64,000 nt of DNA from Thermus antranikianii DSM 12462. Its GTDB lineage: Bacteria; Deinococcota; Deinococci; Deinococcales; Thermaceae. The stretch spans positions 186,001-250,000 of the forward strand of contig NZ_AUIW01000002.1 in the NCBI RefSeq assembly GCF_000423905.1. Direction: 5' to 3'. The first letter of the stretch is position 1. Every line of letters begins with the position of its first letter. This document shows, piece by piece, positions 1-64,000 of the stretch. The notes under the pieces were generated by a model that did no database searches, was not told the DNA's origin, and saw only the letters and a program-made list of their open reading frames with translations. A program made the position numbers and the translations under genes.

Positions 1-222
1 CTTTTCCCGGAGGAAGGCCCTTAGGGCCTCAGCATAGGCGGGGATGGAAGGGGTGAAATCCCGAGGTGCCTGGCTTTCCCCGAAACCCGGGAGGTCGGGG
101 GCCAGAAGCCAGGTCCCCTCGGGAGGGTTCTGCAAAACCTCCCGCCACCACTCCTTGCAGGCAAAGTTTCCATGGACCAGCACCACGGGGACTCCCTTTC
201 CGCTTTCCAGGCAGCTAAGCAT
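1..222 (-). CDS. alpha/beta hydrolase, N-terminal part (runs off window)
   Basis: The 74 visible codons start at the ATG at 222 and read off the left edge. They show the opening of an alpha/beta-hydrolase fold: strand VPVVLVHGNF, whose HGN carries the oxyanion-hole backbone, then APDLPGFGES, the loop after strand 4. The nucleophile and the rest of the catalytic triad lie outside the window. The ATG overlaps the stop of the upstream hydrolase by 8 nt, so the two are translationally coupled and end the acyl-chain cluster. Substrate cannot be read. The fold call is firm; the enzyme class (esterase, thioesterase, lactonase) is open. Confidence 0.8.
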   Translation of the reverse strand, partial: MLSCLESGKGVPVVLVHGNFACKEWWREVLQNPPEGTWLLAPDLPGFGESQAPRDFTPSIPAYAEALRAFLREK

Positions 223-988
223 GGATTTCCTCCAGAAACTTCCTCACGGCTTGGGCGAAGGCCAAGGGGTCCTCCAGGGGGGCCGCATGGCCTGTGGGCA
301 GGGCTTGAAGCTCCGCTCCCAGGGCCTCGGCCAGGGCCTGGGCGTAGGGCTTGGGGGAGAGCAGGTCCTCCTTCCCGTAGAGGACCAGGGCGGGCAGGGC
401 CAGGCTGTGAAGGCGGGGCCTGAGGTCCTCGAGGCTGAGAAACCCTAGAAGGAGCCTTTCCTGGGCCCTCTCGTCCGGGGCCTGGGCGATAAGGGAAGCG
501 AGGCCTTCCTCCGTGAGGAGCTCGGGATGGGCGTTGAGGAAGCCTGCCCCATAGATCCAGGGCAGGGCTACCCTTAGGCGCAAGGGGGTGCCTCCGGTCT
601 TCAGGGCGTGAAGCCAGCTACCCACCTTGGCCCTTAGGGCGGGGTCCAGGTAAGGGGTGGTGCAGGCCAGGACCAGGCTTCGGAAGCGTGTAGGAGCCAT
701 GAGGGCGGCCTGCAGGGCCACGATGCCCCCGTTGGAAAGACCTACCAAGGAGGCCTCCTCCCAGCCCAGTTCCTGCAAGAGGGCGAGGAGATCTTGAGCG
801 TGCGCCTTTGGGGTGTAGGGGCCCTCGGGGGCTTCGCTTTCCCCCTGGCCCCGCATGTCGTAGCGGAGGAGGGTGTAGCCCCCAAGGAGGGGCACCACGG
901 GGTCCCAGCTTTCCAGGCGCTGGAAGAGCCCGTTGAGGAGCACCACCTTTGGCCCCTCTCCCTCCACGCGGTACCTAAGCCTGGCCAT
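215..988 (-). CDS. alpha/beta hydrolase
   Basis: A 257-residue protein of normal length for a single-domain alpha/beta hydrolase. The nucleophile elbow is GLSNGG with Ser85. The loop YDMRGQGES follows strand 4, a late acid is likely in YGKEDLLSP, and the base is His in TGHAAPLEDP. The usual HG of the oxyanion loop reads NG (LLNGLF). Start ATG at 988 has GGGAGG upstream and lies inside the end of the acyl ligase gene (14-nt overlap), so the genes form one operon. Context with a KASIII-like enzyme and an acyl ligase suggests hydrolysis of an acyl or beta-keto/beta-lactone intermediate; that is inference. The Ser nucleophile argues against OleB, which uses Asp. Confidence 0.85.
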   Translation of the reverse strand: MARLRYRVEGEGPKVVLLNGLFQRLESWDPVVPLLGGYTLLRYDMRGQGESEAPEGPYTPKAHAQDLLALLQELGWEEASLVGLSNGGIVALQAALMAPTRFRSLVLACTTPYLDPALRAKVGSWLHALKTGGTPLRLRVALPWIYGAGFLNAHPELLTEEGLASLIAQAPDERAQERLLLGFLSLEDLRPRLHSLALPALVLYGKEDLLSPKPYAQALAEALGAELQALPTGHAAPLEDPLAFAQAVRKFLEEIHA

Positions 989-2453
989 GTTCCGCCTCCC
1001 ACATCCTTTTCAGAGCCTCCTTCTGCACCTTCCCGGGCCCGGACTTGGGTAGCTCCGGCAAGAAGAGGATGTGCTTGGGTACTTTGTACCCCGCCAGCCG
1101 CTCCCGGAGAAAGGCGCGGAGGGCTTCCGCCTCCAGGGGTTCCTTAAGGACCACGAAGGCCACCCCCACCTCGCCCCACTTGGGATCCGGCACGCCCACC
1201 ACCGCTGCCTCCCGCACCGCCGGGTGGTCGTATAGGGCCCTTTCCACCTCCACGGGGTAGACGTTTTCCCCTCCGGAAATGAACATCTCCTTCCTGCGTC
1301 CCACGATGTAGAAACGCCCCCCCTCATCCTGAAAGGCCAGGTCCCCGGTCCTGAGCCAGAGCCTTTCCCCATCGTGGACAAAGACCTTGGCGTTCTCCTC
1401 GGGGCGGCGGAAATACCCTTTCATGACCACGCTCCCCGAAAGCCAAAGTTCTCCGGTTTCCCCTGCCTTGGCCTCCTGACCATCCTCCCGCACCAGCCGG
1501 GCCTTCAGGTGGGGCATGGGCCGGCCCACGCTTTCGGGGTACGCCTCCGCTTCCTCCAGCTCCAGGGTGAAGCAGTTCACCCCGCATTCGGTGAGGCCGT
1601 ACCCCTGCTTGAAGCGGACGCCCTTCCTGCGAAAGGCTTCCCGGACCGGGGCCGGACAAGGGGCCCCGCCGGAGATGGCGAAACGCACGAAGGAGAGATC
1701 GGCCTCGGCGAAGCCCGGGGTTTCCAAGAGCATCTGGAACATGGTGGGTACCAGGAAGAGGAGGGTGGGGCGGTGGGTCAGGGCGAGGTCCAGGTACTCC
1801 TCGGGCCGGAAACGCTCCTGGATCACCACGCTCCCGCCCAGGTAGAGGAGGGGAGTGGCCAGGGCGTTCAAGGCGGCGTGGAACATGGGGGTGGCCAGGA
1901 TGTACCGATCTTCCCGGGAAAGTCCCCAGGAGAAGGCGGTCTGGACGGCGTTAACCAGGAGCTGGCGGTAGGGGATCAGGGCTCCTTTGGGCAGGCCGGT
2001 GGTGCCTCCGGTGAAGAGGAGGAGGGCGGGGTCTTCCAGCCCTACCCGGGCGGCTTCCTCCATTTCCGCCCCCTCGAGGAGGACCTCGAGGGGCAGGGCC
2101 CTAGGATCCAGGGCCTGGGCGATTTCCTGGAAGCCCTCCCCATAGAAGAGCGCCCGGGGCTCGGTATAGGTGTAAAGGGCCTGGAGCTCGGGGAGGCTGA
2201 GGCGGTGGTTGAAGGGAGTAAGGATGTGCCCGAGGAGGGGACCGGCGAAGAGGAGGTCCAGGTACGCCGGGTGGTTCCAGGCGAGAAGACCCACCCGGTC
2301 CCCTTTACCCACCCCCAGGTCCCGGAGGGTTCCGGCGGCCCTTTGCGCCCTTTGGTAAAGCTCGGCGTAGGTCAGCCATGCCCCACGGAACCAGACCGCC
2401 TGGCGCCTTGGATGGTAGGCGGCAAGGCATCCCAGCCAGTTGGGCTCAAGCAT
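975..2453 (-). CDS. AMP-forming acyl-CoA/acyl ligase (ANL superfamily)
   Basis: A 492-residue adenylate-forming enzyme. It carries the phosphate loop FTGGTTGLPKG (about 147-157), the YGLTECG motif, RTGDLAF, the hinge and lid GRRKEMFISGGENVYPVEVE, and a C-terminal PKSGPGKVQK with the likely catalytic Lys. It should activate a carboxylic acid with ATP and pass it to CoA or, as in OleC, close a beta-lactone from a beta-hydroxy acid. Start ATG at 2453 overlaps the end of the KASIII-like gene by 8 nt. Located between a condensing enzyme and two hydrolases, it probably works on the product of the former. Chain length and acceptor cannot be read from sequence. Confidence 0.88.
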   Translation of the reverse strand: MLEPNWLGCLAAYHPRRQAVWFRGAWLTYAELYQRAQRAAGTLRDLGVGKGDRVGLLAWNHPAYLDLLFAGPLLGHILTPFNHRLSLPELQALYTYTEPRALFYGEGFQEIAQALDPRALPLEVLLEGAEMEEAARVGLEDPALLLFTGGTTGLPKGALIPYRQLLVNAVQTAFSWGLSREDRYILATPMFHAALNALATPLLYLGGSVVIQERFRPEEYLDLALTHRPTLLFLVPTMFQMLLETPGFAEADLSFVRFAISGGAPCPAPVREAFRRKGVRFKQGYGLTECGVNCFTLELEEAEAYPESVGRPMPHLKARLVREDGQEAKAGETGELWLSGSVVMKGYFRRPEENAKVFVHDGERLWLRTGDLAFQDEGGRFYIVGRRKEMFISGGENVYPVEVERALYDHPAVREAAVVGVPDPKWGEVGVAFVVLKEPLEAEALRAFLRERLAGYKVPKHILFLPELPKSGPGKVQKEALKRMWEAEHGQA

Positions 2454-3453
2454 GAAGCCCCCCTTCCAGGCGGAGTACCGCTGCCCCGTAGAAGTAGCCC
2501 ACGCCCGCCGCGGCCAGGGCCACCAGGCTTCCCTCCCGCAAAAGCCCCTTCTCCCAGGCCAGCTTCAGGGAGAGGATGGGGTCCAGCTGGCCCAGGTGGC
2601 CAAAGCGCTCCAGGTAGATGGATTGCTCCTCCCTTAGCCTAAGGCCCTCCAGCACCGCCCGGTGGGCTGAGCGCTTCATGTGGAGCAGGGCCAGGTAATC
2701 CAGATCGGCTTCGGTGTACCCTGCTTCTGCCAGGGCTTCCCGTATTACTTCCAGGAAGGTGGGAATAGAGGTGGCGTCCAACCGCTGTTTCATGGCTTCG
2801 GGATCCTCCACGCGCAGGCGGAACGCCGAGAGGTTGCCCGGGGTTAAGGGGTTGCGGGTGCCGCCCACGGGCACCTTGACCGCCAGGGCCAGGGTTGGGT
2901 CCATGCGGTGGGCGAGGCCCAGAAGCCTTAACCCCGGGCCCTTTCGGGTGAGGACCAGGGAAGCACCCCCTGCGGCCAGGTCATAAAGGAAGCGGGTGTT
3001 GGGGTCCAGGTAATCCACCAGGTCCCCGTTGCGGTAGCCTCCCGCCACCAGGACCACCTGCACCTCCTTGTGGGTGGCGAAAAGCCCCCGGGCCACCTCC
3101 AAGGCCCCCATAAGGGAGGCGCACTTCTGGTTGAGGTCCAGCCCCTTGGCCCTCGAGGCCCCAAGGCCCAGGGCCAGGTAAGGGGCTGTGGTCCAGACGG
3201 GGTAATCCTTATATTCCTCCACGATGGAAATCACCCAGTCCACCGCTTCCCCGGGAAGGCCCGCTGCGCCCAAGGCGGCCTGGGCGGCCCATAGCGCCAT
3301 GTCGGCGGGGTGGTCCTTGGGTCCCGGTACGGGTTTTTCCAGGATTCCTAGCTTTTCCCGCACCACCTCGGCAGGCAGATGGGTCCAGGCTGCAATCTCC
3401 TCGGCGGTAACGCGGCTTTCTGGCAGGTAAACCCCAAGGCTGTGCACGACCAT
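2446..3453 (-). CDS. KASIII/OleA-like condensing enzyme (thiolase fold)
   Basis: A 335-residue thiolase-fold protein of the 3-oxoacyl-ACP synthase III group. The nucleophile is Cys111 in LNQKCASLMGAL, at the FabH position. A catalytic His is likely in LLHMKRSAH, but the usual Asn segment (GNxxxAS) reads HLGQLDP, so the third catalytic residue is Gln or is displaced. That makes it a paralogue rather than housekeeping FabH. It probably does a decarboxylative or head-to-head Claisen condensation of acyl thioesters. It heads the operon with the ligase and hydrolases; the promoter (3464-3496) has SARP-like repeats and no -35. ATG at 3453 has no clear ribosome-binding site. Confidence 0.82.
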   Translation of the reverse strand: MVVHSLGVYLPESRVTAEEIAAWTHLPAEVVREKLGILEKPVPGPKDHPADMALWAAQAALGAAGLPGEAVDWVISIVEEYKDYPVWTTAPYLALGLGASRAKGLDLNQKCASLMGALEVARGLFATHKEVQVVLVAGGYRNGDLVDYLDPNTRFLYDLAAGGASLVLTRKGPGLRLLGLAHRMDPTLALAVKVPVGGTRNPLTPGNLSAFRLRVEDPEAMKQRLDATSIPTFLEVIREALAEAGYTEADLDYLALLHMKRSAHRAVLEGLRLREEQSIYLERFGHLGQLDPILSLKLAWEKGLLREGSLVALAAAGVGYFYGAAVLRLEGGLHA

Positions 3454-3463
3454 CCGCTACCCA

Positions 3464-3496
3464 GGTTAGGGTGAGACTGTTACACAGGCGTTACAC
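3464..3496 (-). promoter_or_regulatory. SARP-like activator box and -10 for the KASIII cluster
   Basis: On the minus strand GTGTAAC (3496-3490), N4, GTGTAAC (3485-3479), N9, then TAACCT (3469-3464), ten nt before the ATG at 3453. The heptamers are perfect and at 11-bp pitch; no -35 hexamer fits. The N4/N9 spacing is identical to the boxes at 6505 and 7710. Seen directly; activator binding is inference. Confidence 0.6.
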
Positions 3497-3519
3497 GCAC
3501 GGGGGGTCGGGTCTATACT
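3491..3519 (+). promoter_or_regulatory. sigma-A-type promoter of the first BTAD regulator
   Basis: TTACAC (3491-3496), 17-nt spacer, TATACT (3514-3519), close to consensus. Its -35 is also the 3' part of a GTTACAC repeat, so a protein bound to the repeats that activate the divergent operon would cover this -35. That suggests negative autoregulation. Confidence 0.6.
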
Positions 3520-3539
3520 GGGGGGAATCAAGGGGGAAG

Positions 3540-6491
3540 ATGGCCAAGTCCCACCTCCGCTTGTTGGGAAGGGCTGCCCTGGGGCTAGGGGAGTCTTGGA
3601 TACCTTTGGAGCGCAAGGTGGCGGGGGTGCTGGCGTACTTGGCCCTCGAGGGCCCCACGCCCCGTTCCAAGCTTGCGGGCCTGCTTTGGCCGGAGACCCA
3701 CGAGCGGGCTGCCCGCAACAACCTGGTCCAGTCCCTGCGGAGGCTCCGCAGGGCGGTGGGCGGGTATGAGGCCGTAAGGGGGGAAGGAACCCTCCAGCTT
3801 GCGGAGGACTTGGAAGCCGATGTGACCCGGCTTGTCGTGTCCACCCTACAGGGGAAATACGCCGAGGCAGTGGACCTCGAGGGCGAGTTAATAGGGGGCT
3901 ACGATTACGACGACTGTCCCGACTTTGCCGACTGGCTTCAGGCCGAGCGGGAGCACCTATCTGGCCTGTGGCGGGAGGCTTTGGAATCCGAGGCGAGGCG
4001 CCTGGAGGGGGAGGGTGAGTTTCGCAAGGCTTTAGCCCTGGCCCTGCGCCTTGCGGAGGCGGACCCCTTCTCGGAGGAGCACTTGCGCCGGGTGATGCGC
4101 CTTTACTACCTCCGGGGCGACCGGGGAGCGGCCATGTCCGCCTACCATCACGGCCGGGAGCGGCTTAAGCGGGAACTGGGGGTGGATCCCTTGCCCGAAA
4201 CCCAGGCCCTGGTTCAGGTCATCGAGCGGGGAGCCGTTCTGCCTGGGGCAGGTGGGCGGCTAAGGCGGGAGATTCCTCTTGCCCTTTGGCAACCCCCGGT
4301 GCTGGTGGGCCGGGAGCAGGCCTTGGCCCAGATAGAGGAAGCCTGGGAAGTGGGGAAGCTGGTGTTTGTTGCCGGTGAACCGGGTATAGGCAAGACGCGG
4401 CTTCTGCGGGACTTTGTTAGCCGAAAGGGTTCCTACGTCTGGATGTCGGGCCTACCGGGGGATAAGGGCACGCCCTTCGCCTTTTATGCCCGCGCTTTGC
4501 GGGAAGCTTTTGGGGAGTCTCCCGGGCTGCGCTTGCCCTCTTGGGTGCGGCGGGAGTTAAGCCGTATCCTTCCCGACCTCTTTCCTCTGGACCCACTTCC
4601 CTGGAGGGATCCTGCCGACCGCATCCGTCTCTTTGCCGCTATGGCCGAGGCGGTGGGGGAGCTCCGGAGGCAAGCGGGGGTTTTGGTGATGGACGATTTG
4701 CAGTACCTGGATGCGGCAAGTGCCGAGGCGTGGGCCTACATGCTTTCGAAGCTTGCCCTTGATGCTTCCGGCCCTCGCCGCTACCTCGGCGCCTACCGCC
4801 AGGGGGAGCTTTCAGCTGAAGCGCTGGCTACTGTGGATGGGTTGGTGCAGGCGGGGTTGGCGGTGCGGATCCTCCTCGATCCCCTTCAGCCCGGTGATGT
4901 GGAAGCGCTTTTGGCCTCCTTGGAGCTTCCAAACCTATCGCCTACGGAGCTTGCACCTGCCCTTTTCCGCTATACCGGGGGCATTCCCTTTTTCCTTCTG
5001 GAAACCCTGCGTGTGCTTTGGGAGCTGGGGGAGGGGCCAGAGGCGCCCGGTCGCCTTCCAACCTCCCAGCGGGCCAGGGAGCAGGTGGCGCGCTGCTTGG
5101 GGCTCCTTTCCCCGGCAGCCCTGCGCCTGGCACAGGTGGCAGCCATCTTAGGGGAAGACCTGAGCCTGGAGTTGGCTGCCGGTGTTCTTGAGTGCGCTCC
5201 CCTGGAGCTGGCCCGGCCGTGGGCCGAGCTCGAGGCCGCCCAGATTTTGCGGCAAGGGCGCTTCGCCCACGACCTCCTCCTGGAGGCGGTTAAGGAACGC
5301 ATCCCTGTTCCCCTGCAAGCCCACTTGCACCGCCAGGTGGCCCGGGCCCTCGAGGAGGCGGGGGCCCATCCTGCCCGCATCGCCCAGCACTGGTTGGAGG
5401 GGGGCAGGGAAGAGGTGGCTGCTCGTTTTTGGCTGGCTGCTGGACGGGATTATCAGGCACGGGCCCTCTATGCCGAAGCCAGGGCCATGCTGGAGATGGC
5501 TCTTAGTCACAGCCAAGATCGGCGAAGCGATCTGGAGGGAGCTACACGGGTTGAAGCCCAGCTTCTTCTTGCCGACATCTGCCGTGAGGAGCGGCGTTAT
5601 GGCGAAGCGGATGCCTTGTTGGCGGATCTACTGGACGGTCCCTTACCCCTCAGGGTGCGGGTAGAGGCCCTGCGGGCTAGGGCCTACCTCGCCATCGGCG
5701 ACCCCCTTCGCGCGGCAGGCTACGCCCGCAAGGCCTACCTTCTGGCGCACAGGATGGGGGACGAGGAGCTTTTGCACCTGACCCGTACCGCCTACGCTGC
5801 GGCCCTGTGGGGATTGGGTAAGGTCGCTGAGGCCATACACTTGCTGGAGCCTGAACTGGCCTTGCACCATCCCGATGCCCGCCACCGCATCCGCATCCTG
5901 GCCTATCTGGGGGCGCTCTACGCCCATAGGGGCCGTTTTAGGGAGGCCTACGCCCTTTTGGAGGAGGGTTTCCACCTGGCTCAGGGGCAGGATCCCTACT
6001 GGCGGGTCCTGGTGGCGGCCTTTCTGGTGGGGGCCGATGTGGAGCGGGGTGAGCCCCTGGCCCACTGGGAACTGGCCCAGGCTACTCGGGCCCTGGGGCC
6101 CTTCGACGTGAGCGAGTACCTGGCGTTGGTGATGGCCCGGGCTTGTCTGGAAGCTCACGAGCCGCGGTTGGCACTGGAGCTCCTCGCGGAAAAGCCAGGC
6201 GCGCACCTGGGGCGGGCCTATGCCTGCTTGGGCCTGGCGTATACCTGCCAGGCTCTCCTGGCTTTGGACGATAAGGAGGCTGCCCGGCAGGCCTTGATGG
6301 AAGCCCTAGCCGTGGCCGAGGACCTAGAGGGAGCTCCGCGGGCCCTGGTCCAGGTGGCGGTGGCGGCCTTGCGGCTTGGGGAACCGGTGGCGCAGGCGCT
6401 CTTGGAGCGGATTTCCCCGGAAACCCTAAGCCCTGCAGACCGCAGAAGCCTCGAGGGGGTCGGCCTTGGCTTCGGCATGTACTTACCTTGA
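3540..6491 (+). CDS. BTAD/SARP-type ATPase transcriptional regulator (N-terminal wHTH)
   Basis: A 983-residue regulator counted from the ATG at 3540, which follows AAGGGGG; an upstream GTG at 3471 lies within the promoter. Order: OmpR-like winged helix (about 5-85), BTAD helical domain (about 90-235, with the typical RAARNNLVQSLRRLRRA and ELGVDPLPETQAL), an AAA/STAND ATPase with Walker A GEPGIGKT (279-286) and Walker B VLVMDDLQ (381-388), then a long TPR-like Ala/Leu-rich helical C-terminus. This is the layout of large SARP/AfsR-like regulators. It is transcribed divergently from the KASIII cluster, and heptamer repeats of the sort such proteins bind lie between them. The ligand is unknown. 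Confidence 0.85.
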   Translation: MAKSHLRLLGRAALGLGESWIPLERKVAGVLAYLALEGPTPRSKLAGLLWPETHERAARNNLVQSLRRLRRAVGGYEAVRGEGTLQLAEDLEADVTRLVVSTLQGKYAEAVDLEGELIGGYDYDDCPDFADWLQAEREHLSGLWREALESEARRLEGEGEFRKALALALRLAEADPFSEEHLRRVMRLYYLRGDRGAAMSAYHHGRERLKRELGVDPLPETQALVQVIERGAVLPGAGGRLRREIPLALWQPPVLVGREQALAQIEEAWEVGKLVFVAGEPGIGKTRLLRDFVSRKGSYVWMSGLPGDKGTPFAFYARALREAFGESPGLRLPSWVRRELSRILPDLFPLDPLPWRDPADRIRLFAAMAEAVGELRRQAGVLVMDDLQYLDAASAEAWAYMLSKLALDASGPRRYLGAYRQGELSAEALATVDGLVQAGLAVRILLDPLQPGDVEALLASLELPNLSPTELAPALFRYTGGIPFFLLETLRVLWELGEGPEAPGRLPTSQRAREQVARCLGLLSPAALRLAQVAAILGEDLSLELAAGVLECAPLELARPWAELEAAQILRQGRFAHDLLLEAVKERIPVPLQAHLHRQVARALEEAGAHPARIAQHWLEGGREEVAARFWLAAGRDYQARALYAEARAMLEMALSHSQDRRSDLEGATRVEAQLLLADICREERRYGEADALLADLLDGPLPLRVRVEALRARAYLAIGDPLRAAGYARKAYLLAHRMGDEELLHLTRTAYAAALWGLGKVAEAIHLLEPELALHHPDARHRIRILAYLGALYAHRGRFREAYALLEEGFHLAQGQDPYWRVLVAAFLVGADVERGEPLAHWELAQATRALGPFDVSEYLALVMARACLEAHEPRLALELLAEKPGAHLGRAYACLGLAYTCQALLALDDKEAARQALMEALAVAEDLEGAPRALVQVAVAALRLGEPVAQALLERISPETLSPADRRSLEGVGLGFGMYLP

Positions 6492-6504
6492 ACCGCCCGT
6501 ACCT

Positions 6505-6537
6505 GTCATCCTCCGGTCATCCGGGACCCTCTAGCCT
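6505..6537 (+). promoter_or_regulatory. SARP-like activator box and -10 for the TTHB210-like gene
   Basis: GTCATCC (6505-6511), N4, GTCATCC (6516-6522), N9, TAGCCT (6532-6537). No -35 hexamer is present; the downstream heptamer occupies its place. Same geometry as the boxes at 3464 and 7710. Confidence 0.62.
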
Positions 6538-6554
6538 TGCCTTACCTGGTTGGG

Positions 6555-6570
6555 TTCACCGCTGGGTGAG
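6555..6570 (+). promoter_or_regulatory. conserved leader hairpin before the TTHB210-like gene
   Basis: TTCACC-GCTG-GGTGAG: a five-pair stem plus a terminal T-G pair, just upstream of the GGAGGGGG ribosome-binding site. The copy at 7760-7775 has the same loop but T-A in place of the second C-G pair, a compensatory change. May be an RNA element or an operator. Confidence 0.5.
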
Positions 6571-6578
6571 GAGGGGGA

Positions 6579-6995
6579 ATGAAAAAGCGGGACTTTTTCG
6601 TGCTGGGGGTTGTGGCGTTGGGGCTTTTGGTCGGAGTTCTGGCCCAGCAGGCTGGGGAAAAGGCCAAACGCCTGGGGTTACCGGAGGGTACTGTCCAGCT
6701 TACCCCCTGTGTACCGGGCATGGGCGAGCACTGGGCTAAGCCCTCGGACCTTCCCTTTGGCCCCATCTACGGGGTCATGGGGGAGAAGGTGGTGTTCGTG
6801 GAGATCATGGTTTCCCAGGCCGACTTCGCTGCTGGCAAGTCCTGGACCGAGGTACTGAGGCCCCTAAAGGGGTATGCCATCGACCACGTGGACATAGAGT
6901 TTCTGCCCAAAGGCCATGAGGGTTACGAGGTTCCCCACTACGACATCCACGCCTACTTCGTATCCCACACGGACCACACGAGGTACTGCCCATGA
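6579..6995 (+). CDS. secreted TTHB210-like (DUF5602) protein
   Basis: A 138-residue protein with a signal peptide (MKKRDFFVLGVVALGLLVGVLAQ, cleavage near residue 23-25). The mature part has a CVPGMGEHW segment and ends with IDHVDIEFLPKGHEG...PHYDIHAYF, matching the His-rich PHFDxHFY signature I know from the T. thermophilus TTHB210 family. Its function is unknown; the conserved His and Asp residues suggest a metal site. In T. thermophilus TTHB210 is controlled by an ECF sigma factor, whereas here the promoter has an 11-bp-pitch repeat. ATG at 6579 follows GAGGAGGGGG. The cupin gene lies 68 bp downstream past a hairpin. Confidence 0.72.
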   Translation: MKKRDFFVLGVVALGLLVGVLAQQAGEKAKRLGLPEGTVQLTPCVPGMGEHWAKPSDLPFGPIYGVMGEKVVFVEIMVSQADFAAGKSWTEVLRPLKGYAIDHVDIEFLPKGHEGYEVPHYDIHAYFVSHTDHTRYCP

Positions 6996-7023
6996 GGAGG
7001 ATTTAGACAGGCTCTCTGATCGA

Positions 7024-7045
7024 GGGGCGGGTAGCCCGCCCCTTT
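7024..7045 (+). terminator. hairpin between TTHB210-like gene and cupin
   Basis: GGGGCGGG (7024-7031), loop TAG, CCCGCCCC (7035-7042) then TTT. A very stable eight-pair stem with a short T run, probably a partial terminator that lowers cupin expression relative to the first gene. Confidence 0.6.
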
Positions 7046-7063
7046 GGTGCCTAAGGAGGAGGT

Positions 7064-7510
7064 ATGCAGGCTCTTTGGTTCTTCAACACCTTGGTGCGGG
7101 TGTGGGTTTCGGAGGTGGAGGGCCAGGATGGCCTTTCCGTCCTGGAGCACTGGGCTCCCTATGGGGATTCACCCCCCTTGCACATCCACCACACCGAAGA
7201 CGAGGTCTTCATCGTCCTGGAAGGCGAAGTTCGCTTTTTGGTGGGGGATACCTCCCGGCGCGTTTTACCCTTTGAGGAAATCCTGGCTCCCAAGGGGGTG
7301 CCCCACACCTACCGGGTGGAATCCCCCGAGGGGGCCCGCTGGGTCACGGTCACCGCCCACCGGGACTTTGAGCGCTTTGTGCGGGCCATGAGCCGGCCGG
7401 CGGAGCGGGAGGCATTGCCTCCTCCTGCCGGTCCGCCCACCCCCGAGGAAATGGAGCGGATCGTGAGGATCGCAGAAACCTACGGCATCGAGTTCGTGAG
7501 GGCGTCATAG
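7064..7510 (+). CDS. cupin-domain protein
   Basis: A 148-residue single cupin. Motif 1 is PPLHIHHTEDEVFIVLEGEVRF with metal ligands likely His40, His42 and Glu45 or Glu47; motif 2 is PKGVPHTYRV with His81. A helical tail (about 105-148) follows. Small cupins of this type include quercetinase-like dioxygenases, isomerases and binding proteins; nothing in the sequence picks one. AAGGAGGAGGT lies at good distance from ATG 7064. It shares transcription with the TTHB210-like gene or is partly separated from it by the hairpin at 7024. No signal peptide, so cytoplasmic. Confidence 0.85.
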   Translation: MQALWFFNTLVRVWVSEVEGQDGLSVLEHWAPYGDSPPLHIHHTEDEVFIVLEGEVRFLVGDTSRRVLPFEEILAPKGVPHTYRVESPEGARWVTVTAHRDFERFVRAMSRPAEREALPPPAGPPTPEEMERIVRIAETYGIEFVRAS

Positions 7511-7520
7511 GCGTTGGCGT

Positions 7521-7538
7521 GGGGGATCCAAAACCCCC
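7521..7538. terminator. hairpin after the cupin gene
   Basis: GGGGG (7521-7525), 8-nt A-rich loop, CCCCC (7534-7538), 11 bp after the cupin stop. No T run follows, so termination is uncertain. Confidence 0.35.
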
Positions 7539-7669
7539 ATGGCCACCGCGTACCTGGTAGGGGCTGGGCTAGGCGGGTGCGACTTGGCAAGAGGGCTTGG
7601 ACCGGGGCGGGAAGGGAAAGGCGCCTGTTCGCCAGGCTTGGGGGCTTCCAGACTTTTCTTAGAGGCGCA

Positions 7670-7686
7670 AGGGCCTTTTTGGCCCT
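7670..7686 (+). terminator. terminator-like hairpin before the methyltransferase promoter
   Basis: AGGGCC-TTTTT-GGCCCT, perfect six-pair stem with T5 loop, 23 bp before the heptamer repeats. It would insulate the methyltransferase promoter from upstream transcription. Confidence 0.4.
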
Positions 7687-7709
7687 GGATTTCTAATCCC
7701 CTTGAGCCT

Positions 7710-7742
7710 GTCATCCTCGAGTCATCCAGGGCTATCTAGCCT
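7710..7742 (+). promoter_or_regulatory. SARP-like activator box and -10 for the methyltransferase
   Basis: GTCATCC (7710-7716), N4, GTCATCC (7721-7727), N9, TAGCCT (7737-7742). Same heptamer and spacing as at 6505-6537. An overlapping TATCTA (7733-7738) is an alternative -10. Confidence 0.62.
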
Positions 7743-7759
7743 GATCCTGCCTTGCGGGG

Positions 7760-7775
7760 TTTACCGCTGGGTAAG
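7760..7775 (+). promoter_or_regulatory. conserved leader hairpin before the methyltransferase
   Basis: TTTACC-GCTG-GGTAAG, the counterpart of 6555-6570 with one compensatory pair change. It is followed by AAGGA and an out-of-frame ATG (7778) that opens a 16-codon reading frame ending at 7828, overlapping the methyltransferase start at 7806. Confidence 0.5.
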
Positions 7776-7805
7776 GAATGGACGCAAAAAAGGAAGGTGT
7801 AAAAC

Positions 7806-8846
7806 ATGACCCAGGAAAATCAGCCTAGTCATGCCAATGTCCCGCCGCACGTGGCTATGCTAGAGATGATCTCGGGCTTTTGGATTTCGCGCGCCATCTA
7901 TATCGCAGCGAAACTGGGTATCGCTGACCATCTCCATGACCAGCCTAAAAGCGCCGAAGAACTCGCCGCCGTGACAGGCGTTCATGCGCCATCCCTTTAT
8001 CGTGTGCTGCGTGCGCTTGCAAGCGTGGGCGTGTTTGCCCAAGATAGTGACAACCGCTTCCGCTTAACCCCGCTTTCGGAAACGCTGCGGACCGACGTGC
8101 GTGGCTCGTTGCGGGCTTTCGCCATCGTGGAATTAGGAGAGGAGCATTACCCGGCATGGGGCGAACTGCTGCGCAGCGTAAAGACCGGCGGGGTCGCCTT
8201 CGATCATGTCTTCGGGGTGCCCATTTGGGAATACTTCGCGCGGCATCCTGAGAACGCTAAAACCTTTGATGATGCGATGACCGAGATGACCCTCGCTGTT
8301 AATAACGCAGTTCTATCCAGCTACGATTTTTCATCCATCGTCAAGATTGTGGACGTGGGAGGGGGACACGGCAGCCTCACCGCCGCGATTCTCAAAAGCA
8401 ACCCGGGGATGAAGGGCGTTCTCTTCGACTTGCCGCCCGTGATCGAAGGTGCACGGGCTCGCATCGAAGCTGAGGGAATCGCTGATCGGTGCGAATTAGT
8501 GGGCGGGGACTTCTTCGAGTCCGTACCACGTGGTGGCGATGCTTACATCCTCAAATGGATCATTCACGATTGGGATGACGAGCGTGCCGTCGCGATTCTC
8601 AGGAATTGCCATCGGGCGATGATAGAGAACGGCAAGCTCTTGCTTGTCGAAGCCGTCGTTCCGCCCGGTAGCGAGCCGCATTTGAGCAAGTTCATGGACC
8701 TCAACATGCTGGTTATGACCGGCGGGCGGGAACGCACAGAAGAGGAATACCGGCTGCTGTTAAAAGCAGCCGGCTTCAGGCTCACGAGGATTATTCCAAC
8801 AGGATCGCCAATGAGCGTGATTGAAGGCGAACGTGAACGTGGGTGA
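7806..8846 (+). CDS. SAM-dependent O-methyltransferase (acquired gene)
   Basis: A 346-residue class I O-methyltransferase of the plant-COMT/hydroxyneurosporene type. It has an N-terminal dimerisation winged helix (about 15-105), SAM motif IVDVGGGHGS (about 181-190), FDLPPVI, and the catalytic base His254 in IIHDWDDE. The acceptor is probably a hydroxyl on an aromatic or polyketide-like molecule. Codon use differs sharply from all neighbours (many GAA, GCG, ATT, CGT and AAT codons, visibly lower G+C), a clear sign of recent transfer. It sits exactly downstream of a native-looking promoter and leader that resemble those at 6505-6570. RBS AAGGAAGG lies before ATG 7806. Confidence 0.88.
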   Translation: MTQENQPSHANVPPHVAMLEMISGFWISRAIYIAAKLGIADHLHDQPKSAEELAAVTGVHAPSLYRVLRALASVGVFAQDSDNRFRLTPLSETLRTDVRGSLRAFAIVELGEEHYPAWGELLRSVKTGGVAFDHVFGVPIWEYFARHPENAKTFDDAMTEMTLAVNNAVLSSYDFSSIVKIVDVGGGHGSLTAAILKSNPGMKGVLFDLPPVIEGARARIEAEGIADRCELVGGDFFESVPRGGDAYILKWIIHDWDDERAVAILRNCHRAMIENGKLLLVEAVVPPGSEPHLSKFMDLNMLVMTGGRERTEEEYRLLLKAAGFRLTRIIPTGSPMSVIEGERERG

Positions 8847-8969
8847 ATTAGTAAACGGGCTTCTTCCATGTTCCACTGGGCTGGAGGGAGGTTTGGATCG
8901 AGGCGGGCAGGGGATTAGGCCACCGGCTTCCAGCTTGCATCTTAAGGGGGATCCGGGGAAGATAAGGCC

Positions 8970-11552
8970 GTGCCCTACCCGGTGCCCGCCTCGAGGCTCC
9001 TGCCCCCTCGCACGGCCAAGGAGGTGCGGCGGGACCGCCCTCGGCGCCTGGTGGAGGAAGCCTTCCGCCAGAGCCCCGGGGTGGTCCTGGCGGCGGGGGC
9101 GGGGTACGGGAAGACCAGCCTGGCCTCGGAGTTTTCCGGGGTCTACGTGGCCCTGGCGGAGGAGGCCAAGGACCCTGCGGTTTTCCTGTGGCACCTTCTG
9201 GCTGCCTACCAAGGCCGGGCCGAGCTTCAGAGGGTGGCGGAGCTTTTGGAGGCAGGGGCTTGGCCCAGGGCCTTGGAGGCCTTTTTGGGTGCCCTGGAGC
9301 CCTTAGGTTTCCACCTCCTGGTGCTGGATGAGGTCCACCGGGCGGAAAGCCCCGGGGTGCTCAAGGTGGTGCAGGGCCTGGTCCGGCTTCCCGGCCTAAG
9401 GCTCTTGCTTCTCTCACGGAAGGCCACACCCTTTGCCTTCCTCACGGTACTTTCCGAGCGGGAGCTGGCGTTTGATCCCGAGGAGGCCTGCCAGCTTGCC
9501 AAGGCGCTGGCCCCGGAACTTCCAGCCTTTGAAGTGGAACGAGCCCTTTCCCTGGTGAGGGGGTGGCCCCTGGGCTTACGGGTGGTCCTGTTGGCCATGC
9601 GCCGGGGCCTGAAGCCGGAGCTGGCGCTGGAAACCGCCGAGGGGCTATTGGCTTACCTGGCCTATGGCCTTCCCGAGGAAGTTCTGCGGGAGGCCTCGAG
9701 GCTGGCCCTTTTGGGGGAGGTCCCAGAGGCGGAAGGCCAAGCCCTCTTGCCCTATGCCGAGGACCTGCTTCTGGAGAGGCGGGAGGGCAAGCTCTGGTTC
9801 CATCCCCTGGTGCGTGGTGCCCTGAAAACCCTCCTTCCCGAGGCGGAAGCCCGGGGGCTCCTCACCAAGGCGGCGGAGGAGGCCTTGGACCGCGGGGAGG
9901 GGATCCGGGCAGCCGGGTTCCTCCTGGAGGCGGGAAGGCTCGGCCACGTGGCGGATCTCCTGGTGCAGGAGGGATTTTCCTGGTTGGCGCGCGGTTTCAC
10001 CTACAGCGTGTTGCGCCTTTTGGCCCACCTACCGGAAGCCTTGCGCCAAGGGCGGCGCGCCCTCGACCTGTTGGAGGCTGAGGCCTTGCGCCAGGCTGGG
10101 CGCTACCAGGAAGCGGAGGCCGCTTACCAGAAGGCCCTTAGGGCGGGAGAGACCCGGGCCTACTTGGGTCTGGCCCGGCTGTTCCTGGACACCGTGGAAC
10201 CGGCTCGAGGGCGTCCTTACCTGGAGGAGGCCTCGAGGTTGTTTCCCGAGGAAGCCAGGCTTCTCCTGGCGGAGAACCTTCTCAACGAGGGCCGTGTAGC
10301 GGAGGCGGAAGCCTTGGGGTTCTCCGGGCCAAGGCTTCTCCTGAGGCAGGGGAGGCCCAAAGAGGCCCTGGCCCGCCTCAGGGAAAGCGGGGACCCCGGC
10401 CTGCACCGGCCGCCGCAGAACCATCGGGAGAGTACCCTTCTCCGGTCCCTTTTGGAGTGCGTGGCAGGGGATGCGGAGGAGGGCCTCCGGTGGGCGGAGC
10501 GGGGGCTTTGGGAGGCTGAGGTGCTGGGGAGTCCTTTCGGCATGAGCCTGGCCCAGGCCAGGAGGGGGCATGCCCTTCTGGTTTTGGAACGCTTGGAGGA
10601 GGCCAAGGCGGCCTACCAGGCCGCCTTGGCCATGGCGGAAGGGGGTCCAGCGCGGCTTAAGGTGGAAGCCCTGGGGGGTCTGGCTGCCCTGGGGGATGAG
10701 GAGGCCTACAGGGAAATGGTCCGCCTGACCCGGACCGCCGGGGATCTTTGGGTGGAAGGCTTCCTCACCCTTATGGTGGCGTTGGCTTGGCTTCGGCGGG
10801 GCGAGGTTTTTTCCTTGCCCACCCTGCCCCTTTTGGACCCCTTCCTTCAGGCTTTGGCCGAGGCTTACCCCTTTGGGGATGGATGGGAAGACCTTTTGCG
10901 GGTTTACCCCTTCCTGGCCCACCGGACGCTTTTCTCACCCCCGGTTTCCCGGGTACGCCGGGCCCTTTGGCGGCTTGGCCGCCTTCCCGTTCCCTACCAT
11001 CCCGGGGTGCGGGTGGAGATACGGGTCCTCGGGGGATTTGAGGTGCGGGTGGAGGGACGGCCTGTGCGGTTCCGCCGGGATAAGGCCCGGCTTCTTTTGG
11101 CCCTTCTGGTGGCCGCCCAATGGGAAAAGGAGGATCTCCTCGAGGCCCTGTCGGTTTCCCCTGGGGAGTTCCGGGTGCTGTGGTGGGAGGTGGTCAACGC
11201 CCTGGAGCCCGGCCGGCCCAAAGGGGCCAGGCCCTACTTCCTGCGCCAGAAGCCCTATGGCCTTTTCCGCCAGGTACCGGAGCTATACCTGGACCTGGAG
11301 GATCCCAAGGCACCCCTCGCCCCACCCTTCCTGGGGCTGGACCATCCTTTTTTGGAGGAGGTTTCCAGGGCTTACCTGGAGGAGCGGCGGAGGGAGCTTT
11401 TGCAAAGCCCTAGGCTCGAGGACTGGCTTTTGGCCTTGCGCCTGGATCCCCTGGATGAGGAGGCTCTGCGGCGGCTTTACGGCACGCCTGCTCAAGAGGA
11501 AGCCCTTCTCCTTCGGCAACGGGCTTTGCAGGAGCTGGGTTTGGAAGGGTGA
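8970..11552 (+). CDS. MalT/BTAD-type ATPase regulator (C-terminal wHTH)
   Basis: An 860-residue STAND-type regulator with reversed domain order relative to the one at 3540. Walker A is AAGAGYGKTS (41-50) and Walker B LLVLDEVH (116-123), as in MalT. A long TPR-like region follows. From about 680 there is an OmpR/SARP-like winged helix (IRVLGGFEVRVEGRPVRFRRDKARLLLALL), then a short BTAD-like helical end (about 770-860). Start is GTG 8970 with GATAAGG upstream. It lies directly after the acquired methyltransferase and near the GTCATCC-repeat promoters, so it is a candidate activator of them. The inducer is unknown. Confidence 0.83.
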   Translation: MPYPVPASRLLPPRTAKEVRRDRPRRLVEEAFRQSPGVVLAAGAGYGKTSLASEFSGVYVALAEEAKDPAVFLWHLLAAYQGRAELQRVAELLEAGAWPRALEAFLGALEPLGFHLLVLDEVHRAESPGVLKVVQGLVRLPGLRLLLLSRKATPFAFLTVLSERELAFDPEEACQLAKALAPELPAFEVERALSLVRGWPLGLRVVLLAMRRGLKPELALETAEGLLAYLAYGLPEEVLREASRLALLGEVPEAEGQALLPYAEDLLLERREGKLWFHPLVRGALKTLLPEAEARGLLTKAAEEALDRGEGIRAAGFLLEAGRLGHVADLLVQEGFSWLARGFTYSVLRLLAHLPEALRQGRRALDLLEAEALRQAGRYQEAEAAYQKALRAGETRAYLGLARLFLDTVEPARGRPYLEEASRLFPEEARLLLAENLLNEGRVAEAEALGFSGPRLLLRQGRPKEALARLRESGDPGLHRPPQNHRESTLLRSLLECVAGDAEEGLRWAERGLWEAEVLGSPFGMSLAQARRGHALLVLERLEEAKAAYQAALAMAEGGPARLKVEALGGLAALGDEEAYREMVRLTRTAGDLWVEGFLTLMVALAWLRRGEVFSLPTLPLLDPFLQALAEAYPFGDGWEDLLRVYPFLAHRTLFSPPVSRVRRALWRLGRLPVPYHPGVRVEIRVLGGFEVRVEGRPVRFRRDKARLLLALLVAAQWEKEDLLEALSVSPGEFRVLWWEVVNALEPGRPKGARPYFLRQKPYGLFRQVPELYLDLEDPKAPLAPPFLGLDHPFLEEVSRAYLEERRRELLQSPRLEDWLLALRLDPLDEEALRRLYGTPAQEEALLLRQRALQELGLEG

Positions 11553-11567
11553 GCCTCCATCCGGCGC

Positions 11568-11595
11568 CCCCACCTTGGCGAAAGCCAGGGTGGGG
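11568..11595. terminator. bidirectional terminator hairpin with GAAA tetraloop
   Basis: CCCCACCTTGGC (11568-11579), GAAA loop, GCCAGGGTGGGG (11584-11595): a 12-pair stem with one G-T pair, between convergent genes. It resembles the hairpins of the repeats at 28057, 47468 and 56894. Confidence 0.7.
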
Positions 11596-11616
11596 TGGTA
11601 TGAATCCAAAGAAGCC

Positions 11617-12561
11617 TTACTCCCAAGGGGCCTCTTCCGCTTCTTGGAGAAGGACAGGAAGCCTGTCGCAGGAGGGCGGTCCTTCCAGGGCCTGGGCCAG
11701 GGCGTCGGCCTGGGTGGGGGCGTTAGCCCCAAGGGGGAGGAGAAGGTAGGACCGGAAGAAGAGGCGCGCCGCCGCCCAGGCTTCTTCCCCCTGCCCTGGG
11801 GGTGCCTGGCAGGCCAGCTGCACCAGGCGGTGCAGGTATCCTAGGCCTTGCCGGGGATCCCGGGGGAGGAGGTCTACGCCTAGGCCGGCTTCCAGGGCAA
11901 AGGCTAAGTCCAGGGCGGCCTCCCTGGCCCTTTCCGGATCCCGGAACCGCTCGGGCCAACCCGAACTGGGGTAGAGCTCCCGCAAAGCGGCCAGGGCCTC
12001 GGCGACCCTGGACCAGGTTTCGGGGGGAAGGAAGGGCTTGAGTTCTCTCACCTGGAGCTCAAGCTGCCACAGGAGGAAGAAGCCAAGGCGGTAAGCCGCC
12101 TTCCTCCCCAGGAAACCCTCCCGGTAGCTGGCTGCCACTCCCTTATTCCCCAAGGCCAGCTGAACTGCGAGCCCTGCCCGCAGGGCTGGATCCAGGTGGG
12201 GTACCAAAGACGCTTGGATTTGGGGAAAGAGATCCTCGGCCTCGCGGAGAAGGGGGCGGAGGTTACTGGGCTCTGCCGGGGAGAGGTGCTCCACCCGTTG
12301 CAGAAAGCCTTCCCATCGGGAGGAAAAGGGAAGGGACCGGGTGCGGAGGCTCTCCCTTACCAGGTCCAGACCCTCCTCAAAGTCCTGCAGGGAATCGGGG
12401 GAGGGGGCTTCGGCGTGGGCCTCGAGGGCTGCCCTCATCAGCTCGAGGGCGAAGAGCCACCGCACCTCCGGCTCGTGGGCCACCAGCAGGGGCTGGCCAA
12501 AAGCCGCAGGGCAAAGGAGGGGAGCGACAAGAAGCCAAGGGCGTAAGGGGGGTGGGGCCAT
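11617..12561 (-). CDS. exported protein of unknown function
   Basis: I do not recognise a family in these 314 residues. The N-terminus is a signal peptide (hydrophobic LLVAPLLCPAAF, likely cleavage after FGQ near residue 23). The rest is Leu/Ala/Glu/Arg-rich and predicted helical, with Leu-Glu-Ala repeat texture, no Cys pairs and no recognisable catalytic motif. GGAGAGAGG lies upstream of ATG 12561. It is convergent with the regulator at 8970 and upstream of the secDF terminator in the same direction, so it is probably a single-gene unit. Codon use is native. Confidence 0.65.
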   Translation of the reverse strand: MAPPPLRPWLLVAPLLCPAAFGQPLLVAHEPEVRWLFALELMRAALEAHAEAPSPDSLQDFEEGLDLVRESLRTRSLPFSSRWEGFLQRVEHLSPAEPSNLRPLLREAEDLFPQIQASLVPHLDPALRAGLAVQLALGNKGVAASYREGFLGRKAAYRLGFFLLWQLELQVRELKPFLPPETWSRVAEALAALRELYPSSGWPERFRDPERAREAALDLAFALEAGLGVDLLPRDPRQGLGYLHRLVQLACQAPPGQGEEAWAAARLFFRSYLLLPLGANAPTQADALAQALEGPPSCDRLPVLLQEAEEAPWE

Positions 12562-12629
12562 GATCCTCTCTCCTCAGGAACGCCTACGCCAGGGAGCCAC
12601 CAGGCTTCCTTTTCCTTAGGGTAAACCCG

Positions 12630-12659
12630 ACCCCCGGGAAGCAGTGTGATCCCGGGGGT
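12630..12659 (-). terminator. terminator hairpin after secDF
   Basis: ACCCCCGGGA (12630-12639) and TCCCGGGGGT (12650-12659) form a perfect ten-pair stem with a 10-nt loop, 28 bp past the secDF stop. No strong T run is seen. Confidence 0.6.
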
Positions 12660-12686
12660 GAGTCTCCCGCCTACTTCCGTTGGGCC

Positions 12687-14894
12687 TTAGGCGGATTTCT
12701 TTGCCCGCTGTTGGTGCAACTCCTTCCAGAACACCACCATGGCGCTCACCACGTAGATGGAGCTGTAAGTGCCCACGAAGATGCCCACGAAGATGGCCAG
12801 GGAGAAGTCCCTGAGGACGCTTCCTCCCAGGAAGAGGAGGGCGACGATGGGCAAGAGGGTGGTGAGGCTGGTCATCACCGTGCGGGAGAGGGTCTGGTTG
12901 ATGGAGCGGTTCACCATCTCCCGGTAGGGGATGCCCCGCATGAGCTTCTGGTTCTCCCGGATGCGGTCTGAAACCACGATGGAGTCGTTGATGGAGTAGC
13001 CCACGATGGTCAGGAGGGCGGCGATGGTGGGGATGGAGAACTCCAGGCCCAGGAGGCTGTACATCCCCGCCACGATGGCCACGTCATGGGCCACGGCGAT
13101 GACGCTGGCCACCCCAAAGGTCCAGTCAAAGCGGAAGGCCACGTAGAGGAGGATGAGGCCAAGGCCCACCAGGACCGCCATCACCGCATTGCGCCGAAGT
13201 TCGGAACCGATGGCCGGACCCACGGTCTCCGAGGTGAGGACGCTGGCCCTTAGCTCCGTGGTGAAGAGCCGCTCCAGCTCCAGACGCTTGGCATCGGAAA
13301 GGGGTGGGAGCTTAAGGGAAAACTCCCGGAAATCGGCGGTGGGAGCCTGCACCTGGGTGATGACCGCTTCCTTGGCGGGGAAGCCCCTGGCTTCCAGGAA
13401 GCGCCTTAGGGTGTCCACGCCCACCTCGGGGCCCGTGCGCAGGGTGTATGCCGTACCCCCGGTGAAGTCGATGGAGTAGTTGAAGCCCTTGGTAAAGACC
13501 ACCCCCGCTGCCAGGATGGCGAGGAGCAGGGTGGCCACGGTGATGAAGCGGGCCGGGCCCATGAAGTTGAACCTGGGGTCCACCAGCCACATGGGGGGGC
13601 GGATCTCCCCGCGCTCGGCCATGCGCTCCAGAAGGTAGCGGCTGAAAACCAGGTTGGAGAAGACGCTGGCCACCACGCCGATGGCCAGAACCACCGCAAA
13701 TCCCCGAACGGGCCCGGTGGCGTACTGGTAAAGGGCGGCGGCCGCCAGCAGGTGGGCGGCGTTCACGTCCAGGATGGTCAGGGTGGAGTGTTTGAAACCC
13801 TCGGGGATGGCCTGGCGGAACTTCTTCCCGGCCCTGAGCTCCTCCTTGATGCGCTCGAAGGAAAGCACGTTCCCGTCCACCGCAGCCCCCAGGGTGAGGA
13901 CCAAGCCGGCGATGCCGGGGAGGGTCAGGGTGGCCCCGAGGCCCGAAAGGAGCCCCAGGATGAGCACGGAGGTGTAGATGAGGCCCAAGGAGGCCACCAG
14001 GCCAAGGCCCGCACCGTAGTAGGCGAAGATAAGGAGGAAGATGGCCAGGGTGCCGATGAGGGCCGAGCGGATCCCCGCCTGGATGGCGTCCTGGCCCAGG
14101 GTGGGGCCTATGGAGCGGATCTCTGCCACCTCCAGGGGAACGGGCAATGCCCCCGAACGCAACACCAGGGCGATCTCGCTGGCCTCCTCGAGGCCCGATA
14201 GCCCCTCGATCACCGCCTGGCCCCCGGTGATGGCCTGGCGGATCACGGGAGCGGTGTAGACCTTGCCGTCCAGGACGATGGCCAGCTGCTTGCCCACGTT
14301 GGCCCGGGTCACCTCCTCAAACTTCTTGGCCCCTTCCGGGGTAAAGGTGAGGGCCACCTGGGGGCGGCCGAACTGGTCAAAAACCGCCCGGGCGTCGGCC
14401 AGGTCCGCTCCCGTGAGAAGGGCCGGGCCCAGGTCCTCGGGCTTGATGAGGTCCTTTTCCAGGTCTTCCCGCTTAAGCCTGGGGTTTTCCCTGAGGGCCT
14501 GGTTGATCTGGGCCACGGTGGTGCCGGTGGCCCCTTCCTTGAGGATGCGGAACTCCAGCACCGCCCGCTGGCCGATGAGCTTGAGGGCCCGGTCCTGGTC
14601 GGCTTGGGAAAGGCCGGGCAACTCCACCACGATGCGCTTTTGCCCTTGGGTCTGGATCAGGGGTTCCGCCACCCCCAGGGCGTTGATGCGGTTTTCCAGG
14701 ACGGTGCGGGCCTTTTCCAGGTCGTCGGGGGTGGGGTTCTCCACGGCAGCCTCGAGGACAATGCGAAGACCTCCTTTAAGGTCTAAGCCCAGCTTTACCT
14801 TGGGCTCCTCCGGGGCCCAGGGCTTCCAAACCATGAGAAGGGCCAAAAGGAAAAGGCCTAGGAGGAGAAGTCCGTTGAGAAGCTTGCGGTTCAT
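12687..14894 (-). CDS. secDF: SecDF protein-export subunit (fused SecD-SecF)
   Basis: A 735-residue inner-membrane protein from the ATG at 14894, preceded by AAGGTGA; a GTG at 14915 would add seven residues. It fuses SecD and SecF and uses the proton gradient to pull preproteins through SecYEG. SecD part: first membrane segment (about 5-22), DLKGGLRIVLE, a large periplasmic P1 region, then TM2-6. SecF part begins near PRFNFMGPARF with DFTGGTAYTLR and TM8-12 containing VGYSINDSIVVSDRIRE. The length equals the T. thermophilus TSecDF of known structure. It is the last gene of the rimP-nusA-infB operon. Confidence 0.97.
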   Translation of the reverse strand: MNRKLLNGLLLLGLFLLALLMVWKPWAPEEPKVKLGLDLKGGLRIVLEAAVENPTPDDLEKARTVLENRINALGVAEPLIQTQGQKRIVVELPGLSQADQDRALKLIGQRAVLEFRILKEGATGTTVAQINQALRENPRLKREDLEKDLIKPEDLGPALLTGADLADARAVFDQFGRPQVALTFTPEGAKKFEEVTRANVGKQLAIVLDGKVYTAPVIRQAITGGQAVIEGLSGLEEASEIALVLRSGALPVPLEVAEIRSIGPTLGQDAIQAGIRSALIGTLAIFLLIFAYYGAGLGLVASLGLIYTSVLILGLLSGLGATLTLPGIAGLVLTLGAAVDGNVLSFERIKEELRAGKKFRQAIPEGFKHSTLTILDVNAAHLLAAAALYQYATGPVRGFAVVLAIGVVASVFSNLVFSRYLLERMAERGEIRPPMWLVDPRFNFMGPARFITVATLLLAILAAGVVFTKGFNYSIDFTGGTAYTLRTGPEVGVDTLRRFLEARGFPAKEAVITQVQAPTADFREFSLKLPPLSDAKRLELERLFTTELRASVLTSETVGPAIGSELRRNAVMAVLVGLGLILLYVAFRFDWTFGVASVIAVAHDVAIVAGMYSLLGLEFSIPTIAALLTIVGYSINDSIVVSDRIRENQKLMRGIPYREMVNRSINQTLSRTVMTSLTTLLPIVALLFLGGSVLRDFSLAIFVGIFVGTYSSIYVVSAMVVFWKELHQQRAKKSA

Positions 14895-15031
14895 ACTCTT
14901 CACCTTTTGGGGCACGCAGGTGCCCGACTCGTTAGCGGAAGGGCTTAAAGCCGTATACCAGAGCCTGACCTTAGACTGCGCTGGATGGCCTTTTGAGCTT
15001 GTGCCAGCGCAAGAAGAAGAGATTCTGGGCC

Positions 15032-15421
15032 CTAGCCTCCATCCATCTGGAGGCGGCCATAAAGGAGGTAAAGATGGGACGGGGAAGAGGTTTCCAGTGA
15101 CGGTGGCTTGGCCTCCCTATTCTGGGGCTTTACGGAGAAGTGGGGAGGCCGGGTGGGAGCCTGGGCCAGGGGGGTAAGGCCGTTTCCCTGGCGGTCCTCC
15201 TTGGGGACCCAGGCAGGTCCCTTGGCGTGAAGCCCAGCTTCGGTCTTTCCCTTTCCCGCAGGGAAAGGGGGTAAGCCTTGGAGGACCAGGGCCAGGATGG
15301 CCAGGGCCAGCCCTAACCTTACCCAAGCACCCCCTGGGACCCGCCGTCGCCCTAAGGAGGGGCCAAAGACCCCCACCGCCTTAGGGCACGCCCTGGGGAA
15401 AGACCGCCGGATCCACCGCAA
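15032..15421 (-). CDS. possible small membrane-anchored protein between infB and secDF
   Basis: A 129-codon frame starting at TTG 15421, whose AGGAGG ribosome-binding site overlaps the infB stop. It has a basic N-terminus (RWIRRSFPR), one membrane-like helix (WVRLGLALAILALVLQGLPPF, about 34-54) and a Pro/Lys-rich polar tail. No family recognised. Against it: TTG start, tight spacing, and a perfect hairpin at 15249-15269 within it. The 535-bp gap between infB and secDF holds little else. Inference: a small inner-membrane protein or a decayed gene. Confidence 0.35.
   Translation of the reverse strand: MRWIRRSFPRACPKAVGVFGPSLGRRRVPGGAWVRLGLALAILALVLQGLPPFPAGKGKTEAGLHAKGPAWVPKEDRQGNGLTPLAQAPTRPPHFSVKPQNREAKPPSLETSSPSHLYLLYGRLQMDGG
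15249..15269. terminator. perfect nine-pair hairpin between infB and secDF
   Basis: CCCTTTCCC, loop GCA, GGGAAAGGG. It could be an attenuator or processing site that sets secDF expression relative to infB, or a chance palindrome inside the small ORF. Confidence 0.35.
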
Positions 15422-15429
15422 GGAACCTC

Positions 15430-17145
15430 CTATGCCGGCACCTCCACCATCTGGAACACCTCTATGATGTCCCCTTCCTGGAAGTCGTCGAACCCCTCGA
15501 GGCCGATGCCGCACTCGTAGCCCTGGGCCACCTCCCGCACGTCCTCCTTGAAGCGCTTGAGGCTGGCCATTTTCCCCTTCCAGATCTCCTCGCCCTTGCG
15601 CAAAACCCTTACCTCAGCACCGCGTACCACTTTGCCCTGGGTGACCATGCATCCCGCCACCTGTTTGCCCCCGGGCAGGCGGAAAATGGCCCGCACCTCG
15701 GCCCGGCCCAGGACCTCCTCCTTGAACTTGGGCTCCTTCTGTCCTTTGACCATGGACCGGACCTCGTCGATGAGGTCATAAATGATGCGGAAGGTTTTGA
15801 GGAGAACCCCCTTGCTTTCCGCCGCCTTCTTCACCGCACCGGAAGGGTTCACCCCGAAGGCTAGGATGGCGGCGTTGGCCGTCTGGGCCAGGAGGATATC
15901 CGACTCCGTGGGGGCCCCCACCTGGGCCAGGAGGACGTTGATCTTGACCTCCTCGGTGCTCTCCTTGGCCAGGATGTGCTGGATGGCTTCCAGGGAGCCC
16001 TGGGTATCCGCCCGGAGAATGAGGTTAACCTCCTTCTGCCCTTCCTCCTGGAGGGCCCGGAGCAGGTCGGCCATGGTCCTGGGACGGCGCTCCCTTTCGG
16101 CTTCCTCGCGGGCCTTGCGCTCCTCTTTGCGCTCCTCGGTGATCTCCCTGGCGGCCTCGAGGTCCGGCACCCACTCCACCACGTCCCCGGCGTGGGGAAG
16201 CTCCTGGAAGCCTAAGACCTGCACGGCGCTTCCCGGGCCTGCTTCCTTGCGCTGGTTGCCATCGGCGTCCATCATGGCCCGGATACGGCCGTACACCTCC
16301 CCGGCCACCACATAGTCCCCCACCCGGAAGGTCCCCTCCTGGACCAACATGTTGGCGATAATGCCCGCCTGTTTGTCCAGCTTGGACTCGAGGATGACCC
16401 CTTTGGGCTCGGCGTTTGGGTCAGCCCGGTAATCCTCCAGCTCGGCGATGAGCAGGATCATCTCCAAAAGGTCCTGCACCCCTTGGCCCGTTTTGGCGCT
16501 GATGGGCACCACGATGGCATCCCCACCGTACTCCTCGGGCACGAAGCCCCGCTCCATCAGCTGGCGCTTGACCCGGTCAGGGTCGGCCTGGGGCAGGTCC
16601 ATTTTGTTCAGGGCGAAGATGATCTTGGCCCCGGCTGCCTTGGCGTGGGCGATGGCCTCATCCGTTTGGGGCATGATCCCGTCGTCGGCGGCGATGACGA
16701 TGACGGCGATGTCCGCCACCTTGGCTCCCCGCTGCCTTATGGTGGTGAAGGCCTCGTGCCCCGGGGTGTCTATGAAGACCACCGTACCCTGCGGGGTCTT
16801 CACCTCAAAGGCACCCACGTGTTGGGTGATCCCCCCCGCTTCCTTCTCGGCGATGCGGCTTTTGCGAAGATAGTCCAGGAGGGTGGTCTTCCCGTGGTCC
16901 ACGTGGCCCATGATGACCACCACGGGAGGCTTTCGGGGGAGGGCTTTCCTACGCTCCTCCTCCGCCAGCTTCTCCTGCAGGCCCCGTTGTTCCTTGACCA
17001 GTTCCCGCACCGCCTCCGCATCCTCCTCGGAAAGGGTGGAGGCGTGGGACTTGTAGGCGACCCCCATCTGGTCCAGGAGCTCCAGGAGCTCCTCGTTGGT
17101 CATACCCAGCTCTTTAGCCAGCTGGTAGATCCGTATTTTGGCCAT
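15430..17145 (-). CDS. infB: translation initiation factor IF-2
   Basis: A 571-residue GTPase that places fMet-tRNA on the 30S subunit and promotes subunit joining. A short N-terminal IF2_N domain (MAKIRIYQLAKELGM) is followed directly by the G domain: G1 GHVDHGKTT (80-88), G2 with GGITQHVGA, G3 DTPGHEAF, G4 NKMD, G5 ISAKTGQG; then domains II, III and the C-terminal fMet-binding C2 domain. It is short, as in Thermus, without the long N-terminal extension of E. coli. ATG 17145 follows AGGAGGT and lies within the end of ylxR (32-nt overlap). Confidence 0.98.
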   Translation of the reverse strand: MAKIRIYQLAKELGMTNEELLELLDQMGVAYKSHASTLSEEDAEAVRELVKEQRGLQEKLAEEERRKALPRKPPVVVIMGHVDHGKTTLLDYLRKSRIAEKEAGGITQHVGAFEVKTPQGTVVFIDTPGHEAFTTIRQRGAKVADIAVIVIAADDGIMPQTDEAIAHAKAAGAKIIFALNKMDLPQADPDRVKRQLMERGFVPEEYGGDAIVVPISAKTGQGVQDLLEMILLIAELEDYRADPNAEPKGVILESKLDKQAGIIANMLVQEGTFRVGDYVVAGEVYGRIRAMMDADGNQRKEAGPGSAVQVLGFQELPHAGDVVEWVPDLEAAREITEERKEERKAREEAERERRPRTMADLLRALQEEGQKEVNLILRADTQGSLEAIQHILAKESTEEVKINVLLAQVGAPTESDILLAQTANAAILAFGVNPSGAVKKAAESKGVLLKTFRIIYDLIDEVRSMVKGQKEPKFKEEVLGRAEVRAIFRLPGGKQVAGCMVTQGKVVRGAEVRVLRKGEEIWKGKMASLKRFKEDVREVAQGYECGIGLEGFDDFQEGDIIEVFQMVEVPA

Positions 17146-17392
17146 CCGTACCTCCTAAAAGGGTGATAAGCGCTTCCGACAAGGCCTTGGCCCGGCCCCC
17201 AGCAAAGCGCCTCAGCTTCTTTTCCGTCCAGCACTCCGGGTTGTCGGGGCAGACATAGGCTCCCCTACCCGGCAGTTTCCCCGTGGGGTCCAGGCGAAAC
17301 CCCTCCGGCATGAGCAGGATCCGCAAAAGCTCCCCCTTGGGCCGCCTTTTGCGGCAGGCCACGCACATGCGGATGGGGACATGCTTCGCCAT
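17114..17392 (-). CDS. ylxR: YlxR (DUF448) RNA-binding protein
   Basis: A 92-residue basic protein with the family signature MCVACRKRRPKGELLRI, GRGAYVCPDNPEC and a Lys/Arg-rich second half. YlxR proteins occur between nusA and infB in many bacteria and bind RNA; roles in RNase P and transcription have been proposed. Start ATG 17392 shares one base with the nusA stop (TGATG), so it is translationally coupled. A GTG one codon earlier is also possible. Confidence 0.93.
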   Translation of the reverse strand: MAKHVPIRMCVACRKRRPKGELLRILLMPEGFRLDPTGKLPGRGAYVCPDNPECWTEKKLRRFAGGRAKALSEALITLLGGTDGQNTDLPAG

Positions 17393-18555
17393 CACTCGGA
17401 AAGATCCCGGAAGAGCTTCTCGAATTCCTCTTTTGCCCGGCTTGGGGTTTCCGCCTCCTCCTTGGCGGCCCTGCGAATAGCCTCGTCCAGATCGGAGATC
17501 TCCGCCTCCTCAAAGTGGATCTCGTAACCCGTGAGCTTGGAGGCCAGGCGCACGTTTTGCCCCCCGGTGCCGATGGCCAGGGAGTGCTGGTCCTTGGTCA
17601 CCTTGACCCGGGCCTTCTGCCCATTGGGTTCCAGCTCGATGGAACCCACCTGGGCGGGGGAGAGGGCATTGCGGATGAACTCCTTGGGGTCCTTGGCCCA
17701 GAGGATGATGTCCACCTTTTCCCGGCCCAGCTCGGCGGAAACCGCTTGGATGCGCTGCCCCTTGTGGCCGATGCAGGCCCCGATGGGGTCCACATTGGGG
17801 TTGTGGGTCATTACCGCCACCTTGCTGCGGCGGCCGGGTTCGCGGGCGATGGCCTTAATCTCCACGATGCCCTCAGCGATCTCGGGGACCTCCTGCTTCA
17901 AGAGGTGCTCCAGAAGCTTCTCGTGGGCCCGGCTTACGATCAAGGAAGGGCCTTTGGCGGAGCGGTCCACCTTCTTCAGGTACACCTTGAGGCGCTGCCC
18001 GGGGTAGTAGCGCTCCGTGGGGATCTGCTCGCTCTTGGGAAGGTAAGCCTCCCCCCGGCCCAGCTCCACGAAGACGTTGCCCCGGTTGTCCACCCGGGTC
18101 ACCACTCCGGTGAGGACCTGGCCCTCCTTGTCCTTGTACTCGTTGTAGATGCGGTTGCGCTCGGACTCCTTGAGGCGTTGGGTGAGGATCTGGCGCAGGT
18201 CCTGGATGGCCATGCGGGAGAGGCCCTCGGGGTCAATGGGGAACTCCATCTCGTCGCCAATTTGGACCTCGGGGTCGTACTGGAGGGCCTCGGAGAGGGC
18301 GATTTCCTTGTCTGGGTCCTCCACCTTCTCCACCACGCGGCGCACCTCCACCATCTCGATGCGCCCGGTCTGGGGGTCTATGTAGACGTCCACCTCCGGA
18401 CCCTTGCCCGCATCGATTTCCTCCTTGCGGTACCCCTTTTGCCGCTTGATGTAGGCCTTACGCAGGGCTTCCCTGAAGGCCTCGAGGACCTCCTCGGTGG
18501 TGACCCCCCGCTCCAAGGCCAGCTGCTGCATGGCGTCTATGAACTCCCGGTTCAT
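17392..18555 (-). CDS. nusA: transcription termination/antitermination factor NusA
   Basis: A 387-residue NusA of the short form without the C-terminal acidic repeats of E. coli. Order: N-terminal RNAP-binding domain (1-125), S1 domain (GQVLTGVVTRVDNRGNVFVELGRGEAYLPKSEQ, about 135-200), KH1 with RSKVAVMTHNPNVDPIGACIGHKGQRI (about 240-290), KH2 with ARVKVTKDQHSLAIGTGGQNVRLASKLTG (about 310-350). It controls pausing, termination and antitermination. GGAGGAG precedes ATG 18555. Operon order rimP-nusA-ylxR-infB is the widely conserved one. Confidence 0.98.
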   Translation of the reverse strand: MNREFIDAMQQLALERGVTTEEVLEAFREALRKAYIKRQKGYRKEEIDAGKGPEVDVYIDPQTGRIEMVEVRRVVEKVEDPDKEIALSEALQYDPEVQIGDEMEFPIDPEGLSRMAIQDLRQILTQRLKESERNRIYNEYKDKEGQVLTGVVTRVDNRGNVFVELGRGEAYLPKSEQIPTERYYPGQRLKVYLKKVDRSAKGPSLIVSRAHEKLLEHLLKQEVPEIAEGIVEIKAIAREPGRRSKVAVMTHNPNVDPIGACIGHKGQRIQAVSAELGREKVDIILWAKDPKEFIRNALSPAQVGSIELEPNGQKARVKVTKDQHSLAIGTGGQNVRLASKLTGYEIHFEEAEISDLDEAIRRAAKEEAETPSRAKEEFEKLFRDLSE

Positions 18556-18577
18556 CTCTCCTCCCTAATCTAGGCTG

Positions 18578-19003
18578 TTACCTGGGCTCCTCGGGCCACT
18601 CGGCGAGGTTGGCGCGGAAGGTGCCGATCTTGAGGCGTCTTTCTTCCTGGCCCACCTGGAAGACCACTTCGTCCTCTTCCACCCGAAGGATCCGTCCGGT
18701 GAAGCCCTCGGGCCCCGGCACCTTGGCCTTTAACCCCTGGAAGCGCTCGAAGTGGCGGCGGGTAAAGAGGGGGCGCTTGGGGCCAGGAGACTCCACCAGG
18801 AGACGGTAGCTTCCCGGGATGGGGTCCTCACGGTCAAAGACGGCCTCTATGGCCCGGCTGGCCCGTTCCAGGTCGGCCACGCTGATGGGCCTTTCGTCCT
18901 TTCGCTCCAGGCGGACCAGGACCTCCCCGGGGGCTTCCTTCACCTCCAGGACCTCGAGGCCCAGAGGCTCCACCGCTTCCTCCACCAACCGCCAAAGGTC
19001 CAC
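18578..19003 (-). CDS. rimP: ribosome maturation factor RimP
   Basis: About 141 residues if started at GTG 19003, which has AGGGAGG at good distance; GTG 19027 would add eight. It has the RimP N-terminal alpha/beta domain (LEVLEVKEAPGEVLVRLE, SVADLERASRAIEAVFD, SYRLLVESPGPKRPLFTRRHFERFQG) and a C-terminal SH3-like barrel (GRILRVEEDEVVFQ). It assists 30S assembly. First gene of the nusA-infB operon; its promoter is back-to-back with that of ssrA. Confidence 0.93.
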   Translation of the reverse strand: MDLWRLVEEAVEPLGLEVLEVKEAPGEVLVRLERKDERPISVADLERASRAIEAVFDREDPIPGSYRLLVESPGPKRPLFTRRHFERFQGLKAKVPGPEGFTGRILRVEEDEVVFQVGQEERRLKIGTFRANLAEWPEEPR

Positions 19004-19034
19004 AGGCACCTCCCTACCTCCCTTCACAAAGGAA

Positions 19035-19054
19035 GGGTGGGCTTACACCCACCC
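19035..19054 (-). promoter_or_regulatory. leader hairpin upstream of rimP
   Basis: GGGTGGG (19035-19041), 6-nt loop, CCCACCC (19048-19054), inside the likely rimP leader, 32 nt before the start. NusA often controls its own operon through the leader, so this may be a pause or attenuation hairpin; that is inference. Confidence 0.4.
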
Positions 19055-19078
19055 CCCTCCCTTGGGAGCACTGGGCTC

Positions 19079-19108
19079 AGTTTACACCCAAAACCCCCTT
19101 GACTACAA
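19079..19108 (-). promoter_or_regulatory. promoter of the rimP-nusA-infB operon
   Basis: Minus strand TTGTAG (19108-19103), 18-nt spacer, TAAACT (19084-19079). Its -35 overlaps the ssrA -35 by two bases. Confidence 0.6.
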
Positions 19109-19128
19109 CCCCTTTAGCCTAGTACACT
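19099..19128 (+). promoter_or_regulatory. promoter of ssrA
   Basis: TTGACT (19099-19104), 18-nt spacer, TACACT (19123-19128). Transcription would begin near 19135, leaving a ~27-nt precursor leader before the mature 5' end, with a GCCGG/CCGGC hairpin in it. Confidence 0.65.
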
Positions 19129-19161
19129 CAAGGTTGCCGGTCCGAGTCCGGCCAGTCACAT

Positions 19162-19508
19162 GGGGGTGAACGGTCTCGACGGGGGTCGCCGAGGGCAGGT
19201 GGCGCGCCGAGGTGCGGGTGGCCTCGTAAAAACCCGCAAAAGAATAAAGGCCAACAAGCCTGCTTACGCTCTCGCGGCTTAATGACCGCGACCTCGCCCG
19301 GTAGCCCTGCCGGGGGCTCACCGGCGTGGGGACACAAACCCGGCTAGCCTTGGCTACGCCCCGTAACCCAAGGCGAAGTTAAGCGGGGCTTGCTCCTGGC
19401 CGCCTGTCCGCGGGCCAAGCCAGGAGGACACCCAAAACGCGGACTACGCGCGTAGAGGCCTGCCGTAGGGACTTTCGGACGGGGGTTCGACTCCCCCCAC
19501 CTCCACCA
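19162..19508 (+). ncRNA. ssrA: transfer-messenger RNA (tmRNA)
   Basis: Mature 5' GGGGGTG (19162-19168) pairs with CACCTCC before the encoded ACCA that ends at 19508. The tRNA-like T arm is GGGGGTTCGACTCCCCC. The tag frame starts at GCC 19250 and encodes ANKPAYALAA followed by TAA and TGA in tandem (19280-19285). The tag ends in the usual ALAA degron recognised by ClpXP/FtsH-type proteases. With SmpB it rescues ribosomes stalled on broken mRNAs. Length 347 nt is normal. The tag differs from the ANTNYALAA I remember for T. thermophilus. Confidence 0.97.
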
Positions 19509-19516
19509 AAGGGCTT

Positions 19517-19547
19517 AGGGGCCCATACGGGTCCCTATTTTGTTGTT
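19517..19547 (+). terminator. ssrA terminator
   Basis: AGGGGCCC (19517-19524), loop ATAC, GGGTCCCT (19529-19536), then ATTTTGTTGTT: an eight-pair stem with a T-rich tail, a classical intrinsic terminator. Confidence 0.8.
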
Positions 19548-19556
19548 GCCATATAA

Positions 19557-19754
19557 AAGACTACCCTGTACTTGCCCAAGTCCTTGAAGCGCCTGCTGGA
19601 GCTTAAGGCCCGGCGGGAGGGCCGCTCCCAGGCTGAGCTCGTAAGGGAGGCGTTGGAGCGCTACCTGGCTTCCCCTTCCCCTAAGTCCTTGGGCATAGGG
19701 GAGGATACCGGGGTAACAGGCCGTACGGCAGAGGCCCGGTTGGAGAAGGATTGA
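19557..19754 (+). pseudogene. remnant of a VapB-type ribbon-helix-helix antitoxin gene
   Basis: The frame reads KTTLYLPKSLKRLLELKARREGRSQAELVREALERYL, the whole RHH fold expected after an initial Met, but there is no ATG: TAA (19554) comes directly before the Lys codon. The only in-frame start is TTG 19572, which would remove most of the DNA-binding beta strand. No PIN-domain toxin gene follows; the next 130 bp lead to the FMN riboswitch. Likely a solitary decayed antitoxin; a working gene from TTG is the alternative. Confidence 0.5.
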
Positions 19755-19887
19755 GTCCTGCCCAGCGTGCGGACGTGGGTGCGCCAGTACCAGGACCTCC
19801 CTTTGGGTTTCTCCGATGCCGCGGTAGCAGGTCCATCCCAGCTTGTGATCTGCCTTCGGTTGTAAAGTAAATTCGGTGCCGCCTGGC

Positions 19888-20006
19888 ACCTCCTTCGGGG
19901 CGGGGTGGAAGTCCCCACCGGCGGTGAAAGCCCGCGAAGCCCCTTTGGGGCCCGATCCGGTGGAATTCCGGAGCCGACGGTGAAAGTCCGGATGGGAGAA
20001 GGAGGT
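19888..20006 (+). ncRNA. FMN riboswitch (RFN element)
   Basis: All conserved RFN blocks are present: CTTCGGGGCGGGGTGGAAG, CCCCACCGGCGG, AGCCCGCGA, GATCCGGTG, GCCGACGGTGAAAGTCCGGATGGGAGAAGGAGG. Helix P1 is ACCTCCTTC (19888-19896) with GAAGGAGGT (19998-20006), nine perfect pairs, and the second strand contains the ribD ribosome-binding site AGGAGG. FMN binding would therefore hide the site directly, so control is on translation; no terminator hairpin is seen. A hairpin GGTGCC-GCCT-GGCACC at 19875-19890 competes with the outer three pairs of P1 if transcribed. Confidence 0.95.
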
Positions 20007-20010
20007 CTTT

Positions 20011-21144
20011 TTGCGAGAGCTGGACGAACGGTTCCTGCGGAGGGCGCTACAGCTGGCCGAGAGGGCTCGAGGCCACACCCACCCCAATCCCCTGGTGGGG
20101 GCGGTGCTGGTGCGGGAGGGCCGCGTCGTGGGGGAGGGGTACCACCCCAGGGCCGGGGAGGCCCACGCGGAGGTGTACGCCTTGCGCCAGGCGGGTGAGG
20201 AGGCCCAAGGAGCCACCCTCTACGTGTCCTTGGAGCCTTGCAACCACTTTGGCCGCACCCCTCCTTGCTCCTTGGCCCTTCTGCAGGCGGGGGTGGCCCG
20301 GGTGGTGGCGGCGGCCCGGGATCCCAACCCTTTGGCCCAAGGGGGTCTGGAACGGCTTAGGGCCGGGGGGGTAGAGGTGGAGGCCGGGCTCCTGGAAGCC
20401 GAGGCCCAGGGGCAGAACGAGGTCTTCTTCCACGTGCAGAAAAAGGGCCGGCCCTTCGTGCTCCTCAAGGCTGCCTTGACCTTGGATGGCAAGGTGGCTG
20501 CTGTAAGCGGGGATGCCCGTTACGTGTCCTCGGAGGAAAGCCGGCGCGTGGCTCAGGCCTACCGCCAGTGGCTTCCCGTGGTGATGGTGGGGGTGGGAAC
20601 GATCCTCAAGGACGATCCCTGGCTTACCGTGCGGGAGCCGGACTTCAGGCCCTTCCCCCTCATGCTGGAGCCCCCGCCCCTTAGGGACCCGGTGAAGGTG
20701 ATCTTGGACACCGAGGGCCGCACTCCCCCCACCGCCCGTATCTTTCAAAAGGGACCCCGGGGGGAGCCTGCCCGCGTGTACGTGCTGGTGGGCAAAGGTG
20801 CGCCCAAGGATCGGCTTAGGGCCCTCGAGGAGGCGGGTGCCCGGGTGGTGGAGCTTCCCCGGGAAGGAGGGAGGGTGAGCCTCGAGGGGGCCTTGCACCT
20901 TCTCTTGGAGGAGGGACTGGACGGGATCCTTCTGGAGGGGGGTCCGAGGCTGGCTGGGGCCTTCTGGGAAAGGGGACTGGTGGACAAGCTGGCCCTCTTC
21001 GTGGCGCCCAAGGTTTTGGGGGAGGGGAGGGGGTTCTTGGAGGGGTTCGCCCTGGAGCGCATGGCCGAGGCCAAGAGGCTGAGGCTCGTCCGCAAGGAGT
21101 GGCTTGGGGAGGACCTTTGGCTGGAGGCGTACCCGGAGGGGTGA
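20011..21144 (+). CDS. ribD: bifunctional riboflavin deaminase/reductase RibD
   Basis: A 377-residue enzyme that deaminates and then reduces the first pyrimidine intermediate of riboflavin synthesis. The N-terminal zinc deaminase has HAE (52-54) and PCNHFGRTPPC (Cys77, Cys86). The C-terminal reductase starts near 150 (RPFVLLKAALTLDGKVA) with GGPRLAGAFWERGLVDKLALFVAPKVLG. Start is TTG 20011, five bases after GGAGG of the FMN riboswitch. Its stop overlaps the ribE start. Confidence 0.96.
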   Translation: MRELDERFLRRALQLAERARGHTHPNPLVGAVLVREGRVVGEGYHPRAGEAHAEVYALRQAGEEAQGATLYVSLEPCNHFGRTPPCSLALLQAGVARVVAAARDPNPLAQGGLERLRAGGVEVEAGLLEAEAQGQNEVFFHVQKKGRPFVLLKAALTLDGKVAAVSGDARYVSSEESRRVAQAYRQWLPVVMVGVGTILKDDPWLTVREPDFRPFPLMLEPPPLRDPVKVILDTEGRTPPTARIFQKGPRGEPARVYVLVGKGAPKDRLRALEEAGARVVELPREGGRVSLEGALHLLLEEGLDGILLEGGPRLAGAFWERGLVDKLALFVAPKVLGEGRGFLEGFALERMAEAKRLRLVRKEWLGEDLWLEAYPEG

Positions 21145-21728
21145 TGTTCACGGGATTGGTGGAGGAAACCGGCGAGATCGTGGAGGTCCGGGAGGGGCCT
21201 TTCCTCAGGGTCAGGATCGCCGCCAAGGAAGTGCTTTCTGACCTTAAGGTAGGGGATTCGGTGGCGGTGGATGGGGTCTGCCTCACCGCAGTGGAGGTGG
21301 ACGAGGGCGGTTTTTGGGTGGAGCTTGCCCGGGAAACCCTGCGCCGCACCGCCCCCACCTGGCGGGTGGGGCACCGGCCCAACCTGGAGAGGGCCCTTAA
21401 GGTGGGGGACCGGCTTGGGGGGCATTTCGTCACCGGGCATGTGGACGGGGTGGCGGAGGTGGTGGCCATCCGGGAGGCCCCGGGGGCCAAGGACTACTTC
21501 TTCCGACCCCCCCAAGACCTTGCCCGCTACATTGCCGAGAAGGGAAGCGTGGCCCTAAACGGCGTTTCCCTCACGGTGGCGGGCCTAAAGGGGCAGGACT
21601 TCTTCGTCACCCTTATCCCCCACACCCTTAAGGTCACCAACTTAGGAAGCCTAAAGGTGGGGGATGGGGTGAACCTGGAGGTGGACCTCATCGCCCGCTA
21701 TCTGGAGCGGCTTGTGAAGGGGGAATGA
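21144..21728 (+). CDS. ribE: riboflavin synthase alpha chain
   Basis: 194 residues with the two lumazine-binding repeats: [12 protein letters not shown] with [11 protein letters not shown] in the first, and [15 protein letters not shown] with [11 protein letters not shown] in the second. It dismutates two 6,7-dimethyl-8-ribityllumazine molecules to riboflavin. ATG 21144 shares a base with the ribD stop, and its own stop overlaps the next start. Lumazine synthase (ribH) is not in this window. Confidence 0.96.
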
Positions 21729-22927
21729 TGGAGGGTTTGGCCAGCGTCAGGGAACTCATGGAGGAACTCCGCCAAGGCCGCCCGGTGGTCCTGGTGGACG
21801 ACGAGGACCGGGAAAACGAGGGCGACCTCATCATGGCGGCAGAGCACGTGACCCCGGAGTGGGTGAACTTCATGCTCAAGGAGTGCCGGGGGCTCCTTTG
21901 CGTGGCCTTGACCGAGGAACGGGCCAGGGCCCTGGACCTGCCCCTCATGGTGGAGAGGAACCAGGATCCCCAGGGTACCCGCTTCACCGTGAGCGTGGAT
22001 GCCCGGGGGACCACCACGGGGATCTCCGCCTTTGAGCGGGCGGCCACCATAAGGCTTCTGGCTGATCCCGAGGCCACCGCCCAGGATTTCCGGCGCCCTG
22101 GGCACATCTTCCCCCTGGTGGCCAGGCCGGGCGGGGTCCTGAGGCGGGCCGGGCATACGGAGGCCACCGTGGACCTTTTGCGCCTGGCGGGGCTTAGGCC
22201 GGTGGGGAGCCTCATCGAGATCCTCAAGGAGGATGGCACCATGGCCCGGCTTCCGGACCTTTTGGAGTTTGCCGGGCGCCACGGCCTTAAGGTGGGCACC
22301 ATCGCCGACCTCATCCGCTACCGCCTGGAGAAGGGGGACCTCTACGTGAAACGGGAGGCGGAGGCCCTTTTGCCCACCCGGTTTGGCGAGTTCCGCATCC
22401 TGGGCTACCGGGATAGCCTCACGGGAGAGGAGCACGCCGCCTTGGTCATGGGAAGCTGGGACCCTGAGGAGCCCGTCCTGGTGCGCATGCACTCCGAGTG
22501 CCTCACCGGGGATGCCCTGCACTCCCTGAGGTGCGACTGCGGCTTCCAGCGGGATCTGGCTCTGGAGCGTATCTCTAAGGAGGGGAAGGGGGTTTTGGTC
22601 TACCTGAGGCAAGAGGGGCGGGGAATCGGCCTTGTGAACAAGATCCGGGCCTACCACCTGCAGGACCAAGGCCTGGACACGGTGGAGGCCAACCTGGCCC
22701 TGGGGTTCCCGCCGGACCTGCGGGACTACGGGGTGGGGGCCCAGATCCTCTACGACCTTGGGGTGCGCAAGATGCGCCTCCTCACCAATAACCCCCGCAA
22801 GGTAAAGGCCCTGTCGGGTTTCGGCATCGAGATCGTGGAGCGCATTCCCCTGAGGGCCGGGGACAACCCCCACAACGAGCGTTACCTCCAGGCTAAAAAG
22901 GAGAAGCTTGGGCACTGGATGGACTGA
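21725..22927 (+). CDS. ribBA: DHBP synthase / GTP cyclohydrolase II
   Basis: A 400-residue fusion supplying both precursors of riboflavin. The N-terminal RibB half (about 1-205) has [18 protein letters not shown] and the HTEATVDL segment. The C-terminal RibA half has [15 protein letters not shown] with the three zinc Cys, QEGRGIGL, and [11 protein letters not shown] at 21725 (or the next codon) overlaps the ribE stop, so the three genes are coupled under the FMN riboswitch. Confidence 0.97.
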
Positions 22928-22965
22928 TGGGGTTCCCTGGATGGCCCAGGCCCTCCCAAAGCCTC

Positions 22966-22971
22966 TAGCAT
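22966..22971 (+). promoter_or_regulatory. -10 box before the VWA gene
   Basis: TAGCAT, six nt before ATG 22978, with no ribosome-binding site: leaderless layout. It gives the gene its own start in addition to readthrough from ribBA. Confidence 0.4.
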
Positions 22972-22977
22972 GAGGCT

Positions 22978-25092
22978 ATGCTCCGGCTTCTTAGGGTTGG
23001 GGTCCTCATCCTGCTTTTCTTGGCCTTCCTGGACCCCAGATGGCCCATGCCGGGGCGGGTGGTGTACCTTCTGGATTTCTCGCCCTCTGCTCGGGAAAGC
23101 GTCTTCGCCTTGGCGGATAGGCTCCCTGGGGACAGGATCTATGTGGCCTTTGCGGAGCGGGCGGTGAGGCTTCCTTCGCCCACCGCCCGCAGGCTGGACC
23201 TGGGGGAGAGGACAGACCTGAAGGCGGCCTTTCAGGAGGCGGAGGCCCTGAGGCCGAGCCGCGTGGTCCTGGTTTCCGACGGGCTTTTCGAGCCCATTCC
23301 AGCTCCCTTTCCCCTGGATGCGGTTTACGTTCCCCCCAAGCCCCATGTGGCGGTGGAGCTGGTCCCCCCGCCTTATCCCCTGTACGGGGAAACGGTGGGG
23401 GTGGGAGTGGTCCTCGAGGCGCCCCTCTCCGTGGAGGCACGCCTGAGGGTGGAGGGCCCCGCAGGGACGTGGGAACGAAGCCTTCGGGTGGAGGGGCGTA
23501 AGAGCCTGGTGTACACCTTCTCCCTTACAGGGGAGGCGGAGGTGCGGGCGGTGGTGGAGGGTTCCTGGGGCCGGAGCGAGGCCCAGGTGAGCCTCCAACC
23601 TGCCGACCGCGGCAAGGCCCTGGTGCTTGGGGACCCGGCCTTGGCCCGTTACCTGGAGGCCCAGGGCTTCCAGGTGGAGGAAGGCCCTTTCCGCTTGCCC
23701 CTCGAGGCCGACCTGGTGGCGGTGGGCCTCGGGGTCTTGGACCTTCCCGAGGGGGCCCCGGAGGCTCTGAGGGGCTACCTCCGCCAAGGCGGCGGCCTTC
23801 TTTTTACCGCCACCCCCAAGGGTCTTTTCTTCGGCGGCTGGGACCGGGCTTTGCCGGAAGACCTTCCCCTAAAGCCCCTGGGCCGCAAGGGGGCGGCCTT
23901 GGTCCTGGTGATGGACGTATCGGGAAGCATGGAGGGGGAGAAGCTTTCCCTGGCGGTGGCGGGGGCCTTGGAGCTGGTGCGGTCGGCGGCGGAGGAGGAC
24001 TACCTGGGCGTGGTGCTCTTTTCCTCCACCCATCGGGTTCTTTTCCCACCCAGGCCCATGACGGAGCAGGGGAAGAAGGAGGCGGAAAGCCTCCTCTTGT
24101 CCGTGCGGGCGGGGGGCGGGACGGTCCTGGGCTCCGCCTTCCGGGAGGCGGTGCGGCTTTTGCAGGGGGTGCCGGTGGAGCGCAAGGGGATCCTGGTGCT
24201 CAGCGATGGCCTCATCTCCGACCCCCAAGACCCCATCCTGGCCCTGGCGGAGGCCTCGGGCCTCGAGGTAAGCGCCATGGCCCTGGGGGCCGACGCCGAC
24301 CGGGCCTTTCTGAAGGCCCTCGCCGAAAGGGGTGGGGGCCGGTACTACCAGGCGGCCACCGCCCAGGAGCTTCCCCGGCTTTTCCTGAAGGAAGGGCAGG
24401 AGGTTTTCCAGGGGGAGGGCCTGGAGGGCCGTTTCCCCGTTAGGGCCAGGCCCCATCCCCTGGCCCAGGGGTTTTCCCCACCTCCCCTTTCCGTTCTCCT
24501 TCCAGCCCGGGCCGAGCCCTGGGCGGAGGTGGTTTTGGAAAGCGACGGCAGAGCGGTGCTGGCCCTGGGGGAGAGGGGAGAGGGGCGGGTGGCCGCCTTG
24601 GCCACGGATCTTTCCCGTTCCTGGCGGGGCTGGAAGGAGGCAGCTTCTTTTCTGGGCGGCCTTGCCCGCTACCTCATGGGGGGCAAGAAGGCCCTGGCCC
24701 TGTACGCCTACCCCGAAGGGAAAGGGGTGCGGGTGGTGGTTCTGGGCCACCTGGAGCGCCCGCTTTTCCTAAGCGGGGGCCAGGAGATGCCCCTGGTGCC
24801 CACGGGGCCTGGGCGGTACGAAATCCAGGCCCAGGCTCCCGGGGTGCTCCTGGACGGCCCGCGCCGCTTGCCCCTGGCCTTCCCCTTGCCCGGGGAGTGG
24901 ACCCCCAGGGACGGGAAGCTGGTCCTCAAGACCCTGGCCGAGGCTTCCCATGGGCGGCTGTTGGCCCTGGAGGACCTGGGGCAACCTGGATCCTCCCCTC
25001 TGCCCTTGCGCCCCTATCTGCTGGCCTTGGCCCTGGCGCTTTTCCTCCTGGAGCGGCTCCTCGAGGCGCGGCCCTTTGCTGGGAAAGCCTGA
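22978..25092 (+). CDS. membrane-anchored von Willebrand A protein
   Basis: A 704-residue protein with an N-terminal membrane helix (RVGVLILLFLAFLD), a region of beta-rich texture, a VWA domain with an intact MIDAS (DVSGSMEG, Asp313, Ser315, Ser317), a second beta-rich region, and a C-terminal helix (YLLALALALFLLERLL). This resembles BatA/BatB- or YfbK-like proteins and the DUF4159/glutamine-amidotransferase-like membrane proteins. The fold suggests metal-dependent protein binding outside or at the membrane. No MoxR ATPase or DUF58 partner is next to it here. The link with the riboflavin operon is unexplained. Confidence 0.75.
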   Translation: MLRLLRVGVLILLFLAFLDPRWPMPGRVVYLLDFSPSARESVFALADRLPGDRIYVAFAERAVRLPSPTARRLDLGERTDLKAAFQEAEALRPSRVVLVSDGLFEPIPAPFPLDAVYVPPKPHVAVELVPPPYPLYGETVGVGVVLEAPLSVEARLRVEGPAGTWERSLRVEGRKSLVYTFSLTGEAEVRAVVEGSWGRSEAQVSLQPADRGKALVLGDPALARYLEAQGFQVEEGPFRLPLEADLVAVGLGVLDLPEGAPEALRGYLRQGGGLLFTATPKGLFFGGWDRALPEDLPLKPLGRKGAALVLVMDVSGSMEGEKLSLAVAGALELVRSAAEEDYLGVVLFSSTHRVLFPPRPMTEQGKKEAESLLLSVRAGGGTVLGSAFREAVRLLQGVPVERKGILVLSDGLISDPQDPILALAEASGLEVSAMALGADADRAFLKALAERGGGRYYQAATAQELPRLFLKEGQEVFQGEGLEGRFPVRARPHPLAQGFSPPPLSVLLPARAEPWAEVVLESDGRAVLALGERGEGRVAALATDLSRSWRGWKEAASFLGGLARYLMGGKKALALYAYPEGKGVRVVVLGHLERPLFLSGGQEMPLVPTGPGRYEIQAQAPGVLLDGPRRLPLAFPLPGEWTPRDGKLVLKTLAEASHGRLLALEDLGQPGSSPLPLRPYLLALALALFLLERLLEARPFAGKA

Positions 25093-25157
25093 GCCAGGGT
25101 CCAGAGGGCCGGTTGTGGGAGCCAGGGCATGGATCCCATCGGGTTGCCGGGGCTTTC

Positions 25158-25431
25158 TATAATCTGGAATTCATACACTGAGATGAGTTAGAGGAGCTAA
25201 TCCCCCGGGAAAGGGAGCGCAGGCGCCAGGAGGAAAAGCCCCTCCATGACCGTATTCGCCAGCTGGGGGCGGACCTCTACTTTCCAGGCAGGAGATCGGG
25301 CACCCGTATGGGAAAATCCTCTTCCCAAGGAGAAGCTTGAAGGAGTGGGAAGGAAACCGTGGGGGAAGCTCAGCTGGAACTGGCCCTGGTGGCCTGGCCC
25401 AAAGCCGAGGACCCTCCTCGCATTATTGCCC
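25158..25431 (+). pseudogene. degenerate coding remnant with a TATAAT box
   Basis: The 330-bp gap 25093-25422 holds no intact gene. TATAAT (25158-25163) is followed by ATGAG and then, one base out of frame, LEELIPRERERRRQEEKPLHDRIRQLGADLYF (from 25188), which looks like the start of a small protein such as a nucleotidyltransferase-fold one. A further frame gives [25 protein letters not shown] up to about 25470. This is best explained as a gene broken by small deletions. Family assignment is a guess. Confidence 0.3.
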
Positions 25432-25914
25432 TTTTGTTGGAGGAGTACCTCCTTGGCCGAAGTCCCCGGTGATCTGCACCAGGACCGCCTCCCCCCGCAC
25501 GGTCACCTCCCCGTTGGCGTAGAGCTCGGTCTCCACCACCACCTTCCTCCCCTTCACCTCCTTGGCCCGGCCCACCAGGACCAGCTCGGGCCCCAAAGGG
25601 GTGGGCTTCAGGTAGTCCACCTTGAGGCTGGCGGTCACGAAGCGAAGGGGATGGGTTTCCAGATCCAGGCCCTCGGCATGGGCCTTGGCGGCGGCGGCGG
25701 TGGCGGTGGAGTGGCAGTCCACCAGGGAGGCGAGAAGTCCCCCGTAGACGAACCCGGGAATGGCGGTGTGGTGGGGGCTAGGGGTGAAACGGGTTTCGCT
25801 CTGGCCCTCGTCCGCTTTCCAGTAGGTCTTGAGGTGAAGGCCCATGGGGTTCAGGTAGCCGCACCCGTAGCAGTGGGCCCACTGCGGTGGGTAGTAGAGC
25901 TGGATGGCCTTCAT
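25423..25914 (-). CDS. PaaI-type hotdog thioesterase
   Basis: 163 residues with the hotdog fold: [18 protein letters not shown], then the helix and active-site segment [22 protein letters not shown] (catalytic Asp in VDCHS), then [16 protein letters not shown]. It should hydrolyse a short or branched acyl-CoA. Its start overlaps the stop of the methylmalonyl-CoA mutase small subunit by four bases (ATGA), which suggests it releases or clears acyl-CoA from that branch. Exact substrate unknown. Confidence 0.85.
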
Positions 25915-26330
25915 GCTAAGCCCTGGGTCCGCCAGCGCTCCGGCACCGCCCGTTTCAAGAAGTCTACGATCTCCTGGGTGCTGGTCCCAGGACCGAACAC
26001 CGCCGCCACCCCCAGCTCCTTCAGCTTGGGCACATCTTCATCGGGGATAATCCCTCCTCCGAAGAGGAGGATGTCCGAAGCCCCTTGCTCCTCGAGGAGC
26101 CGCTTCACTTCCCGGAAGTAGTGCATGTGGGCTCCGGAGAGAATGGACAGCCCTATGGCGTCCACGTCCTCCTGGATGGCCGCGGACACGATCATCTCCG
26201 GGGTTTGCCTGAGCCCCGTGTAGATCACCTCCATGCCGGCATCCCTTAAGGCCCGGGCCACCACCTTGGCCCCGCGGTCGTGGCCGTCCAGCCCGGGCTT
26301 GGCGATGAGCACCCGTATGCGCCTGTCCAT
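25911..26330 (-). CDS. methylmalonyl-CoA mutase, cobalamin-binding subunit
   Basis: A 139-residue B12-binding domain with GLDGHDRG (Asp15-x-His17-x-x-Gly20, His17 being the cobalt ligand), then [12 protein letters not shown] and [11 protein letters not shown]. With the large subunit at 26340 it makes the two-chain mutase typical of archaea and Thermus, interconverting (R)-methylmalonyl-CoA and succinyl-CoA. The gene follows the large subunit by 9 bp. The chaperone MeaB and the epimerase are not in this window. Confidence 0.95.
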
Positions 26331-26339
26331 ACGCTAATC

Positions 26340-27995
<1,656 letters not shown>

Positions 27996-28056
27996 GGGTC
28001 CTCCCTTGGGTCATATTCTACGCTTTTATGCGCCCAAGGAAAAGAGCGTTATACCA

Positions 28057-28152
28057 CCCCCACCCTGCCGAAGCTGGGGTGGGGGCCTCGGCAGCTCCCT
28101 TGGCCGGGCCTGTCCCCTGGACCCTTGGGGGGTACGATATGGCGGGAAAGGG
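28057..28152. repeat. Thermus intergenic repeat, copy A
   Basis: It starts with a hairpin CCCCCACCC/GGGTGGGGG (28057-28085) and ends GATATGGCGGGAAAGGG. It aligns along its full length with 47468-47566. Between the mutase start and the czrB stop; the rest of that 250-bp gap shows nothing. Confidence 0.6.
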
Positions 28153-28248
28153 TGTTGGAGAGCCCCTTCGCTGGTGGGGAAAAGCCAGCTTGTCGGCAGC
28201 GCTTTCCTGAAGCTACCTTCTCGAGTGGCCAGAGGGTGGCGTTATCCT

Positions 28249-29115
28249 TTAGCGCTTCCGCTCGCTTTCCGGCTCCACGTGGATGGTGACGGCAAGCCCG
28301 GGGAAAGTTTCCTCCAAAGCCCTTTCCAGCTCGTCGCAGAGCCGGTGGGCTTCCTCCACGGTCATGGACCCCGGCACCACCAGGTGGAATTCCAAAAAGG
28401 CCCGGTTTCCCGCTTTGCGGGTTTTGAGGTCGTGGACCTCGAGGGCCCTTCCCCCCAAGGCCTCGGCGATGGTTTTTCGGATCCGGCCCACCTCCGCTGG
28501 GGAGAGCCCCTCATCCATGAGCCCTCCCACGGACTGGCGCACCAGGCGGAAGCCCATGAGGAGGATGTTCCCCGCCACCAAAAGGGCCAGCAAGGGATCC
28601 AGCACCCATAACCCCGTGGCCCAGGCAAGGCCCACCCCGGCGAGAACCCCCACGGAGGTGAGCACGTCGGAAAGCACGTGGTAGCCGTCGGCGGTGAGGG
28701 CAGGGGAGCGCAAGCGCCTTCCCTGGCGGAGGAGATACCAGGCGAGAAGGCCGTTGATCAGGGAAGCCAGGAGGCTGACCAAGAGGCCCGGTCCCAGGTC
28801 CCCTAGGGGCCTGGGATGAAGGAGGCGGGGGATGGATTCCTTGGCGATGAGAAAGGCGGCCAGTACCACCAGGACTCCCTCCAGCACCGCGGAGAAGTAC
28901 TCGGCCTTGGTGTGGCCGAAGGGATGGGTTTCGTCGGGAGGGCGTTGGGCGAAGCGGATGGCAAAGAGGGCCAAGAAGGCTGCAGCCACGTTCACCGTGG
29001 ACTCGAGGGCGTCGGAGAGAAGGGCCACCGAGCCGGTGAGGAGGTAGGCCAAGGCCTTTAACCCCAGGACCCATAGGGCCACCAGGAGGCTGAGGCGGGC
29101 AGCCCTTTCCGCCAC
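28249..29115 (-). CDS. czrB: cation diffusion facilitator (zinc/cadmium exporter CzrB)
   Basis: 288 residues: six membrane helices (1-205) and a cytosolic metal-binding domain. TM2 carries LLSDALESTVNV and TM5 ADGYHVLSDVLTS (HxxxD). The C-terminal domain with ALEVHDLKTR, FLEFHLVV, EEAHRLCDELERAL and TIHVEPE matches the T. thermophilus CzrB domain of known structure closely. It exports Zn2+ or Cd2+ in exchange for protons. GTG 29115 directly abuts the lysS stop, so it is co-transcribed with lysS. Confidence 0.9.
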   Translation of the reverse strand: MAERAARLSLLVALWVLGLKALAYLLTGSVALLSDALESTVNVAAAFLALFAIRFAQRPPDETHPFGHTKAEYFSAVLEGVLVVLAAFLIAKESIPRLLHPRPLGDLGPGLLVSLLASLINGLLAWYLLRQGRRLRSPALTADGYHVLSDVLTSVGVLAGVGLAWATGLWVLDPLLALLVAGNILLMGFRLVRQSVGGLMDEGLSPAEVGRIRKTIAEALGGRALEVHDLKTRKAGNRAFLEFHLVVPGSMTVEEAHRLCDELERALEETFPGLAVTIHVEPESERKR

Positions 29116-30591
29116 CTAGGCTTCTTCCTCCACCAGCTCCCGCTTGGGCTTGAGCAAGGGGAAGAGGAGGACGTCCCTTAAGGAGGGCTGGTCGGTGAGG
29201 ATCATGGCCAGGCGGTCCAGGCCCAGGCCGAGCCCCGCCGCTGGGGGCATGCCGTACTCCAGGGCCAACAAGAAGTCCTCGTCGGGCTCGGGGGCCTCCT
29301 CGTCCCCTTCCCGTCTGCGCCTGGCCTGTTCTAAAAAGCGTTCCCTCTGGTCCAGGGGATCGTTGAGCTCGGAGTAGGCGGGGGCGAGTTCCATCCCGCC
29401 CGCATAGAGGTCCCAGCGCTCCGTGAGCCCAGGCTTTTCCCGGTGCCGCTTGGCCAGAGGGCTGATGACCAGGGGGAAGTCGAAGACGAAGGTGGGGTTC
29501 TGGAGTTCAGGCTCCACGTAAATGCTGAAAAGCTTGTCCAGAAGCTTGTAGCTGGGGACATGGGCAAGTTCGGGATGGTGGGCGTCGGCGAAGATCCTAA
29601 GCCTTTCTAGGTCCAAGGGATCAAAGGGCAGGCCGGCCTTTTCCTTCAAAGCCTCCACGAAGGAGATGCGTTTAAAGGGTGGGGTAAAGTCCAGCACCCG
29701 CCCCTGGTAGGGGACCTGGTAGCTGCCGAAGAGGTGGAGGACCAGGCCGGAAAGGAGTTCCTCCACCAGCTTAGCCATGTCCTGGTAGTCGGCGTAGGCC
29801 CAATAGGCCTCCAGCATGGTGAACTCGGGGTTGTGGTTGTGGTCGATGCCCTCGTTGCGGAAGTTCCGCCCGATCTCGAACACCTTTTCAAACCCGCCCA
29901 CGAGAAGGCGCTTCAGGTAAAGCTCCAGGGAGATCCTTAGGTAAAACTCGTGGTCCAGGGCGTTGTGGTAGGTCTTGAAGGGCCTGGCCTCCGCTCCGCC
30001 AGTGGTGGCCTGGAGGATGGGGGTTTCCACCTCCAAAAACCCCCGCTCCTCAAAAAAGCGGCGGATATAGCGCACCATGGCGGTGCGCCGCCGAAAGACC
30101 TCCCGCACCTCAGGGTTTACGATGAGGTCCAGATAGCGCTGCCGGTAGCGCACCTCCTTGTCCTTGATGCCGTGCCACTTGTCGGGGAGAGGGTGGAGGC
30201 TTTTCACCAGGGGGGTCCAGGAGAGGACCTTCACCGTGACCTCCCCGGTTTTGGTGGTGAAGACCGTGCCCTTGACCCCTAGGATGTCCCCCACGTCCAG
30301 CTTCTTCAAAAGATCGTAGCTCGGGGTGAGGTCCTTTTGGAAATAGAGCTGGATCTTGCCGCTTTCGTCCAGGAGGTGGGCGAAGGTGACCTTCCCCATG
30401 CGCCTTAAGGCCACGATGCGCCCGGCCAGGGCTACCTCTTCCTCCCACTCGCTTTCCGGGGGGGCTCCCTGCTTGGAGACGAGGATCTCCTTGGCGCTAT
30501 GGGTTTTGGGGTAGCGGTAGGGATAGGGTTGAAAGCCCGCCTCCGCCAGGGCTTCCAGGTTGAGTAGGCGTTGCCGCGTCTGCTCGTTCAT
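29116..30591 (-). CDS. lysS: lysyl-tRNA synthetase, class II
   Basis: 491 residues. An N-terminal OB-fold binds the anticodon ([31 protein letters not shown]). The class II catalytic core has motif 2 [13 protein letters not shown] and motif 3 [15 protein letters not shown], with [20 protein letters not shown] between. It charges tRNA-Lys. The start is 2 bp after the gfh1 stop. Length and motifs are normal. Confidence 0.97.
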
Positions 30592-30593
30592 GT

Positions 30594-31064
30594 TTAGCCG
30601 CGCACCGAAACCACCCGGAACTCCTTCTTGCCCTTGGGGGTTTCCAGGCTGAGCACATCCCCTTCCCTGTGGCCCAGGAGGGCTCTGCCCATGGGGGAGG
30701 CATCGGAGATCTTCATGGGGGTCTCCAGGACGCTGGCCTCAGCAGGGGAGACCACCTGCACCTCCAGGCGCTCGCCGGTGACAGGGTCTTCCAGCTCCAC
30801 CACCGAGCCTAGGCCGATGACCTCGGTGGCGGCCCCTTCTATGATCACCGCCCGGGAGAGGATGTCCTCGAGGCTGTCGATCCGGGCCTCGATGCGGGCC
30901 TTTTCCTGTTTGGCCGCCTCCAGCCCCGAATCGTCGTAGTCGTCGGAGGACTCCATGAGTTCCTGCAGGATGCGGGTGGCTTCTTGCAGGCGTTCCCTTT
31001 CCTGCAGAAGTTGCTGCATGAGCCGCTCGTAACCGGCTTTGGTTAGCTTCACCTCGCGCGCCAT
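30594..31064 (-). CDS. gfh1: Gfh1, GreA-fold inhibitor of RNA polymerase
   Basis: 156 residues with the Gre coiled coil (1-75) and C-terminal FKBP-like domain. The coiled-coil tip reads [14 protein letters not shown], with four Asp, instead of the GreA tip motif LRENAEY. This marks it as Gfh1, known only from Thermus-Deinococcus, which enters the secondary channel and inhibits RNA synthesis in a pH- and metal-dependent manner rather than stimulating cleavage. Automatic tools usually call it GreA. GAGGTGAG precedes ATG 31064; a perfect hairpin lies at 31086-31105. Confidence 0.93.
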
Positions 31065-31085
31065 AGCTCACCTCGTAAGTCATGA

Positions 31086-31105
31086 AGGTCGGCCAAAGCC
31101 GACCT
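31086..31105 (-). terminator. hairpin between the Cys-rich gene and gfh1
   Basis: AGGTCGGC, loop CAAA, GCCGACCT: eight perfect pairs, TTTG loop on the minus strand. It may terminate the upstream gene or sit in the gfh1 leader. Confidence 0.45.
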
Positions 31106-31127
31106 CCTTGGCCCAAGGGCCTCCTTC

Positions 31128-31490
31128 TCAGGTGAGTATACCGCGAAGGAGGATTTCCCTCAAACGCTCAGGTTCCGCATGGCTGGCGCAGGCTGCCGTG
31201 TCCAGGCAGAGGACCAGGTAGCGGAGGTGGGTTTCCCTACCGCCCACCGGGTGGCGGAAGAAGCCCAAAGCGCTTCCCGAAAGGTGGCGGTGGCAGGCCT
31301 CGCACACCTGAGGGCTTCCCAGGGTTCCGGCCAGGGGTTCCAGGGTCAGGCGGAGCTCCGGAGGCCCCTTTTCCTGGATGATCACCCGGCCTTCCTCGTC
31401 GCGATAATAAAGAATCTCCCCAATGGGGAGAAGCTCGGGGGGAGTGCCTGGAAAGATCTCCAGGATCATCTCCCTTTCCTCGTGGTCCAT
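31128..31490 (-). CDS. Cys-rich protein, FusB/FBP zinc-finger-like
   Basis: 120 residues. The C-terminal half has CEACHRHLSGSALGFFRHPVGG...LVLCLDTAACASH, with four Cys in two pairs that fit a treble-clef zinc site like that of FBP/FusB proteins that bind elongation factor G. The N-terminal half (MDHEEREMILEIFPG) is too short for the full FusB helical domain. The fold is inferred from Cys spacing only. It lies between the copper insert and gfh1; ATG 31490 is 5 bp from the 63-bp dgkA-end repeat. Confidence 0.55.
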   Translation of the reverse strand: MDHEEREMILEIFPGTPPELLPIGEILYYRDEEGRVIIQEKGPPELRLTLEPLAGTLGSPQVCEACHRHLSGSALGFFRHPVGGRETHLRYLVLCLDTAACASHAEPERLREILLRGILT

Positions 31491-31495
31491 ATGCT

Positions 31496-31558
31496 TAGCT
31501 TAGCCCAAACCGTCCGAGGAGGGGAGGCAGGAGGAGGTAGAGGCCCACGGGGAGGGCG
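31496..31558. repeat. displaced 63-bp copy of the dgkA 3' end
   Basis: It matches 33661-33723 at 60 of 63 positions. On the minus strand it encodes the last residues of DgkA (GLYLLLPPLLGRFGLS and stop) but has no gene attached. With the intact copy it brackets the copper gene as a direct repeat. Confidence 0.85.
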
Positions 31559-31682
31559 GTGATATCGCCCCACCCCAGGTGCAGCAAGCTACGGGACGCG
31601 CAGCGAATTAACGGTGCGCGTGCCCTGCCCCCTGCCGCTTGGGCGCGCCCCGAACCAGCGGCCGTGGGAAGCCGTTGCTGCT

Positions 31683-33566
31683 TTAGCGACCCGGCAGGGG
31701 CACCTCGACCCGGAACGGGAAGGCCAACACGGTTCCATCGGCCTGCTCCACCCGTACCGTCACGTCGATGCGCCCGGGCCCGTGTAGCTGGTTGCCCACC
31801 ACCGCGTACGTTCCGGGGCCGACGTGAAAGGCCGTGGATTCCATGCGGAAATCGGGTGGCATAAAGAAGCGCAGGGTTACGCGGCGTGCAGCAGGGTCCG
31901 GCTCGAGCCGGACCGTGAGCATGTTGTGGCCCACCGCCAGCGGCCACACCGTCAACCGGGCCGTGATCCCGTTTTGCACGATGCGTGTGGGGAAGACGCC
32001 CGCCACGGGGTTGAGTGTGCCTAAGGCGGTGCCTAAGAGCACAGCGCTAAGCCCAAGCCCTAGTTCCAACCACAGCCGGGCGAGGAAGGATGTTCCCAAC
32101 GCGCTCCGGCGGGCCACCCGGCGCCGTTGTGCCGCGCCGAGGAAGGCGATGGCCAGCAGCACGGCGGCCTTGGTCCGTACCACCCGCCCCCAGTCGCTGG
32201 CCCAGAACCCCTGCCACGAGCCGGAGAGATCCGCTGCCAGGCCTAAGCCGGTTCCAACCAGCACGATCAAGGCGAGTAGTGCGAAGGGAGCGAACCGCTG
32301 GGCAGCGGTTCGCAGCCAGTCTGCCGGCTCGTGGCGCGGACAGAGGGCCAGGAGCGCCACCACCCCGCCGAGCCAGGTTGCGGCCGCCAGCAAGTGCAGG
32401 ACGGCTGTGGCGAGCGTGGCTGGGCCGCCTACGCCGGGTAGCGCCGGGTGGCCCGTCAGGGGATGCAAGGCCAGGGCGAGGGCGGCCGCCCCGGCCCGTA
32501 CCCGCTCCTGTGACACGGCTGCCGACGCCATCATGAGTGCGGCCTGCAGCAGGGGTATGCCGCCTACGGGCAGGCGTAGGAGTTCGAGGATGCTGCCTCC
32601 CAGTGAGTGAGCCCGCAGCGTCAGCAAGCCTGCCGCAGCTAGGATGCCCAGCACCGCCGTGGCGCGGACCACGACACGCCATCGCCCCTTCGCCCCGGAG
32701 GGCGGCGCCCACCAGGCCACGAAGGCGCTTCCGCCTGCCAGCACCAGCAGGGTGGACAGCATCAGCGCCCGTAGCCACGTCTCGGGGAGCGCCAGGACGC
32801 CAGTCCACGCGAAGGGAACCGGGGCAGGCGGCGGGAAGGGCGTGACGCGTTCGACGGCGAAGTACAGGACGGGATTGGCTGGAACACCGTCCGCGGCAAA
32901 GACGTAGGCGATCACTTTGTAGCTCCCCGCCCGCAGGGGGCGGTCCAGGGGAATCACCAGCACGGTGGGATCAGCAGGGTCCACGTGGGCGTTCTCGCCG
33001 GCCACGGGCTGCTGACGGTCGTCCAGCACCAGCGCGCCCAACACGCGCTGCACGGGCTGGGTGAAGCGCAGGACGACGCGGGGGGGCGGTGAGGGCAGCA
33101 ATGTGCCGTCGGCTGGTTCGCTCGCGGCAAGCCCGAACGTCGTCGGCGTGCGGGGCGCAGCCGGCAGCTCGCGCACGGCAAACCGCAGTTCCGCGGTCAG
33201 GGGATCCCCGTCCCGAGCCAGGGCGCGCAGGGTGAGGGTATACGTCCCGTCCGGGAGTGTTTCCCGGAGGGGGATTATGTAACGGCGCCCACCCTCTGCG
33301 GCCACAGGGGCACCCAGCAGGGTGGGGTGGACCGTGCCCTGCTGGTCCTTCAGGGTCAATCCTCCCTGGGTAAGGTAGACGGGTGTAGCGAAGAACAGCT
33401 CCAGCTGCCGCGGCGGCTTAGTCAGGACGTCCCCGTCAGCGGGTATGCTACGTTCCAGTGCGGAATGGGCCCACGCGGGCACCCCTACGATCCAGGCAAC
33501 CAGGAGGAGGCAGGCCGCCACCGCTTGCTGCCCGAGACCCACACCCATCCGGGCCAAGGTCTTCAC
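31683..33566 (-). CDS. CopC-CopD fusion copper protein (acquired)
   Basis: 627 residues. After the signal peptide the mature protein begins AHSALERSIPADGDVL, the CopC start whose His is a copper ligand. A second CopC-like module begins near SEPADGTLLPSPPPRVVLRFTQPV. A CopD membrane part of about eight helices (about 260-520) and a C-terminal beta domain follow. Such YcnJ-like proteins take up copper. Codon use (many GCG, GCA, ACG, CGT, CAG) is unlike Thermus neighbours. GTG 33566 directly abuts GGGGAGG; TTG 33557 has better spacing. It is the only gene between the two 63-bp repeats. Confidence 0.88.
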   Translation of the reverse strand: MKTLARMGVGLGQQAVAACLLLVAWIVGVPAWAHSALERSIPADGDVLTKPPRQLELFFATPVYLTQGGLTLKDQQGTVHPTLLGAPVAAEGGRRYIIPLRETLPDGTYTLTLRALARDGDPLTAELRFAVRELPAAPRTPTTFGLAASEPADGTLLPSPPPRVVLRFTQPVQRVLGALVLDDRQQPVAGENAHVDPADPTVLVIPLDRPLRAGSYKVIAYVFAADGVPANPVLYFAVERVTPFPPPAPVPFAWTGVLALPETWLRALMLSTLLVLAGGSAFVAWWAPPSGAKGRWRVVVRATAVLGILAAAGLLTLRAHSLGGSILELLRLPVGGIPLLQAALMMASAAVSQERVRAGAAALALALHPLTGHPALPGVGGPATLATAVLHLLAAATWLGGVVALLALCPRHEPADWLRTAAQRFAPFALLALIVLVGTGLGLAADLSGSWQGFWASDWGRVVRTKAAVLLAIAFLGAAQRRRVARRSALGTSFLARLWLELGLGLSAVLLGTALGTLNPVAGVFPTRIVQNGITARLTVWPLAVGHNMLTVRLEPDPAARRVTLRFFMPPDFRMESTAFHVGPGTYAVVGNQLHGPGRIDVTVRVEQADGTVLAFPFRVEVPLPGR

Positions 33567-33603
33567 CTCCCCGGCGCGGCGTCTGGCGTCCGGAGGAGCC
33601 AGG

Positions 33604-33622
33604 CCCTACTCGTCGAGTAGGG
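33604..33622. promoter_or_regulatory. palindrome in the copper-gene leader
   Basis: CCCTACTCG-T-CGAGTAGGG, perfect nine-base arms, 38 bp upstream of the start. A candidate operator for a copper-sensing repressor or a terminator of dgkA transcription; no regulator gene is nearby. Confidence 0.45.
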
Positions 33623-33659
33623 TCTGAGGCTGAGCCGACCCATGGCGGGCATGACCACC

Positions 33660-34058
33660 CTAGCTTAGCCCAAACCGTCTGAGGAGGGGAGGCAGGAGAA
33701 GGTAGAGGCCCACGAGGAGGGCGAAGAAGCTCGCCAAAAGCACCGCCGCTGCCGCCGTGTCCTTGGCCCGCTTGACCAGGGGATGGAATACCGGGCTTAC
33801 CAGGTCGGCCAGGGCCTCGAGGGCGGTGTTCATGAGTTCCAGGGAAAGCACCAGGGCGCTAACGAGCAGCACCGGCACCGGGTCAACTTCCAGCCAAAGG
33901 GCAAGCCCAAGGGCCAAAAGGGCCAAGTAGGCCTCGAGGCGGAAGTTCCGTTGCACCCGCCAGGCGTAGAGAACGCCCTCCCAGGCATATCCCAGGGAAC
34001 GCCAAACGCCCTTTAAAGGGCGAGAATCCTCTCTTGGACGCGGCGGAAGCCCTCCCAA
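33660..34058 (-). CDS. dgkA: diacylglycerol kinase (DgkA type)
   Basis: About 132 residues from TTG 34058, which has GGAGGAGG just before it; an ATG at 34097 would add 13. The core is the prokaryotic DgkA/undecaprenol kinase fold: basic amphipathic N-terminus (WRSLGYAWEGVLYAWRVQRNFR), three membrane helices, ELMNTALEALADLV and KRAKDTAAAAVLL. It phosphorylates diacylglycerol or undecaprenol at the inner membrane. The last 20 codons are duplicated at 31496-31558 across the copper insert. The start overlaps ybeY. Confidence 0.85.
   Translation of the reverse strand: MGGLPPRPREDSRPLKGVWRSLGYAWEGVLYAWRVQRNFRLEAYLALLALGLALWLEVDPVPVLLVSALVLSLELMNTALEALADLVSPVFHPLVKRAKDTAAAAVLLASFFALLVGLYLLLPPLLRRFGLS
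33661..33723. repeat. 63-bp repeat at the 3' end of intact dgkA
   Basis: Partner of 31496-31558, three mismatches in 63. It contains the dgkA stop codon and last codons. Confidence 0.85.
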
Positions 34059-34432
34059 TCCTCCTCCTGTTGATGGTCGTGGCCGAGAAGGTGCCATAGC
34101 CCATGGGCTGCCAGGACAAGCACCTCCTCCTCGAGGGGAACCCCTCTTTCCTCCGCCTGCCTCTTGGCGGTGTCCAGGCTGATCCAGATGTCCCCCAGGT
34201 GGGGGGGTACGAAGGGATCCCCGGGTTCGTAGTGGGGAAAGGAAAGGACATCCGTGGCCTCATCCTCCCCCCACCACTCCCGCTTTAGGGCCCTGATCCT
34301 GCGGTCCCCGGTGAGGATGACCGTGACGGCCTTGTCTCCCACGCCCAGTTCCTTCATTAAGGCGGAAAGGGCCCGGCGGAGCCTGGGGATGAGGCCCCTT
34401 GGCGGACGCTTATTGGCTACGATCTCCACCAC
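34013..34432 (-). CDS. ybeY: endoribonuclease YbeY (16S rRNA maturation)
   Basis: 139 residues from GTG 34432, preceded by GAGGAAG; longer starts read through phoH in another frame and look wrong. The zinc site is HGLWHLLGHDH, the family HxxxHxxxxxH motif. YbeY matures rRNA 3' ends and takes part in ribosome quality control. It overlaps the end of phoH by 23 nt, the usual phoH-ybeY pairing. Confidence 0.94.
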   Translation of the reverse strand: MVEIVANKRPPRGLIPRLRRALSALMKELGVGDKAVTVILTGDRRIRALKREWWGEDEATDVLSFPHYEPGDPFVPPHLGDIWISLDTAKRQAEERGVPLEEEVLVLAAHGLWHLLGHDHQQEEDWEGFRRVQERILAL

Positions 34433-35405
34433 GCTCGGCTTCCTCGTAGGCCTTGATGATGCGGGCCACCAAGGGATGACGCACCACGTCGGACTCCTTG
34501 AAGTACACGAAGGCGATGCCCTCAATGCCCTTGAGGATGTGGATGGCCTCCACCAGCCCCGACTTTTGGTGCTTGGGGAGGTCGATTTGGGTGATGTCCC
34601 CGGTGATGACCATCTTGGAGGAGAAGCCCATGCGGGTGAGGAACATCTTCATCTGCTCCGGGGTGGTGTTTTGGGCCTCGTCCAGGATGATGAAGGCATC
34701 GTTGAGGGTGCGGCCCCGCATGAAGGCCAGGGGGGCCACCTCAATGATGCCGGACTGAAGGTACTGCTCAAAGCGCTCGGCGTCGATCATGTCAAAGAGG
34801 GCATCGTAAAGGGGGCGGAGATAAGGGTCCACCTTGGCCTGGATGTCTCCTGGCAAAAACCCCAGCTTTTCCCCGGCCTCCACCGCTGGCCGGGTGAGGA
34901 TGATGCGCTTAACCCTTTTGGCCCGGAGGTGGCTCACCGCCATGGCCACCGCCAAATAGGTCTTGCCGGTTCCCGCAGGGCCCACCCCGAAGGTGATGTC
35001 ATGGTGGGCGATGGCCTCCACGTACCGCCTTTGCCCGGGGGTTTTGGGCCTGAGACGGCCTGGTAGCGCGAGCTCGGTTTCCGGGGTGGTGGCCTGGTAC
35101 AGACCCTCCCCTTGCAAGGCCAAGGCCACGGATTGTTCCAGGGTGGGCTGGTCCAGCTCCGCTCCTTGCCTGAGGAGGGCCAAGAGGTCCCGCACGGCCC
35201 GCTCGGCCACCTCCACCGCTTCCTGGTCACCCTCCAGCTCCACCTGGTTGCCCCGCATGATGAGCTTGAGCCGGTCGCCGAAGGCCTCCCGGAAAAGGGA
35301 ACGGAGCTTCTTCAGGTTTCGGTCTGCCTGGCCTAAAAAGGCCAGGGTTTCCTCGGGTTTTAGGGGGATCACCAGCCTTTGGGCTTCTTCAGGATTTCGT
35401 GCCAT
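34410..35405 (-). CDS. phoH: PhoH-like ATPase
   Basis: 331 residues. A small N-terminal KH-like part (to about 100) precedes the PhoH nucleotide-binding domain with Walker [31 protein letters not shown], Walker [12 protein letters not shown] and [17 protein letters not shown] cytoplasmic ATPase or putative RNA helicase co-occurring with YbeY. It overlaps the downstream ybeY gene and the upstream Pro-rich gene. Confidence 0.94.
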
Positions 35406-35773
35406 ATCACCCCTTTCAGGATGCTTTCGCCGTCGGTGGTGAGCAGCCTTTTCCGCGGGCGCTTCCTTCGCTCTTCCTCCGGCAGGGATACCTCGCGGAA
35501 CCGCACTTCCAAGGGTTGCCGTTCGGGGCTATAGGGCCGTTCTAAACTCTCCGCTTCCGGTTTCTTGGGTGCGGGAAGGGATGGGGGCGGCGGGGTCTTG
35601 GGCTTGGGCCGGGCCCTGGGCTTGGGGCGGGGTAGGGGTTCCGGTGGAGGCAGGTCCTCGGGAAATCCCGGGGGAATGGGGGGAGGCTGGCCCCGGCGGC
35701 TTAAGCCCTGCAGGGCCGGGATGACGATGAAGAAGAGCAGGAAGAGGAGACCCAGAAGGTCATCTAGGCTCAT
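35369..35773 (-). CDS. small membrane-anchored Pro-rich protein
   Basis: 134 residues, no family recognised. An N-terminal membrane helix ([19 protein letters not shown]) leads into a Pro/Lys/Arg-rich linker (about 28-75) and a short charged C-terminal part ending [28 protein letters not shown]. The start overlaps the floA stop (ATGAG) and its end overlaps phoH by 37 nt, so it is firmly in the operon. The layout suggests an anchor joining FloA membrane domains to a cytoplasmic partner; this is inference. Confidence 0.75.
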
Positions 35774-36747
35774 TCCTCACCCTCGGGCTTGGCGGCCCGG
35801 CTGATGGACTCCCGCATGTCGGTGTCGGCCTCGATGTTCTTCAAGCGGTAGTAGTCCATGACCCCGAGCCTTCCCGTGCGCAAGGCCTCCGCCAGGGCCA
35901 GGGGCACCTGGGCCTGGGCCTCCACCAGCTTGGCCCGCATGGCCTCCACCAGGGCCCGGTTCTCCTGCTCGGCGGCCACCGCCATGGCCCGGCGTTCCTC
36001 CGCCTTGGCCTGGGCGATCTTCTTGTCGGCCTCCGCCTGGTCGATCTGAAGCTGGGCCCCGATGTTCTTGCCCACGTCCACGTCGGCGATGTCCACGGAG
36101 AGGATCTCGAAGGCGGTGCCGGCATCCAGGCCCTTTTCCAGCACGGTTTTGCTGATGCGATCCGGGTTTTCCAGGACTTCCTTGTGGGAGTTGGCGCTGC
36201 CGATGGTGGTCACGATGCCTTCCCCCACCCGGGCGATGATGGTTTCCTCCCCAGCCCCGCCCACCAGGCGGTCGATGTTGGCCCTTACCGTTACCCGGGC
36301 CGTGGCCAGAAGCTGGATCCCGTCCTTGGCCACTGCGGCCACCATGGGGGTCTGGATCACCTTGGGGTTCACGGAAACCCGCACCGCCTCCAGAACATCC
36401 CGCCCCGCCAGGTCGATGGCCGCCGCCCGGTCAAAGGTGAGCTTGATGCCCGCTTTGTCGGCGGCGATCAGGGCATCCACCACCCGGTCCACGTTGCCCC
36501 CGGCCAGGTAGTGGGCCTCGAGGCGGTCCAGACGGACATCCAACCCCGCCTTGGTGGCCTTGATGAGGGGGTAGATGATCTTGGCCGGGGGAACCCGCCT
36601 CAGGCGCATGGCCACCAGGGTGATCAAGGGCACCCTGACCCCTGCGGCCCAGGCGGAGATCCAGAGGCCTACCGGGATAAAGCTGAAGAAAAGAAAGATG
36701 AGGATGAGAACAACAAAGGCCAGAAAGAGCACGCCGAGTCCTTCCAT
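35770..36747 (-). CDS. floA: flotillin-like protein FloA
   Basis: 325 residues. One N-terminal membrane hairpin ([27 protein letters not shown]), then an SPFH/band-7 domain and a coiled-coil rich in Ala, Glu and Lys ([47 protein letters not shown]). It is the YqfA/FloA type that oligomerises in membrane microdomains. The gene lies 1 bp after nfeD, the typical flotillin-NfeD pair. Confidence 0.93.
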
Positions 36748-36748
36748 A

Positions 36749-38017
36749 TCATTCCTCCAAGGCTTCCACCACCACCGTGGGTCCCCTGACCTCCACCACC
36801 CTTAGGGTGGTGCCCTTGGGCAGGAAACCCCGGTTGGCCACCACATCGATGCGCTTGTTGCCGAAGCGGGCCACCCCGCCAGGCCTCAGGTCGGTGAGGG
36901 CCACGCCGATGGCGCCCACCTCCACCTCGTCCCCGGTGGCGTGTTCGGAGATGGTGCTTTCCAGCACCAAGGCCCTTGCCGGACGGGTCCTGGGTAGGAA
37001 GCGAAAGACCAGGAGCAGGCCGAGGCCCAAAGCGATCACCGCGATGGCGATGACCATGAGGGCGTTCTCCCCGAAGGTGAAGTACACGGAGGCCAATATG
37101 GATCCCACGCCCAAGGCTCCAGCGATGCCGAACCCAGGGAAGAGGAAGGCCTCGGCCAGGAGGAGGGCCACCCCCAGAAAGAAGAGAACCAGCTCGAAGG
37201 CCCCGGAAAGCCCGGCGAGCCACCCTCCGGCAAAGTAAAGGGCTAAAAACGCCAGGCCCAAGGTCCCCATGACCCCGAAGCCCGGGGTGAAGAGCTCGAG
37301 GAGGAGAAGGAGAAGCCCAAGGGCCAAGAGAAGCCCCGCCACGGTGGAGCTGGTGAGGAACCGGGCCACCTGCACCCTGGGGCCGGGCTCGAGCCTTTCC
37401 GTTTCCAGGCTGTACCCTGCCTGGCGCAGAGCCTCGGAGAGGCTTCCTGCCTTGAAGTCCGCCACCTTGAGCTCCACCGCCTTGTCGGCGGAAAGGGTGA
37501 GGGGCTCTCCTTTGGCGGAAAGGCCAGGGATCTCCACCTGGGGGTCCACCATGGCCTCCGCCAGCTCCACCGGCCTTCCCCGGGCCTCGGCCACCGCGCG
37601 GAACTTGCCCTTAAGGGCGGAGATGATCTTCTGGTCCGCCGCCTGGGGTTGCTGCAGGGGAAGAGCCACCACCGGCAGGGCCGCCCCGATCTCCGAGCCC
37701 GGCAGCATGGCGATTTGGCGGCAGGAAAGGGCGATCAAGGCCCCAGCGGAAAAGGCGTTCTGCACCACCGCCAGGGTGGGAAGGGGGGTTTGCAGGATCC
37801 GGTCGGAGATACGGATGGCGGCGTCCACCCGGCCCCCTGGGGTGTCGATGAGAAAGGTCACACCGCTGGCTCCTTCCCGCTCGGCGCGGGCTAGAGCCTG
37901 CTCCACAAAGACCGCCAAGGCGGGGTCAATCTCCCCCTGGATGGGAATGAGGTAGGTTTTCCCCAGGGCCAGGGAGAGTAGGAAACATAGGGCAAGGAGC
38001 CTTTTCACCGTCCTCAT
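36749..38017 (-). CDS. nfeD: NfeD-family membrane serine protease
   Basis: About 422 residues from ATG 38017. A signal peptide or TM ([14 protein letters not shown]) is followed by a ClpP-class protease domain ([67 protein letters not shown] with the likely Ser in FSAGA), about four membrane helices (250-345), and a C-terminal OB-like NfeD domain ([24 protein letters not shown]). Partner of FloA in membrane protein quality control. TATAGA touches the ATG, so a leaderless start at GTG 38008 is possible. Confidence 0.9.
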
Positions 38018-38027
38018 TCTATACGGC

Positions 38028-38056
38028 TTGGGTGAGGAAGTGTGGTGGGGTATCCT
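38028..38056 (+). promoter_or_regulatory. promoter of aroE (leaderless)
   Basis: TTGGGT (38028-38033), 17-nt spacer, TATCCT (38051-38056), then 7 nt to ATG 38064. No ribosome-binding site, so transcription likely begins at the start codon. Confidence 0.7.
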
Positions 38057-38063
38057 GAAGTTC

Positions 38064-38858
38064 ATGCTGCGCCTGGCGGTGTTGGGCAGTCCCATTGCCC
38101 ACTCCCTGTCCCCGGCCATGCACCGGTACGCCTTGAGCTCCCTGGGCCTGGAGGGGAGCTACGAGGCCTTGGAAACCCCCCTCGAGGCCCTAAAGGACCG
38201 CCTGGAGGAGGTGCGCCGGGAATACCGGGGCGTGAACCTGACCATTCCCCTTAAGGAGGCGGCCTTGCCCCTTTTGGATTGGGTTTCCCCGGAAGCCCAG
38301 GCCATTGGGGCGGTGAACACGGTGCTTTCCGTGGAGGGGAGGCTTCTCGGCTTCAACACCGATGCCCCTGGGTTTTTGCAGGCCCTGAAGGCCGGGGGGA
38401 TTCCCCTCATGGGCCCTGCCTTGGTCCTGGGGGCCGGGGGGGCGGGGCGGGCGGTGGCCTGGGCCTTAAGGGAGGCGGGCCTCGAGGTCTGGATCTGGAA
38501 CCGCACCTGGAAAAGGGCCTTGGCCCTGGCGGAGGAGTTTGGGCTGAAGGCGGTTCCCTTGGAACGGGCCCAGGAGGCAAGGCTCCTGGTAAACGCCACC
38601 AGCGTGGGGCTTAAGGACCCAGGGGCTACTCCCTTGCCGGCTGAGTTTTTCCCCAAGGAAGGGGCCGTGGTGGACCTGGTCTACCGGCCCCTCTGGACCC
38701 GGTTGTTAAGGGAGGCGAGGGAAAGGGGCCTTCAGGTACAGACGGGGCTTCCCATGCTGGCCTGGCAGGGGGCCTTGGCCTTCCGCGTCTGGACAGGCCT
38801 TCTCCCAGACCCCAGGGGCATGGAGGAGGCGGCCCGCCAGGCCCTGGAGGGGGAGTGA
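38064..38858 (+). CDS. aroE: shikimate dehydrogenase
   Basis: 264 residues. Substrate residues lie in GSPIAHSLSPAMH, VNLTIPLKE (catalytic Lys), AVNTV and GFNTDAPGF; the NADP Rossmann loop is LGAGGAGRAVAWAL with WNRTWKRA; the C-terminal helix has LPMLAWQGALAF. It reduces 3-dehydroshikimate to shikimate in aromatic amino acid synthesis. Start ATG 38064 is fixed by the promoter 7 nt upstream. Confidence 0.97.
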   Translation: MLRLAVLGSPIAHSLSPAMHRYALSSLGLEGSYEALETPLEALKDRLEEVRREYRGVNLTIPLKEAALPLLDWVSPEAQAIGAVNTVLSVEGRLLGFNTDAPGFLQALKAGGIPLMGPALVLGAGGAGRAVAWALREAGLEVWIWNRTWKRALALAEEFGLKAVPLERAQEARLLVNATSVGLKDPGATPLPAEFFPKEGAVVDLVYRPLWTRLLREARERGLQVQTGLPMLAWQGALAFRVWTGLLPDPRGMEEAARQALEGE

Positions 38859-39437
38859 ATGGCCTATACCCTGGCGGCCCCGGTGGTTCACGAGGAGATC
38901 ATCCAGAAGAGCCGCTTCATCGCCAAGGCGGCCCCGGTGGCCTCGGAGGAGGAAGCCTTGGCCTTTTTGCAGGCCCACCGGGAACCCCAGGCCACCCACA
39001 ACGGCTACGCCTACAAGCTGGGCAATCTCTACCGCTTCTTTGACGACGGCGAGCCCACAGGCACGGCGGGTAAGCCCATCCTCCACGCCATTCAGGCCCA
39101 AGGGCTGGATAGGGTGGTGGTTTTGGTGGTGCGCTATTTCGGTGGGGTCAAGCTGGGGGCCGGGGGGCTTGTCCGGGCCTACGGGGGGGTGGCTGCGGAG
39201 GCCCTGAGGCGGGCTTCCAAGGTGCCCTTGATGGAGTGGGAGGAGGTGCGGTTTGTGGTCCCTTTTCCCCAGGTGGGCCGGGTGCACAGGCTCTTAGCCT
39301 CCCGCTCCTGGACGGCTTTGGAGGAGTACCTGGCGGAGGGGGTGCGGTTTCACCTCAGGCTTCCCGCAGAGGAAAAGGAGGCTTTTTTGCAGGAGCTCAG
39401 GGACCTCACCCGGGGGCAGGTGCGCTGGGAAGGCTAG
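38859..39437 (+). CDS. yigZ: IMPACT/YigZ-family protein
   Basis: 192 residues. The family signature is clear: KSRFIAKAAPV, DDGEPTGTAGKPIL and VVVRYFGGVKLGAGGLVRAYGG in the N-terminal UPF0029 domain, then a small C-terminal ferredoxin-like domain. Function in bacteria is uncertain; related IMPACT proteins act on translation. ATG comes straight after the aroE stop (TGAATG). Confidence 0.93.
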   Translation: MAYTLAAPVVHEEIIQKSRFIAKAAPVASEEEALAFLQAHREPQATHNGYAYKLGNLYRFFDDGEPTGTAGKPILHAIQAQGLDRVVVLVVRYFGGVKLGAGGLVRAYGGVAAEALRRASKVPLMEWEEVRFVVPFPQVGRVHRLLASRSWTALEEYLAEGVRFHLRLPAEEKEAFLQELRDLTRGQVRWEG

Positions 39438-39439
39438 GG

Positions 39440-39445
39440 TAGCAT
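39440..39445 (+). promoter_or_regulatory. -10 box of polA (leaderless layout)
   Basis: TAGCAT within GGGTAGCAT, 7 nt before ATG 39453; no clear -35, no ribosome-binding site. Confidence 0.5.
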
Positions 39446-39452
39446 AAGGGCG

Positions 39453-41945
39453 ATGCTGCCCCTTTTTGAGCCCAAGGGCCGGGTGCTTCTGGTGGACGGC
39501 CACCACCTGGCCTACCGTACCTTTTTTGCCCTGAAGGGCCTCACCACCAGCCGCGGGGAGCCGGTCCAAGCGGTGTACGGCTTTGCCAAGAGCCTTTTGA
39601 AGGCGCTAAGGGAAGACGGGGATGTGGTGATCGTGGTGTTTGACGCCAAGGCCCCCTCCTTCCGCCACCAGACCTACGAGGCCTACAAGGCGGGGCGGGC
39701 TCCCACCCCCGAGGACTTTCCCCGGCAGCTTGCCCTTATCAAGGAGATGGTGGACCTTTTGGGTCTGGAGCGCCTCGAGGTGCCGGGCTTTGAGGCGGAC
39801 GACGTCCTGGCCACCCTGGCCAAGAAGGCGGAGAAGGAAGGCTACGAGGTGCGCATCCTCACCGCGGACCGGGACCTCTACCAGCTTCTTTCGGACCGAA
39901 TCTCCATCCTTCACCCGGAGGGTTACCTGATCACCCCGGAGTGGCTTTGGGAGAAGTATGGGCTTAAGCCTTCCCAGTGGGTGGACTACCGGGCCTTGGC
40001 CGGGGACCCTTCCGACAACATCCCCGGCGTGAAGGGCATCGGGGAGAAGACGGCGGCCAAGCTGATCCGGGAGTGGGGAAGCCTGGAAAACCTTCTTAAG
40101 CACCTGGAACAGGTGAAACCTGCCTCCGTGCGGGAGAAGATCCTTAGCCACATGGAGGACCTCAAGCTATCCCTGGAGCTATCCCGGGTGTACACGGATT
40201 TGCCCCTTCAGGTGGACTTCGCCCGGCGCCGGGAGCCGGACCGGGAGGGGCTTAAGGCCTTTTTGGAGAGGTTGGAGTTCGGAAGCCTCCTCCACGAGTT
40301 CGGCCTGTTGGAAAGCCCGGTGGCGGCGGAGGAAGCTCCCTGGCCACCCCCCGAGGGAGCCTTCGTGGGGTACGTTCTTTCTCGCCCCGAGCCCATGTGG
40401 GCGGAGCTTAACGCCTTGGCCGCCGCCTGGGAGGGAAGGGTTTACCGGGCGGAGGATCCCTTGGAGGCCTTGCGGGGGCTTAGGGAGGTGAGGGGGCTTT
40501 TGGCCAAGGACCTGGCGGTGCTGGCCCTGAGGGAAGGGATTGCCCTGGCACCGGGCGATGACCCCATGCTCCTCGCCTACCTCCTGGATCCTTCCAACAC
40601 CGCCCCCGAAGGGGTAGCCCGGCGCTACGGGGGGGAGTGGACCGGGGAGGCGGGGGAAAGGGCGTTGCTTTCCGAAAGGCTTTACGCCGCCCTCCTGGAG
40701 CGGCTTAAGGGGGAGGAGAGGCTTCTTTGGCTTTACGAGGAGGTGGAAAAGCCCCTTTCGCGGGTCCTGGCCCACATGGAGGCCACGGGGGTACGGTTGG
40801 ATGTGGCCTATTTGAAGGCCCTTTCCCTGGAGGTGGAGGCGGAGCTCAGGCGCCTTGAGGAGGAGGTACACCGACTGGCCGGGCATCCTTTCAACCTGAA
40901 CTCCCGGGACCAGCTGGAAAGGGTCCTCTTTGACGAGCTTGGGCTTCCTGCCATCGGCAAGACGGAGAAGACCGGCAAGCGCTCCACCAGCGCCGCCGTT
41001 TTGGAGGCCTTGCGGGAGGCTCATCCCATCGTGGACCGCATCCTCCAGTACCGGGAGCTTGCCAAGCTCAAGGGAACCTACATCGACCCCTTGCCCGCCC
41101 TGGTCCACCCCAAGACGAACCGCCTCCACACCCGTTTCAACCAGACGGCCACCGCCACGGGGAGGCTTAGCAGCTCGGATCCCAACCTGCAAAATATCCC
41201 CGTGCGCACCCCTTTGGGCCAGCGGATCCGCCGGGCCTTCGTGGCCGAGGAGGGGTGGAGGCTGGTGGTTTTGGACTACAGCCAGATTGAGCTCAGGGTC
41301 CTGGCGCACCTTTCTGGGGACGAGAACCTGATCCGGGTCTTCCAGGAGGGCCAGGACATCCACACCCAGACGGCCAGCTGGATGTTCGGCGTGCCCCCCG
41401 AGGCCGTGGATTCCCTGATGCGCCGGGCGGCCAAGACCATCAATTTCGGCGTCCTCTACGGCATGTCCGCCCACCGGCTTTCGGGAGAGCTGGCCATTCC
41501 CTACGAGGAAGCGGTGGCTTTCATCGAGCGGTATTTCCAGAGCTACCCCAAGGTGCGGGCCTGGATTGAGAAAACCCTGGCGGAAGGACGGGAACGGGGC
41601 TACGTGGAAACCCTCTTTGGCCGCCGGCGCTACGTGCCCGACTTGGCTTCCCGGGTGAAGAGCATCCGGGAGGCAGCGGAGCGCATGGCCTTCAACATGC
41701 CGGTACAGGGGACCGCCGCGGATTTGATGAAACTGGCCATGGTGAAGCTCTTTCCCAGGCTTCAGGAGCTGGGGGCCAGGATGCTTTTGCAGGTGCACGA
41801 CGAACTGGTCCTCGAGGTGCCCAAGGAGCAAGCGGAGGAAGTTGCCCAAGAGGCCAAGCGGACCATGGAGGAGGTGTGGCCCCTCAAGGTGCCCTTGGAG
41901 GTGGAGGTGGGCATCGGCGAGGACTGGCTTTCCGCCAAGGCCTAG
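39453..41945 (+). CDS. polA: DNA polymerase I (Taq type)
   Basis: 830 residues. The 5'-nuclease domain (1-290) has LLVDGHHLAYRTFFAL, VVIVVFDAKAPSFRH, FEADDVLATLA, ILTADRDLYQLL and GDPSDNIPGVKGIGEKTA. The central exonuclease-fold region (291-420) lacks the acidic catalytic residues, as in Taq polymerase, so no proofreading is expected. The polymerase domain has motif A DYSQIELRV (Asp608), motif B RRAAKTINFGVLYG and motif C VHDELV (Asp783). It works in repair and Okazaki-fragment processing. Sequence is closest, from memory, to the T. brockianus/T. scotoductus group. Confidence 0.99.
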   Translation: MLPLFEPKGRVLLVDGHHLAYRTFFALKGLTTSRGEPVQAVYGFAKSLLKALREDGDVVIVVFDAKAPSFRHQTYEAYKAGRAPTPEDFPRQLALIKEMVDLLGLERLEVPGFEADDVLATLAKKAEKEGYEVRILTADRDLYQLLSDRISILHPEGYLITPEWLWEKYGLKPSQWVDYRALAGDPSDNIPGVKGIGEKTAAKLIREWGSLENLLKHLEQVKPASVREKILSHMEDLKLSLELSRVYTDLPLQVDFARRREPDREGLKAFLERLEFGSLLHEFGLLESPVAAEEAPWPPPEGAFVGYVLSRPEPMWAELNALAAAWEGRVYRAEDPLEALRGLREVRGLLAKDLAVLALREGIALAPGDDPMLLAYLLDPSNTAPEGVARRYGGEWTGEAGERALLSERLYAALLERLKGEERLLWLYEEVEKPLSRVLAHMEATGVRLDVAYLKALSLEVEAELRRLEEEVHRLAGHPFNLNSRDQLERVLFDELGLPAIGKTEKTGKRSTSAAVLEALREAHPIVDRILQYRELAKLKGTYIDPLPALVHPKTNRLHTRFNQTATATGRLSSSDPNLQNIPVRTPLGQRIRRAFVAEEGWRLVVLDYSQIELRVLAHLSGDENLIRVFQEGQDIHTQTASWMFGVPPEAVDSLMRRAAKTINFGVLYGMSAHRLSGELAIPYEEAVAFIERYFQSYPKVRAWIEKTLAEGRERGYVETLFGRRRYVPDLASRVKSIREAAERMAFNMPVQGTAADLMKLAMVKLFPRLQELGARMLLQVHDELVLEVPKEQAEEVAQEAKRTMEEVWPLKVPLEVEVGIGEDWLSAKA

Positions 41946-41956
41946 GGGTCGTGGGG

Positions 41957-41962
41957 TATAGT
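41957..41962 (+). promoter_or_regulatory. -10 box of glmM (leaderless layout)
   Basis: TATAGT, 7 nt before ATG 41970; no ribosome-binding site. Confidence 0.5.
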
Positions 41963-41969
41963 CGTTCCC

Positions 41970-43271
41970 ATGAGGCGTTACTTCGGCACCGACGGGGTGC
42001 GGGGGGAGGCGGGCAAGCACCCCCTTACCCCCGGGTTTGTCCTTAAGCTTGGCCAAGCGGCGGGGGCCTATCTTCGCAAGGTGAGCCCTAGGCCTGTGGT
42101 CCTCCTGGCCAAGGATACCCGGGAGTCCAGCGATCTTCTGGAGGCCGCCTTGGCGGCGGGGCTTATGAGCCAGGGGGTCAGGGTGGAGCACCTGGGGGTG
42201 CTCCCCACCCCGGGGGTGGCCTATCTCACACGGCACCTTAAGGCTAGCGCCGGGGCCATGATCTCCGCCAGCCACAACCCTTACCAGGACAACGGCATCA
42301 AGTTTTTCGGGCCCGAGGGCGAGAAGCTTCCCGACCCCGCGGAGGAGGAGATCGAAGCCCTCCTGGAGGAGGAGCATCCCACGCGGGGCATCGGTACTGT
42401 GGGGGATTTTCGGGAGGCGGAGAGGATGTACCTGGACTTTCTCCTGGCCCATGCTCCCGACCTTTCGGGCCTAAGGATCGGCCTAGACCTGGCCCACGGG
42501 GCCACCTACCGCCTGGGACCCAGGCTCTTCCAACGGGCGGGAGCCGAGGTGATGGCCTTCTTCAACACCCCGGATGGCCGGAACATCAACAGAGCCTGCG
42601 GTTCCACGCATCCCGAGGCCCTGGCCCGCTTTGTGGTGGAGCTGGATCTGGACCTGGGTATCGCCTTTGATGGGGATGGGGATAGGGTGCAGTTCATAGA
42701 CCGAAAAGGACGGCTTTTTCACGGGGATCATATCCTCTACCTCACCGCCTTGGCCTTTCAGGAAAAGGGGGTGGTGGGAACGGTGATGAGCAATATGGGC
42801 CTGGAGGTGGCCCTGAAGGAGAAGGGTCTGGCCTTCCACCGGGCGGCGGTGGGAGACCGGTACGTTTTGGAGATGATGAAGGAAAAAGGGCTTTTCCTGG
42901 GCGGGGAACCCTCGGGGCACGTGATCTTCCTCAAGCACCACACCACAGGGGATGGCCTTCTCACCGCCCTCCTCACCCTAAAGGCCCTAAAGGTCCTGGG
43001 AGGGGATCTTGCGGATTGGTACGAGGCGTTGCCCATGTACCCCCAGGTGCTTTTGAACGTGCGGGTTTCCGACAAGAATAGGGTCATGGCCCATCCCCGG
43101 CTGAAGGAGGCGGTAAAGGAGGTGGAGGGAAGGCTTGGGGGCTTTGGGCGGGTGAACGTGCGTCCCTCGGGGACTGAGCCGGTGGTGAGGGTTATGGTGG
43201 AGGCCAAGGAAGGGGCGGAGGAGGTGGCGAGGAAGCTTGCCGATTTGGTTTCCCGCCTGGACCGGGAGTAG
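41970..43271 (+). CDS. glmM: phosphoglucosamine mutase
   Basis: 433 residues. MRRYFGTDGVRGEAG at the N-terminus, active-site Ser101 in ISASHNPYQDNGIKFF, metal loop DGDGDRVQFID, sugar loop GGEPSGHVIF and phosphate loop RPSGTEPVVRVMVE. It converts glucosamine-6-phosphate to glucosamine-1-phosphate for peptidoglycan precursors. ISASHNP and GTDGVRGEA mark GlmM over phosphomannomutase. Confidence 0.97.
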   Translation: MRRYFGTDGVRGEAGKHPLTPGFVLKLGQAAGAYLRKVSPRPVVLLAKDTRESSDLLEAALAAGLMSQGVRVEHLGVLPTPGVAYLTRHLKASAGAMISASHNPYQDNGIKFFGPEGEKLPDPAEEEIEALLEEEHPTRGIGTVGDFREAERMYLDFLLAHAPDLSGLRIGLDLAHGATYRLGPRLFQRAGAEVMAFFNTPDGRNINRACGSTHPEALARFVVELDLDLGIAFDGDGDRVQFIDRKGRLFHGDHILYLTALAFQEKGVVGTVMSNMGLEVALKEKGLAFHRAAVGDRYVLEMMKEKGLFLGGEPSGHVIFLKHHTTGDGLLTALLTLKALKVLGGDLADWYEALPMYPQVLLNVRVSDKNRVMAHPRLKEAVKEVEGRLGGFGRVNVRPSGTEPVVRVMVEAKEGAEEVARKLADLVSRLDRE

Positions 43272-43278
43272 GCTGAGG

Positions 43279-43569
43279 GTGGTGAGCTACGGAAGAGCCC
43301 ACCTCGAGGAGCGCCTTAAGCGGGTGCTGGCTGAGGCCATCGGTGGCCTAGAAGACCCTAGGCTATTCCTCCTCACCGTGGAGGCGGTGCACCTTTCCCC
43401 CGACGGCCGGGTGCTTACGGTGTACGTGGAGGCCTTTAGCGACGAGGAGAAAGCCCTTTTGGCCTTAAGCCACGCGGAGAGAAGGCTCCTTTCCGAGATC
43501 GCCCGTAGGGTGCGCCTACGCCGCCTGCCTCGTCTGGAGTTCGTGCCGTGGAGAGCGAGACCCGCATAA
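43279..43569 (+). CDS. rbfA: ribosome-binding factor A
   Basis: About 96 residues from GTG 43279, 7 bp after glmM. The KH-like fold is seen in RAHLEERLKRVLAEAIGGLEDPRLFLLTVEAVHLSPDGRVLTVYVEAF and in the C-terminal IARRVRLRRLPRLEFVP. It helps mature the 30S subunit and 16S 5' end. The end overlaps the thioesterase start by 22 nt. Confidence 0.9.
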   Translation: MVSYGRAHLEERLKRVLAEAIGGLEDPRLFLLTVEAVHLSPDGRVLTVYVEAFSDEEKALLALSHAERRLLSEIARRVRLRRLPRLEFVPWRARPA

Positions 43570-43946
43570 AGGTGCGTTATGCAGAGACCGACCAGATGGG
43601 GGTGGTCCACCACTCCGTCTATGCGGTCTACCTGGAGGCGGCCCGGGTGGACTTTTTGGAGAAGGCGGGCCTGCCCTACCACCAGGTGGAGGCCCGGGGG
43701 GTGTTCTTTCCCGTGGTGGAACTGGGCCTGACCTTCCGTGCCCCGGCCCGCTTCGGAGAGGAGGTCCTGGTGCGAACCCGCCTGGCCCACCTTTCCCGGC
43801 GGGATCTTCTCTTTCGCTACCGGGTGGAGCGGGACGGCGTGCTGTTGGCCGAGGGCTTCACCCGTCACCTTTGCCGGGTGGGGGAGAGGGCCGGGCGCAT
43901 CCCCGAGGACATCTACCAAACCTTGAGTGTGCTACACTTAGGGTAG
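43548..43946 (+). CDS. YbgC/4HBT-type acyl-CoA thioesterase
   Basis: 132 residues with a hotdog fold: VRYAETDQMGVVHHSVYAVYLEAARVDFL contains the 4HBT active-site Asp (ETDQMG) and the His pair. It hydrolyses short acyl-CoAs; YbgC relatives belong with Tol-Pal, but no tol genes are here. Start GTG 43548 lies within rbfA. Specific substrate unknown. Confidence 0.88.
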   Translation: MESETRIKVRYAETDQMGVVHHSVYAVYLEAARVDFLEKAGLPYHQVEARGVFFPVVELGLTFRAPARFGEEVLVRTRLAHLSRRDLLFRYRVERDGVLLAEGFTRHLCRVGERAGRIPEDIYQTLSVLHLG

Positions 43947-43949
43947 CAT
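43944..43949 (+). promoter_or_regulatory. -10 box of the aminotransferase (leaderless layout)
   Basis: TAGCAT within GGGTAGCAT, identical to the polA box, 7 nt before ATG 43957. A weak TTGAGT lies 15 nt upstream. Confidence 0.5.
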
Positions 43950-43956
43950 TGTGGGC

Positions 43957-45201
43957 ATGAGCCACGACCCCTTTACGCTTTTTGAAAGGCACATCAATCC
44001 CGGCTTGGCAGGGTTGCTTCGCTTCACCGGTCTGGACCGGGTCGAGTCCCATGCCGAAGGCCCCTACGTCTGGGACACCACGGGCAAGCGCTACCTGGAC
44101 TTTTTGGGCCTCTACGGTGCCTTGAACCTGGGCCACCGTCACCCCAGGGTGGTGGAGGCCGTCAGGGCCCAGCTTGAGCGCATGCCCATGTCCGTGCGGG
44201 TCCTGGTTTCCGAGCCCACGGCGAGGCTTGCGGCCAAGCTGGCGGAGATTACGCCCGAAGGCCTGGAAATGGTCTTCTTTGGCAACTCCGGGGCGGAGGC
44301 GGTGGAGGCGGCCATCAAGCTGGCCCGGGCCTATACGGGGAAGCCGGGCATCGTCACCACCCAGGGGGGATTCCACGGCAAGACCATGGGGGCCCTTTCC
44401 CTTACCCCCAAGCCCGAGTATCAGGATCCGGCCAAGCCCCTTCTTCCCGGGGTGAAGGCGGTGCCCTATGGGGACCTCGAGGCCCTGGAAGCAGCCATAG
44501 ATGAGGAAACCGCCGCGGTGATCGTGGAGCCCATCCAAGGGGAAGGGGGAATCCGGGTGCCCCCGGATGGCTACCTGAAGGGGGTGCGGGAGCTTACCCG
44601 GGAAAAGGGCGTCCTCATGATCGCCGACGAGGTACAGACCGGCCTCGGGCGCACGGGGAAGCTCTTTGGGGTGGACTGGGAGGAGGTGGCCCCCGACCTC
44701 ATGACCCTGGCCAAGGCCTTGGGGGGCGGGGTGATGCCCATCGGGGCCTGCGTGGGCCGGAGGGAGGTCTTTGAGATCTTCAAGCAAAACCCTCTCTTCC
44801 ATTCCTCCACCTTTGGCGGTAACCCCCTGGCGGCGGCGGCGGCCTTGGCGGCCATAGAGGTCACCCTAGAGGAGAACCTGCCGCAAAGGGCTCTGGAAAT
44901 GGGGGGCTACCTGATGGCGGGGCTTAAGGAGCTTAAGGCCCAGTATCCTCACCTCATAGAGGACGTGCGCGGCCGGGGCCTGATGCTGGGCGTGGAGTTC
45001 ACCGATGCCGACATCGGCGCCTTGGTGGTGGCGGAGCTGGCGGAGAGGGGAGTGATCACCGCCTTCGGGCTCAATAACCCTAAGGTGGTGCGCCTCGAGC
45101 CTCCCCTCATCATTGGCAAAGAGCACGTGGACGAGGCTCTTTCGGCCTTCTCGGAGAGCCTTAAGGCTACGGAGAAGGCCCTGGAAGGCCTCTTGGGTTA
45201 G
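43957..45201 (+). CDS. class III PLP aminotransferase
   Basis: About 414 residues from ATG 43957; a GTG two codons earlier sits too close to the -10. Landmarks of the acetylornithine/4-aminobutyrate/putrescine aminotransferase group: LDFLGLYGALNLGHRHPRVVEA, FFGNSGAEAVEAAIKLAR, GGFHGKTMGALSLT, EPIQGEGGIRVPP, LMIADEVQTGLGRTGKLF and the PLP Lys in LMTLAKALGGGVMPIG. The long C-terminal match and FTGLDR start look like the putrescine-aminotransferase side; substrate is not certain. It is an independent unit between rbfA/thioesterase and rnr. Confidence 0.9.
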   Translation: MSHDPFTLFERHINPGLAGLLRFTGLDRVESHAEGPYVWDTTGKRYLDFLGLYGALNLGHRHPRVVEAVRAQLERMPMSVRVLVSEPTARLAAKLAEITPEGLEMVFFGNSGAEAVEAAIKLARAYTGKPGIVTTQGGFHGKTMGALSLTPKPEYQDPAKPLLPGVKAVPYGDLEALEAAIDEETAAVIVEPIQGEGGIRVPPDGYLKGVRELTREKGVLMIADEVQTGLGRTGKLFGVDWEEVAPDLMTLAKALGGGVMPIGACVGRREVFEIFKQNPLFHSSTFGGNPLAAAAALAAIEVTLEENLPQRALEMGGYLMAGLKELKAQYPHLIEDVRGRGLMLGVEFTDADIGALVVAELAERGVITAFGLNNPKVVRLEPPLIIGKEHVDEALSAFSESLKATEKALEGLLG

Positions 45202-45202
45202 A

Positions 45203-47461
45203 ATGCGGGAAACCTTACTGGAGTTTTTCAAAAAAACCGGCAGGCCCCACCGCTTGGAGGAGATTCTCAGGCGATTTGGGCTGGAAAAGCGGGAGGCCAA
45301 GGCCTACCTTAAGGCCCTGGTGCGGGAAGGGTTATTGGAGAAGAAGGGAAGCCAGTACTTCCTCCCCGCCCGGGTGCAGGGGCCCATCAGCCTCCACCGG
45401 GATGGGTATGCCTTCGTGCGCCTTCCCGGAAAGGACCTCTTCATCCCGCCCGGCTACACCCAGGATGCCTGGCCCGACGACCTGGTGGAGGCCCGCATCA
45501 TGCCTCCTGGCCGGGACGGGAAGCCCTGGGGGGTGGTGGAGCGGATTCTCAAGCGGGCCCGGGAACGGGTGGTGGGTACCCTAGATTTCCGCAAGGGGCA
45601 TGCGGTCCTCTTACCGGATGAACCGGGTCTGCCCGAGCTCAGGCTTCTTCCCGAGGGGCTCCACGGCCTTAAGCGGGGGAGCCGGATCGTGGTGAAGGTG
45701 CACTATGACCGGCGTCCTTACGGGGAGTTTTTGGAGTACCTGGGGGAGGGGGATGCCCCAGAGACGGAAACCGAGGCGGTGATCGCCAAGTACGGCCTAA
45801 GGGCCGAGTTTCCGGCGGAGGTGCTAAAGGAGGCGGAGGCCATTCCCCTGGAGATCCCCGAGGCGGAGATGAAGCGGCGGCAAGACTTCCGGGGCCTTCG
45901 GGTCTTCACCATTGACGGGGTGGACGCCAAGGACTTTGACGACGCCATTCACGTGGAACGCCTTCCCAAAGGGTATCGCATCGGGGTGCACATCGCCGAC
46001 GTTTCCCACTACGTCAAAGAGGGTAGTGCCCTGGACCAGGAGGCCTTCCTAAGGGGAACCAGCGTTTACCTGCCGGGGCGGGTTCTGCCCATGCTCCCCG
46101 AGAGGCTTTCCAACGGGGTGTGCTCCCTTAAGCCTCACGAGGATCGGTTGGTCCTCTCCGTCCTGGTGGAGCTGGATGAGGACCTCGAGGTGAAGCGGGT
46201 GCGCTTTGCCGAGGGGGTTATCCGCAGCGTGGCCCGGATGACCTACACGGAGGTGGAGGCCTTCGCCGAGGGCTTCGGCTTGCCCGAGGAGCACGCCTTT
46301 TTGGCCGAGGATCTAAACCTCCTCCTGGACCTTACGCAAAGGCTCAGACAAAAGCGCCTCGAGGCGGGGTCCCTGGACTTCTCCTTCCCCGAGGTGAAGG
46401 TGGAGGTGGAAGACGGCACCCTCCACCTCATCCCCCAGGAGGAGCCCAGGGCGAGAAGCCTCATCGAGGAACTCATGCTCCTGGCCAACCGGATGGTGGC
46501 CGAGCACCTGGTGAACAAGGGGCTTCCTGCGCTCTTTCGGGTACACGAGGAGCCCTTGGAGGAAGCCTACGGGAAGCTCCGCACGGCTTTGGCCCGGCTG
46601 GGGTATACCCTGCCGGAGAAGCTTTCCTCCAAGGCCTTGCAACGGGTCCTCCTCGAGGCCAAGGGCCGGCCGGAGGAGCCCGTGGTGGCCAACCTGGTCC
46701 TGCGTTCGTTGCGCCTGGCTCGGTACGCTGCGGAGAACCTAGGGCATTTCGGCCTGGCCATGGAGCACTACCTGCACTTCACGAGCCCCATCCGCCGCTA
46801 TCCGGACCTGGTGGTGCACCGGGTGCTTAAGGCTGTCCTCCGGCGGAGCCTTACCCCAGCCAAGAAGGCCCGCTGGCAGGAAACCTTTCCCGCCATCGCC
46901 GAGCATGCCTCGGAGATGGAAAGGAAGGCGGAGGCGGCGGAGCGGGAACTCACCAAGTACTACATGGCCAAGTGGGCGGAGCTTCACCTAGGGGAGCGCT
47001 TCGTGGGCAAGGTGACCGGGGTGGCCAGCTTTGGCGCCTTCGTCACCCTGAGAAACGGGGTGGAGGGCTTGGTGCGCCTCGAGGCCCTGGGCCCTTACAC
47101 CTACAGCGAGGAGGCCCTGGCCCTTTTGGGTCCCAAGGGCAAGAGGATCCGCCTGGGGGACGAGATGGAGGTGGTGATCGCCGCCGCCAACCCGAGGCTT
47201 CGGCAGATCGACCTCCTGCCCTACCGGGAGGAGGAGAAGAAGGAAGCTTCCAGGGAAAAAACCCTGGTGAGAAAGGGAAAGGCAAAGGAGGGGGAGATGC
47301 GCAAGGTGGTAGGACCGCCTACGGATAAAAGCCGCGACAGCCGGCCCGAGCGGGTCACGGTGAACACCATTTACTTCGGTGAGTGGACTCCCAGGGAGGA
47401 AAAGGCTGGGGTGCACCGCCCGGTGGAGACCAGGGCCAAGAGGCGGCGTAGGCGCCGCTGA
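45203..47461 (+). CDS. rnr: ribonuclease R
   Basis: 752 residues from ATG 45203, one base after the aminotransferase stop; longer frames overlap that gene in the wrong phase. Order: winged helix (1-55, RLEEILRRFGLEKREAKAYLKALVREGLL), cold-shock domains (55-190), RNB domain with the metal-binding VDAKDFDDAIHVERL, HYLHFTSPIRRYPDLVVHRVL, an S1 domain (VGKVTGVASFGAFVTLRNGVEGLV) and a Lys/Arg-rich tail ending RAKRRRRRR. A processive 3'-5' exoribonuclease for structured RNA; it also acts with tmRNA, encoded at 19162. Confidence 0.95.
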   Translation: MRETLLEFFKKTGRPHRLEEILRRFGLEKREAKAYLKALVREGLLEKKGSQYFLPARVQGPISLHRDGYAFVRLPGKDLFIPPGYTQDAWPDDLVEARIMPPGRDGKPWGVVERILKRARERVVGTLDFRKGHAVLLPDEPGLPELRLLPEGLHGLKRGSRIVVKVHYDRRPYGEFLEYLGEGDAPETETEAVIAKYGLRAEFPAEVLKEAEAIPLEIPEAEMKRRQDFRGLRVFTIDGVDAKDFDDAIHVERLPKGYRIGVHIADVSHYVKEGSALDQEAFLRGTSVYLPGRVLPMLPERLSNGVCSLKPHEDRLVLSVLVELDEDLEVKRVRFAEGVIRSVARMTYTEVEAFAEGFGLPEEHAFLAEDLNLLLDLTQRLRQKRLEAGSLDFSFPEVKVEVEDGTLHLIPQEEPRARSLIEELMLLANRMVAEHLVNKGLPALFRVHEEPLEEAYGKLRTALARLGYTLPEKLSSKALQRVLLEAKGRPEEPVVANLVLRSLRLARYAAENLGHFGLAMEHYLHFTSPIRRYPDLVVHRVLKAVLRRSLTPAKKARWQETFPAIAEHASEMERKAEAAERELTKYYMAKWAELHLGERFVGKVTGVASFGAFVTLRNGVEGLVRLEALGPYTYSEEALALLGPKGKRIRLGDEMEVVIAAANPRLRQIDLLPYREEEKKEASREKTLVRKGKAKEGEMRKVVGPPTDKSRDSRPERVTVNTIYFGEWTPREEKAGVHRPVETRAKRRRRRR

Positions 47462-47467
47462 TGCCAT

Positions 47468-47566
47468 CCCACCCTGACGAGGCCAGGGTGGGGGCCCCGG
47501 TGGCTCCCTTGCCCAGGTCTTTTCCTTGAACCCCTATGGGCACGATCACGATATAGCGGGAAAGGG
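47468..47566. repeat. Thermus intergenic repeat, copy B
   Basis: It begins CCCACCCTG...CAGGGTGGG (47468-47492, nine-pair hairpin) and ends GATATAGCGGGAAAGGG. Aligns with 28057-28152. It fills the gap between the convergent rnr and Memo-like genes and could also serve as their terminator. Confidence 0.6.
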
Positions 47567-47584
47567 CATGCCATCGCCTGGGGT

Positions 47585-48715
47585 TTAGCCGGGAAGGGTG
47601 GGGAAAACCAGGGTGCCGGCCCCCACGGCGGAGAGGGTGGGGGCCTCGAGGTCCAGGCGGTAGGCCAGGACCTGGCCCCTCCGGCCGGTGAGGAGGGGGC
47701 TGAGGCTTGCCACCACCTCCACGGCGTCCACGCGGGTGGGATTCCCTCCCAAAAGGGCCAGGGCGGCTTCCGGCTCTCCCTGGGCAAGCCTTTCCAGAAA
47801 GCCTAGGTCCCGCCTTCTGGCCTCCTCCGCCAAGGGTCGGGAAAAGGGCTTGTCGCCAAAGCGGGGCCCCACGTGGGAGAGGTCCACCGCTAGGACCACA
47901 AGGCCGGGGTGGTCCTTGAGGACCATTTTCAAGGCTTCCCCCAGCTCGGGGCTTCGCCGGGCGACCAGGAGGGGAAGGACCTTGGCCCGGGGGAAGGTTC
48001 CCTTGAGGAAGAAAAGGGGTAGCTCCAGGCTGTGCTCCTCCCGGAAGGCCAGGGGGGTGTTGAAAAGCTCGTAAGGCAGGAGGGCGTCCAGGGCCTGCAG
48101 GGCCGTAAGGTCGGGCTCTGCAGGGCCAAAGGGGGTCTGGAAGGGAACGGGGAGGGCGGCGGCCTTCTCCTTGAGGGGCCGGTGGGCCACCCCCACCAGG
48201 TAGATCCGCTCCGGCTCTGGGGTTCCTTCCAAGGCGGCCAGGGCTGCCCCGTAGGCCTCAGGTACCCGGCTCGGCTCCAAGTGGGGAAGCAGGAGGATGG
48301 AGGGGCCCCCTTGGGGCCTAGGCCCCGGGAAGCTGGCCCGGAAGGCCTCGAGGAAGGCCCGGGCCTCCCTTTCCCCTTGGGGGTAGGAAAGCCCTGCCAG
48401 GCGCATGGGGCGCTCTTTCCTTAGGCTTTCCTCCTCCTCCCGTAGGCGCCTTTCCACGGTTTCCGTAAGCACAAGCCCCGCCTCCTCCAGGGCCTTGAGC
48501 AAGTCCTCCAGCTCGTGTCTAGGCACCAGGACCCCATGGGCCTTGAAGACCTCCTCCTGGACTTCTTCCAGGGTTTTTCCCTCCATCAGGGAAACGAGAA
48601 AAAGCCCCCCTTCCGTGAGGGCCACGGGCTTGGGGAAGACCCCGTAGGGGTCGCTGAGGAGAAAGCCCCCTTCCACCGGGGTGATCTGGGGTTCACGCAG
48701 GCGTATTCGTTCCAT
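47585..48715 (-). CDS. Memo-like protein with N-terminal PqqD-like domain
   Basis: 376 residues. The first ~85 look like a PqqD-type winged-helix peptide chaperone (PYGVFPKPVALTEGGLFLVSLMEGKTLEEVQEEVF). From about 100 the protein is of the MEMO1/AmmeMemoRadiSam-B family: LAGLSYPQGEREARAFLEAF, IYLVGVAHRPL, EHSLELPLFFLKGTF, VLAVDLSHVGPRFGD and GNPTRVDAVEVVASL. Memo proteins have the fold of extradiol dioxygenases and a metal site. The usual partners (AMMECR1 and radical SAM) are not adjacent. It overlaps cca by 23 nt. Function unknown. Confidence 0.8.
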   Translation of the reverse strand: MERIRLREPQITPVEGGFLLSDPYGVFPKPVALTEGGLFLVSLMEGKTLEEVQEEVFKAHGVLVPRHELEDLLKALEEAGLVLTETVERRLREEEESLRKERPMRLAGLSYPQGEREARAFLEAFRASFPGPRPQGGPSILLLPHLEPSRVPEAYGAALAALEGTPEPERIYLVGVAHRPLKEKAAALPVPFQTPFGPAEPDLTALQALDALLPYELFNTPLAFREEHSLELPLFFLKGTFPRAKVLPLLVARRSPELGEALKMVLKDHPGLVVLAVDLSHVGPRFGDKPFSRPLAEEARRRDLGFLERLAQGEPEAALALLGGNPTRVDAVEVVASLSPLLTGRRGQVLAYRLDLEAPTLSAVGAGTLVFPTLPG

Positions 48716-49988
48716 CGTCCTTCCAATATAGGAGAAAGGCCTTGGCCTCTTCCCGGGTGCGCACCTTTCCCTCCGCCTGGGCCAGAAGGAGGGCCTCCAA
48801 GGCTCTTCCCACCTGGGGACCGGGCTTGAGGTTCAGCAGGGCCATCACCTCCTCCCCGGAGAGGAGGGGGCGTTCGGGGAGGGGCTCGGAGAGGGTTTCC
48901 CGGTAGGCCTCCAGTACCTCCCAGGCTTCCTTCTCCACACCTTTCGTGCCCAGGCGGTCTGCTGCCATGAGGTAGGGAAGAGCGGGAAGGAGGTCGTGGC
49001 GGCGGAAGTAGAAGCGGCGAAGGGCCTGTTTTCCCTCGGGAGGGCGGTCCATGTGCCGGCGCACCAGGGCCTTGGCCCTCTCCACCGTTTCCTTTGGGAA
49101 CCGTAGCCATTCCAGGGAAGCCCCCGTCACCTCGGCCCCTACCTCCGCATGGCCGAGGAAGCGGAAGCGGCCCGCTTCCGGGTCAAAGCGACGGGTCAGG
49201 GGCTTGCCCACGTCGTGGTAAAGGGCGGCCAGCCGGGCCTCCAAGGGGGCCTCGGGCCAAAGCCAGGCCAGGTGGAAAAGCACGGAGAGGGTGTGCTGCC
49301 AGCCATCCAGATGGTGGACGCCCCCCTGCTTAAGACCCACCAGGAGGCGGAGCTCGGGAAGGTAGACGTCCAAAAGGCCCGTGCGCTCCAGCAGGTGAAG
49401 GCCCCAGGCTGCCCTGGGGGAGAGGAGGAGCCGGCTCAGTTCCTCCTTCACCCGTTCCCGGGCGGGAAGGGCCTCGAGGTGGGCCTGGAGGAAGCGGGCA
49501 TGGCGGGAAAGGGCGTCTCGGGTTTCCCTAGGCAGGCCGAGGCCCAGGCTGGCGGCCAGGCGCACCGCACGGAGGCTTCGGAGATGGTCCTCGTACAGAT
49601 TGGCCTCCCGTACGGGAACCACCACCCTCCGGTTCAGATCCTCGTCCGCCCCACGGATGCCGAGGATGCGGTTTTGCCTCCAGAAAAGAGCGTTAAGGCG
49701 GAAGTCCCGCTTGAGGAGGTCTTCCTCCAGGCTCCCCTCCAAGGGGGAGAAGTCCAGGACGAGGCCACCTGTGACCAGGCGGTACTGGCCCCGCTCCTCG
49801 TCCAAGGGGAACAGGGTGCCCCCCAGGTGGGTTTGGGCATCCTGTGCCGCCTTCCTTGGGTCCTCCGCCACGAAGTCCAGGTCCTGCGGCCTCCTCCCGA
49901 GAAGGAGGTCCCTTAGGGCACCTCCCACGGGGATGGCCCCCTTGGGGGTATAAAAGGGGAAGTCCCTATGGGCGATCGGGCGAAGCAC
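48693..49988 (-). CDS. cca: tRNA nucleotidyltransferase (CCA-adding/poly(A) polymerase family)
   Basis: 431 residues. The class II nucleotidyltransferase head has IPVGGALRDLLLGRRPQDLDFVAED (metal Asp pair DLD), RDFRLNALFW and RSLRAVRLAASLGL; an HD phosphohydrolase-like domain has HTLSVLFHLAWL and ALYHDVGKPLTRRF. It adds or repairs tRNA CCA ends, or only part of them if paired with a second enzyme. Start GTG 49988 is 6 nt after GATAAT (50000-49995), and lies inside the divergent coaE gene. Confidence 0.88.
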   Translation of the reverse strand: MLRPIAHRDFPFYTPKGAIPVGGALRDLLLGRRPQDLDFVAEDPRKAAQDAQTHLGGTLFPLDEERGQYRLVTGGLVLDFSPLEGSLEEDLLKRDFRLNALFWRQNRILGIRGADEDLNRRVVVPVREANLYEDHLRSLRAVRLAASLGLGLPRETRDALSRHARFLQAHLEALPARERVKEELSRLLLSPRAAWGLHLLERTGLLDVYLPELRLLVGLKQGGVHHLDGWQHTLSVLFHLAWLWPEAPLEARLAALYHDVGKPLTRRFDPEAGRFRFLGHAEVGAEVTGASLEWLRFPKETVERAKALVRRHMDRPPEGKQALRRFYFRRHDLLPALPYLMAADRLGTKGVEKEAWEVLEAYRETLSEPLPERPLLSGEEVMALLNLKPGPQVGRALEALLLAQAEGKVRTREEAKAFLLYWKDDGTNTPA

Positions 49989-50573
49989 CCCATCATTATC
50001 GGCATCACCGGGAACATCGGAAGCGGCAAGAGCACGGTGGCCGCTCTCCTAAGGTCCTGGGGCTACCCCGTCTTGGATCTGGATGAGCTGGCGGCACGGG
50101 CCAGGGAGGACAAGAAGGCGGAGCTTAAGCGGCTTTTCCCGGAGGCCTTTGCGGGCGAGGAGCTGGACCGGAGGGCGCTGGCCCAGCTGGTCTTTTCCGA
50201 CCCGGAAAGGCTTAAGGCCCTCGAAGACCTCCTCCACCCCGAGGTGCGGAGGCTTTTGGCTGAGGAGCTGGCCCGCATAAAAGCCCCCTTGATCTTCCTG
50301 GAAATCCCCCTGCTTTTTGAGAAGGGGTGGGAGGCCCATCTGGATGGAACCCTTTTGGTGGCGGCTCCTGTAGAGGAGCGGGTGAGGCGGGTGGTGGCGC
50401 GCTCTGGGCTTTCGCGGGAGGAGGTCCTGGCCCGGGAAAGGGCCCAGATGCCCGAGGAGGAGAAGAGGAAGCGGGCCACCTGGGTTTTGGAGAATCAAGG
50501 AGGGCTTAAGGAGCTGGAGGAGGGGCTGAGGGAGATCCTGGCCCGGATCCAGGAGCGTTTTGGGCTAAGCTAA
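49968..50573 (+). CDS. coaE: dephospho-CoA kinase
   Basis: 201 residues, last step of CoA synthesis. P-loop [12 protein letters not shown] at the N-terminus, [28 protein letters not shown] and the [34 protein letters not shown] lid. TATAAA lies at 49949-49954, 13 nt before ATG 49968. The first 21 bases overlap the start of cca on the other strand, so the two divergent genes share their promoter region with coding sequence. Confidence 0.96.
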
Positions 50574-50578
50574 AGGGC

Positions 50579-51271
50579 ATGCGGGTGGCCTTGGTATCGG
50601 GGGCGAGCCGGGGGATTGGGGAGGCCATCGCCCGGCTTCTACACGCTAAAGGGTACAGGGTGGGGCTTTTTGCCCGGGATGAAGGGAGGCTTAAGGCCTT
50701 GGCCTCGGAGCTGGGGGAAGGGGCCATGGCCTTGCCCGGGGACGTGCGTTTCTTTGCGGACTGGCAGAAGGCGGTGGCGGGCCTCTTGGAGGCTTACGGC
50801 CGGCTGGACCTCCTGGTCAACAACGCCGGGATTGGCGTGATGAAGCCCGTGGCCGAGCTCAGCGAGGAGGAGTTCCGCCAGGTTTTGGAGGTGAACCTGG
50901 TGGGGCCCTTTTTAGGCCTCAAGGCGGCTTTGCCAGCCCTCTTGGCCTCGAGGGGGGTGGTGGTGAACATCGGCAGCCTGGCGGGCAAGAATGCCTTCAA
51001 GGGCGGGGCCGCCTATAACGCCAGCAAGTTCGGGCTTTTGGGCCTCATGGGGGCGGCCATGCTGGAGCTCCGGGAGGCTGGCGTGCGGGTGGTGAATATC
51101 CTGCCAGGCTCGGTGGACACGGGCTTTGCCGGCAACACCCCGGGGGCGTCTTGGAAGCTTTCCCCTCTTGATGTGGCCCAGACGGTGCTTTTTGCAGCGG
51201 AGATGCCGGAAAGGGCTATGGTGAGCGAGATAGAGCTCCGTCCCACCCACACTGCCCCCAAGGTGGGCTAA
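50579..51271 (+). CDS. short-chain dehydrogenase/reductase
   Basis: 230 residues of the classical SDR fold: [15 protein letters not shown] (NADP loop), [17 protein letters not shown] (Ser), [10 protein letters not shown] (YxxxK pair), then [10 protein letters not shown]. The Arg after Ser-Gly-Ala-Ser suggests NADPH. Substrate cannot be told; FabG-like and 3-ketoacyl reductases share the pattern. ATG is 5 bp after coaE. Confidence 0.92.
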
Positions 51272-51280
51272 GCTGAGGCC

Positions 51281-51691
51281 ATGGCCTTGCCCAAGAAGCT
51301 TCAGGAAGCCCTGGATCTGATTCGGGCCATGCCCAAGGAGCTCAAGGCCCAGGTGCTCCTGGAATACGCCAAAAAGGTGCCCACCCCGCCTCCTGGGGTG
51401 GAGCTGGAGCGGGTTCATGAATGCCAGACCCCCTTCTTCCTGAGGGCGGAGGTGGAGGGAGGAAGGGTTAGGCTTCACTTCTTCGTCCCCGATGAAGCCC
51501 CCACGGTGAAAGCCTTTGCGGGCCTCTTGAAGGAGGGCCTCGAGGGGGAGCCCCCTGAGGCGGTGCTTTCCGTGCCCCCCACCTTCTACCGGGGAGCAGG
51601 GCTAGAGGAACTCCTCACCCCCTTACGGCTGAGGGGCCTCGAGGCGGCCCTCTTGCGGCTCCAAGGCCAGGTGCAAAGGGCTCTTTCCTAG
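51281..51691 (+). CDS. sufE: SufE-like sulfur acceptor
   Basis: 136 residues. The active-site Cys48 lies in ELERVHECQTPFFL, and VHFFVPDEAPTVKAFAGLLKEGL... PPTFYRGAGLEELLTPLRLRGLEAALLRL follow the SufE fold. It accepts sulfur from the cysteine desulfurase SufS for Fe-S cluster assembly. The suf operon itself is not in this window. Confidence 0.93.
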   Translation: MALPKKLQEALDLIRAMPKELKAQVLLEYAKKVPTPPPGVELERVHECQTPFFLRAEVEGGRVRLHFFVPDEAPTVKAFAGLLKEGLEGEPPEAVLSVPPTFYRGAGLEELLTPLRLRGLEAALLRLQGQVQRALS

Positions 51692-51694
51692 CCC

Positions 51695-52237
51695 ATGTCC
51701 GTAGCCCTTCTCCTTGGGTACTTCCTGGGAAGCTTGCCCATCGCCTACTGGTTTGGAGCCCTTCGGGGAAGGAACCTCCTTCAGGAGGGATCGGGCAACC
51801 CAGGGGCCTTGAACGCCTACCGGGTGCTGGGGCCGGTGCCGGGTTTCATGGTTCTCCTCCTGGACCTCTTCAAGGGAATCCTGGCGGTGGCCCTGGGAGA
51901 GGGAGTGGGGGGAGGCCCTCTGAGCGGCCTTGCCGGGGGCGTGGGAGCGGTGTGGGGGCATGCCTTCTCCCCCTGGCTCCTCTTCAAGGGGGGTAAGGGT
52001 CTGGCTGTGGGGGCCGGGGTGCTCTTTGCGGTGGACCCCCGGCTTCTCTTCCTTTCCCTCCTGCTTTTCGCTACCCTCTTCGCCCTTTTCCGAAGGCCCT
52101 ACCGGGTGGCCCTGGCCGTGGCCTTGGCCCAGCCCTTCCTGGCCAGCTTCCTGCACCCGGCTCCCGCTTACCTCCTTTTTGGGTTGGGGCTTGGTCTTCC
52201 CGTGGCCTTACGCCACCTCAAGGACGGGCGCCGCTAG
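51695..52237 (+). CDS. plsY: glycerol-3-phosphate acyltransferase PlsY
   Basis: 180 residues, five membrane helices. PlsY motifs: GYFLGSLPIAYW, EGSGNPGALNAYRVLG (motif 1, acyl-phosphate site), HAFSPWLLFKGGKGLAVGAGVL (motif 2). It acylates glycerol-3-phosphate from acyl-phosphate, first step of phospholipid synthesis. It is 3 bp after sufE and convergent with livM. Confidence 0.96.
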   Translation: MSVALLLGYFLGSLPIAYWFGALRGRNLLQEGSGNPGALNAYRVLGPVPGFMVLLLDLFKGILAVALGEGVGGGPLSGLAGGVGAVWGHAFSPWLLFKGGKGLAVGAGVLFAVDPRLLFLSLLLFATLFALFRRPYRVALAVALAQPFLASFLHPAPAYLLFGLGLGLPVALRHLKDGRR

Positions 52238-53305
52238 TCAGTAGGGGAGGGGCCAGGTGCGGAAGTAGTTGCGGATCCTTCCCCAAAGACCCACCAATCC
52301 CAGGGGTTCCAGGATCAGAAAGGCCAGGATGAGGAGGCCGAAGACCACGTTGCGCCAGGCGGCCAAGGTGGCGGCGTACTGGGGGCCAAGGGATCCCACC
52401 AGGCTGTTTAAAACCTCAGGGATGAGGAGGATGAAGAAGGCTCCCAAAACCGCCCCCAGCACCGTGCCCGCTCCACCCACGATGACCATGGCCAGGTACT
52501 GGATGCTCACCGTGAGGGGGAAGTACTCGGGGGTTACCGCCTTGTAGAGCTGGGCCAGAAGCCCCCCGGCCACCCCGGCGTAGAAGGCGGAGAGGGCAAA
52601 GGCCAAGAGCTTTACCCGTACCAGGTCTACCCCCGCCACCCGGGCGGAGAGGTCGTTATCCCGCACGGCCATGAAGGCGCGGCCCGCCCGGGTCATGAGG
52701 AGGCGCTTGCCGTAAAAGAACAGGGGTAGGGCGAACACGAGCACCAGGTACCAAAGCCTCCCGGGGGTGTCCAGGACGAAACCGAGTAGCTCCGCAGGGG
52801 GCAGGGTACGCCCCCGGATACCTCCTGTGACCGCTTCCCAGTTTTTGAAGACGTAATCCGCCAGGAACTGGAAGGCCAGGGTGGCGATGGCCAGGTACAC
52901 CCCCTTGATGCGCAAGGAGGGAAGGCCAAGCACGAGGCCCAAAAGGGCGGCGATGCTTCCTCCGAGGAGGATGCCCAAGGGAGCCAAGGGGCCATAGAGG
53001 TGGCTTGCGGCGTAGGCTCCCACCCCCATGAAGGCGGCGTGGCCCAAGGAGATCTGCCCCGCACCCCCCACCAGGAGGTGGAGGCCCAAGGCGCTTAAGG
53101 CCCCGATGGTCACTAGGGTGGTCACGTACATGGGATAGGGGGGAAGCAAAAGGGGAAGAAGAAGGAGGAGAACCAGGAAAACCCCCAGGGCCAAACGCCC
53201 CAGGGGCGTGCTAGCATAGGCTTCGTCCTGCCGATAGGTTTCCCGCACCGCACGAGCAAAGCGGCGGCTAAAGGCGTCGGTGAGCTGTTTGGCAAGGCGG
53301 TACAT
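52238..53305 (-). CDS. livM: branched-chain-type ABC transporter permease LivM
   Basis: 355 residues, about eight to ten membrane helices, with the LivM loop GQISLGHAAFMGVGAYA near the N-terminal third and the EAA-like GRAFMAVRDNDLSARVAGVDLVRVKLLAFALSAFYAGVAGGL. A soluble N-terminal extension (1-35) is present. Last gene of the importer operon; it follows the acyl-CoA ligase by 1 bp. Confidence 0.93.
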   Translation of the reverse strand: MYRLAKQLTDAFSRRFARAVRETYRQDEAYASTPLGRLALGVFLVLLLLLPLLLPPYPMYVTTLVTIGALSALGLHLLVGGAGQISLGHAAFMGVGAYAASHLYGPLAPLGILLGGSIAALLGLVLGLPSLRIKGVYLAIATLAFQFLADYVFKNWEAVTGGIRGRTLPPAELLGFVLDTPGRLWYLVLVFALPLFFYGKRLLMTRAGRAFMAVRDNDLSARVAGVDLVRVKLLAFALSAFYAGVAGGLLAQLYKAVTPEYFPLTVSIQYLAMVIVGGAGTVLGAVLGAFFILLIPEVLNSLVGSLGPQYAATLAAWRNVVFGLLILAFLILEPLGLVGLWGRIRNYFRTWPLPY

Positions 53306-53306
53306 C

Positions 53307-55160
53307 CTAGACCTCCTGCACTTCCAAGGTGGCCTCGAGCCTCCCTTCCCCCTCGAGGTAGCGGATGGGGAGCACCACCTCCACCCGTCCCCCCTCCCCG
53401 TAGAGGGCCTGGATCACCGGGCCGTAGCGGGCTTCCACCACCTGGCGCCGCACCTTGCGGGTGCGGGTGATTTCCTCGTCGTCGGGGTGGAGTTCCTTGG
53501 GGAGGATGGCGAAGCGTTGGATCTTGAGCTTGTCGGGAAGGGTTTTGTTCACCATGCGGATTTCCTCGGCAATCAGGGCCTTGACCTCGGGCCTTTCCGT
53601 GAGGGACAGGTAAGTGGTAAAGGGGATGCCCCGTTTCCTGGCCCAGTTCTGCACGTTTTCCGGGTCCAGCTCGATGAGGGCGGTGACAAAGGGTCTTCCG
53701 TGTCCAAGCACCACAGCCTCGCGAATATAGGGGGAGTATTTCAGACGGTTTTCCAGAAATTGCGGGGCAAAGCGGGTCCCGTCCGCAAGGGCGCCTACCT
53801 CCTTCACCCGGCCCAGGATGACCAGATGCCCCCGCTCGTCAAAGAAGCCCGCATCCCCGGTGCGGAAAAAGCCATCCTCGGTGAAGCTCTCCGCGGTGGC
53901 CTTTTCCTGGCGGAAATAACCCTGGAAGACCTGGGGTCCTTTCACCAGGATCTCCCCCTCCTCGCTGATGCGCACCTCCGTGTGGGGGAGCGGGGGACCC
54001 ACGGTTTCCGGAGGGGCATCCCCGGTGGCGTGGGCGGTGGTGGCGGCGGCGGTTTCCGACTGGCCGTAGACCTGGCGGATGTCCAGGCCTAAGGCGCGGA
54101 AGAAGGTGAACACCTCTGGGCCCAAAGGGGCTCCCCCGGTGACGGCGATGCGGCAGGCGGCAAGGCCCAGCCTGGCCCTGAGGGGCCTGGCGATCAGGGG
54201 ATAGAAGAGGGCCCGCTTGAGGTTGAGCCAAAGGCCCACCCTTTCCCCCCGGAACTCCCGCCTCGCCCCTTCCAGGAGGGCTCCCATCCCCACCCGGTAA
54301 AAGAAGGCCTTTAGAGGGTCGGCGTCCGCCATGCGGCTTTGGATGAGGCTGGCCATATCCTCCCAAAGCCTGGGCGGGGCCAGGAAGAAGTCGGGCTGGA
54401 CCTCCTTAAGGTCTTCCCGGAGGGTGGTGGGGTCCTCGGGAAAGTGCACGGTGGAGCCTTCTACCAGGCTCTGCACCACGGTGAGCATCTGCTCCCCGAT
54501 CCAAGGAAGGGGTAGATAGCTGAAGACCCAGGCTCCCTTCTGGAACCCTAGGGCTTGGCCCACGGCAAAGTGGCCGGCGAGAAGGTTCTGGTGAGAAAGC
54601 ATGGCCAGCTTGCTCCTTCCCGTGGTGCCCGAGGTGGGGGCGAGGAGGGCGGTTTCCTCGGGGCGGCGCTTTTTTAGAGCCTCTTCCCCCACCTTGGGAT
54701 CCCCGAAGGCCTGGCTAAACCGGAGCACCTTGCCCTGGAAGTGGCGGGACATTCCCGCTTCCTCCCAGACTAGGACGAAGTCCACCAGGTGCAGATGGGG
54801 GTAGACCTTGTCCAGCTGCTCCTCGTCGGAAACCACGATGCCCTTGGCCCCGGTGAACTCCAGGAAGTAGCCCACCTCCTCGGGCATGGCGTCCGCGTAG
54901 ATGCCCATGGGAAGGGCCCCTAAGGTCTGGGCGGCCAGCTCGGCCTCCACCCACTCGGGGGCGTTATGCCCCAGGATGGCCAGGACCTCCCCTTCCCGAA
55001 GGCCCAAGGCCCAAAGCCCCCCTGCGAGGCTGAGGGTACGCTCCAGAAGCTCCTTCCAGGAGGTTTTCTGCCAGACCCCAAGCCGCTTCACCCGTAAAGC
55101 GGGGGCATGGGGCCTTTCCTTGGCGTGGTGGTACAGGTAGGCAAGCAGCGTTCCTTCCAT
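53307..55160 (-). CDS. long-chain acyl-CoA synthetase inside the liv operon
   Basis: 617 residues, AMP-forming. P-loop LLAPTSGTTGRSKLAMLSHQN (about 185-205), VYGQSETAAATTAHATGD, FFRTGDAGFFDERGHLVILGRVKE and a C-terminal TRKVRRQVVEARY. The insert pattern resembles long-chain (FadD15-type) ligases. It sits between livM and livG, so the carboxylic acid imported by this transporter is probably made into its CoA thioester at once. The imported acid may be aromatic or fatty rather than a branched-chain amino acid; that is inference. Confidence 0.9.
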   Translation of the reverse strand: MEGTLLAYLYHHAKERPHAPALRVKRLGVWQKTSWKELLERTLSLAGGLWALGLREGEVLAILGHNAPEWVEAELAAQTLGALPMGIYADAMPEEVGYFLEFTGAKGIVVSDEEQLDKVYPHLHLVDFVLVWEEAGMSRHFQGKVLRFSQAFGDPKVGEEALKKRRPEETALLAPTSGTTGRSKLAMLSHQNLLAGHFAVGQALGFQKGAWVFSYLPLPWIGEQMLTVVQSLVEGSTVHFPEDPTTLREDLKEVQPDFFLAPPRLWEDMASLIQSRMADADPLKAFFYRVGMGALLEGARREFRGERVGLWLNLKRALFYPLIARPLRARLGLAACRIAVTGGAPLGPEVFTFFRALGLDIRQVYGQSETAAATTAHATGDAPPETVGPPLPHTEVRISEEGEILVKGPQVFQGYFRQEKATAESFTEDGFFRTGDAGFFDERGHLVILGRVKEVGALADGTRFAPQFLENRLKYSPYIREAVVLGHGRPFVTALIELDPENVQNWARKRGIPFTTYLSLTERPEVKALIAEEIRMVNKTLPDKLKIQRFAILPKELHPDDEEITRTRKVRRQVVEARYGPVIQALYGEGGRVEVVLPIRYLEGEGRLEATLEVQEV

Positions 55161-55166
55161 AGTGCC

Positions 55167-55916
55167 TCAAACCTGCCCCAGATAGGCTTCCGCCACCTTG
55201 GGATCCTGGCGCACCCCCTGCGGGGGGCCATGGTAGAGAACCTCCCCGTAGGAGAGGACCAGGACCCTATCGGAAAGCTCCAAGACCGCCCTTAGGTCGT
55301 GTTCCACCCAGAGGAGGGTTACCCCCCATTCCTCACGGGCGTCCAGGAGGAAGCGGGCGAGGTCTTGCTTTTCCTCCAGGGAAAGCCCGGCCATAGGCTC
55401 GTCCAGAAGGAGGAGCTTGGGCCTGCTGGCCAGGGCCCGGGCCACCTCCACCCGCTTCTGCAGGCCGTAGGGAAGCATCCCGGCGGGGGCGTGGCGGAAG
55501 GGGGAGAGGTGGAGGTAGTCCAGGACCTCCTCGGCCCAGGCTCTAAGCTGCCATTCCCGTTCGGCCCGGGGTAGGGCGAGAGGGTAGGAGGAGAGGGCCA
55601 GCTCGGCTCCCAGTTTTACGTTGTCCAAAACGCTCATGCCCCGGAAGATCTCCAATCCCTGGAAGGTGCGTCCGAGGCCCATGCGGGCCCTTTCCTGGGG
55701 GCTTTTCCCCCGGAGGTTTTGGCCCAGGAAGATCACCTCGCCCTTATCGGGCTCGTACACCCCGGAAAGCACGTTCAGGAGGGTGGTTTTTCCGGCGCCG
55801 TTGGGTCCGATGACCGCGAAGAACTCGCCCTCGGCCACGCTGAACTCCACCCCCACCAAGGCCTTTACCCCTTTGAAGGAGAGGTGGAGGTTTCTAGCCT
55901 CTAGGATGAGGCCCAT
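55167..55916 (-). CDS. livG: ABC transporter ATPase LivG
   Basis: 249 residues. Walker A GPNGAGKTTL, signature here within YGLQKRVEVARALASRPKLLLLDEPMAGLS (LSGG replaced by YGLQKR, as is usual in LivG), Walker B LLLLDEP, His switch VEHDLRAV. TTAGGAGGCAGCA precedes ATG 55916. The 130-bp gap to livF shows no gene. Confidence 0.96.
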   Translation of the reverse strand: MGLILEARNLHLSFKGVKALVGVEFSVAEGEFFAVIGPNGAGKTTLLNVLSGVYEPDKGEVIFLGQNLRGKSPQERARMGLGRTFQGLEIFRGMSVLDNVKLGAELALSSYPLALPRAEREWQLRAWAEEVLDYLHLSPFRHAPAGMLPYGLQKRVEVARALASRPKLLLLDEPMAGLSLEEKQDLARFLLDAREEWGVTLLWVEHDLRAVLELSDRVLVLSYGEVLYHGPPQGVRQDPKVAEAYLGQV

Positions 55917-56046
55917 TGCTGCCTCCTAAAGATGGCGTATTGTGCCCCTACGCTTCCGCCCTCTGCCTTTGGGGCAGGAAGGGGGCTTGGCCTTGGGTCG
56001 TGCTTGCCGCCTGCAAGGTGATCCAGCGCTTGGGGTATCACCGGGC

Positions 56047-56826
56047 TCACACCCACCGCTTCCTCCTTCGGTAACGCTTGGCCTGGCGGAAACCCACCTC
56101 CTCCTTGCCCAGGTAGAACTCCATCACATCCTGGTCCTCCTGGGCGGCCTTGGCGTCCCCCTCAAACACCACTCGGCCCCGCTCTAGTACATAGACTCGG
56201 TCCACGATTGAGAGGGCAGCCCGCGCATTCTGCTCCACCAGTAGGAGACTCAGGTTCTTCTCGCGCCTTAGGGTGTCGAGGGTGCGCATCACTTCCTCCA
56301 CCAGCTTGGGGGCTAGGCCCAATGAAGGCTCGTCCACCACCAGCACCTTGGGCCGGGTGAGGAGGGCCATGCCCAAGAGAAGCATCTGCTGTTCGCCCCC
56401 GGAAAGGTAGCCAGCCTGCTCGTGGCGCCTTTCGTAGAGCCGGGGGAAACGGGCGAAAACCTCCTCCATGCCTTCCTTAAGCTCCCGGGGAGAGAGGCGG
56501 TGGCCGGCGGCCACCAGGTTCTCCACGGGGGTCAGGTAGCGGAAGAGGGGACGCCCCTCGAGGACCGCGGTGAGCCCCAGACCCGTGATGCGCGCGGGAT
56601 CCAGGTGGGTGGCTTCCTGGTCGAACAGGCGCACGTGCCCGTCCAGCACCCTTCCCTCAAACTTGGGAAGGAGGCCGGCCACCGCCCGCACCAAGGAGCT
56701 CTTGCCAGCTCCATTGGGCCCAAGGAGGGCCACCGCCTCCCCCTCCCTAACCTCCAGGGACACCCCATCCAGGGCCAGGATCACTCCCCGGTAGACCACC
56801 TTGAGGTTTTCTACAGACAGGACCAT
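56047..56826 (-). CDS. livF: ABC transporter ATPase LivF
   Basis: About 259 residues from ATG 56826, which has AGAGGG upstream; ATG 56859 would add 11. Walker A GPNGAGKSS, signature YLSGGEQQMLLLGMALLTRPKVLVVDEPSLGLAP, switch LLVEQNARAAL. Second ATPase of the importer. A CCTGGC/GCCAGG hairpin (56894) separates it from livH. Confidence 0.94.
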   Translation of the reverse strand: MVLSVENLKVVYRGVILALDGVSLEVREGEAVALLGPNGAGKSSLVRAVAGLLPKFEGRVLDGHVRLFDQEATHLDPARITGLGLTAVLEGRPLFRYLTPVENLVAAGHRLSPRELKEGMEEVFARFPRLYERRHEQAGYLSGGEQQMLLLGMALLTRPKVLVVDEPSLGLAPKLVEEVMRTLDTLRREKNLSLLLVEQNARAALSIVDRVYVLERGRVVFEGDAKAAQEDQDVMEFYLGKEEVGFRQAKRYRRRKRWV

Positions 56827-56893
56827 GCCGTTTCCCTCTGCGTCTTTTCGCTCGGCCATGGGGCCTGGAGGAAGCCTCTATCGGAGCCTTCTT

Positions 56894-56908
56894 CCTGGCA
56901 AAGCCAGG
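56894..56908. repeat. short hairpin related to the intergenic repeats
   Basis: CCTGGC-AAA-GCCAGG followed by GTG; on the minus strand CACCCTGGC-TTT-GCCAGG, like the hairpins of 11568, 28057 and 47468. Between livH and livF. Confidence 0.45.
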
Positions 56909-56919
56909 GTGAAGGGGTA

Positions 56920-57795
56920 TCACACCCGCTCAATCTGCCGCTCACCCAGTAGGCCATAGGGACGCACCAGAAGCACCAGGAGTACCACCACGAAGGGCAA
57001 GGCCTCGGTGAAGCCGGGGAGGATGGGTTCCAGGTAGCGTTGGGAAAGGGCCTCGAGGATCCCCAGAATAAAGCCTGCCAAAAGGGCCCCACCCACCGAG
57101 TCCAACCCGCCGAGGATGGCCACGGGGAAGACCTTTAGTCCCAGGAAGACCAAGTTGTGCCCTACCCCGCTGGCCACGGCCAGAAGAGCTCCCGCCAGGG
57201 TGGCCAGGAGGGCCGAGATCCCCCAGACCCCGGCCAGGATCCGGGCCGTGGGGATCCCCAAGGCCAAGGCGGCCACCTCCCTTTCGGAGATGGCCCGTAC
57301 CAGGATCCCGTACCGGCTTCTCCTAAGGAGCCAGAGAAGGATGAGGCCCAGGGGCAGGGCCAGGAGCAGGTTCCATAGGGCCCTGGAGGGTACGAACACC
57401 TCCCCCACCTGGAAACCGAGCTGGGGGAGTTCCCCTCTGAGGTACTTGAGGTCCGGACCCCAGACCAGCTGGACCCCCCCGTCCAGGGCTGCGGCCAATC
57501 CGATGGTGGCCATGATTACCGCCACCACGCTCCGCCCTAGAAGGGGCCGCACGAAGCCCCGCTCCACCAGGAGGCCGAAGAGAAAGGCCACGGGTAGGGC
57601 GGCCAGCATGGCCAGGGGAAGGGGCAGGAAAAGGGCAAAGGTGTAGGTGAGGTAAGCCCCCACCAGCAGGAACTCGCCTATGGCGAAGTTCACCACGCTG
57701 GTGGCCCGGTAGACCAGGACGAACCCCAGGGCGAGGAGGCCGTAAAGAGCTCCGTTGGCTAGGCCACCGATGAGATAGGGTAAAAGGTCAGACAT
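56920..57795 (-). CDS. livH: branched-chain-type ABC transporter permease LivH
   Basis: 291 residues, about eight helices, with LIGGLANGALYGLLALGFVLVYRATSVVNFAIGEFLLVGAY at the N-terminus, the classic LivH opening, and SEREVAALALGIPTARILAGVWGISALLATLAGALLA as the coupling loop. It partners LivM. It follows the binding-protein gene after a hairpin. Confidence 0.95.
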   Translation of the reverse strand: MSDLLPYLIGGLANGALYGLLALGFVLVYRATSVVNFAIGEFLLVGAYLTYTFALFLPLPLAMLAALPVAFLFGLLVERGFVRPLLGRSVVAVIMATIGLAAALDGGVQLVWGPDLKYLRGELPQLGFQVGEVFVPSRALWNLLLALPLGLILLWLLRRSRYGILVRAISEREVAALALGIPTARILAGVWGISALLATLAGALLAVASGVGHNLVFLGLKVFPVAILGGLDSVGGALLAGFILGILEALSQRYLEPILPGFTEALPFVVVLLVLLVRPYGLLGERQIERV

Positions 57796-57809
57796 AGGTT
57801 CTTCAAGAG

Positions 57810-57838
57810 CACTCCCGCCTGTTTCCAGCCCGGGAGTG
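57810..57838 (-). terminator. hairpin between the binding protein and livH
   Basis: CACTCCCG (57810-57817) and CGGGAGTG (57831-57838), 13-nt loop, 9 bp after the binding-protein stop. It probably lets the binding protein be made in excess over the membrane parts. Confidence 0.5.
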
Positions 57839-57846
57839 GATTGGGG

Positions 57847-59031
57847 CTAAGCCAGCCTGATCCAGTCGGTGATGGCGTTGAAACGGCCGTCCCTTACGCT
57901 AGCCCGATAGAGCTTGGTGTAGGGAAGGCGGTGATTGACAAACCGGTAGCCCAAGTTGAGGCCAAGCCCGTTGTAGTCTTCCATTTTTTCCAGGTACTCC
58001 ACCACCCCGGCCCGGGTGAGCTTGCCCGCTCCCGCCGCCCGGCGCATGGCTTCGGCGATAGCCAGGACCACCGCCAGGCTGCCCATGTAGTAGGTGGGGC
58101 GGTAGGAGATGTCCCGGCCCTTCTTCTGACGGAATTTCCGCATCTCGTCCACTGCGGGCACCAGGGTGTCGTACCAGTAGGCGTTGTGGTATGTGACGGT
58201 GAAACCCTCGGCGGCAGGGCCCGCCCGCTGGATGAGGGCCAGTTCCGCGGAGTAGTAGGTGCCCATGAACTGGGCCCTTAGGCCCTGCTCCCGTGCGGTG
58301 CGGAGGATCAGGGGTTCGGCGGAAAGGGCATAGCCCTGAAGGATTACGAAGTCGGGGTTGGCCCGCCGGAGGTTGAGGACCACGGGGGTGGCGTCGGTGA
58401 AGGCCGGGGGCGTCACCTCCTCGTGGACCACCTCCATGCCAAGGGCCTTGGCCCTTTCCTTGGCGTAGGGGATGGGGTCGCGGCCGAACTCGGTGTTGGA
58501 GTAGACCAAAGCGATCTTAGCCCGGCCCTTTTGCAGGCGGATTTGCCGGAGGAGGGCCTCCATCATGTCGTTGTAAGTGGGGCCGAAGACGAAGATGGTG
58601 GGGTAGGTTTTGGGGTCGGCTAGTTCGTTGGAGAAGCTGGTGGCGGAGTAGGGAAGGCCCATGCGGGCGATTTCCGGCGCCAAGGCCTTGGAAAGACCGG
58701 TGGAGTCCCCGTATACAAAGAGGAGCTCATCGGGACGCTCCCGGGATACCACCCGGTTGAAGGCGGCGGTCCCCTTGGCCACGTCGTACCCCGTGTCCTC
58801 TAGGATGAGCTCCAGCTTGCGGCCCCCAATGCCTCCTTGGACCTCGTTGACGTAGTCCACCCCGTCCACGAACCCCTCCCGGCCCGCATTGCCGGCAAAG
58901 GCGAAGGGCCCCGTCAAGGGCAGAAGGGCGGCCAGCTTTACCGGCCTGGCCTGGGCAGTGGCGAAGTAGGGCATACCCAGGGCCGCCAACGAACCTATAC
59001 CCAGCTTCCTTAAAAACTCCCTACGCTTCAT
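57847..59031 (-). CDS. livJ: periplasmic substrate-binding protein of the Liv-type importer
   Basis: About 394 residues from ATG 59031 (AAAGGAGG upstream). The N-terminus KRREFLRKLGIGSLAALGMPYFATA carries a twin-arginine Tat signal, so it is exported folded. The rest is the LivJ/type I periplasmic binding fold: VKLAALLPLTGPFAFAGNAGREGFVDGVDYVNEVQGGIGGRKLELILED. This branch usually binds aromatic or short organic acids as well as branched-chain amino acids. First gene of the operon. Confidence 0.93.
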   Translation of the reverse strand: MKRREFLRKLGIGSLAALGMPYFATAQARPVKLAALLPLTGPFAFAGNAGREGFVDGVDYVNEVQGGIGGRKLELILEDTGYDVAKGTAAFNRVVSRERPDELLFVYGDSTGLSKALAPEIARMGLPYSATSFSNELADPKTYPTIFVFGPTYNDMMEALLRQIRLQKGRAKIALVYSNTEFGRDPIPYAKERAKALGMEVVHEEVTPPAFTDATPVVLNLRRANPDFVILQGYALSAEPLILRTAREQGLRAQFMGTYYSAELALIQRAGPAAEGFTVTYHNAYWYDTLVPAVDEMRKFRQKKGRDISYRPTYYMGSLAVVLAIAEAMRRAAGAGKLTRAGVVEYLEKMEDYNGLGLNLGYRFVNHRLPYTKLYRASVRDGRFNAITDWIRLA

Positions 59032-59180
59032 TGTGTGCCTCCTTTCCGGTTGTGCTTGGTGCAAAGATACCATGACCGCCTTCCGTCGGCAAGTCCCGGG
59101 ACCTTGCCCCGTAGCTGACGGGCTGGAGATGCGGCCCTTTCCATCTGAGAGGCGCCGGGGATGCCGGTGCCCGTTCCCTG

Positions 59181-59196
59181 CCAACCGGTCGGTTAG
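59181..59196. promoter_or_regulatory. TetR-type operator upstream of the liv operon
   Basis: CCAACCGGTCGGTTAG; reverse CTAACCGACCGGTTGG. It agrees well with the TACCGACCGNTNGGTN consensus I recall for the T. thermophilus TetR regulator PfmR (phenylacetate and fatty acid metabolism). It covers the expected transcription start of the promoter at 59201, so binding would repress. Confidence 0.6.
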
Positions 59197-59200
59197 TAGT

Positions 59201-59228
59201 ATTTTACAGCCCTTGGGCTTCCCGTCAA
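59201..59228 (-). promoter_or_regulatory. promoter of the liv operon
   Basis: Minus strand TTGACG (59228-59223), 16-nt spacer, TAAAAT (59206-59201). The best sigma-A match in the window. The 302-bp gap 59032-59333 otherwise holds only the operator and a ~160-nt leader. Confidence 0.7.
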
Positions 59229-59333
59229 GGGTGGGGTGCCTTAAGGCGGCGACGCCGCTCCTGAGGGTTCTCCCTAGGGCTTCCTTAGGGGATGGGTGGT
59301 CCTGGGTTGGGACCGAGGCCCTAGGATGGGATC

Positions 59334-62659
<3,326 letters not shown>

Positions 62660-62717
62660 GCATATCCTCCTCAACCGCCCCTAGCAGGGCGGGATAAACC
62701 GCCTCCATCCTATAAGG

Positions 62718-62730
62718 CCCTAGTCTAGGG
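62718..62730 (-). terminator. palindrome after the thioredoxin-fold gene
   Basis: CCCTAG-T-CTAGGG, directly beside the stop of the gene at 62732 and upstream of the epimerase. A weak terminator candidate. Confidence 0.3.
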
Positions 62731-62731
62731 A

Positions 62732-63298
62732 TTAGCCGATTTTGACCTCGGGCTCGTTTCCAGGCCGCCACTTGATGGTGCAGCCGATGGCGGGAGCCTC
62801 CTTAAGGGGTGGCTCCTCTCCCTTGAGCAAGGCTTCGATGGCGGCCTCGAGGTCGTGGGCCTGGACCTGTTCGGGGAACTTGGGGTTATCGTTTACCCGG
62901 CCGTGGTAGCGGAGGAGGCGCCTTTCGTCGAAGAGGAAGACCTCGGGGGTGCGCAAGGCGCGGTAGGCCTTGGCCACCTCCTGGCTCTCATCCAGTAGGT
63001 AGGGGAAGAAGATGCCGTGTTCCTTGGCGAACTCCACCATCTTCTCCGGGGCGTCGTCGGGGTAGCGTTCGTAATCGTTGGCGTTGATGCCCACGAAGGC
63101 CACCCGGCCCCGGTACTTCTCCGCCAGGCTCACGATCTCCTGGATGGAGCCCTTCACGTAGGGGCAGTGGTTGCACATGAAGATCACGGCCAGAAAGGGC
63201 TCCTGGAACTGGGAAAGCCGGTACCGTCCTCCCCGTGGATCGGGAAGCTCGGCGTCGATCAAGGGGCTTCCTAGGGGTAGCTCCGGGTACTGCAGCAT
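62732..63298 (-). CDS. thioredoxin-fold (AhpC/TSA-type) protein
   Basis: 188 residues. PEFDL-like opening [25 protein letters not shown], then [19 protein letters not shown] with the redox pair Cys42 and Cys45 (CNHC), and [21 protein letters not shown]. This CxxC peroxiredoxin-like/TlpA-like family is common in bacteria and is probably a disulfide reductase or peroxidase. A third Cys in AIGCTIKW near the C-terminus is typical of the family. No signal peptide, so cytoplasmic. Confidence 0.88.
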
Positions 63299-63354
63299 GG
63301 CGTCATCTTACCGCAGGGCCCAGGTGGGGGACAATAAGTCCCCGGCGCTCCAGG

Positions 63355-63360
63355 TATCAT
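63355..63360 (+). promoter_or_regulatory. -10 box of the P-type ATPase (leaderless layout)
   Basis: TATCAT, 6 nt before ATG 63367; no ribosome-binding site. Confidence 0.45.
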
Positions 63361-63366
63361 GCCCCT

Positions 63367-64000
63367 ATGCGGGGGCTTACCTCACAGGAGGCGCAAAAAC
63401 GCTTGGTAGAATACGGCCCCAACGCCCTTCCGGAAAAACCCTCTGAACCCCTTTGGCAACGGTTCCTGCGCCAGTTTCAAAGCCCTCTCATCTACATCCT
63501 CCTCTTTGCCTTGGCGGTGGACCTGGGCCTTTGGCTCTATGAGGGAGCCCATGGGCTTCCCCTGGAGGCCTTGGCCATTCTGGCCATCCTGATCCTCAAC
63601 GCTACCCTGGGTACCCTGCAGGAGAAGCGCTCCGAGGAGGCCCTTAGGCGTCTTAAAGCCCTGGCGGAGCCCATGGCCTGGGTCCTCCGAGATGGTCGCT
63701 TCCAGCACCTCCCCAGCCGGGAGATCGTGCCCGGGGATGTGGTGCGCCTGGAGGCAGGGGACCGCATACCGGCAGATGGGGTGCTCCTGGAGGCCAGCGG
63801 GGTCTTGGTGGATGAAAGCCTCCTTACCGGGGAAAGCGTTCCGGTGGAGAAGAGGGTAAGGGACGAGGTCTTTTCCGGCACCCTGTTGGTGCGGGGAAGG
63901 GCCTTAATGGAGGTAAGCCGTACCGGCCTAAGGAGCGCCATGGGCCGCATCGCCGGGCTTCTGGCAGAGATGGAAGAGGAAAAAACTCCGCTGGAGCGGC
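63367..64000 (+). CDS. cation-transporting P-type ATPase, N-terminal part (runs off window)
   Basis: 211 codons are visible from ATG 63367 to the window end. MRGLTSQEAQKRLVEYGPNALPEK is the cation-ATPase N-terminal domain; TM1 and TM2 follow (SPLIYILLFALAVDLGLWLY, LEALAILAILILNATLGTLQEKRSEEALRRLK). The actuator domain has VPGDVVRLEAGDRIPADGVLLE and the dephosphorylation motif LLTGES. This is the PII/PIII type (Ca2+, Mg2+ or H+ ATPases), not a heavy-metal P1B pump, which would have CxxC domains. The DKTGT site lies beyond the edge, so the ion is open. Confidence 0.9.
   Translation, partial: MRGLTSQEAQKRLVEYGPNALPEKPSEPLWQRFLRQFQSPLIYILLFALAVDLGLWLYEGAHGLPLEALAILAILILNATLGTLQEKRSEEALRRLKALAEPMAWVLRDGRFQHLPSREIVPGDVVRLEAGDRIPADGVLLEASGVLVDESLLTGESVPVEKRVRDEVFSGTLLVRGRALMEVSRTGLRSAMGRIAGLLAEMEEEKTPLER

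Follow-up and report, generated by a model that had tools for sequence, protein, structure and literature searches.

Two conserved promoter motifs and two large regulators encoded beside them in Thermus form, with a probability of about 0.82, two separate SARP-type activator circuits, one pairing the product of the gene at 3540 with GTCATCC repeats and the other pairing the product of the gene at 8970 with TGTAACR repeats. All coordinates refer to the 64-kb stretch of DNA that was analysed, hereafter the window. The boxes are conserved, each co-occurs nearly one to one with its respective regulator, and the 3540 product matches SARPs in sequence. Conservation, co-occurrence and protein fold strongly back the original prediction that SARP-like promoters lie beside SARP-like regulators at this locus.

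The elements of the three promoters are the following.

3478 to 3495, minus strand: box A, TGTAACG-CCTG-TGTAACA, a direct repeat with 11-bp pitch, conserved upstream of KASIII genes in the family
3463 to 3468, minus strand: -10 element TAACCT of box A, 9 bases from TGTAACA and 9 nt from the KASIII start codon
6505 to 6522, plus strand: box B1, GTCATCC-TCCG-GTCATCC (sequence, conservation, shuffle test)
6532 to 6537, plus strand: -10 element TAGCCT of box B1, 9 bases from the box, predicted start near 6544
7710 to 7727, plus strand: box B2, GTCATCC-TCGA-GTCATCC (sequence, conservation, shuffle test)
7737 to 7742, plus strand: -10 element TAGCCT of box B2, 9 bases from the box, predicted start near 7749

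Three identical architectures had been claimed, and direct reading of the sequence shows the two plus-strand sites to be letter-perfect as described, namely GTCATCC-TCCG-GTCATCC-N9-TAGCCT at 6505-6537 and GTCATCC-TCGA-GTCATCC-N9-TAGCCT at 7710-7742. The N9 spacing given for the minus-strand site was wrong for the heptamer named: GTGTAAC-N4-GTGTAAC occupies 3496-3479 and TAACCT 3468-3463, that is, 10 bases away, the hexamer at N9 from GTGTAAC is CTAACC, and a scan at N9 does not return this site. In the register kept by the relatives, the repeats are TGTAACR at 3495-3489 and 3484-3478 with N4/N9 spacing, so that the architecture is common to all three promoters once the heptamer is moved by one base. 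The three promoters are real. The window contains 2 sites with perfect heptamers at pitch 11 followed by N9 and TANNNT, against a mean of 0.05 and a maximum of 1 in 60 dinucleotide shuffles, among which one heptamer was never used twice; at pitches of 8-10 and 12-16, perfect heptamers before N9-TANNNT number 0 in the window. The absence of a -35 element was also correctly called, direct reading having revealed no TTGACA-like hexamer about 17 bp upstream of the -10 element at any of the three promoters.

The regulators are encoded as follows.

3540 to 6491, plus strand: large SARP-type regulator with winged helix, BTAD and ATPase, the proposed GTCATCC reader
8970 to 11552, plus strand: MalT-like ATPase/TPR regulator, the proposed TGTAACR reader
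10998 to 11549, plus strand: C-terminal SARP-fold domain of the 8970 product, winged helix plus helical domain (model pLDDT 93.6)

Judged by its sequence matches, the 3540 product is an AfsR-type large SARP. It contains a Pfam BTAD domain (54.7 bits, residues 124-228) and an AAA domain, and profile comparisons match it to EmbR (5e-7, positions 120-242) and AfsR (1e-6, positions 35-256); the domain and profile matches together give the N-terminal winged helix followed by BTAD that is characteristic of SARPs, and its predicted operator likewise has the SARP form of heptamer direct repeats with 11-bp pitch. We place the weight on these sequence matches because AlphaFold gives a poor model (pLDDT 65) of the DNA-binding region; the fold search with this model still ranks EmbR and AfsR first. 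Both regulators had been described as BTAD proteins, which is correct for 3540, whereas the 8970 product has no Pfam BTAD match and owes its SARP fold to a structural model. The model of its last 184 of 860 residues has a pLDDT of 93.6, and its six best PDB fold matches are to AfsR/EmbR (best E 8e-4); comparison of the C-terminus with the PDB by sequence gave nothing significant, AfsR/EmbR being recovered by fold comparison alone. The similarity of the 8970 product to MalT is weak and confined to residues 8-215 in its N-terminal part (E 3e-10, 38.7 bits, the cut-off being 537), and TPRs occupy the middle of the protein. On the structural model, then, 8970 encodes a MalT-like protein with a C-terminal SARP-fold domain.

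The conservation of both boxes was assessed by pattern searches in a sample of 50 genomes of the family Thermaceae, with reversed patterns as controls. Exact GTCATCC-N4-GTCATCC is found in 8 of the 50 genomes, compared with 0 matches for the reversed pattern; with a -10 element and up to 2 mismatches allowed, the GTCATCC box yields 54 sites, spread over 19 genomes, and its control 1, with the consensus of the sites being GTCATCC-TCCA-GTCAT(G/C)C. The pattern GTAAC-N6-GTAAC-N10-TANNNT gives 54 exact sites in 37 of these genomes, against 0 for the control. Furthermore, when named genomes were searched separately with the DNA-binding region of 3540, homologues were detected in Meiothermus rufus, M. 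granaticius, M. hypogaeus, Calidithermus roseus and C. chliarophilus, and a Deinococcales genome carries two GTCACGC-TCCA-GTCATCC-N9-TACGCT sites near a 3540 homologue; scanning of myxobacterial and Burkholderiales SARP homologues for GTCATCC repeats revealed nothing convincing. The expectation that the repeats would recur in related promoters and co-occur with the regulators was borne out across the 50 genomes, where the repeats are conserved and track the regulators. By these sequence comparisons, both motifs define predicted regulons across Thermaceae, of wider extent than first proposed.

Because of a double dissociation over the 50 genomes, the 3540 product most likely reads GTCATCC and the 8970 product TGTAACR. 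A GTCATCC site is present in 18 of 18 genomes with a close 3540 homologue (E<=1e-100) and in 1 of the 32 others; the GTAAC box is present in 36 of 37 genomes with an 8970 orthologue and in 1 of the 13 others. These pairings have p-values of 1e-12 and 1e-9, compared with 0.009 and 0.018 for the cross-associations (50 genomes, phylogeny ignored). Within Thermus the pairings give p-values of 3e-4 and 2e-5 and the cross-associations are not significant (p 0.27), and a second genus repeats both associations (p 4e-4 and 1e-3), phylogeny being ignored in these figures as well. Among the 54 GTCATCC sites, 31 are no more than 5 kb from a 3540 homologue, and 18 are without one inside 20 kb on the same contig. 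At the level of individual genomes, G034 has a GTCATCC site and no close 3540 homologue, G022 has a GTAAC site without 8970 and beside another SARP-like regulator, G017 has 8970 and no GTAAC site, and in G014 the 3540 gene is broken and no GTCATCC site is found.

The opposite assignment, in which 3540 reads GTGTAAC and 8970 reads GTCATCC, was listed first in the original prediction, which added "or the reverse"; it is the reverse that stands. The first-listed assignment draws on adjacency: 3540 adjoins the GTGTAAC box in the window, G007 and G014, in the window as its divergent neighbour, and box B2 is followed at a distance of about 1.2 kb by 8970. Elsewhere in Thermus, however, the gene divergent to the GTAAC box is 8970. 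Moreover, 20 genomes carry the GTAAC box and no close 3540 homologue, 8970 occurs in 14 Thermus genomes that lack GTCATCC sites altogether, and G045 has 3540-type regulators and GTCATCC sites and neither 8970 nor a GTAAC box, so that we rejected this assignment, the least probable of the readings considered. In most Thermus genomes with both genes, the 8970 orthologue is divergent to the adjoining KASIII gene with the GTAAC box between them, and in other genera, too, box A is located between the divergently transcribed KASIII gene and 8970 orthologue. The window and G007 carry the 3540 cassette between the KASIII box and 8970.

Another candidate reader of GTCATCC is a PhoB-like response regulator of the OmpR family, for which the repeats would be PHO-type boxes. 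The E. coli Pho box is CTGTCAT, and PhoB-like OmpR-family regulators bind heptamer-N4-heptamer repeats containing TGTCAT. CTGTCAT is indeed found at both GTCATCC sites of the window, and PHO-type boxes have the same pitch of 11 bp, a similar place before the -10 element and readers of the same winged-helix superfamily. The distribution of the motif nevertheless points to the 3540 product: all 27 Thermus genomes encode PhoB-like proteins, none of which scores above the PhoB cut-off, GTCATCC is found in 3 of the 27, those with 3540, and the GTCATCC sites cluster around 3540 homologues. We rejected the PhoB reading, which we deem highly improbable.

The predicted target genes in the window are the following.

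2446 to 3453, minus strand: KASIII, 3-oxoacyl-ACP synthase III-like (NCBIfam NF005308 over cut-off), first gene of the box A operon
975 to 2453, minus strand: acyl-CoA ligase (AMP-binding), second gene of the box A operon
215 to 988, minus strand: alpha/beta hydrolase, third gene of the box A operon
6579 to 6995, plus strand: first target of box B1, a TTHB210-like protein whose N-terminus resembles a signal peptide
7064 to 7510, plus strand: cupin-domain protein, downstream of 6579
7806 to 8846, plus strand: O-methyltransferase (PF00891), target of box B2

A GTCATCC box is also found upstream of the 6579 orthologues in G007 and G015, and relatives of the 7064 cupin gene in G015 and G027 have their own GTCATCC box immediately upstream. 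Predicted box B targets include lipoproteins, the TTHB210-like protein, on which we found no paper in the open-access literature, cupins and, in the window, an O-methyltransferase. By a crude test, a hydrophobic, signal-peptide-like start is present in 44 of 53 predicted box B targets and 5 of 31 box A targets, the figure for background open reading frames of the same loci, which include the targets themselves, being 54 of 132. For box A the targets are KASIII genes, to which other genera add a separate alpha/beta hydrolase gene. The KASIII mRNA is probably leaderless: in most cases the Thermus KASIII start codon is about 8-9 nt from the -10 element, as expected of the leaderless genes with TANNNT -10 elements that are common in Deinococcota (PMC12340547).

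With respect to mechanism, AfsR contacts the first 8 bp of 11-bp repeats at -40 to -30 and -29 to -19, that is, -40 to -33 and -29 to -22, and binds as a side-by-side dimer that contacts sigma region 4 where the -35 element is poor (PMC10936776). With the -10 element set at -12 to -7, the heptamers described here fall at -39 to -33 and -28 to -22, inside this contact range; the 3' repeat is 9 bp from the -10 element when counted from the heptamer, compared with the 8 bp expected of SARPs, and agrees with the AfsR contacts within one base, depending on register. By analogy, the AfsR-like mode, with a side-by-side dimer and sigma region 4, is the most likely one here. We infer that the boxes are bound directly, that binding activates and does not repress, that sigma is contacted and where transcription starts: the 3540 product would bind GTCATCC-N4-GTCATCC as a side-by-side pair on one DNA face, in place of a -35 element, and would contact sigma region 4, leading to transcription from the TAGCCT -10 elements ahead of 6579 and 7806, and the C-terminal SARP domain of the 8970 product would bind TGTAACR-N4-TGTAACR and activate the KASIII/acyl-CoA ligase/hydrolase operon. 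A hairpin in the 5' leader was considered as part of the mechanism and dropped; it may merely reflect common descent of the promoters.

The dependence of the promoters on an activator is uncertain because in Deinococcota a TANNNT element can be sufficient for promoter function (PMC12340547). The SARP-like proteins could instead bind the boxes as repressor operators or mixed sites, in keeping with the overlap of the box with the -35 position and with a third SARP-like system in which TTAACG repeats are also found at the regulator's own start region. Repressors, however, can act without a fixed spacing, and the fixed N9 to the -10 element together with the absent -35 fits the activating geometry of AfsR (PMC10936776), so that we consider repression or mixed action unlikely.

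The same geometry emerges beyond the two words. At loci picked by protein homology alone, perfect heptamers followed by N9-TANNNT peak at pitch 11, with 6 and 18 distinct sites in two locus sets against 0-1 at other pitches. A third SARP-like regulator, about 570 aa long, has the heptamer TTAACGC in its divergent promoter, where all four exact Thermus sites are located; CTAACGC occurs near Calidithermus paralogues, and GTCACAG and GCCACGC are represented by single instances. The recognition helix is unlike between the GTCATCC and CTAACGC groups (ARNNL[AVS]Q.LRRL versus ARNNLRQ.LFTLRR), and in the tree a supported group is made up of the CTAACGC regulators. We tentatively suggest, at slightly less than even odds, that a "one SARP, one heptamer" code operates in Thermaceae and perhaps in Deinococcota at large, in which the frame heptamer-N4-heptamer-N9-TANNNT is fixed and heptamer and recognition helix co-vary; the insertion of the 3540 cassette would also have set 3540 beside the box of 8970, possibly wiring one SARP under the control of another.

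Work on SARPs has so far centred on their role as activators of antibiotic pathways in actinobacteria, and in the open-access literature we found no paper on SARP and BTAD in Thermus or Deinococcus and none on HilA as a precedent outside actinobacteria. The present analysis suggests that the same fold and promoter geometry are conserved in another phylum, with several regulators each having its own DNA word. The RNA polymerase of Thermus is well studied and genetic tools exist for this genus. The recognition specificity of SARPs and the replacement of the -35 contact by an activator become testable in Thermus, and the boxes are candidate orthogonal promoters for thermophile work.

Several known systems offer parallels. 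MalT and the other LAL proteins carry a LuxR-type helix-turn-helix at the C-terminus; the 8970 product resembles them in its weak N-terminal MalT match and its TPRs, and differs in a family score below the cut-off and a C-terminus that is SARP-like rather than LuxR-type. The Pho boxes of the OmpR family are similar as 11-bp-pitch heptamer direct repeats just upstream of the -10 element with winged-helix readers, and differ in that the presence of GTCATCC does not follow PhoB-like proteins in Thermus. In the SARP-LAL protein PimR of Streptomyces natalensis, a SARP domain is likewise joined to a large ATP-binding module, although it is N-terminal in PimR and C-terminal in 8970; the PimR operator consists of heptamers with 4-nt spacers, and two heptamers are needed for binding (PMC5930380). 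Compared with AfsR/SARP (S. coelicolor AfsR-afsS; PDB 8HVR, 8JKE, 8K60; EmbR 2FEZ), Thermaceae belong to another phylum, the heptamers are unlike those reported for Streptomyces, and no antibiotic cluster is in view, the box B targets being mostly predicted exported proteins and box A serving an acyl-CoA/KASIII operon. Nevertheless, AfsR, like 3540, combines a winged helix and BTAD with ATPase/TPR modules, and in the afs box, as here, direct repeats with 11-bp pitch replace the -35 element at a position relative to the -10 element that agrees within about one base (PMC10936776).

In the genome of G014, one of the Thermaceae compared, stop codons disrupt the orthologue (contig C34, locus L041) of 3540, the large SARP-type regulator gene whose product is the proposed reader of GTCATCC; no GTCATCC site is left in this genome, and the KASIII box, composed of TGTAACR repeats, is intact alongside the broken regulator. 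The DNA-binding region of the Thermus homologue in G015 (L040) clusters with that of Calidithermus chliarophilus (L260) with 99/98 support and apart from those of the other Thermus homologues, and this grouping of the sequences suggests that the cassette moved between genera.

Box B2, the GTCATCC repeat upstream of an O-methyltransferase gene (box, leader and gene: window 7710-8846), resembles, together with its leader, the promoter of the cupin gene located directly behind the regulator in G007 and G030. The O-methyltransferase gene differs in base composition, and the arrangement looks as though a gene of foreign origin had come under a pre-existing SARP promoter. Both box B leaders of the window (6540-6571 and 7745-7777), as well as those of G007 and G015, can be folded into a hairpin directly upstream of the Shine-Dalgarno sequence, with z values from -1.4 to -5.0 and compensating changes, e.g., TTACC-GCTG-GGTAA versus TCACC-GCTG-GGTGA. 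The stretch between 6579, the TTHB210-like target of box B1, and the downstream cupin-domain gene 7064 contains an inverted repeat of high GC content, GGGGCGGGTAGCCCGCCCC, with TTT behind it (7022-7045). This element looks like an intrinsic terminator; hence 7064 may be expressed by read-through only.

Other heptamers with the same spacing occur near SARP paralogues: CTAACGC in two Calidithermus species, and GTCACAG and GCCACGC, one case each, near other paralogues (L268, L271, and L263; L043:10636 for the whole set). G022, which lacks the MalT-like regulator 8970, carries a CGTAACG-N4-CGTAACG box divergent to yet another SARP-like regulator (C3, about 265226; L249).

Several Thermus genomes encode a third SARP-like regulator of ~570 aa (L016, L017, L020, and L024; about 1335-1440). 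Its divergent promoter contains, at these four loci, TTAACG repeats with an 11-bp pitch, separated from TANNNT by N9; L017 and L020 additionally have a run of these repeats at the very start of the regulator itself.
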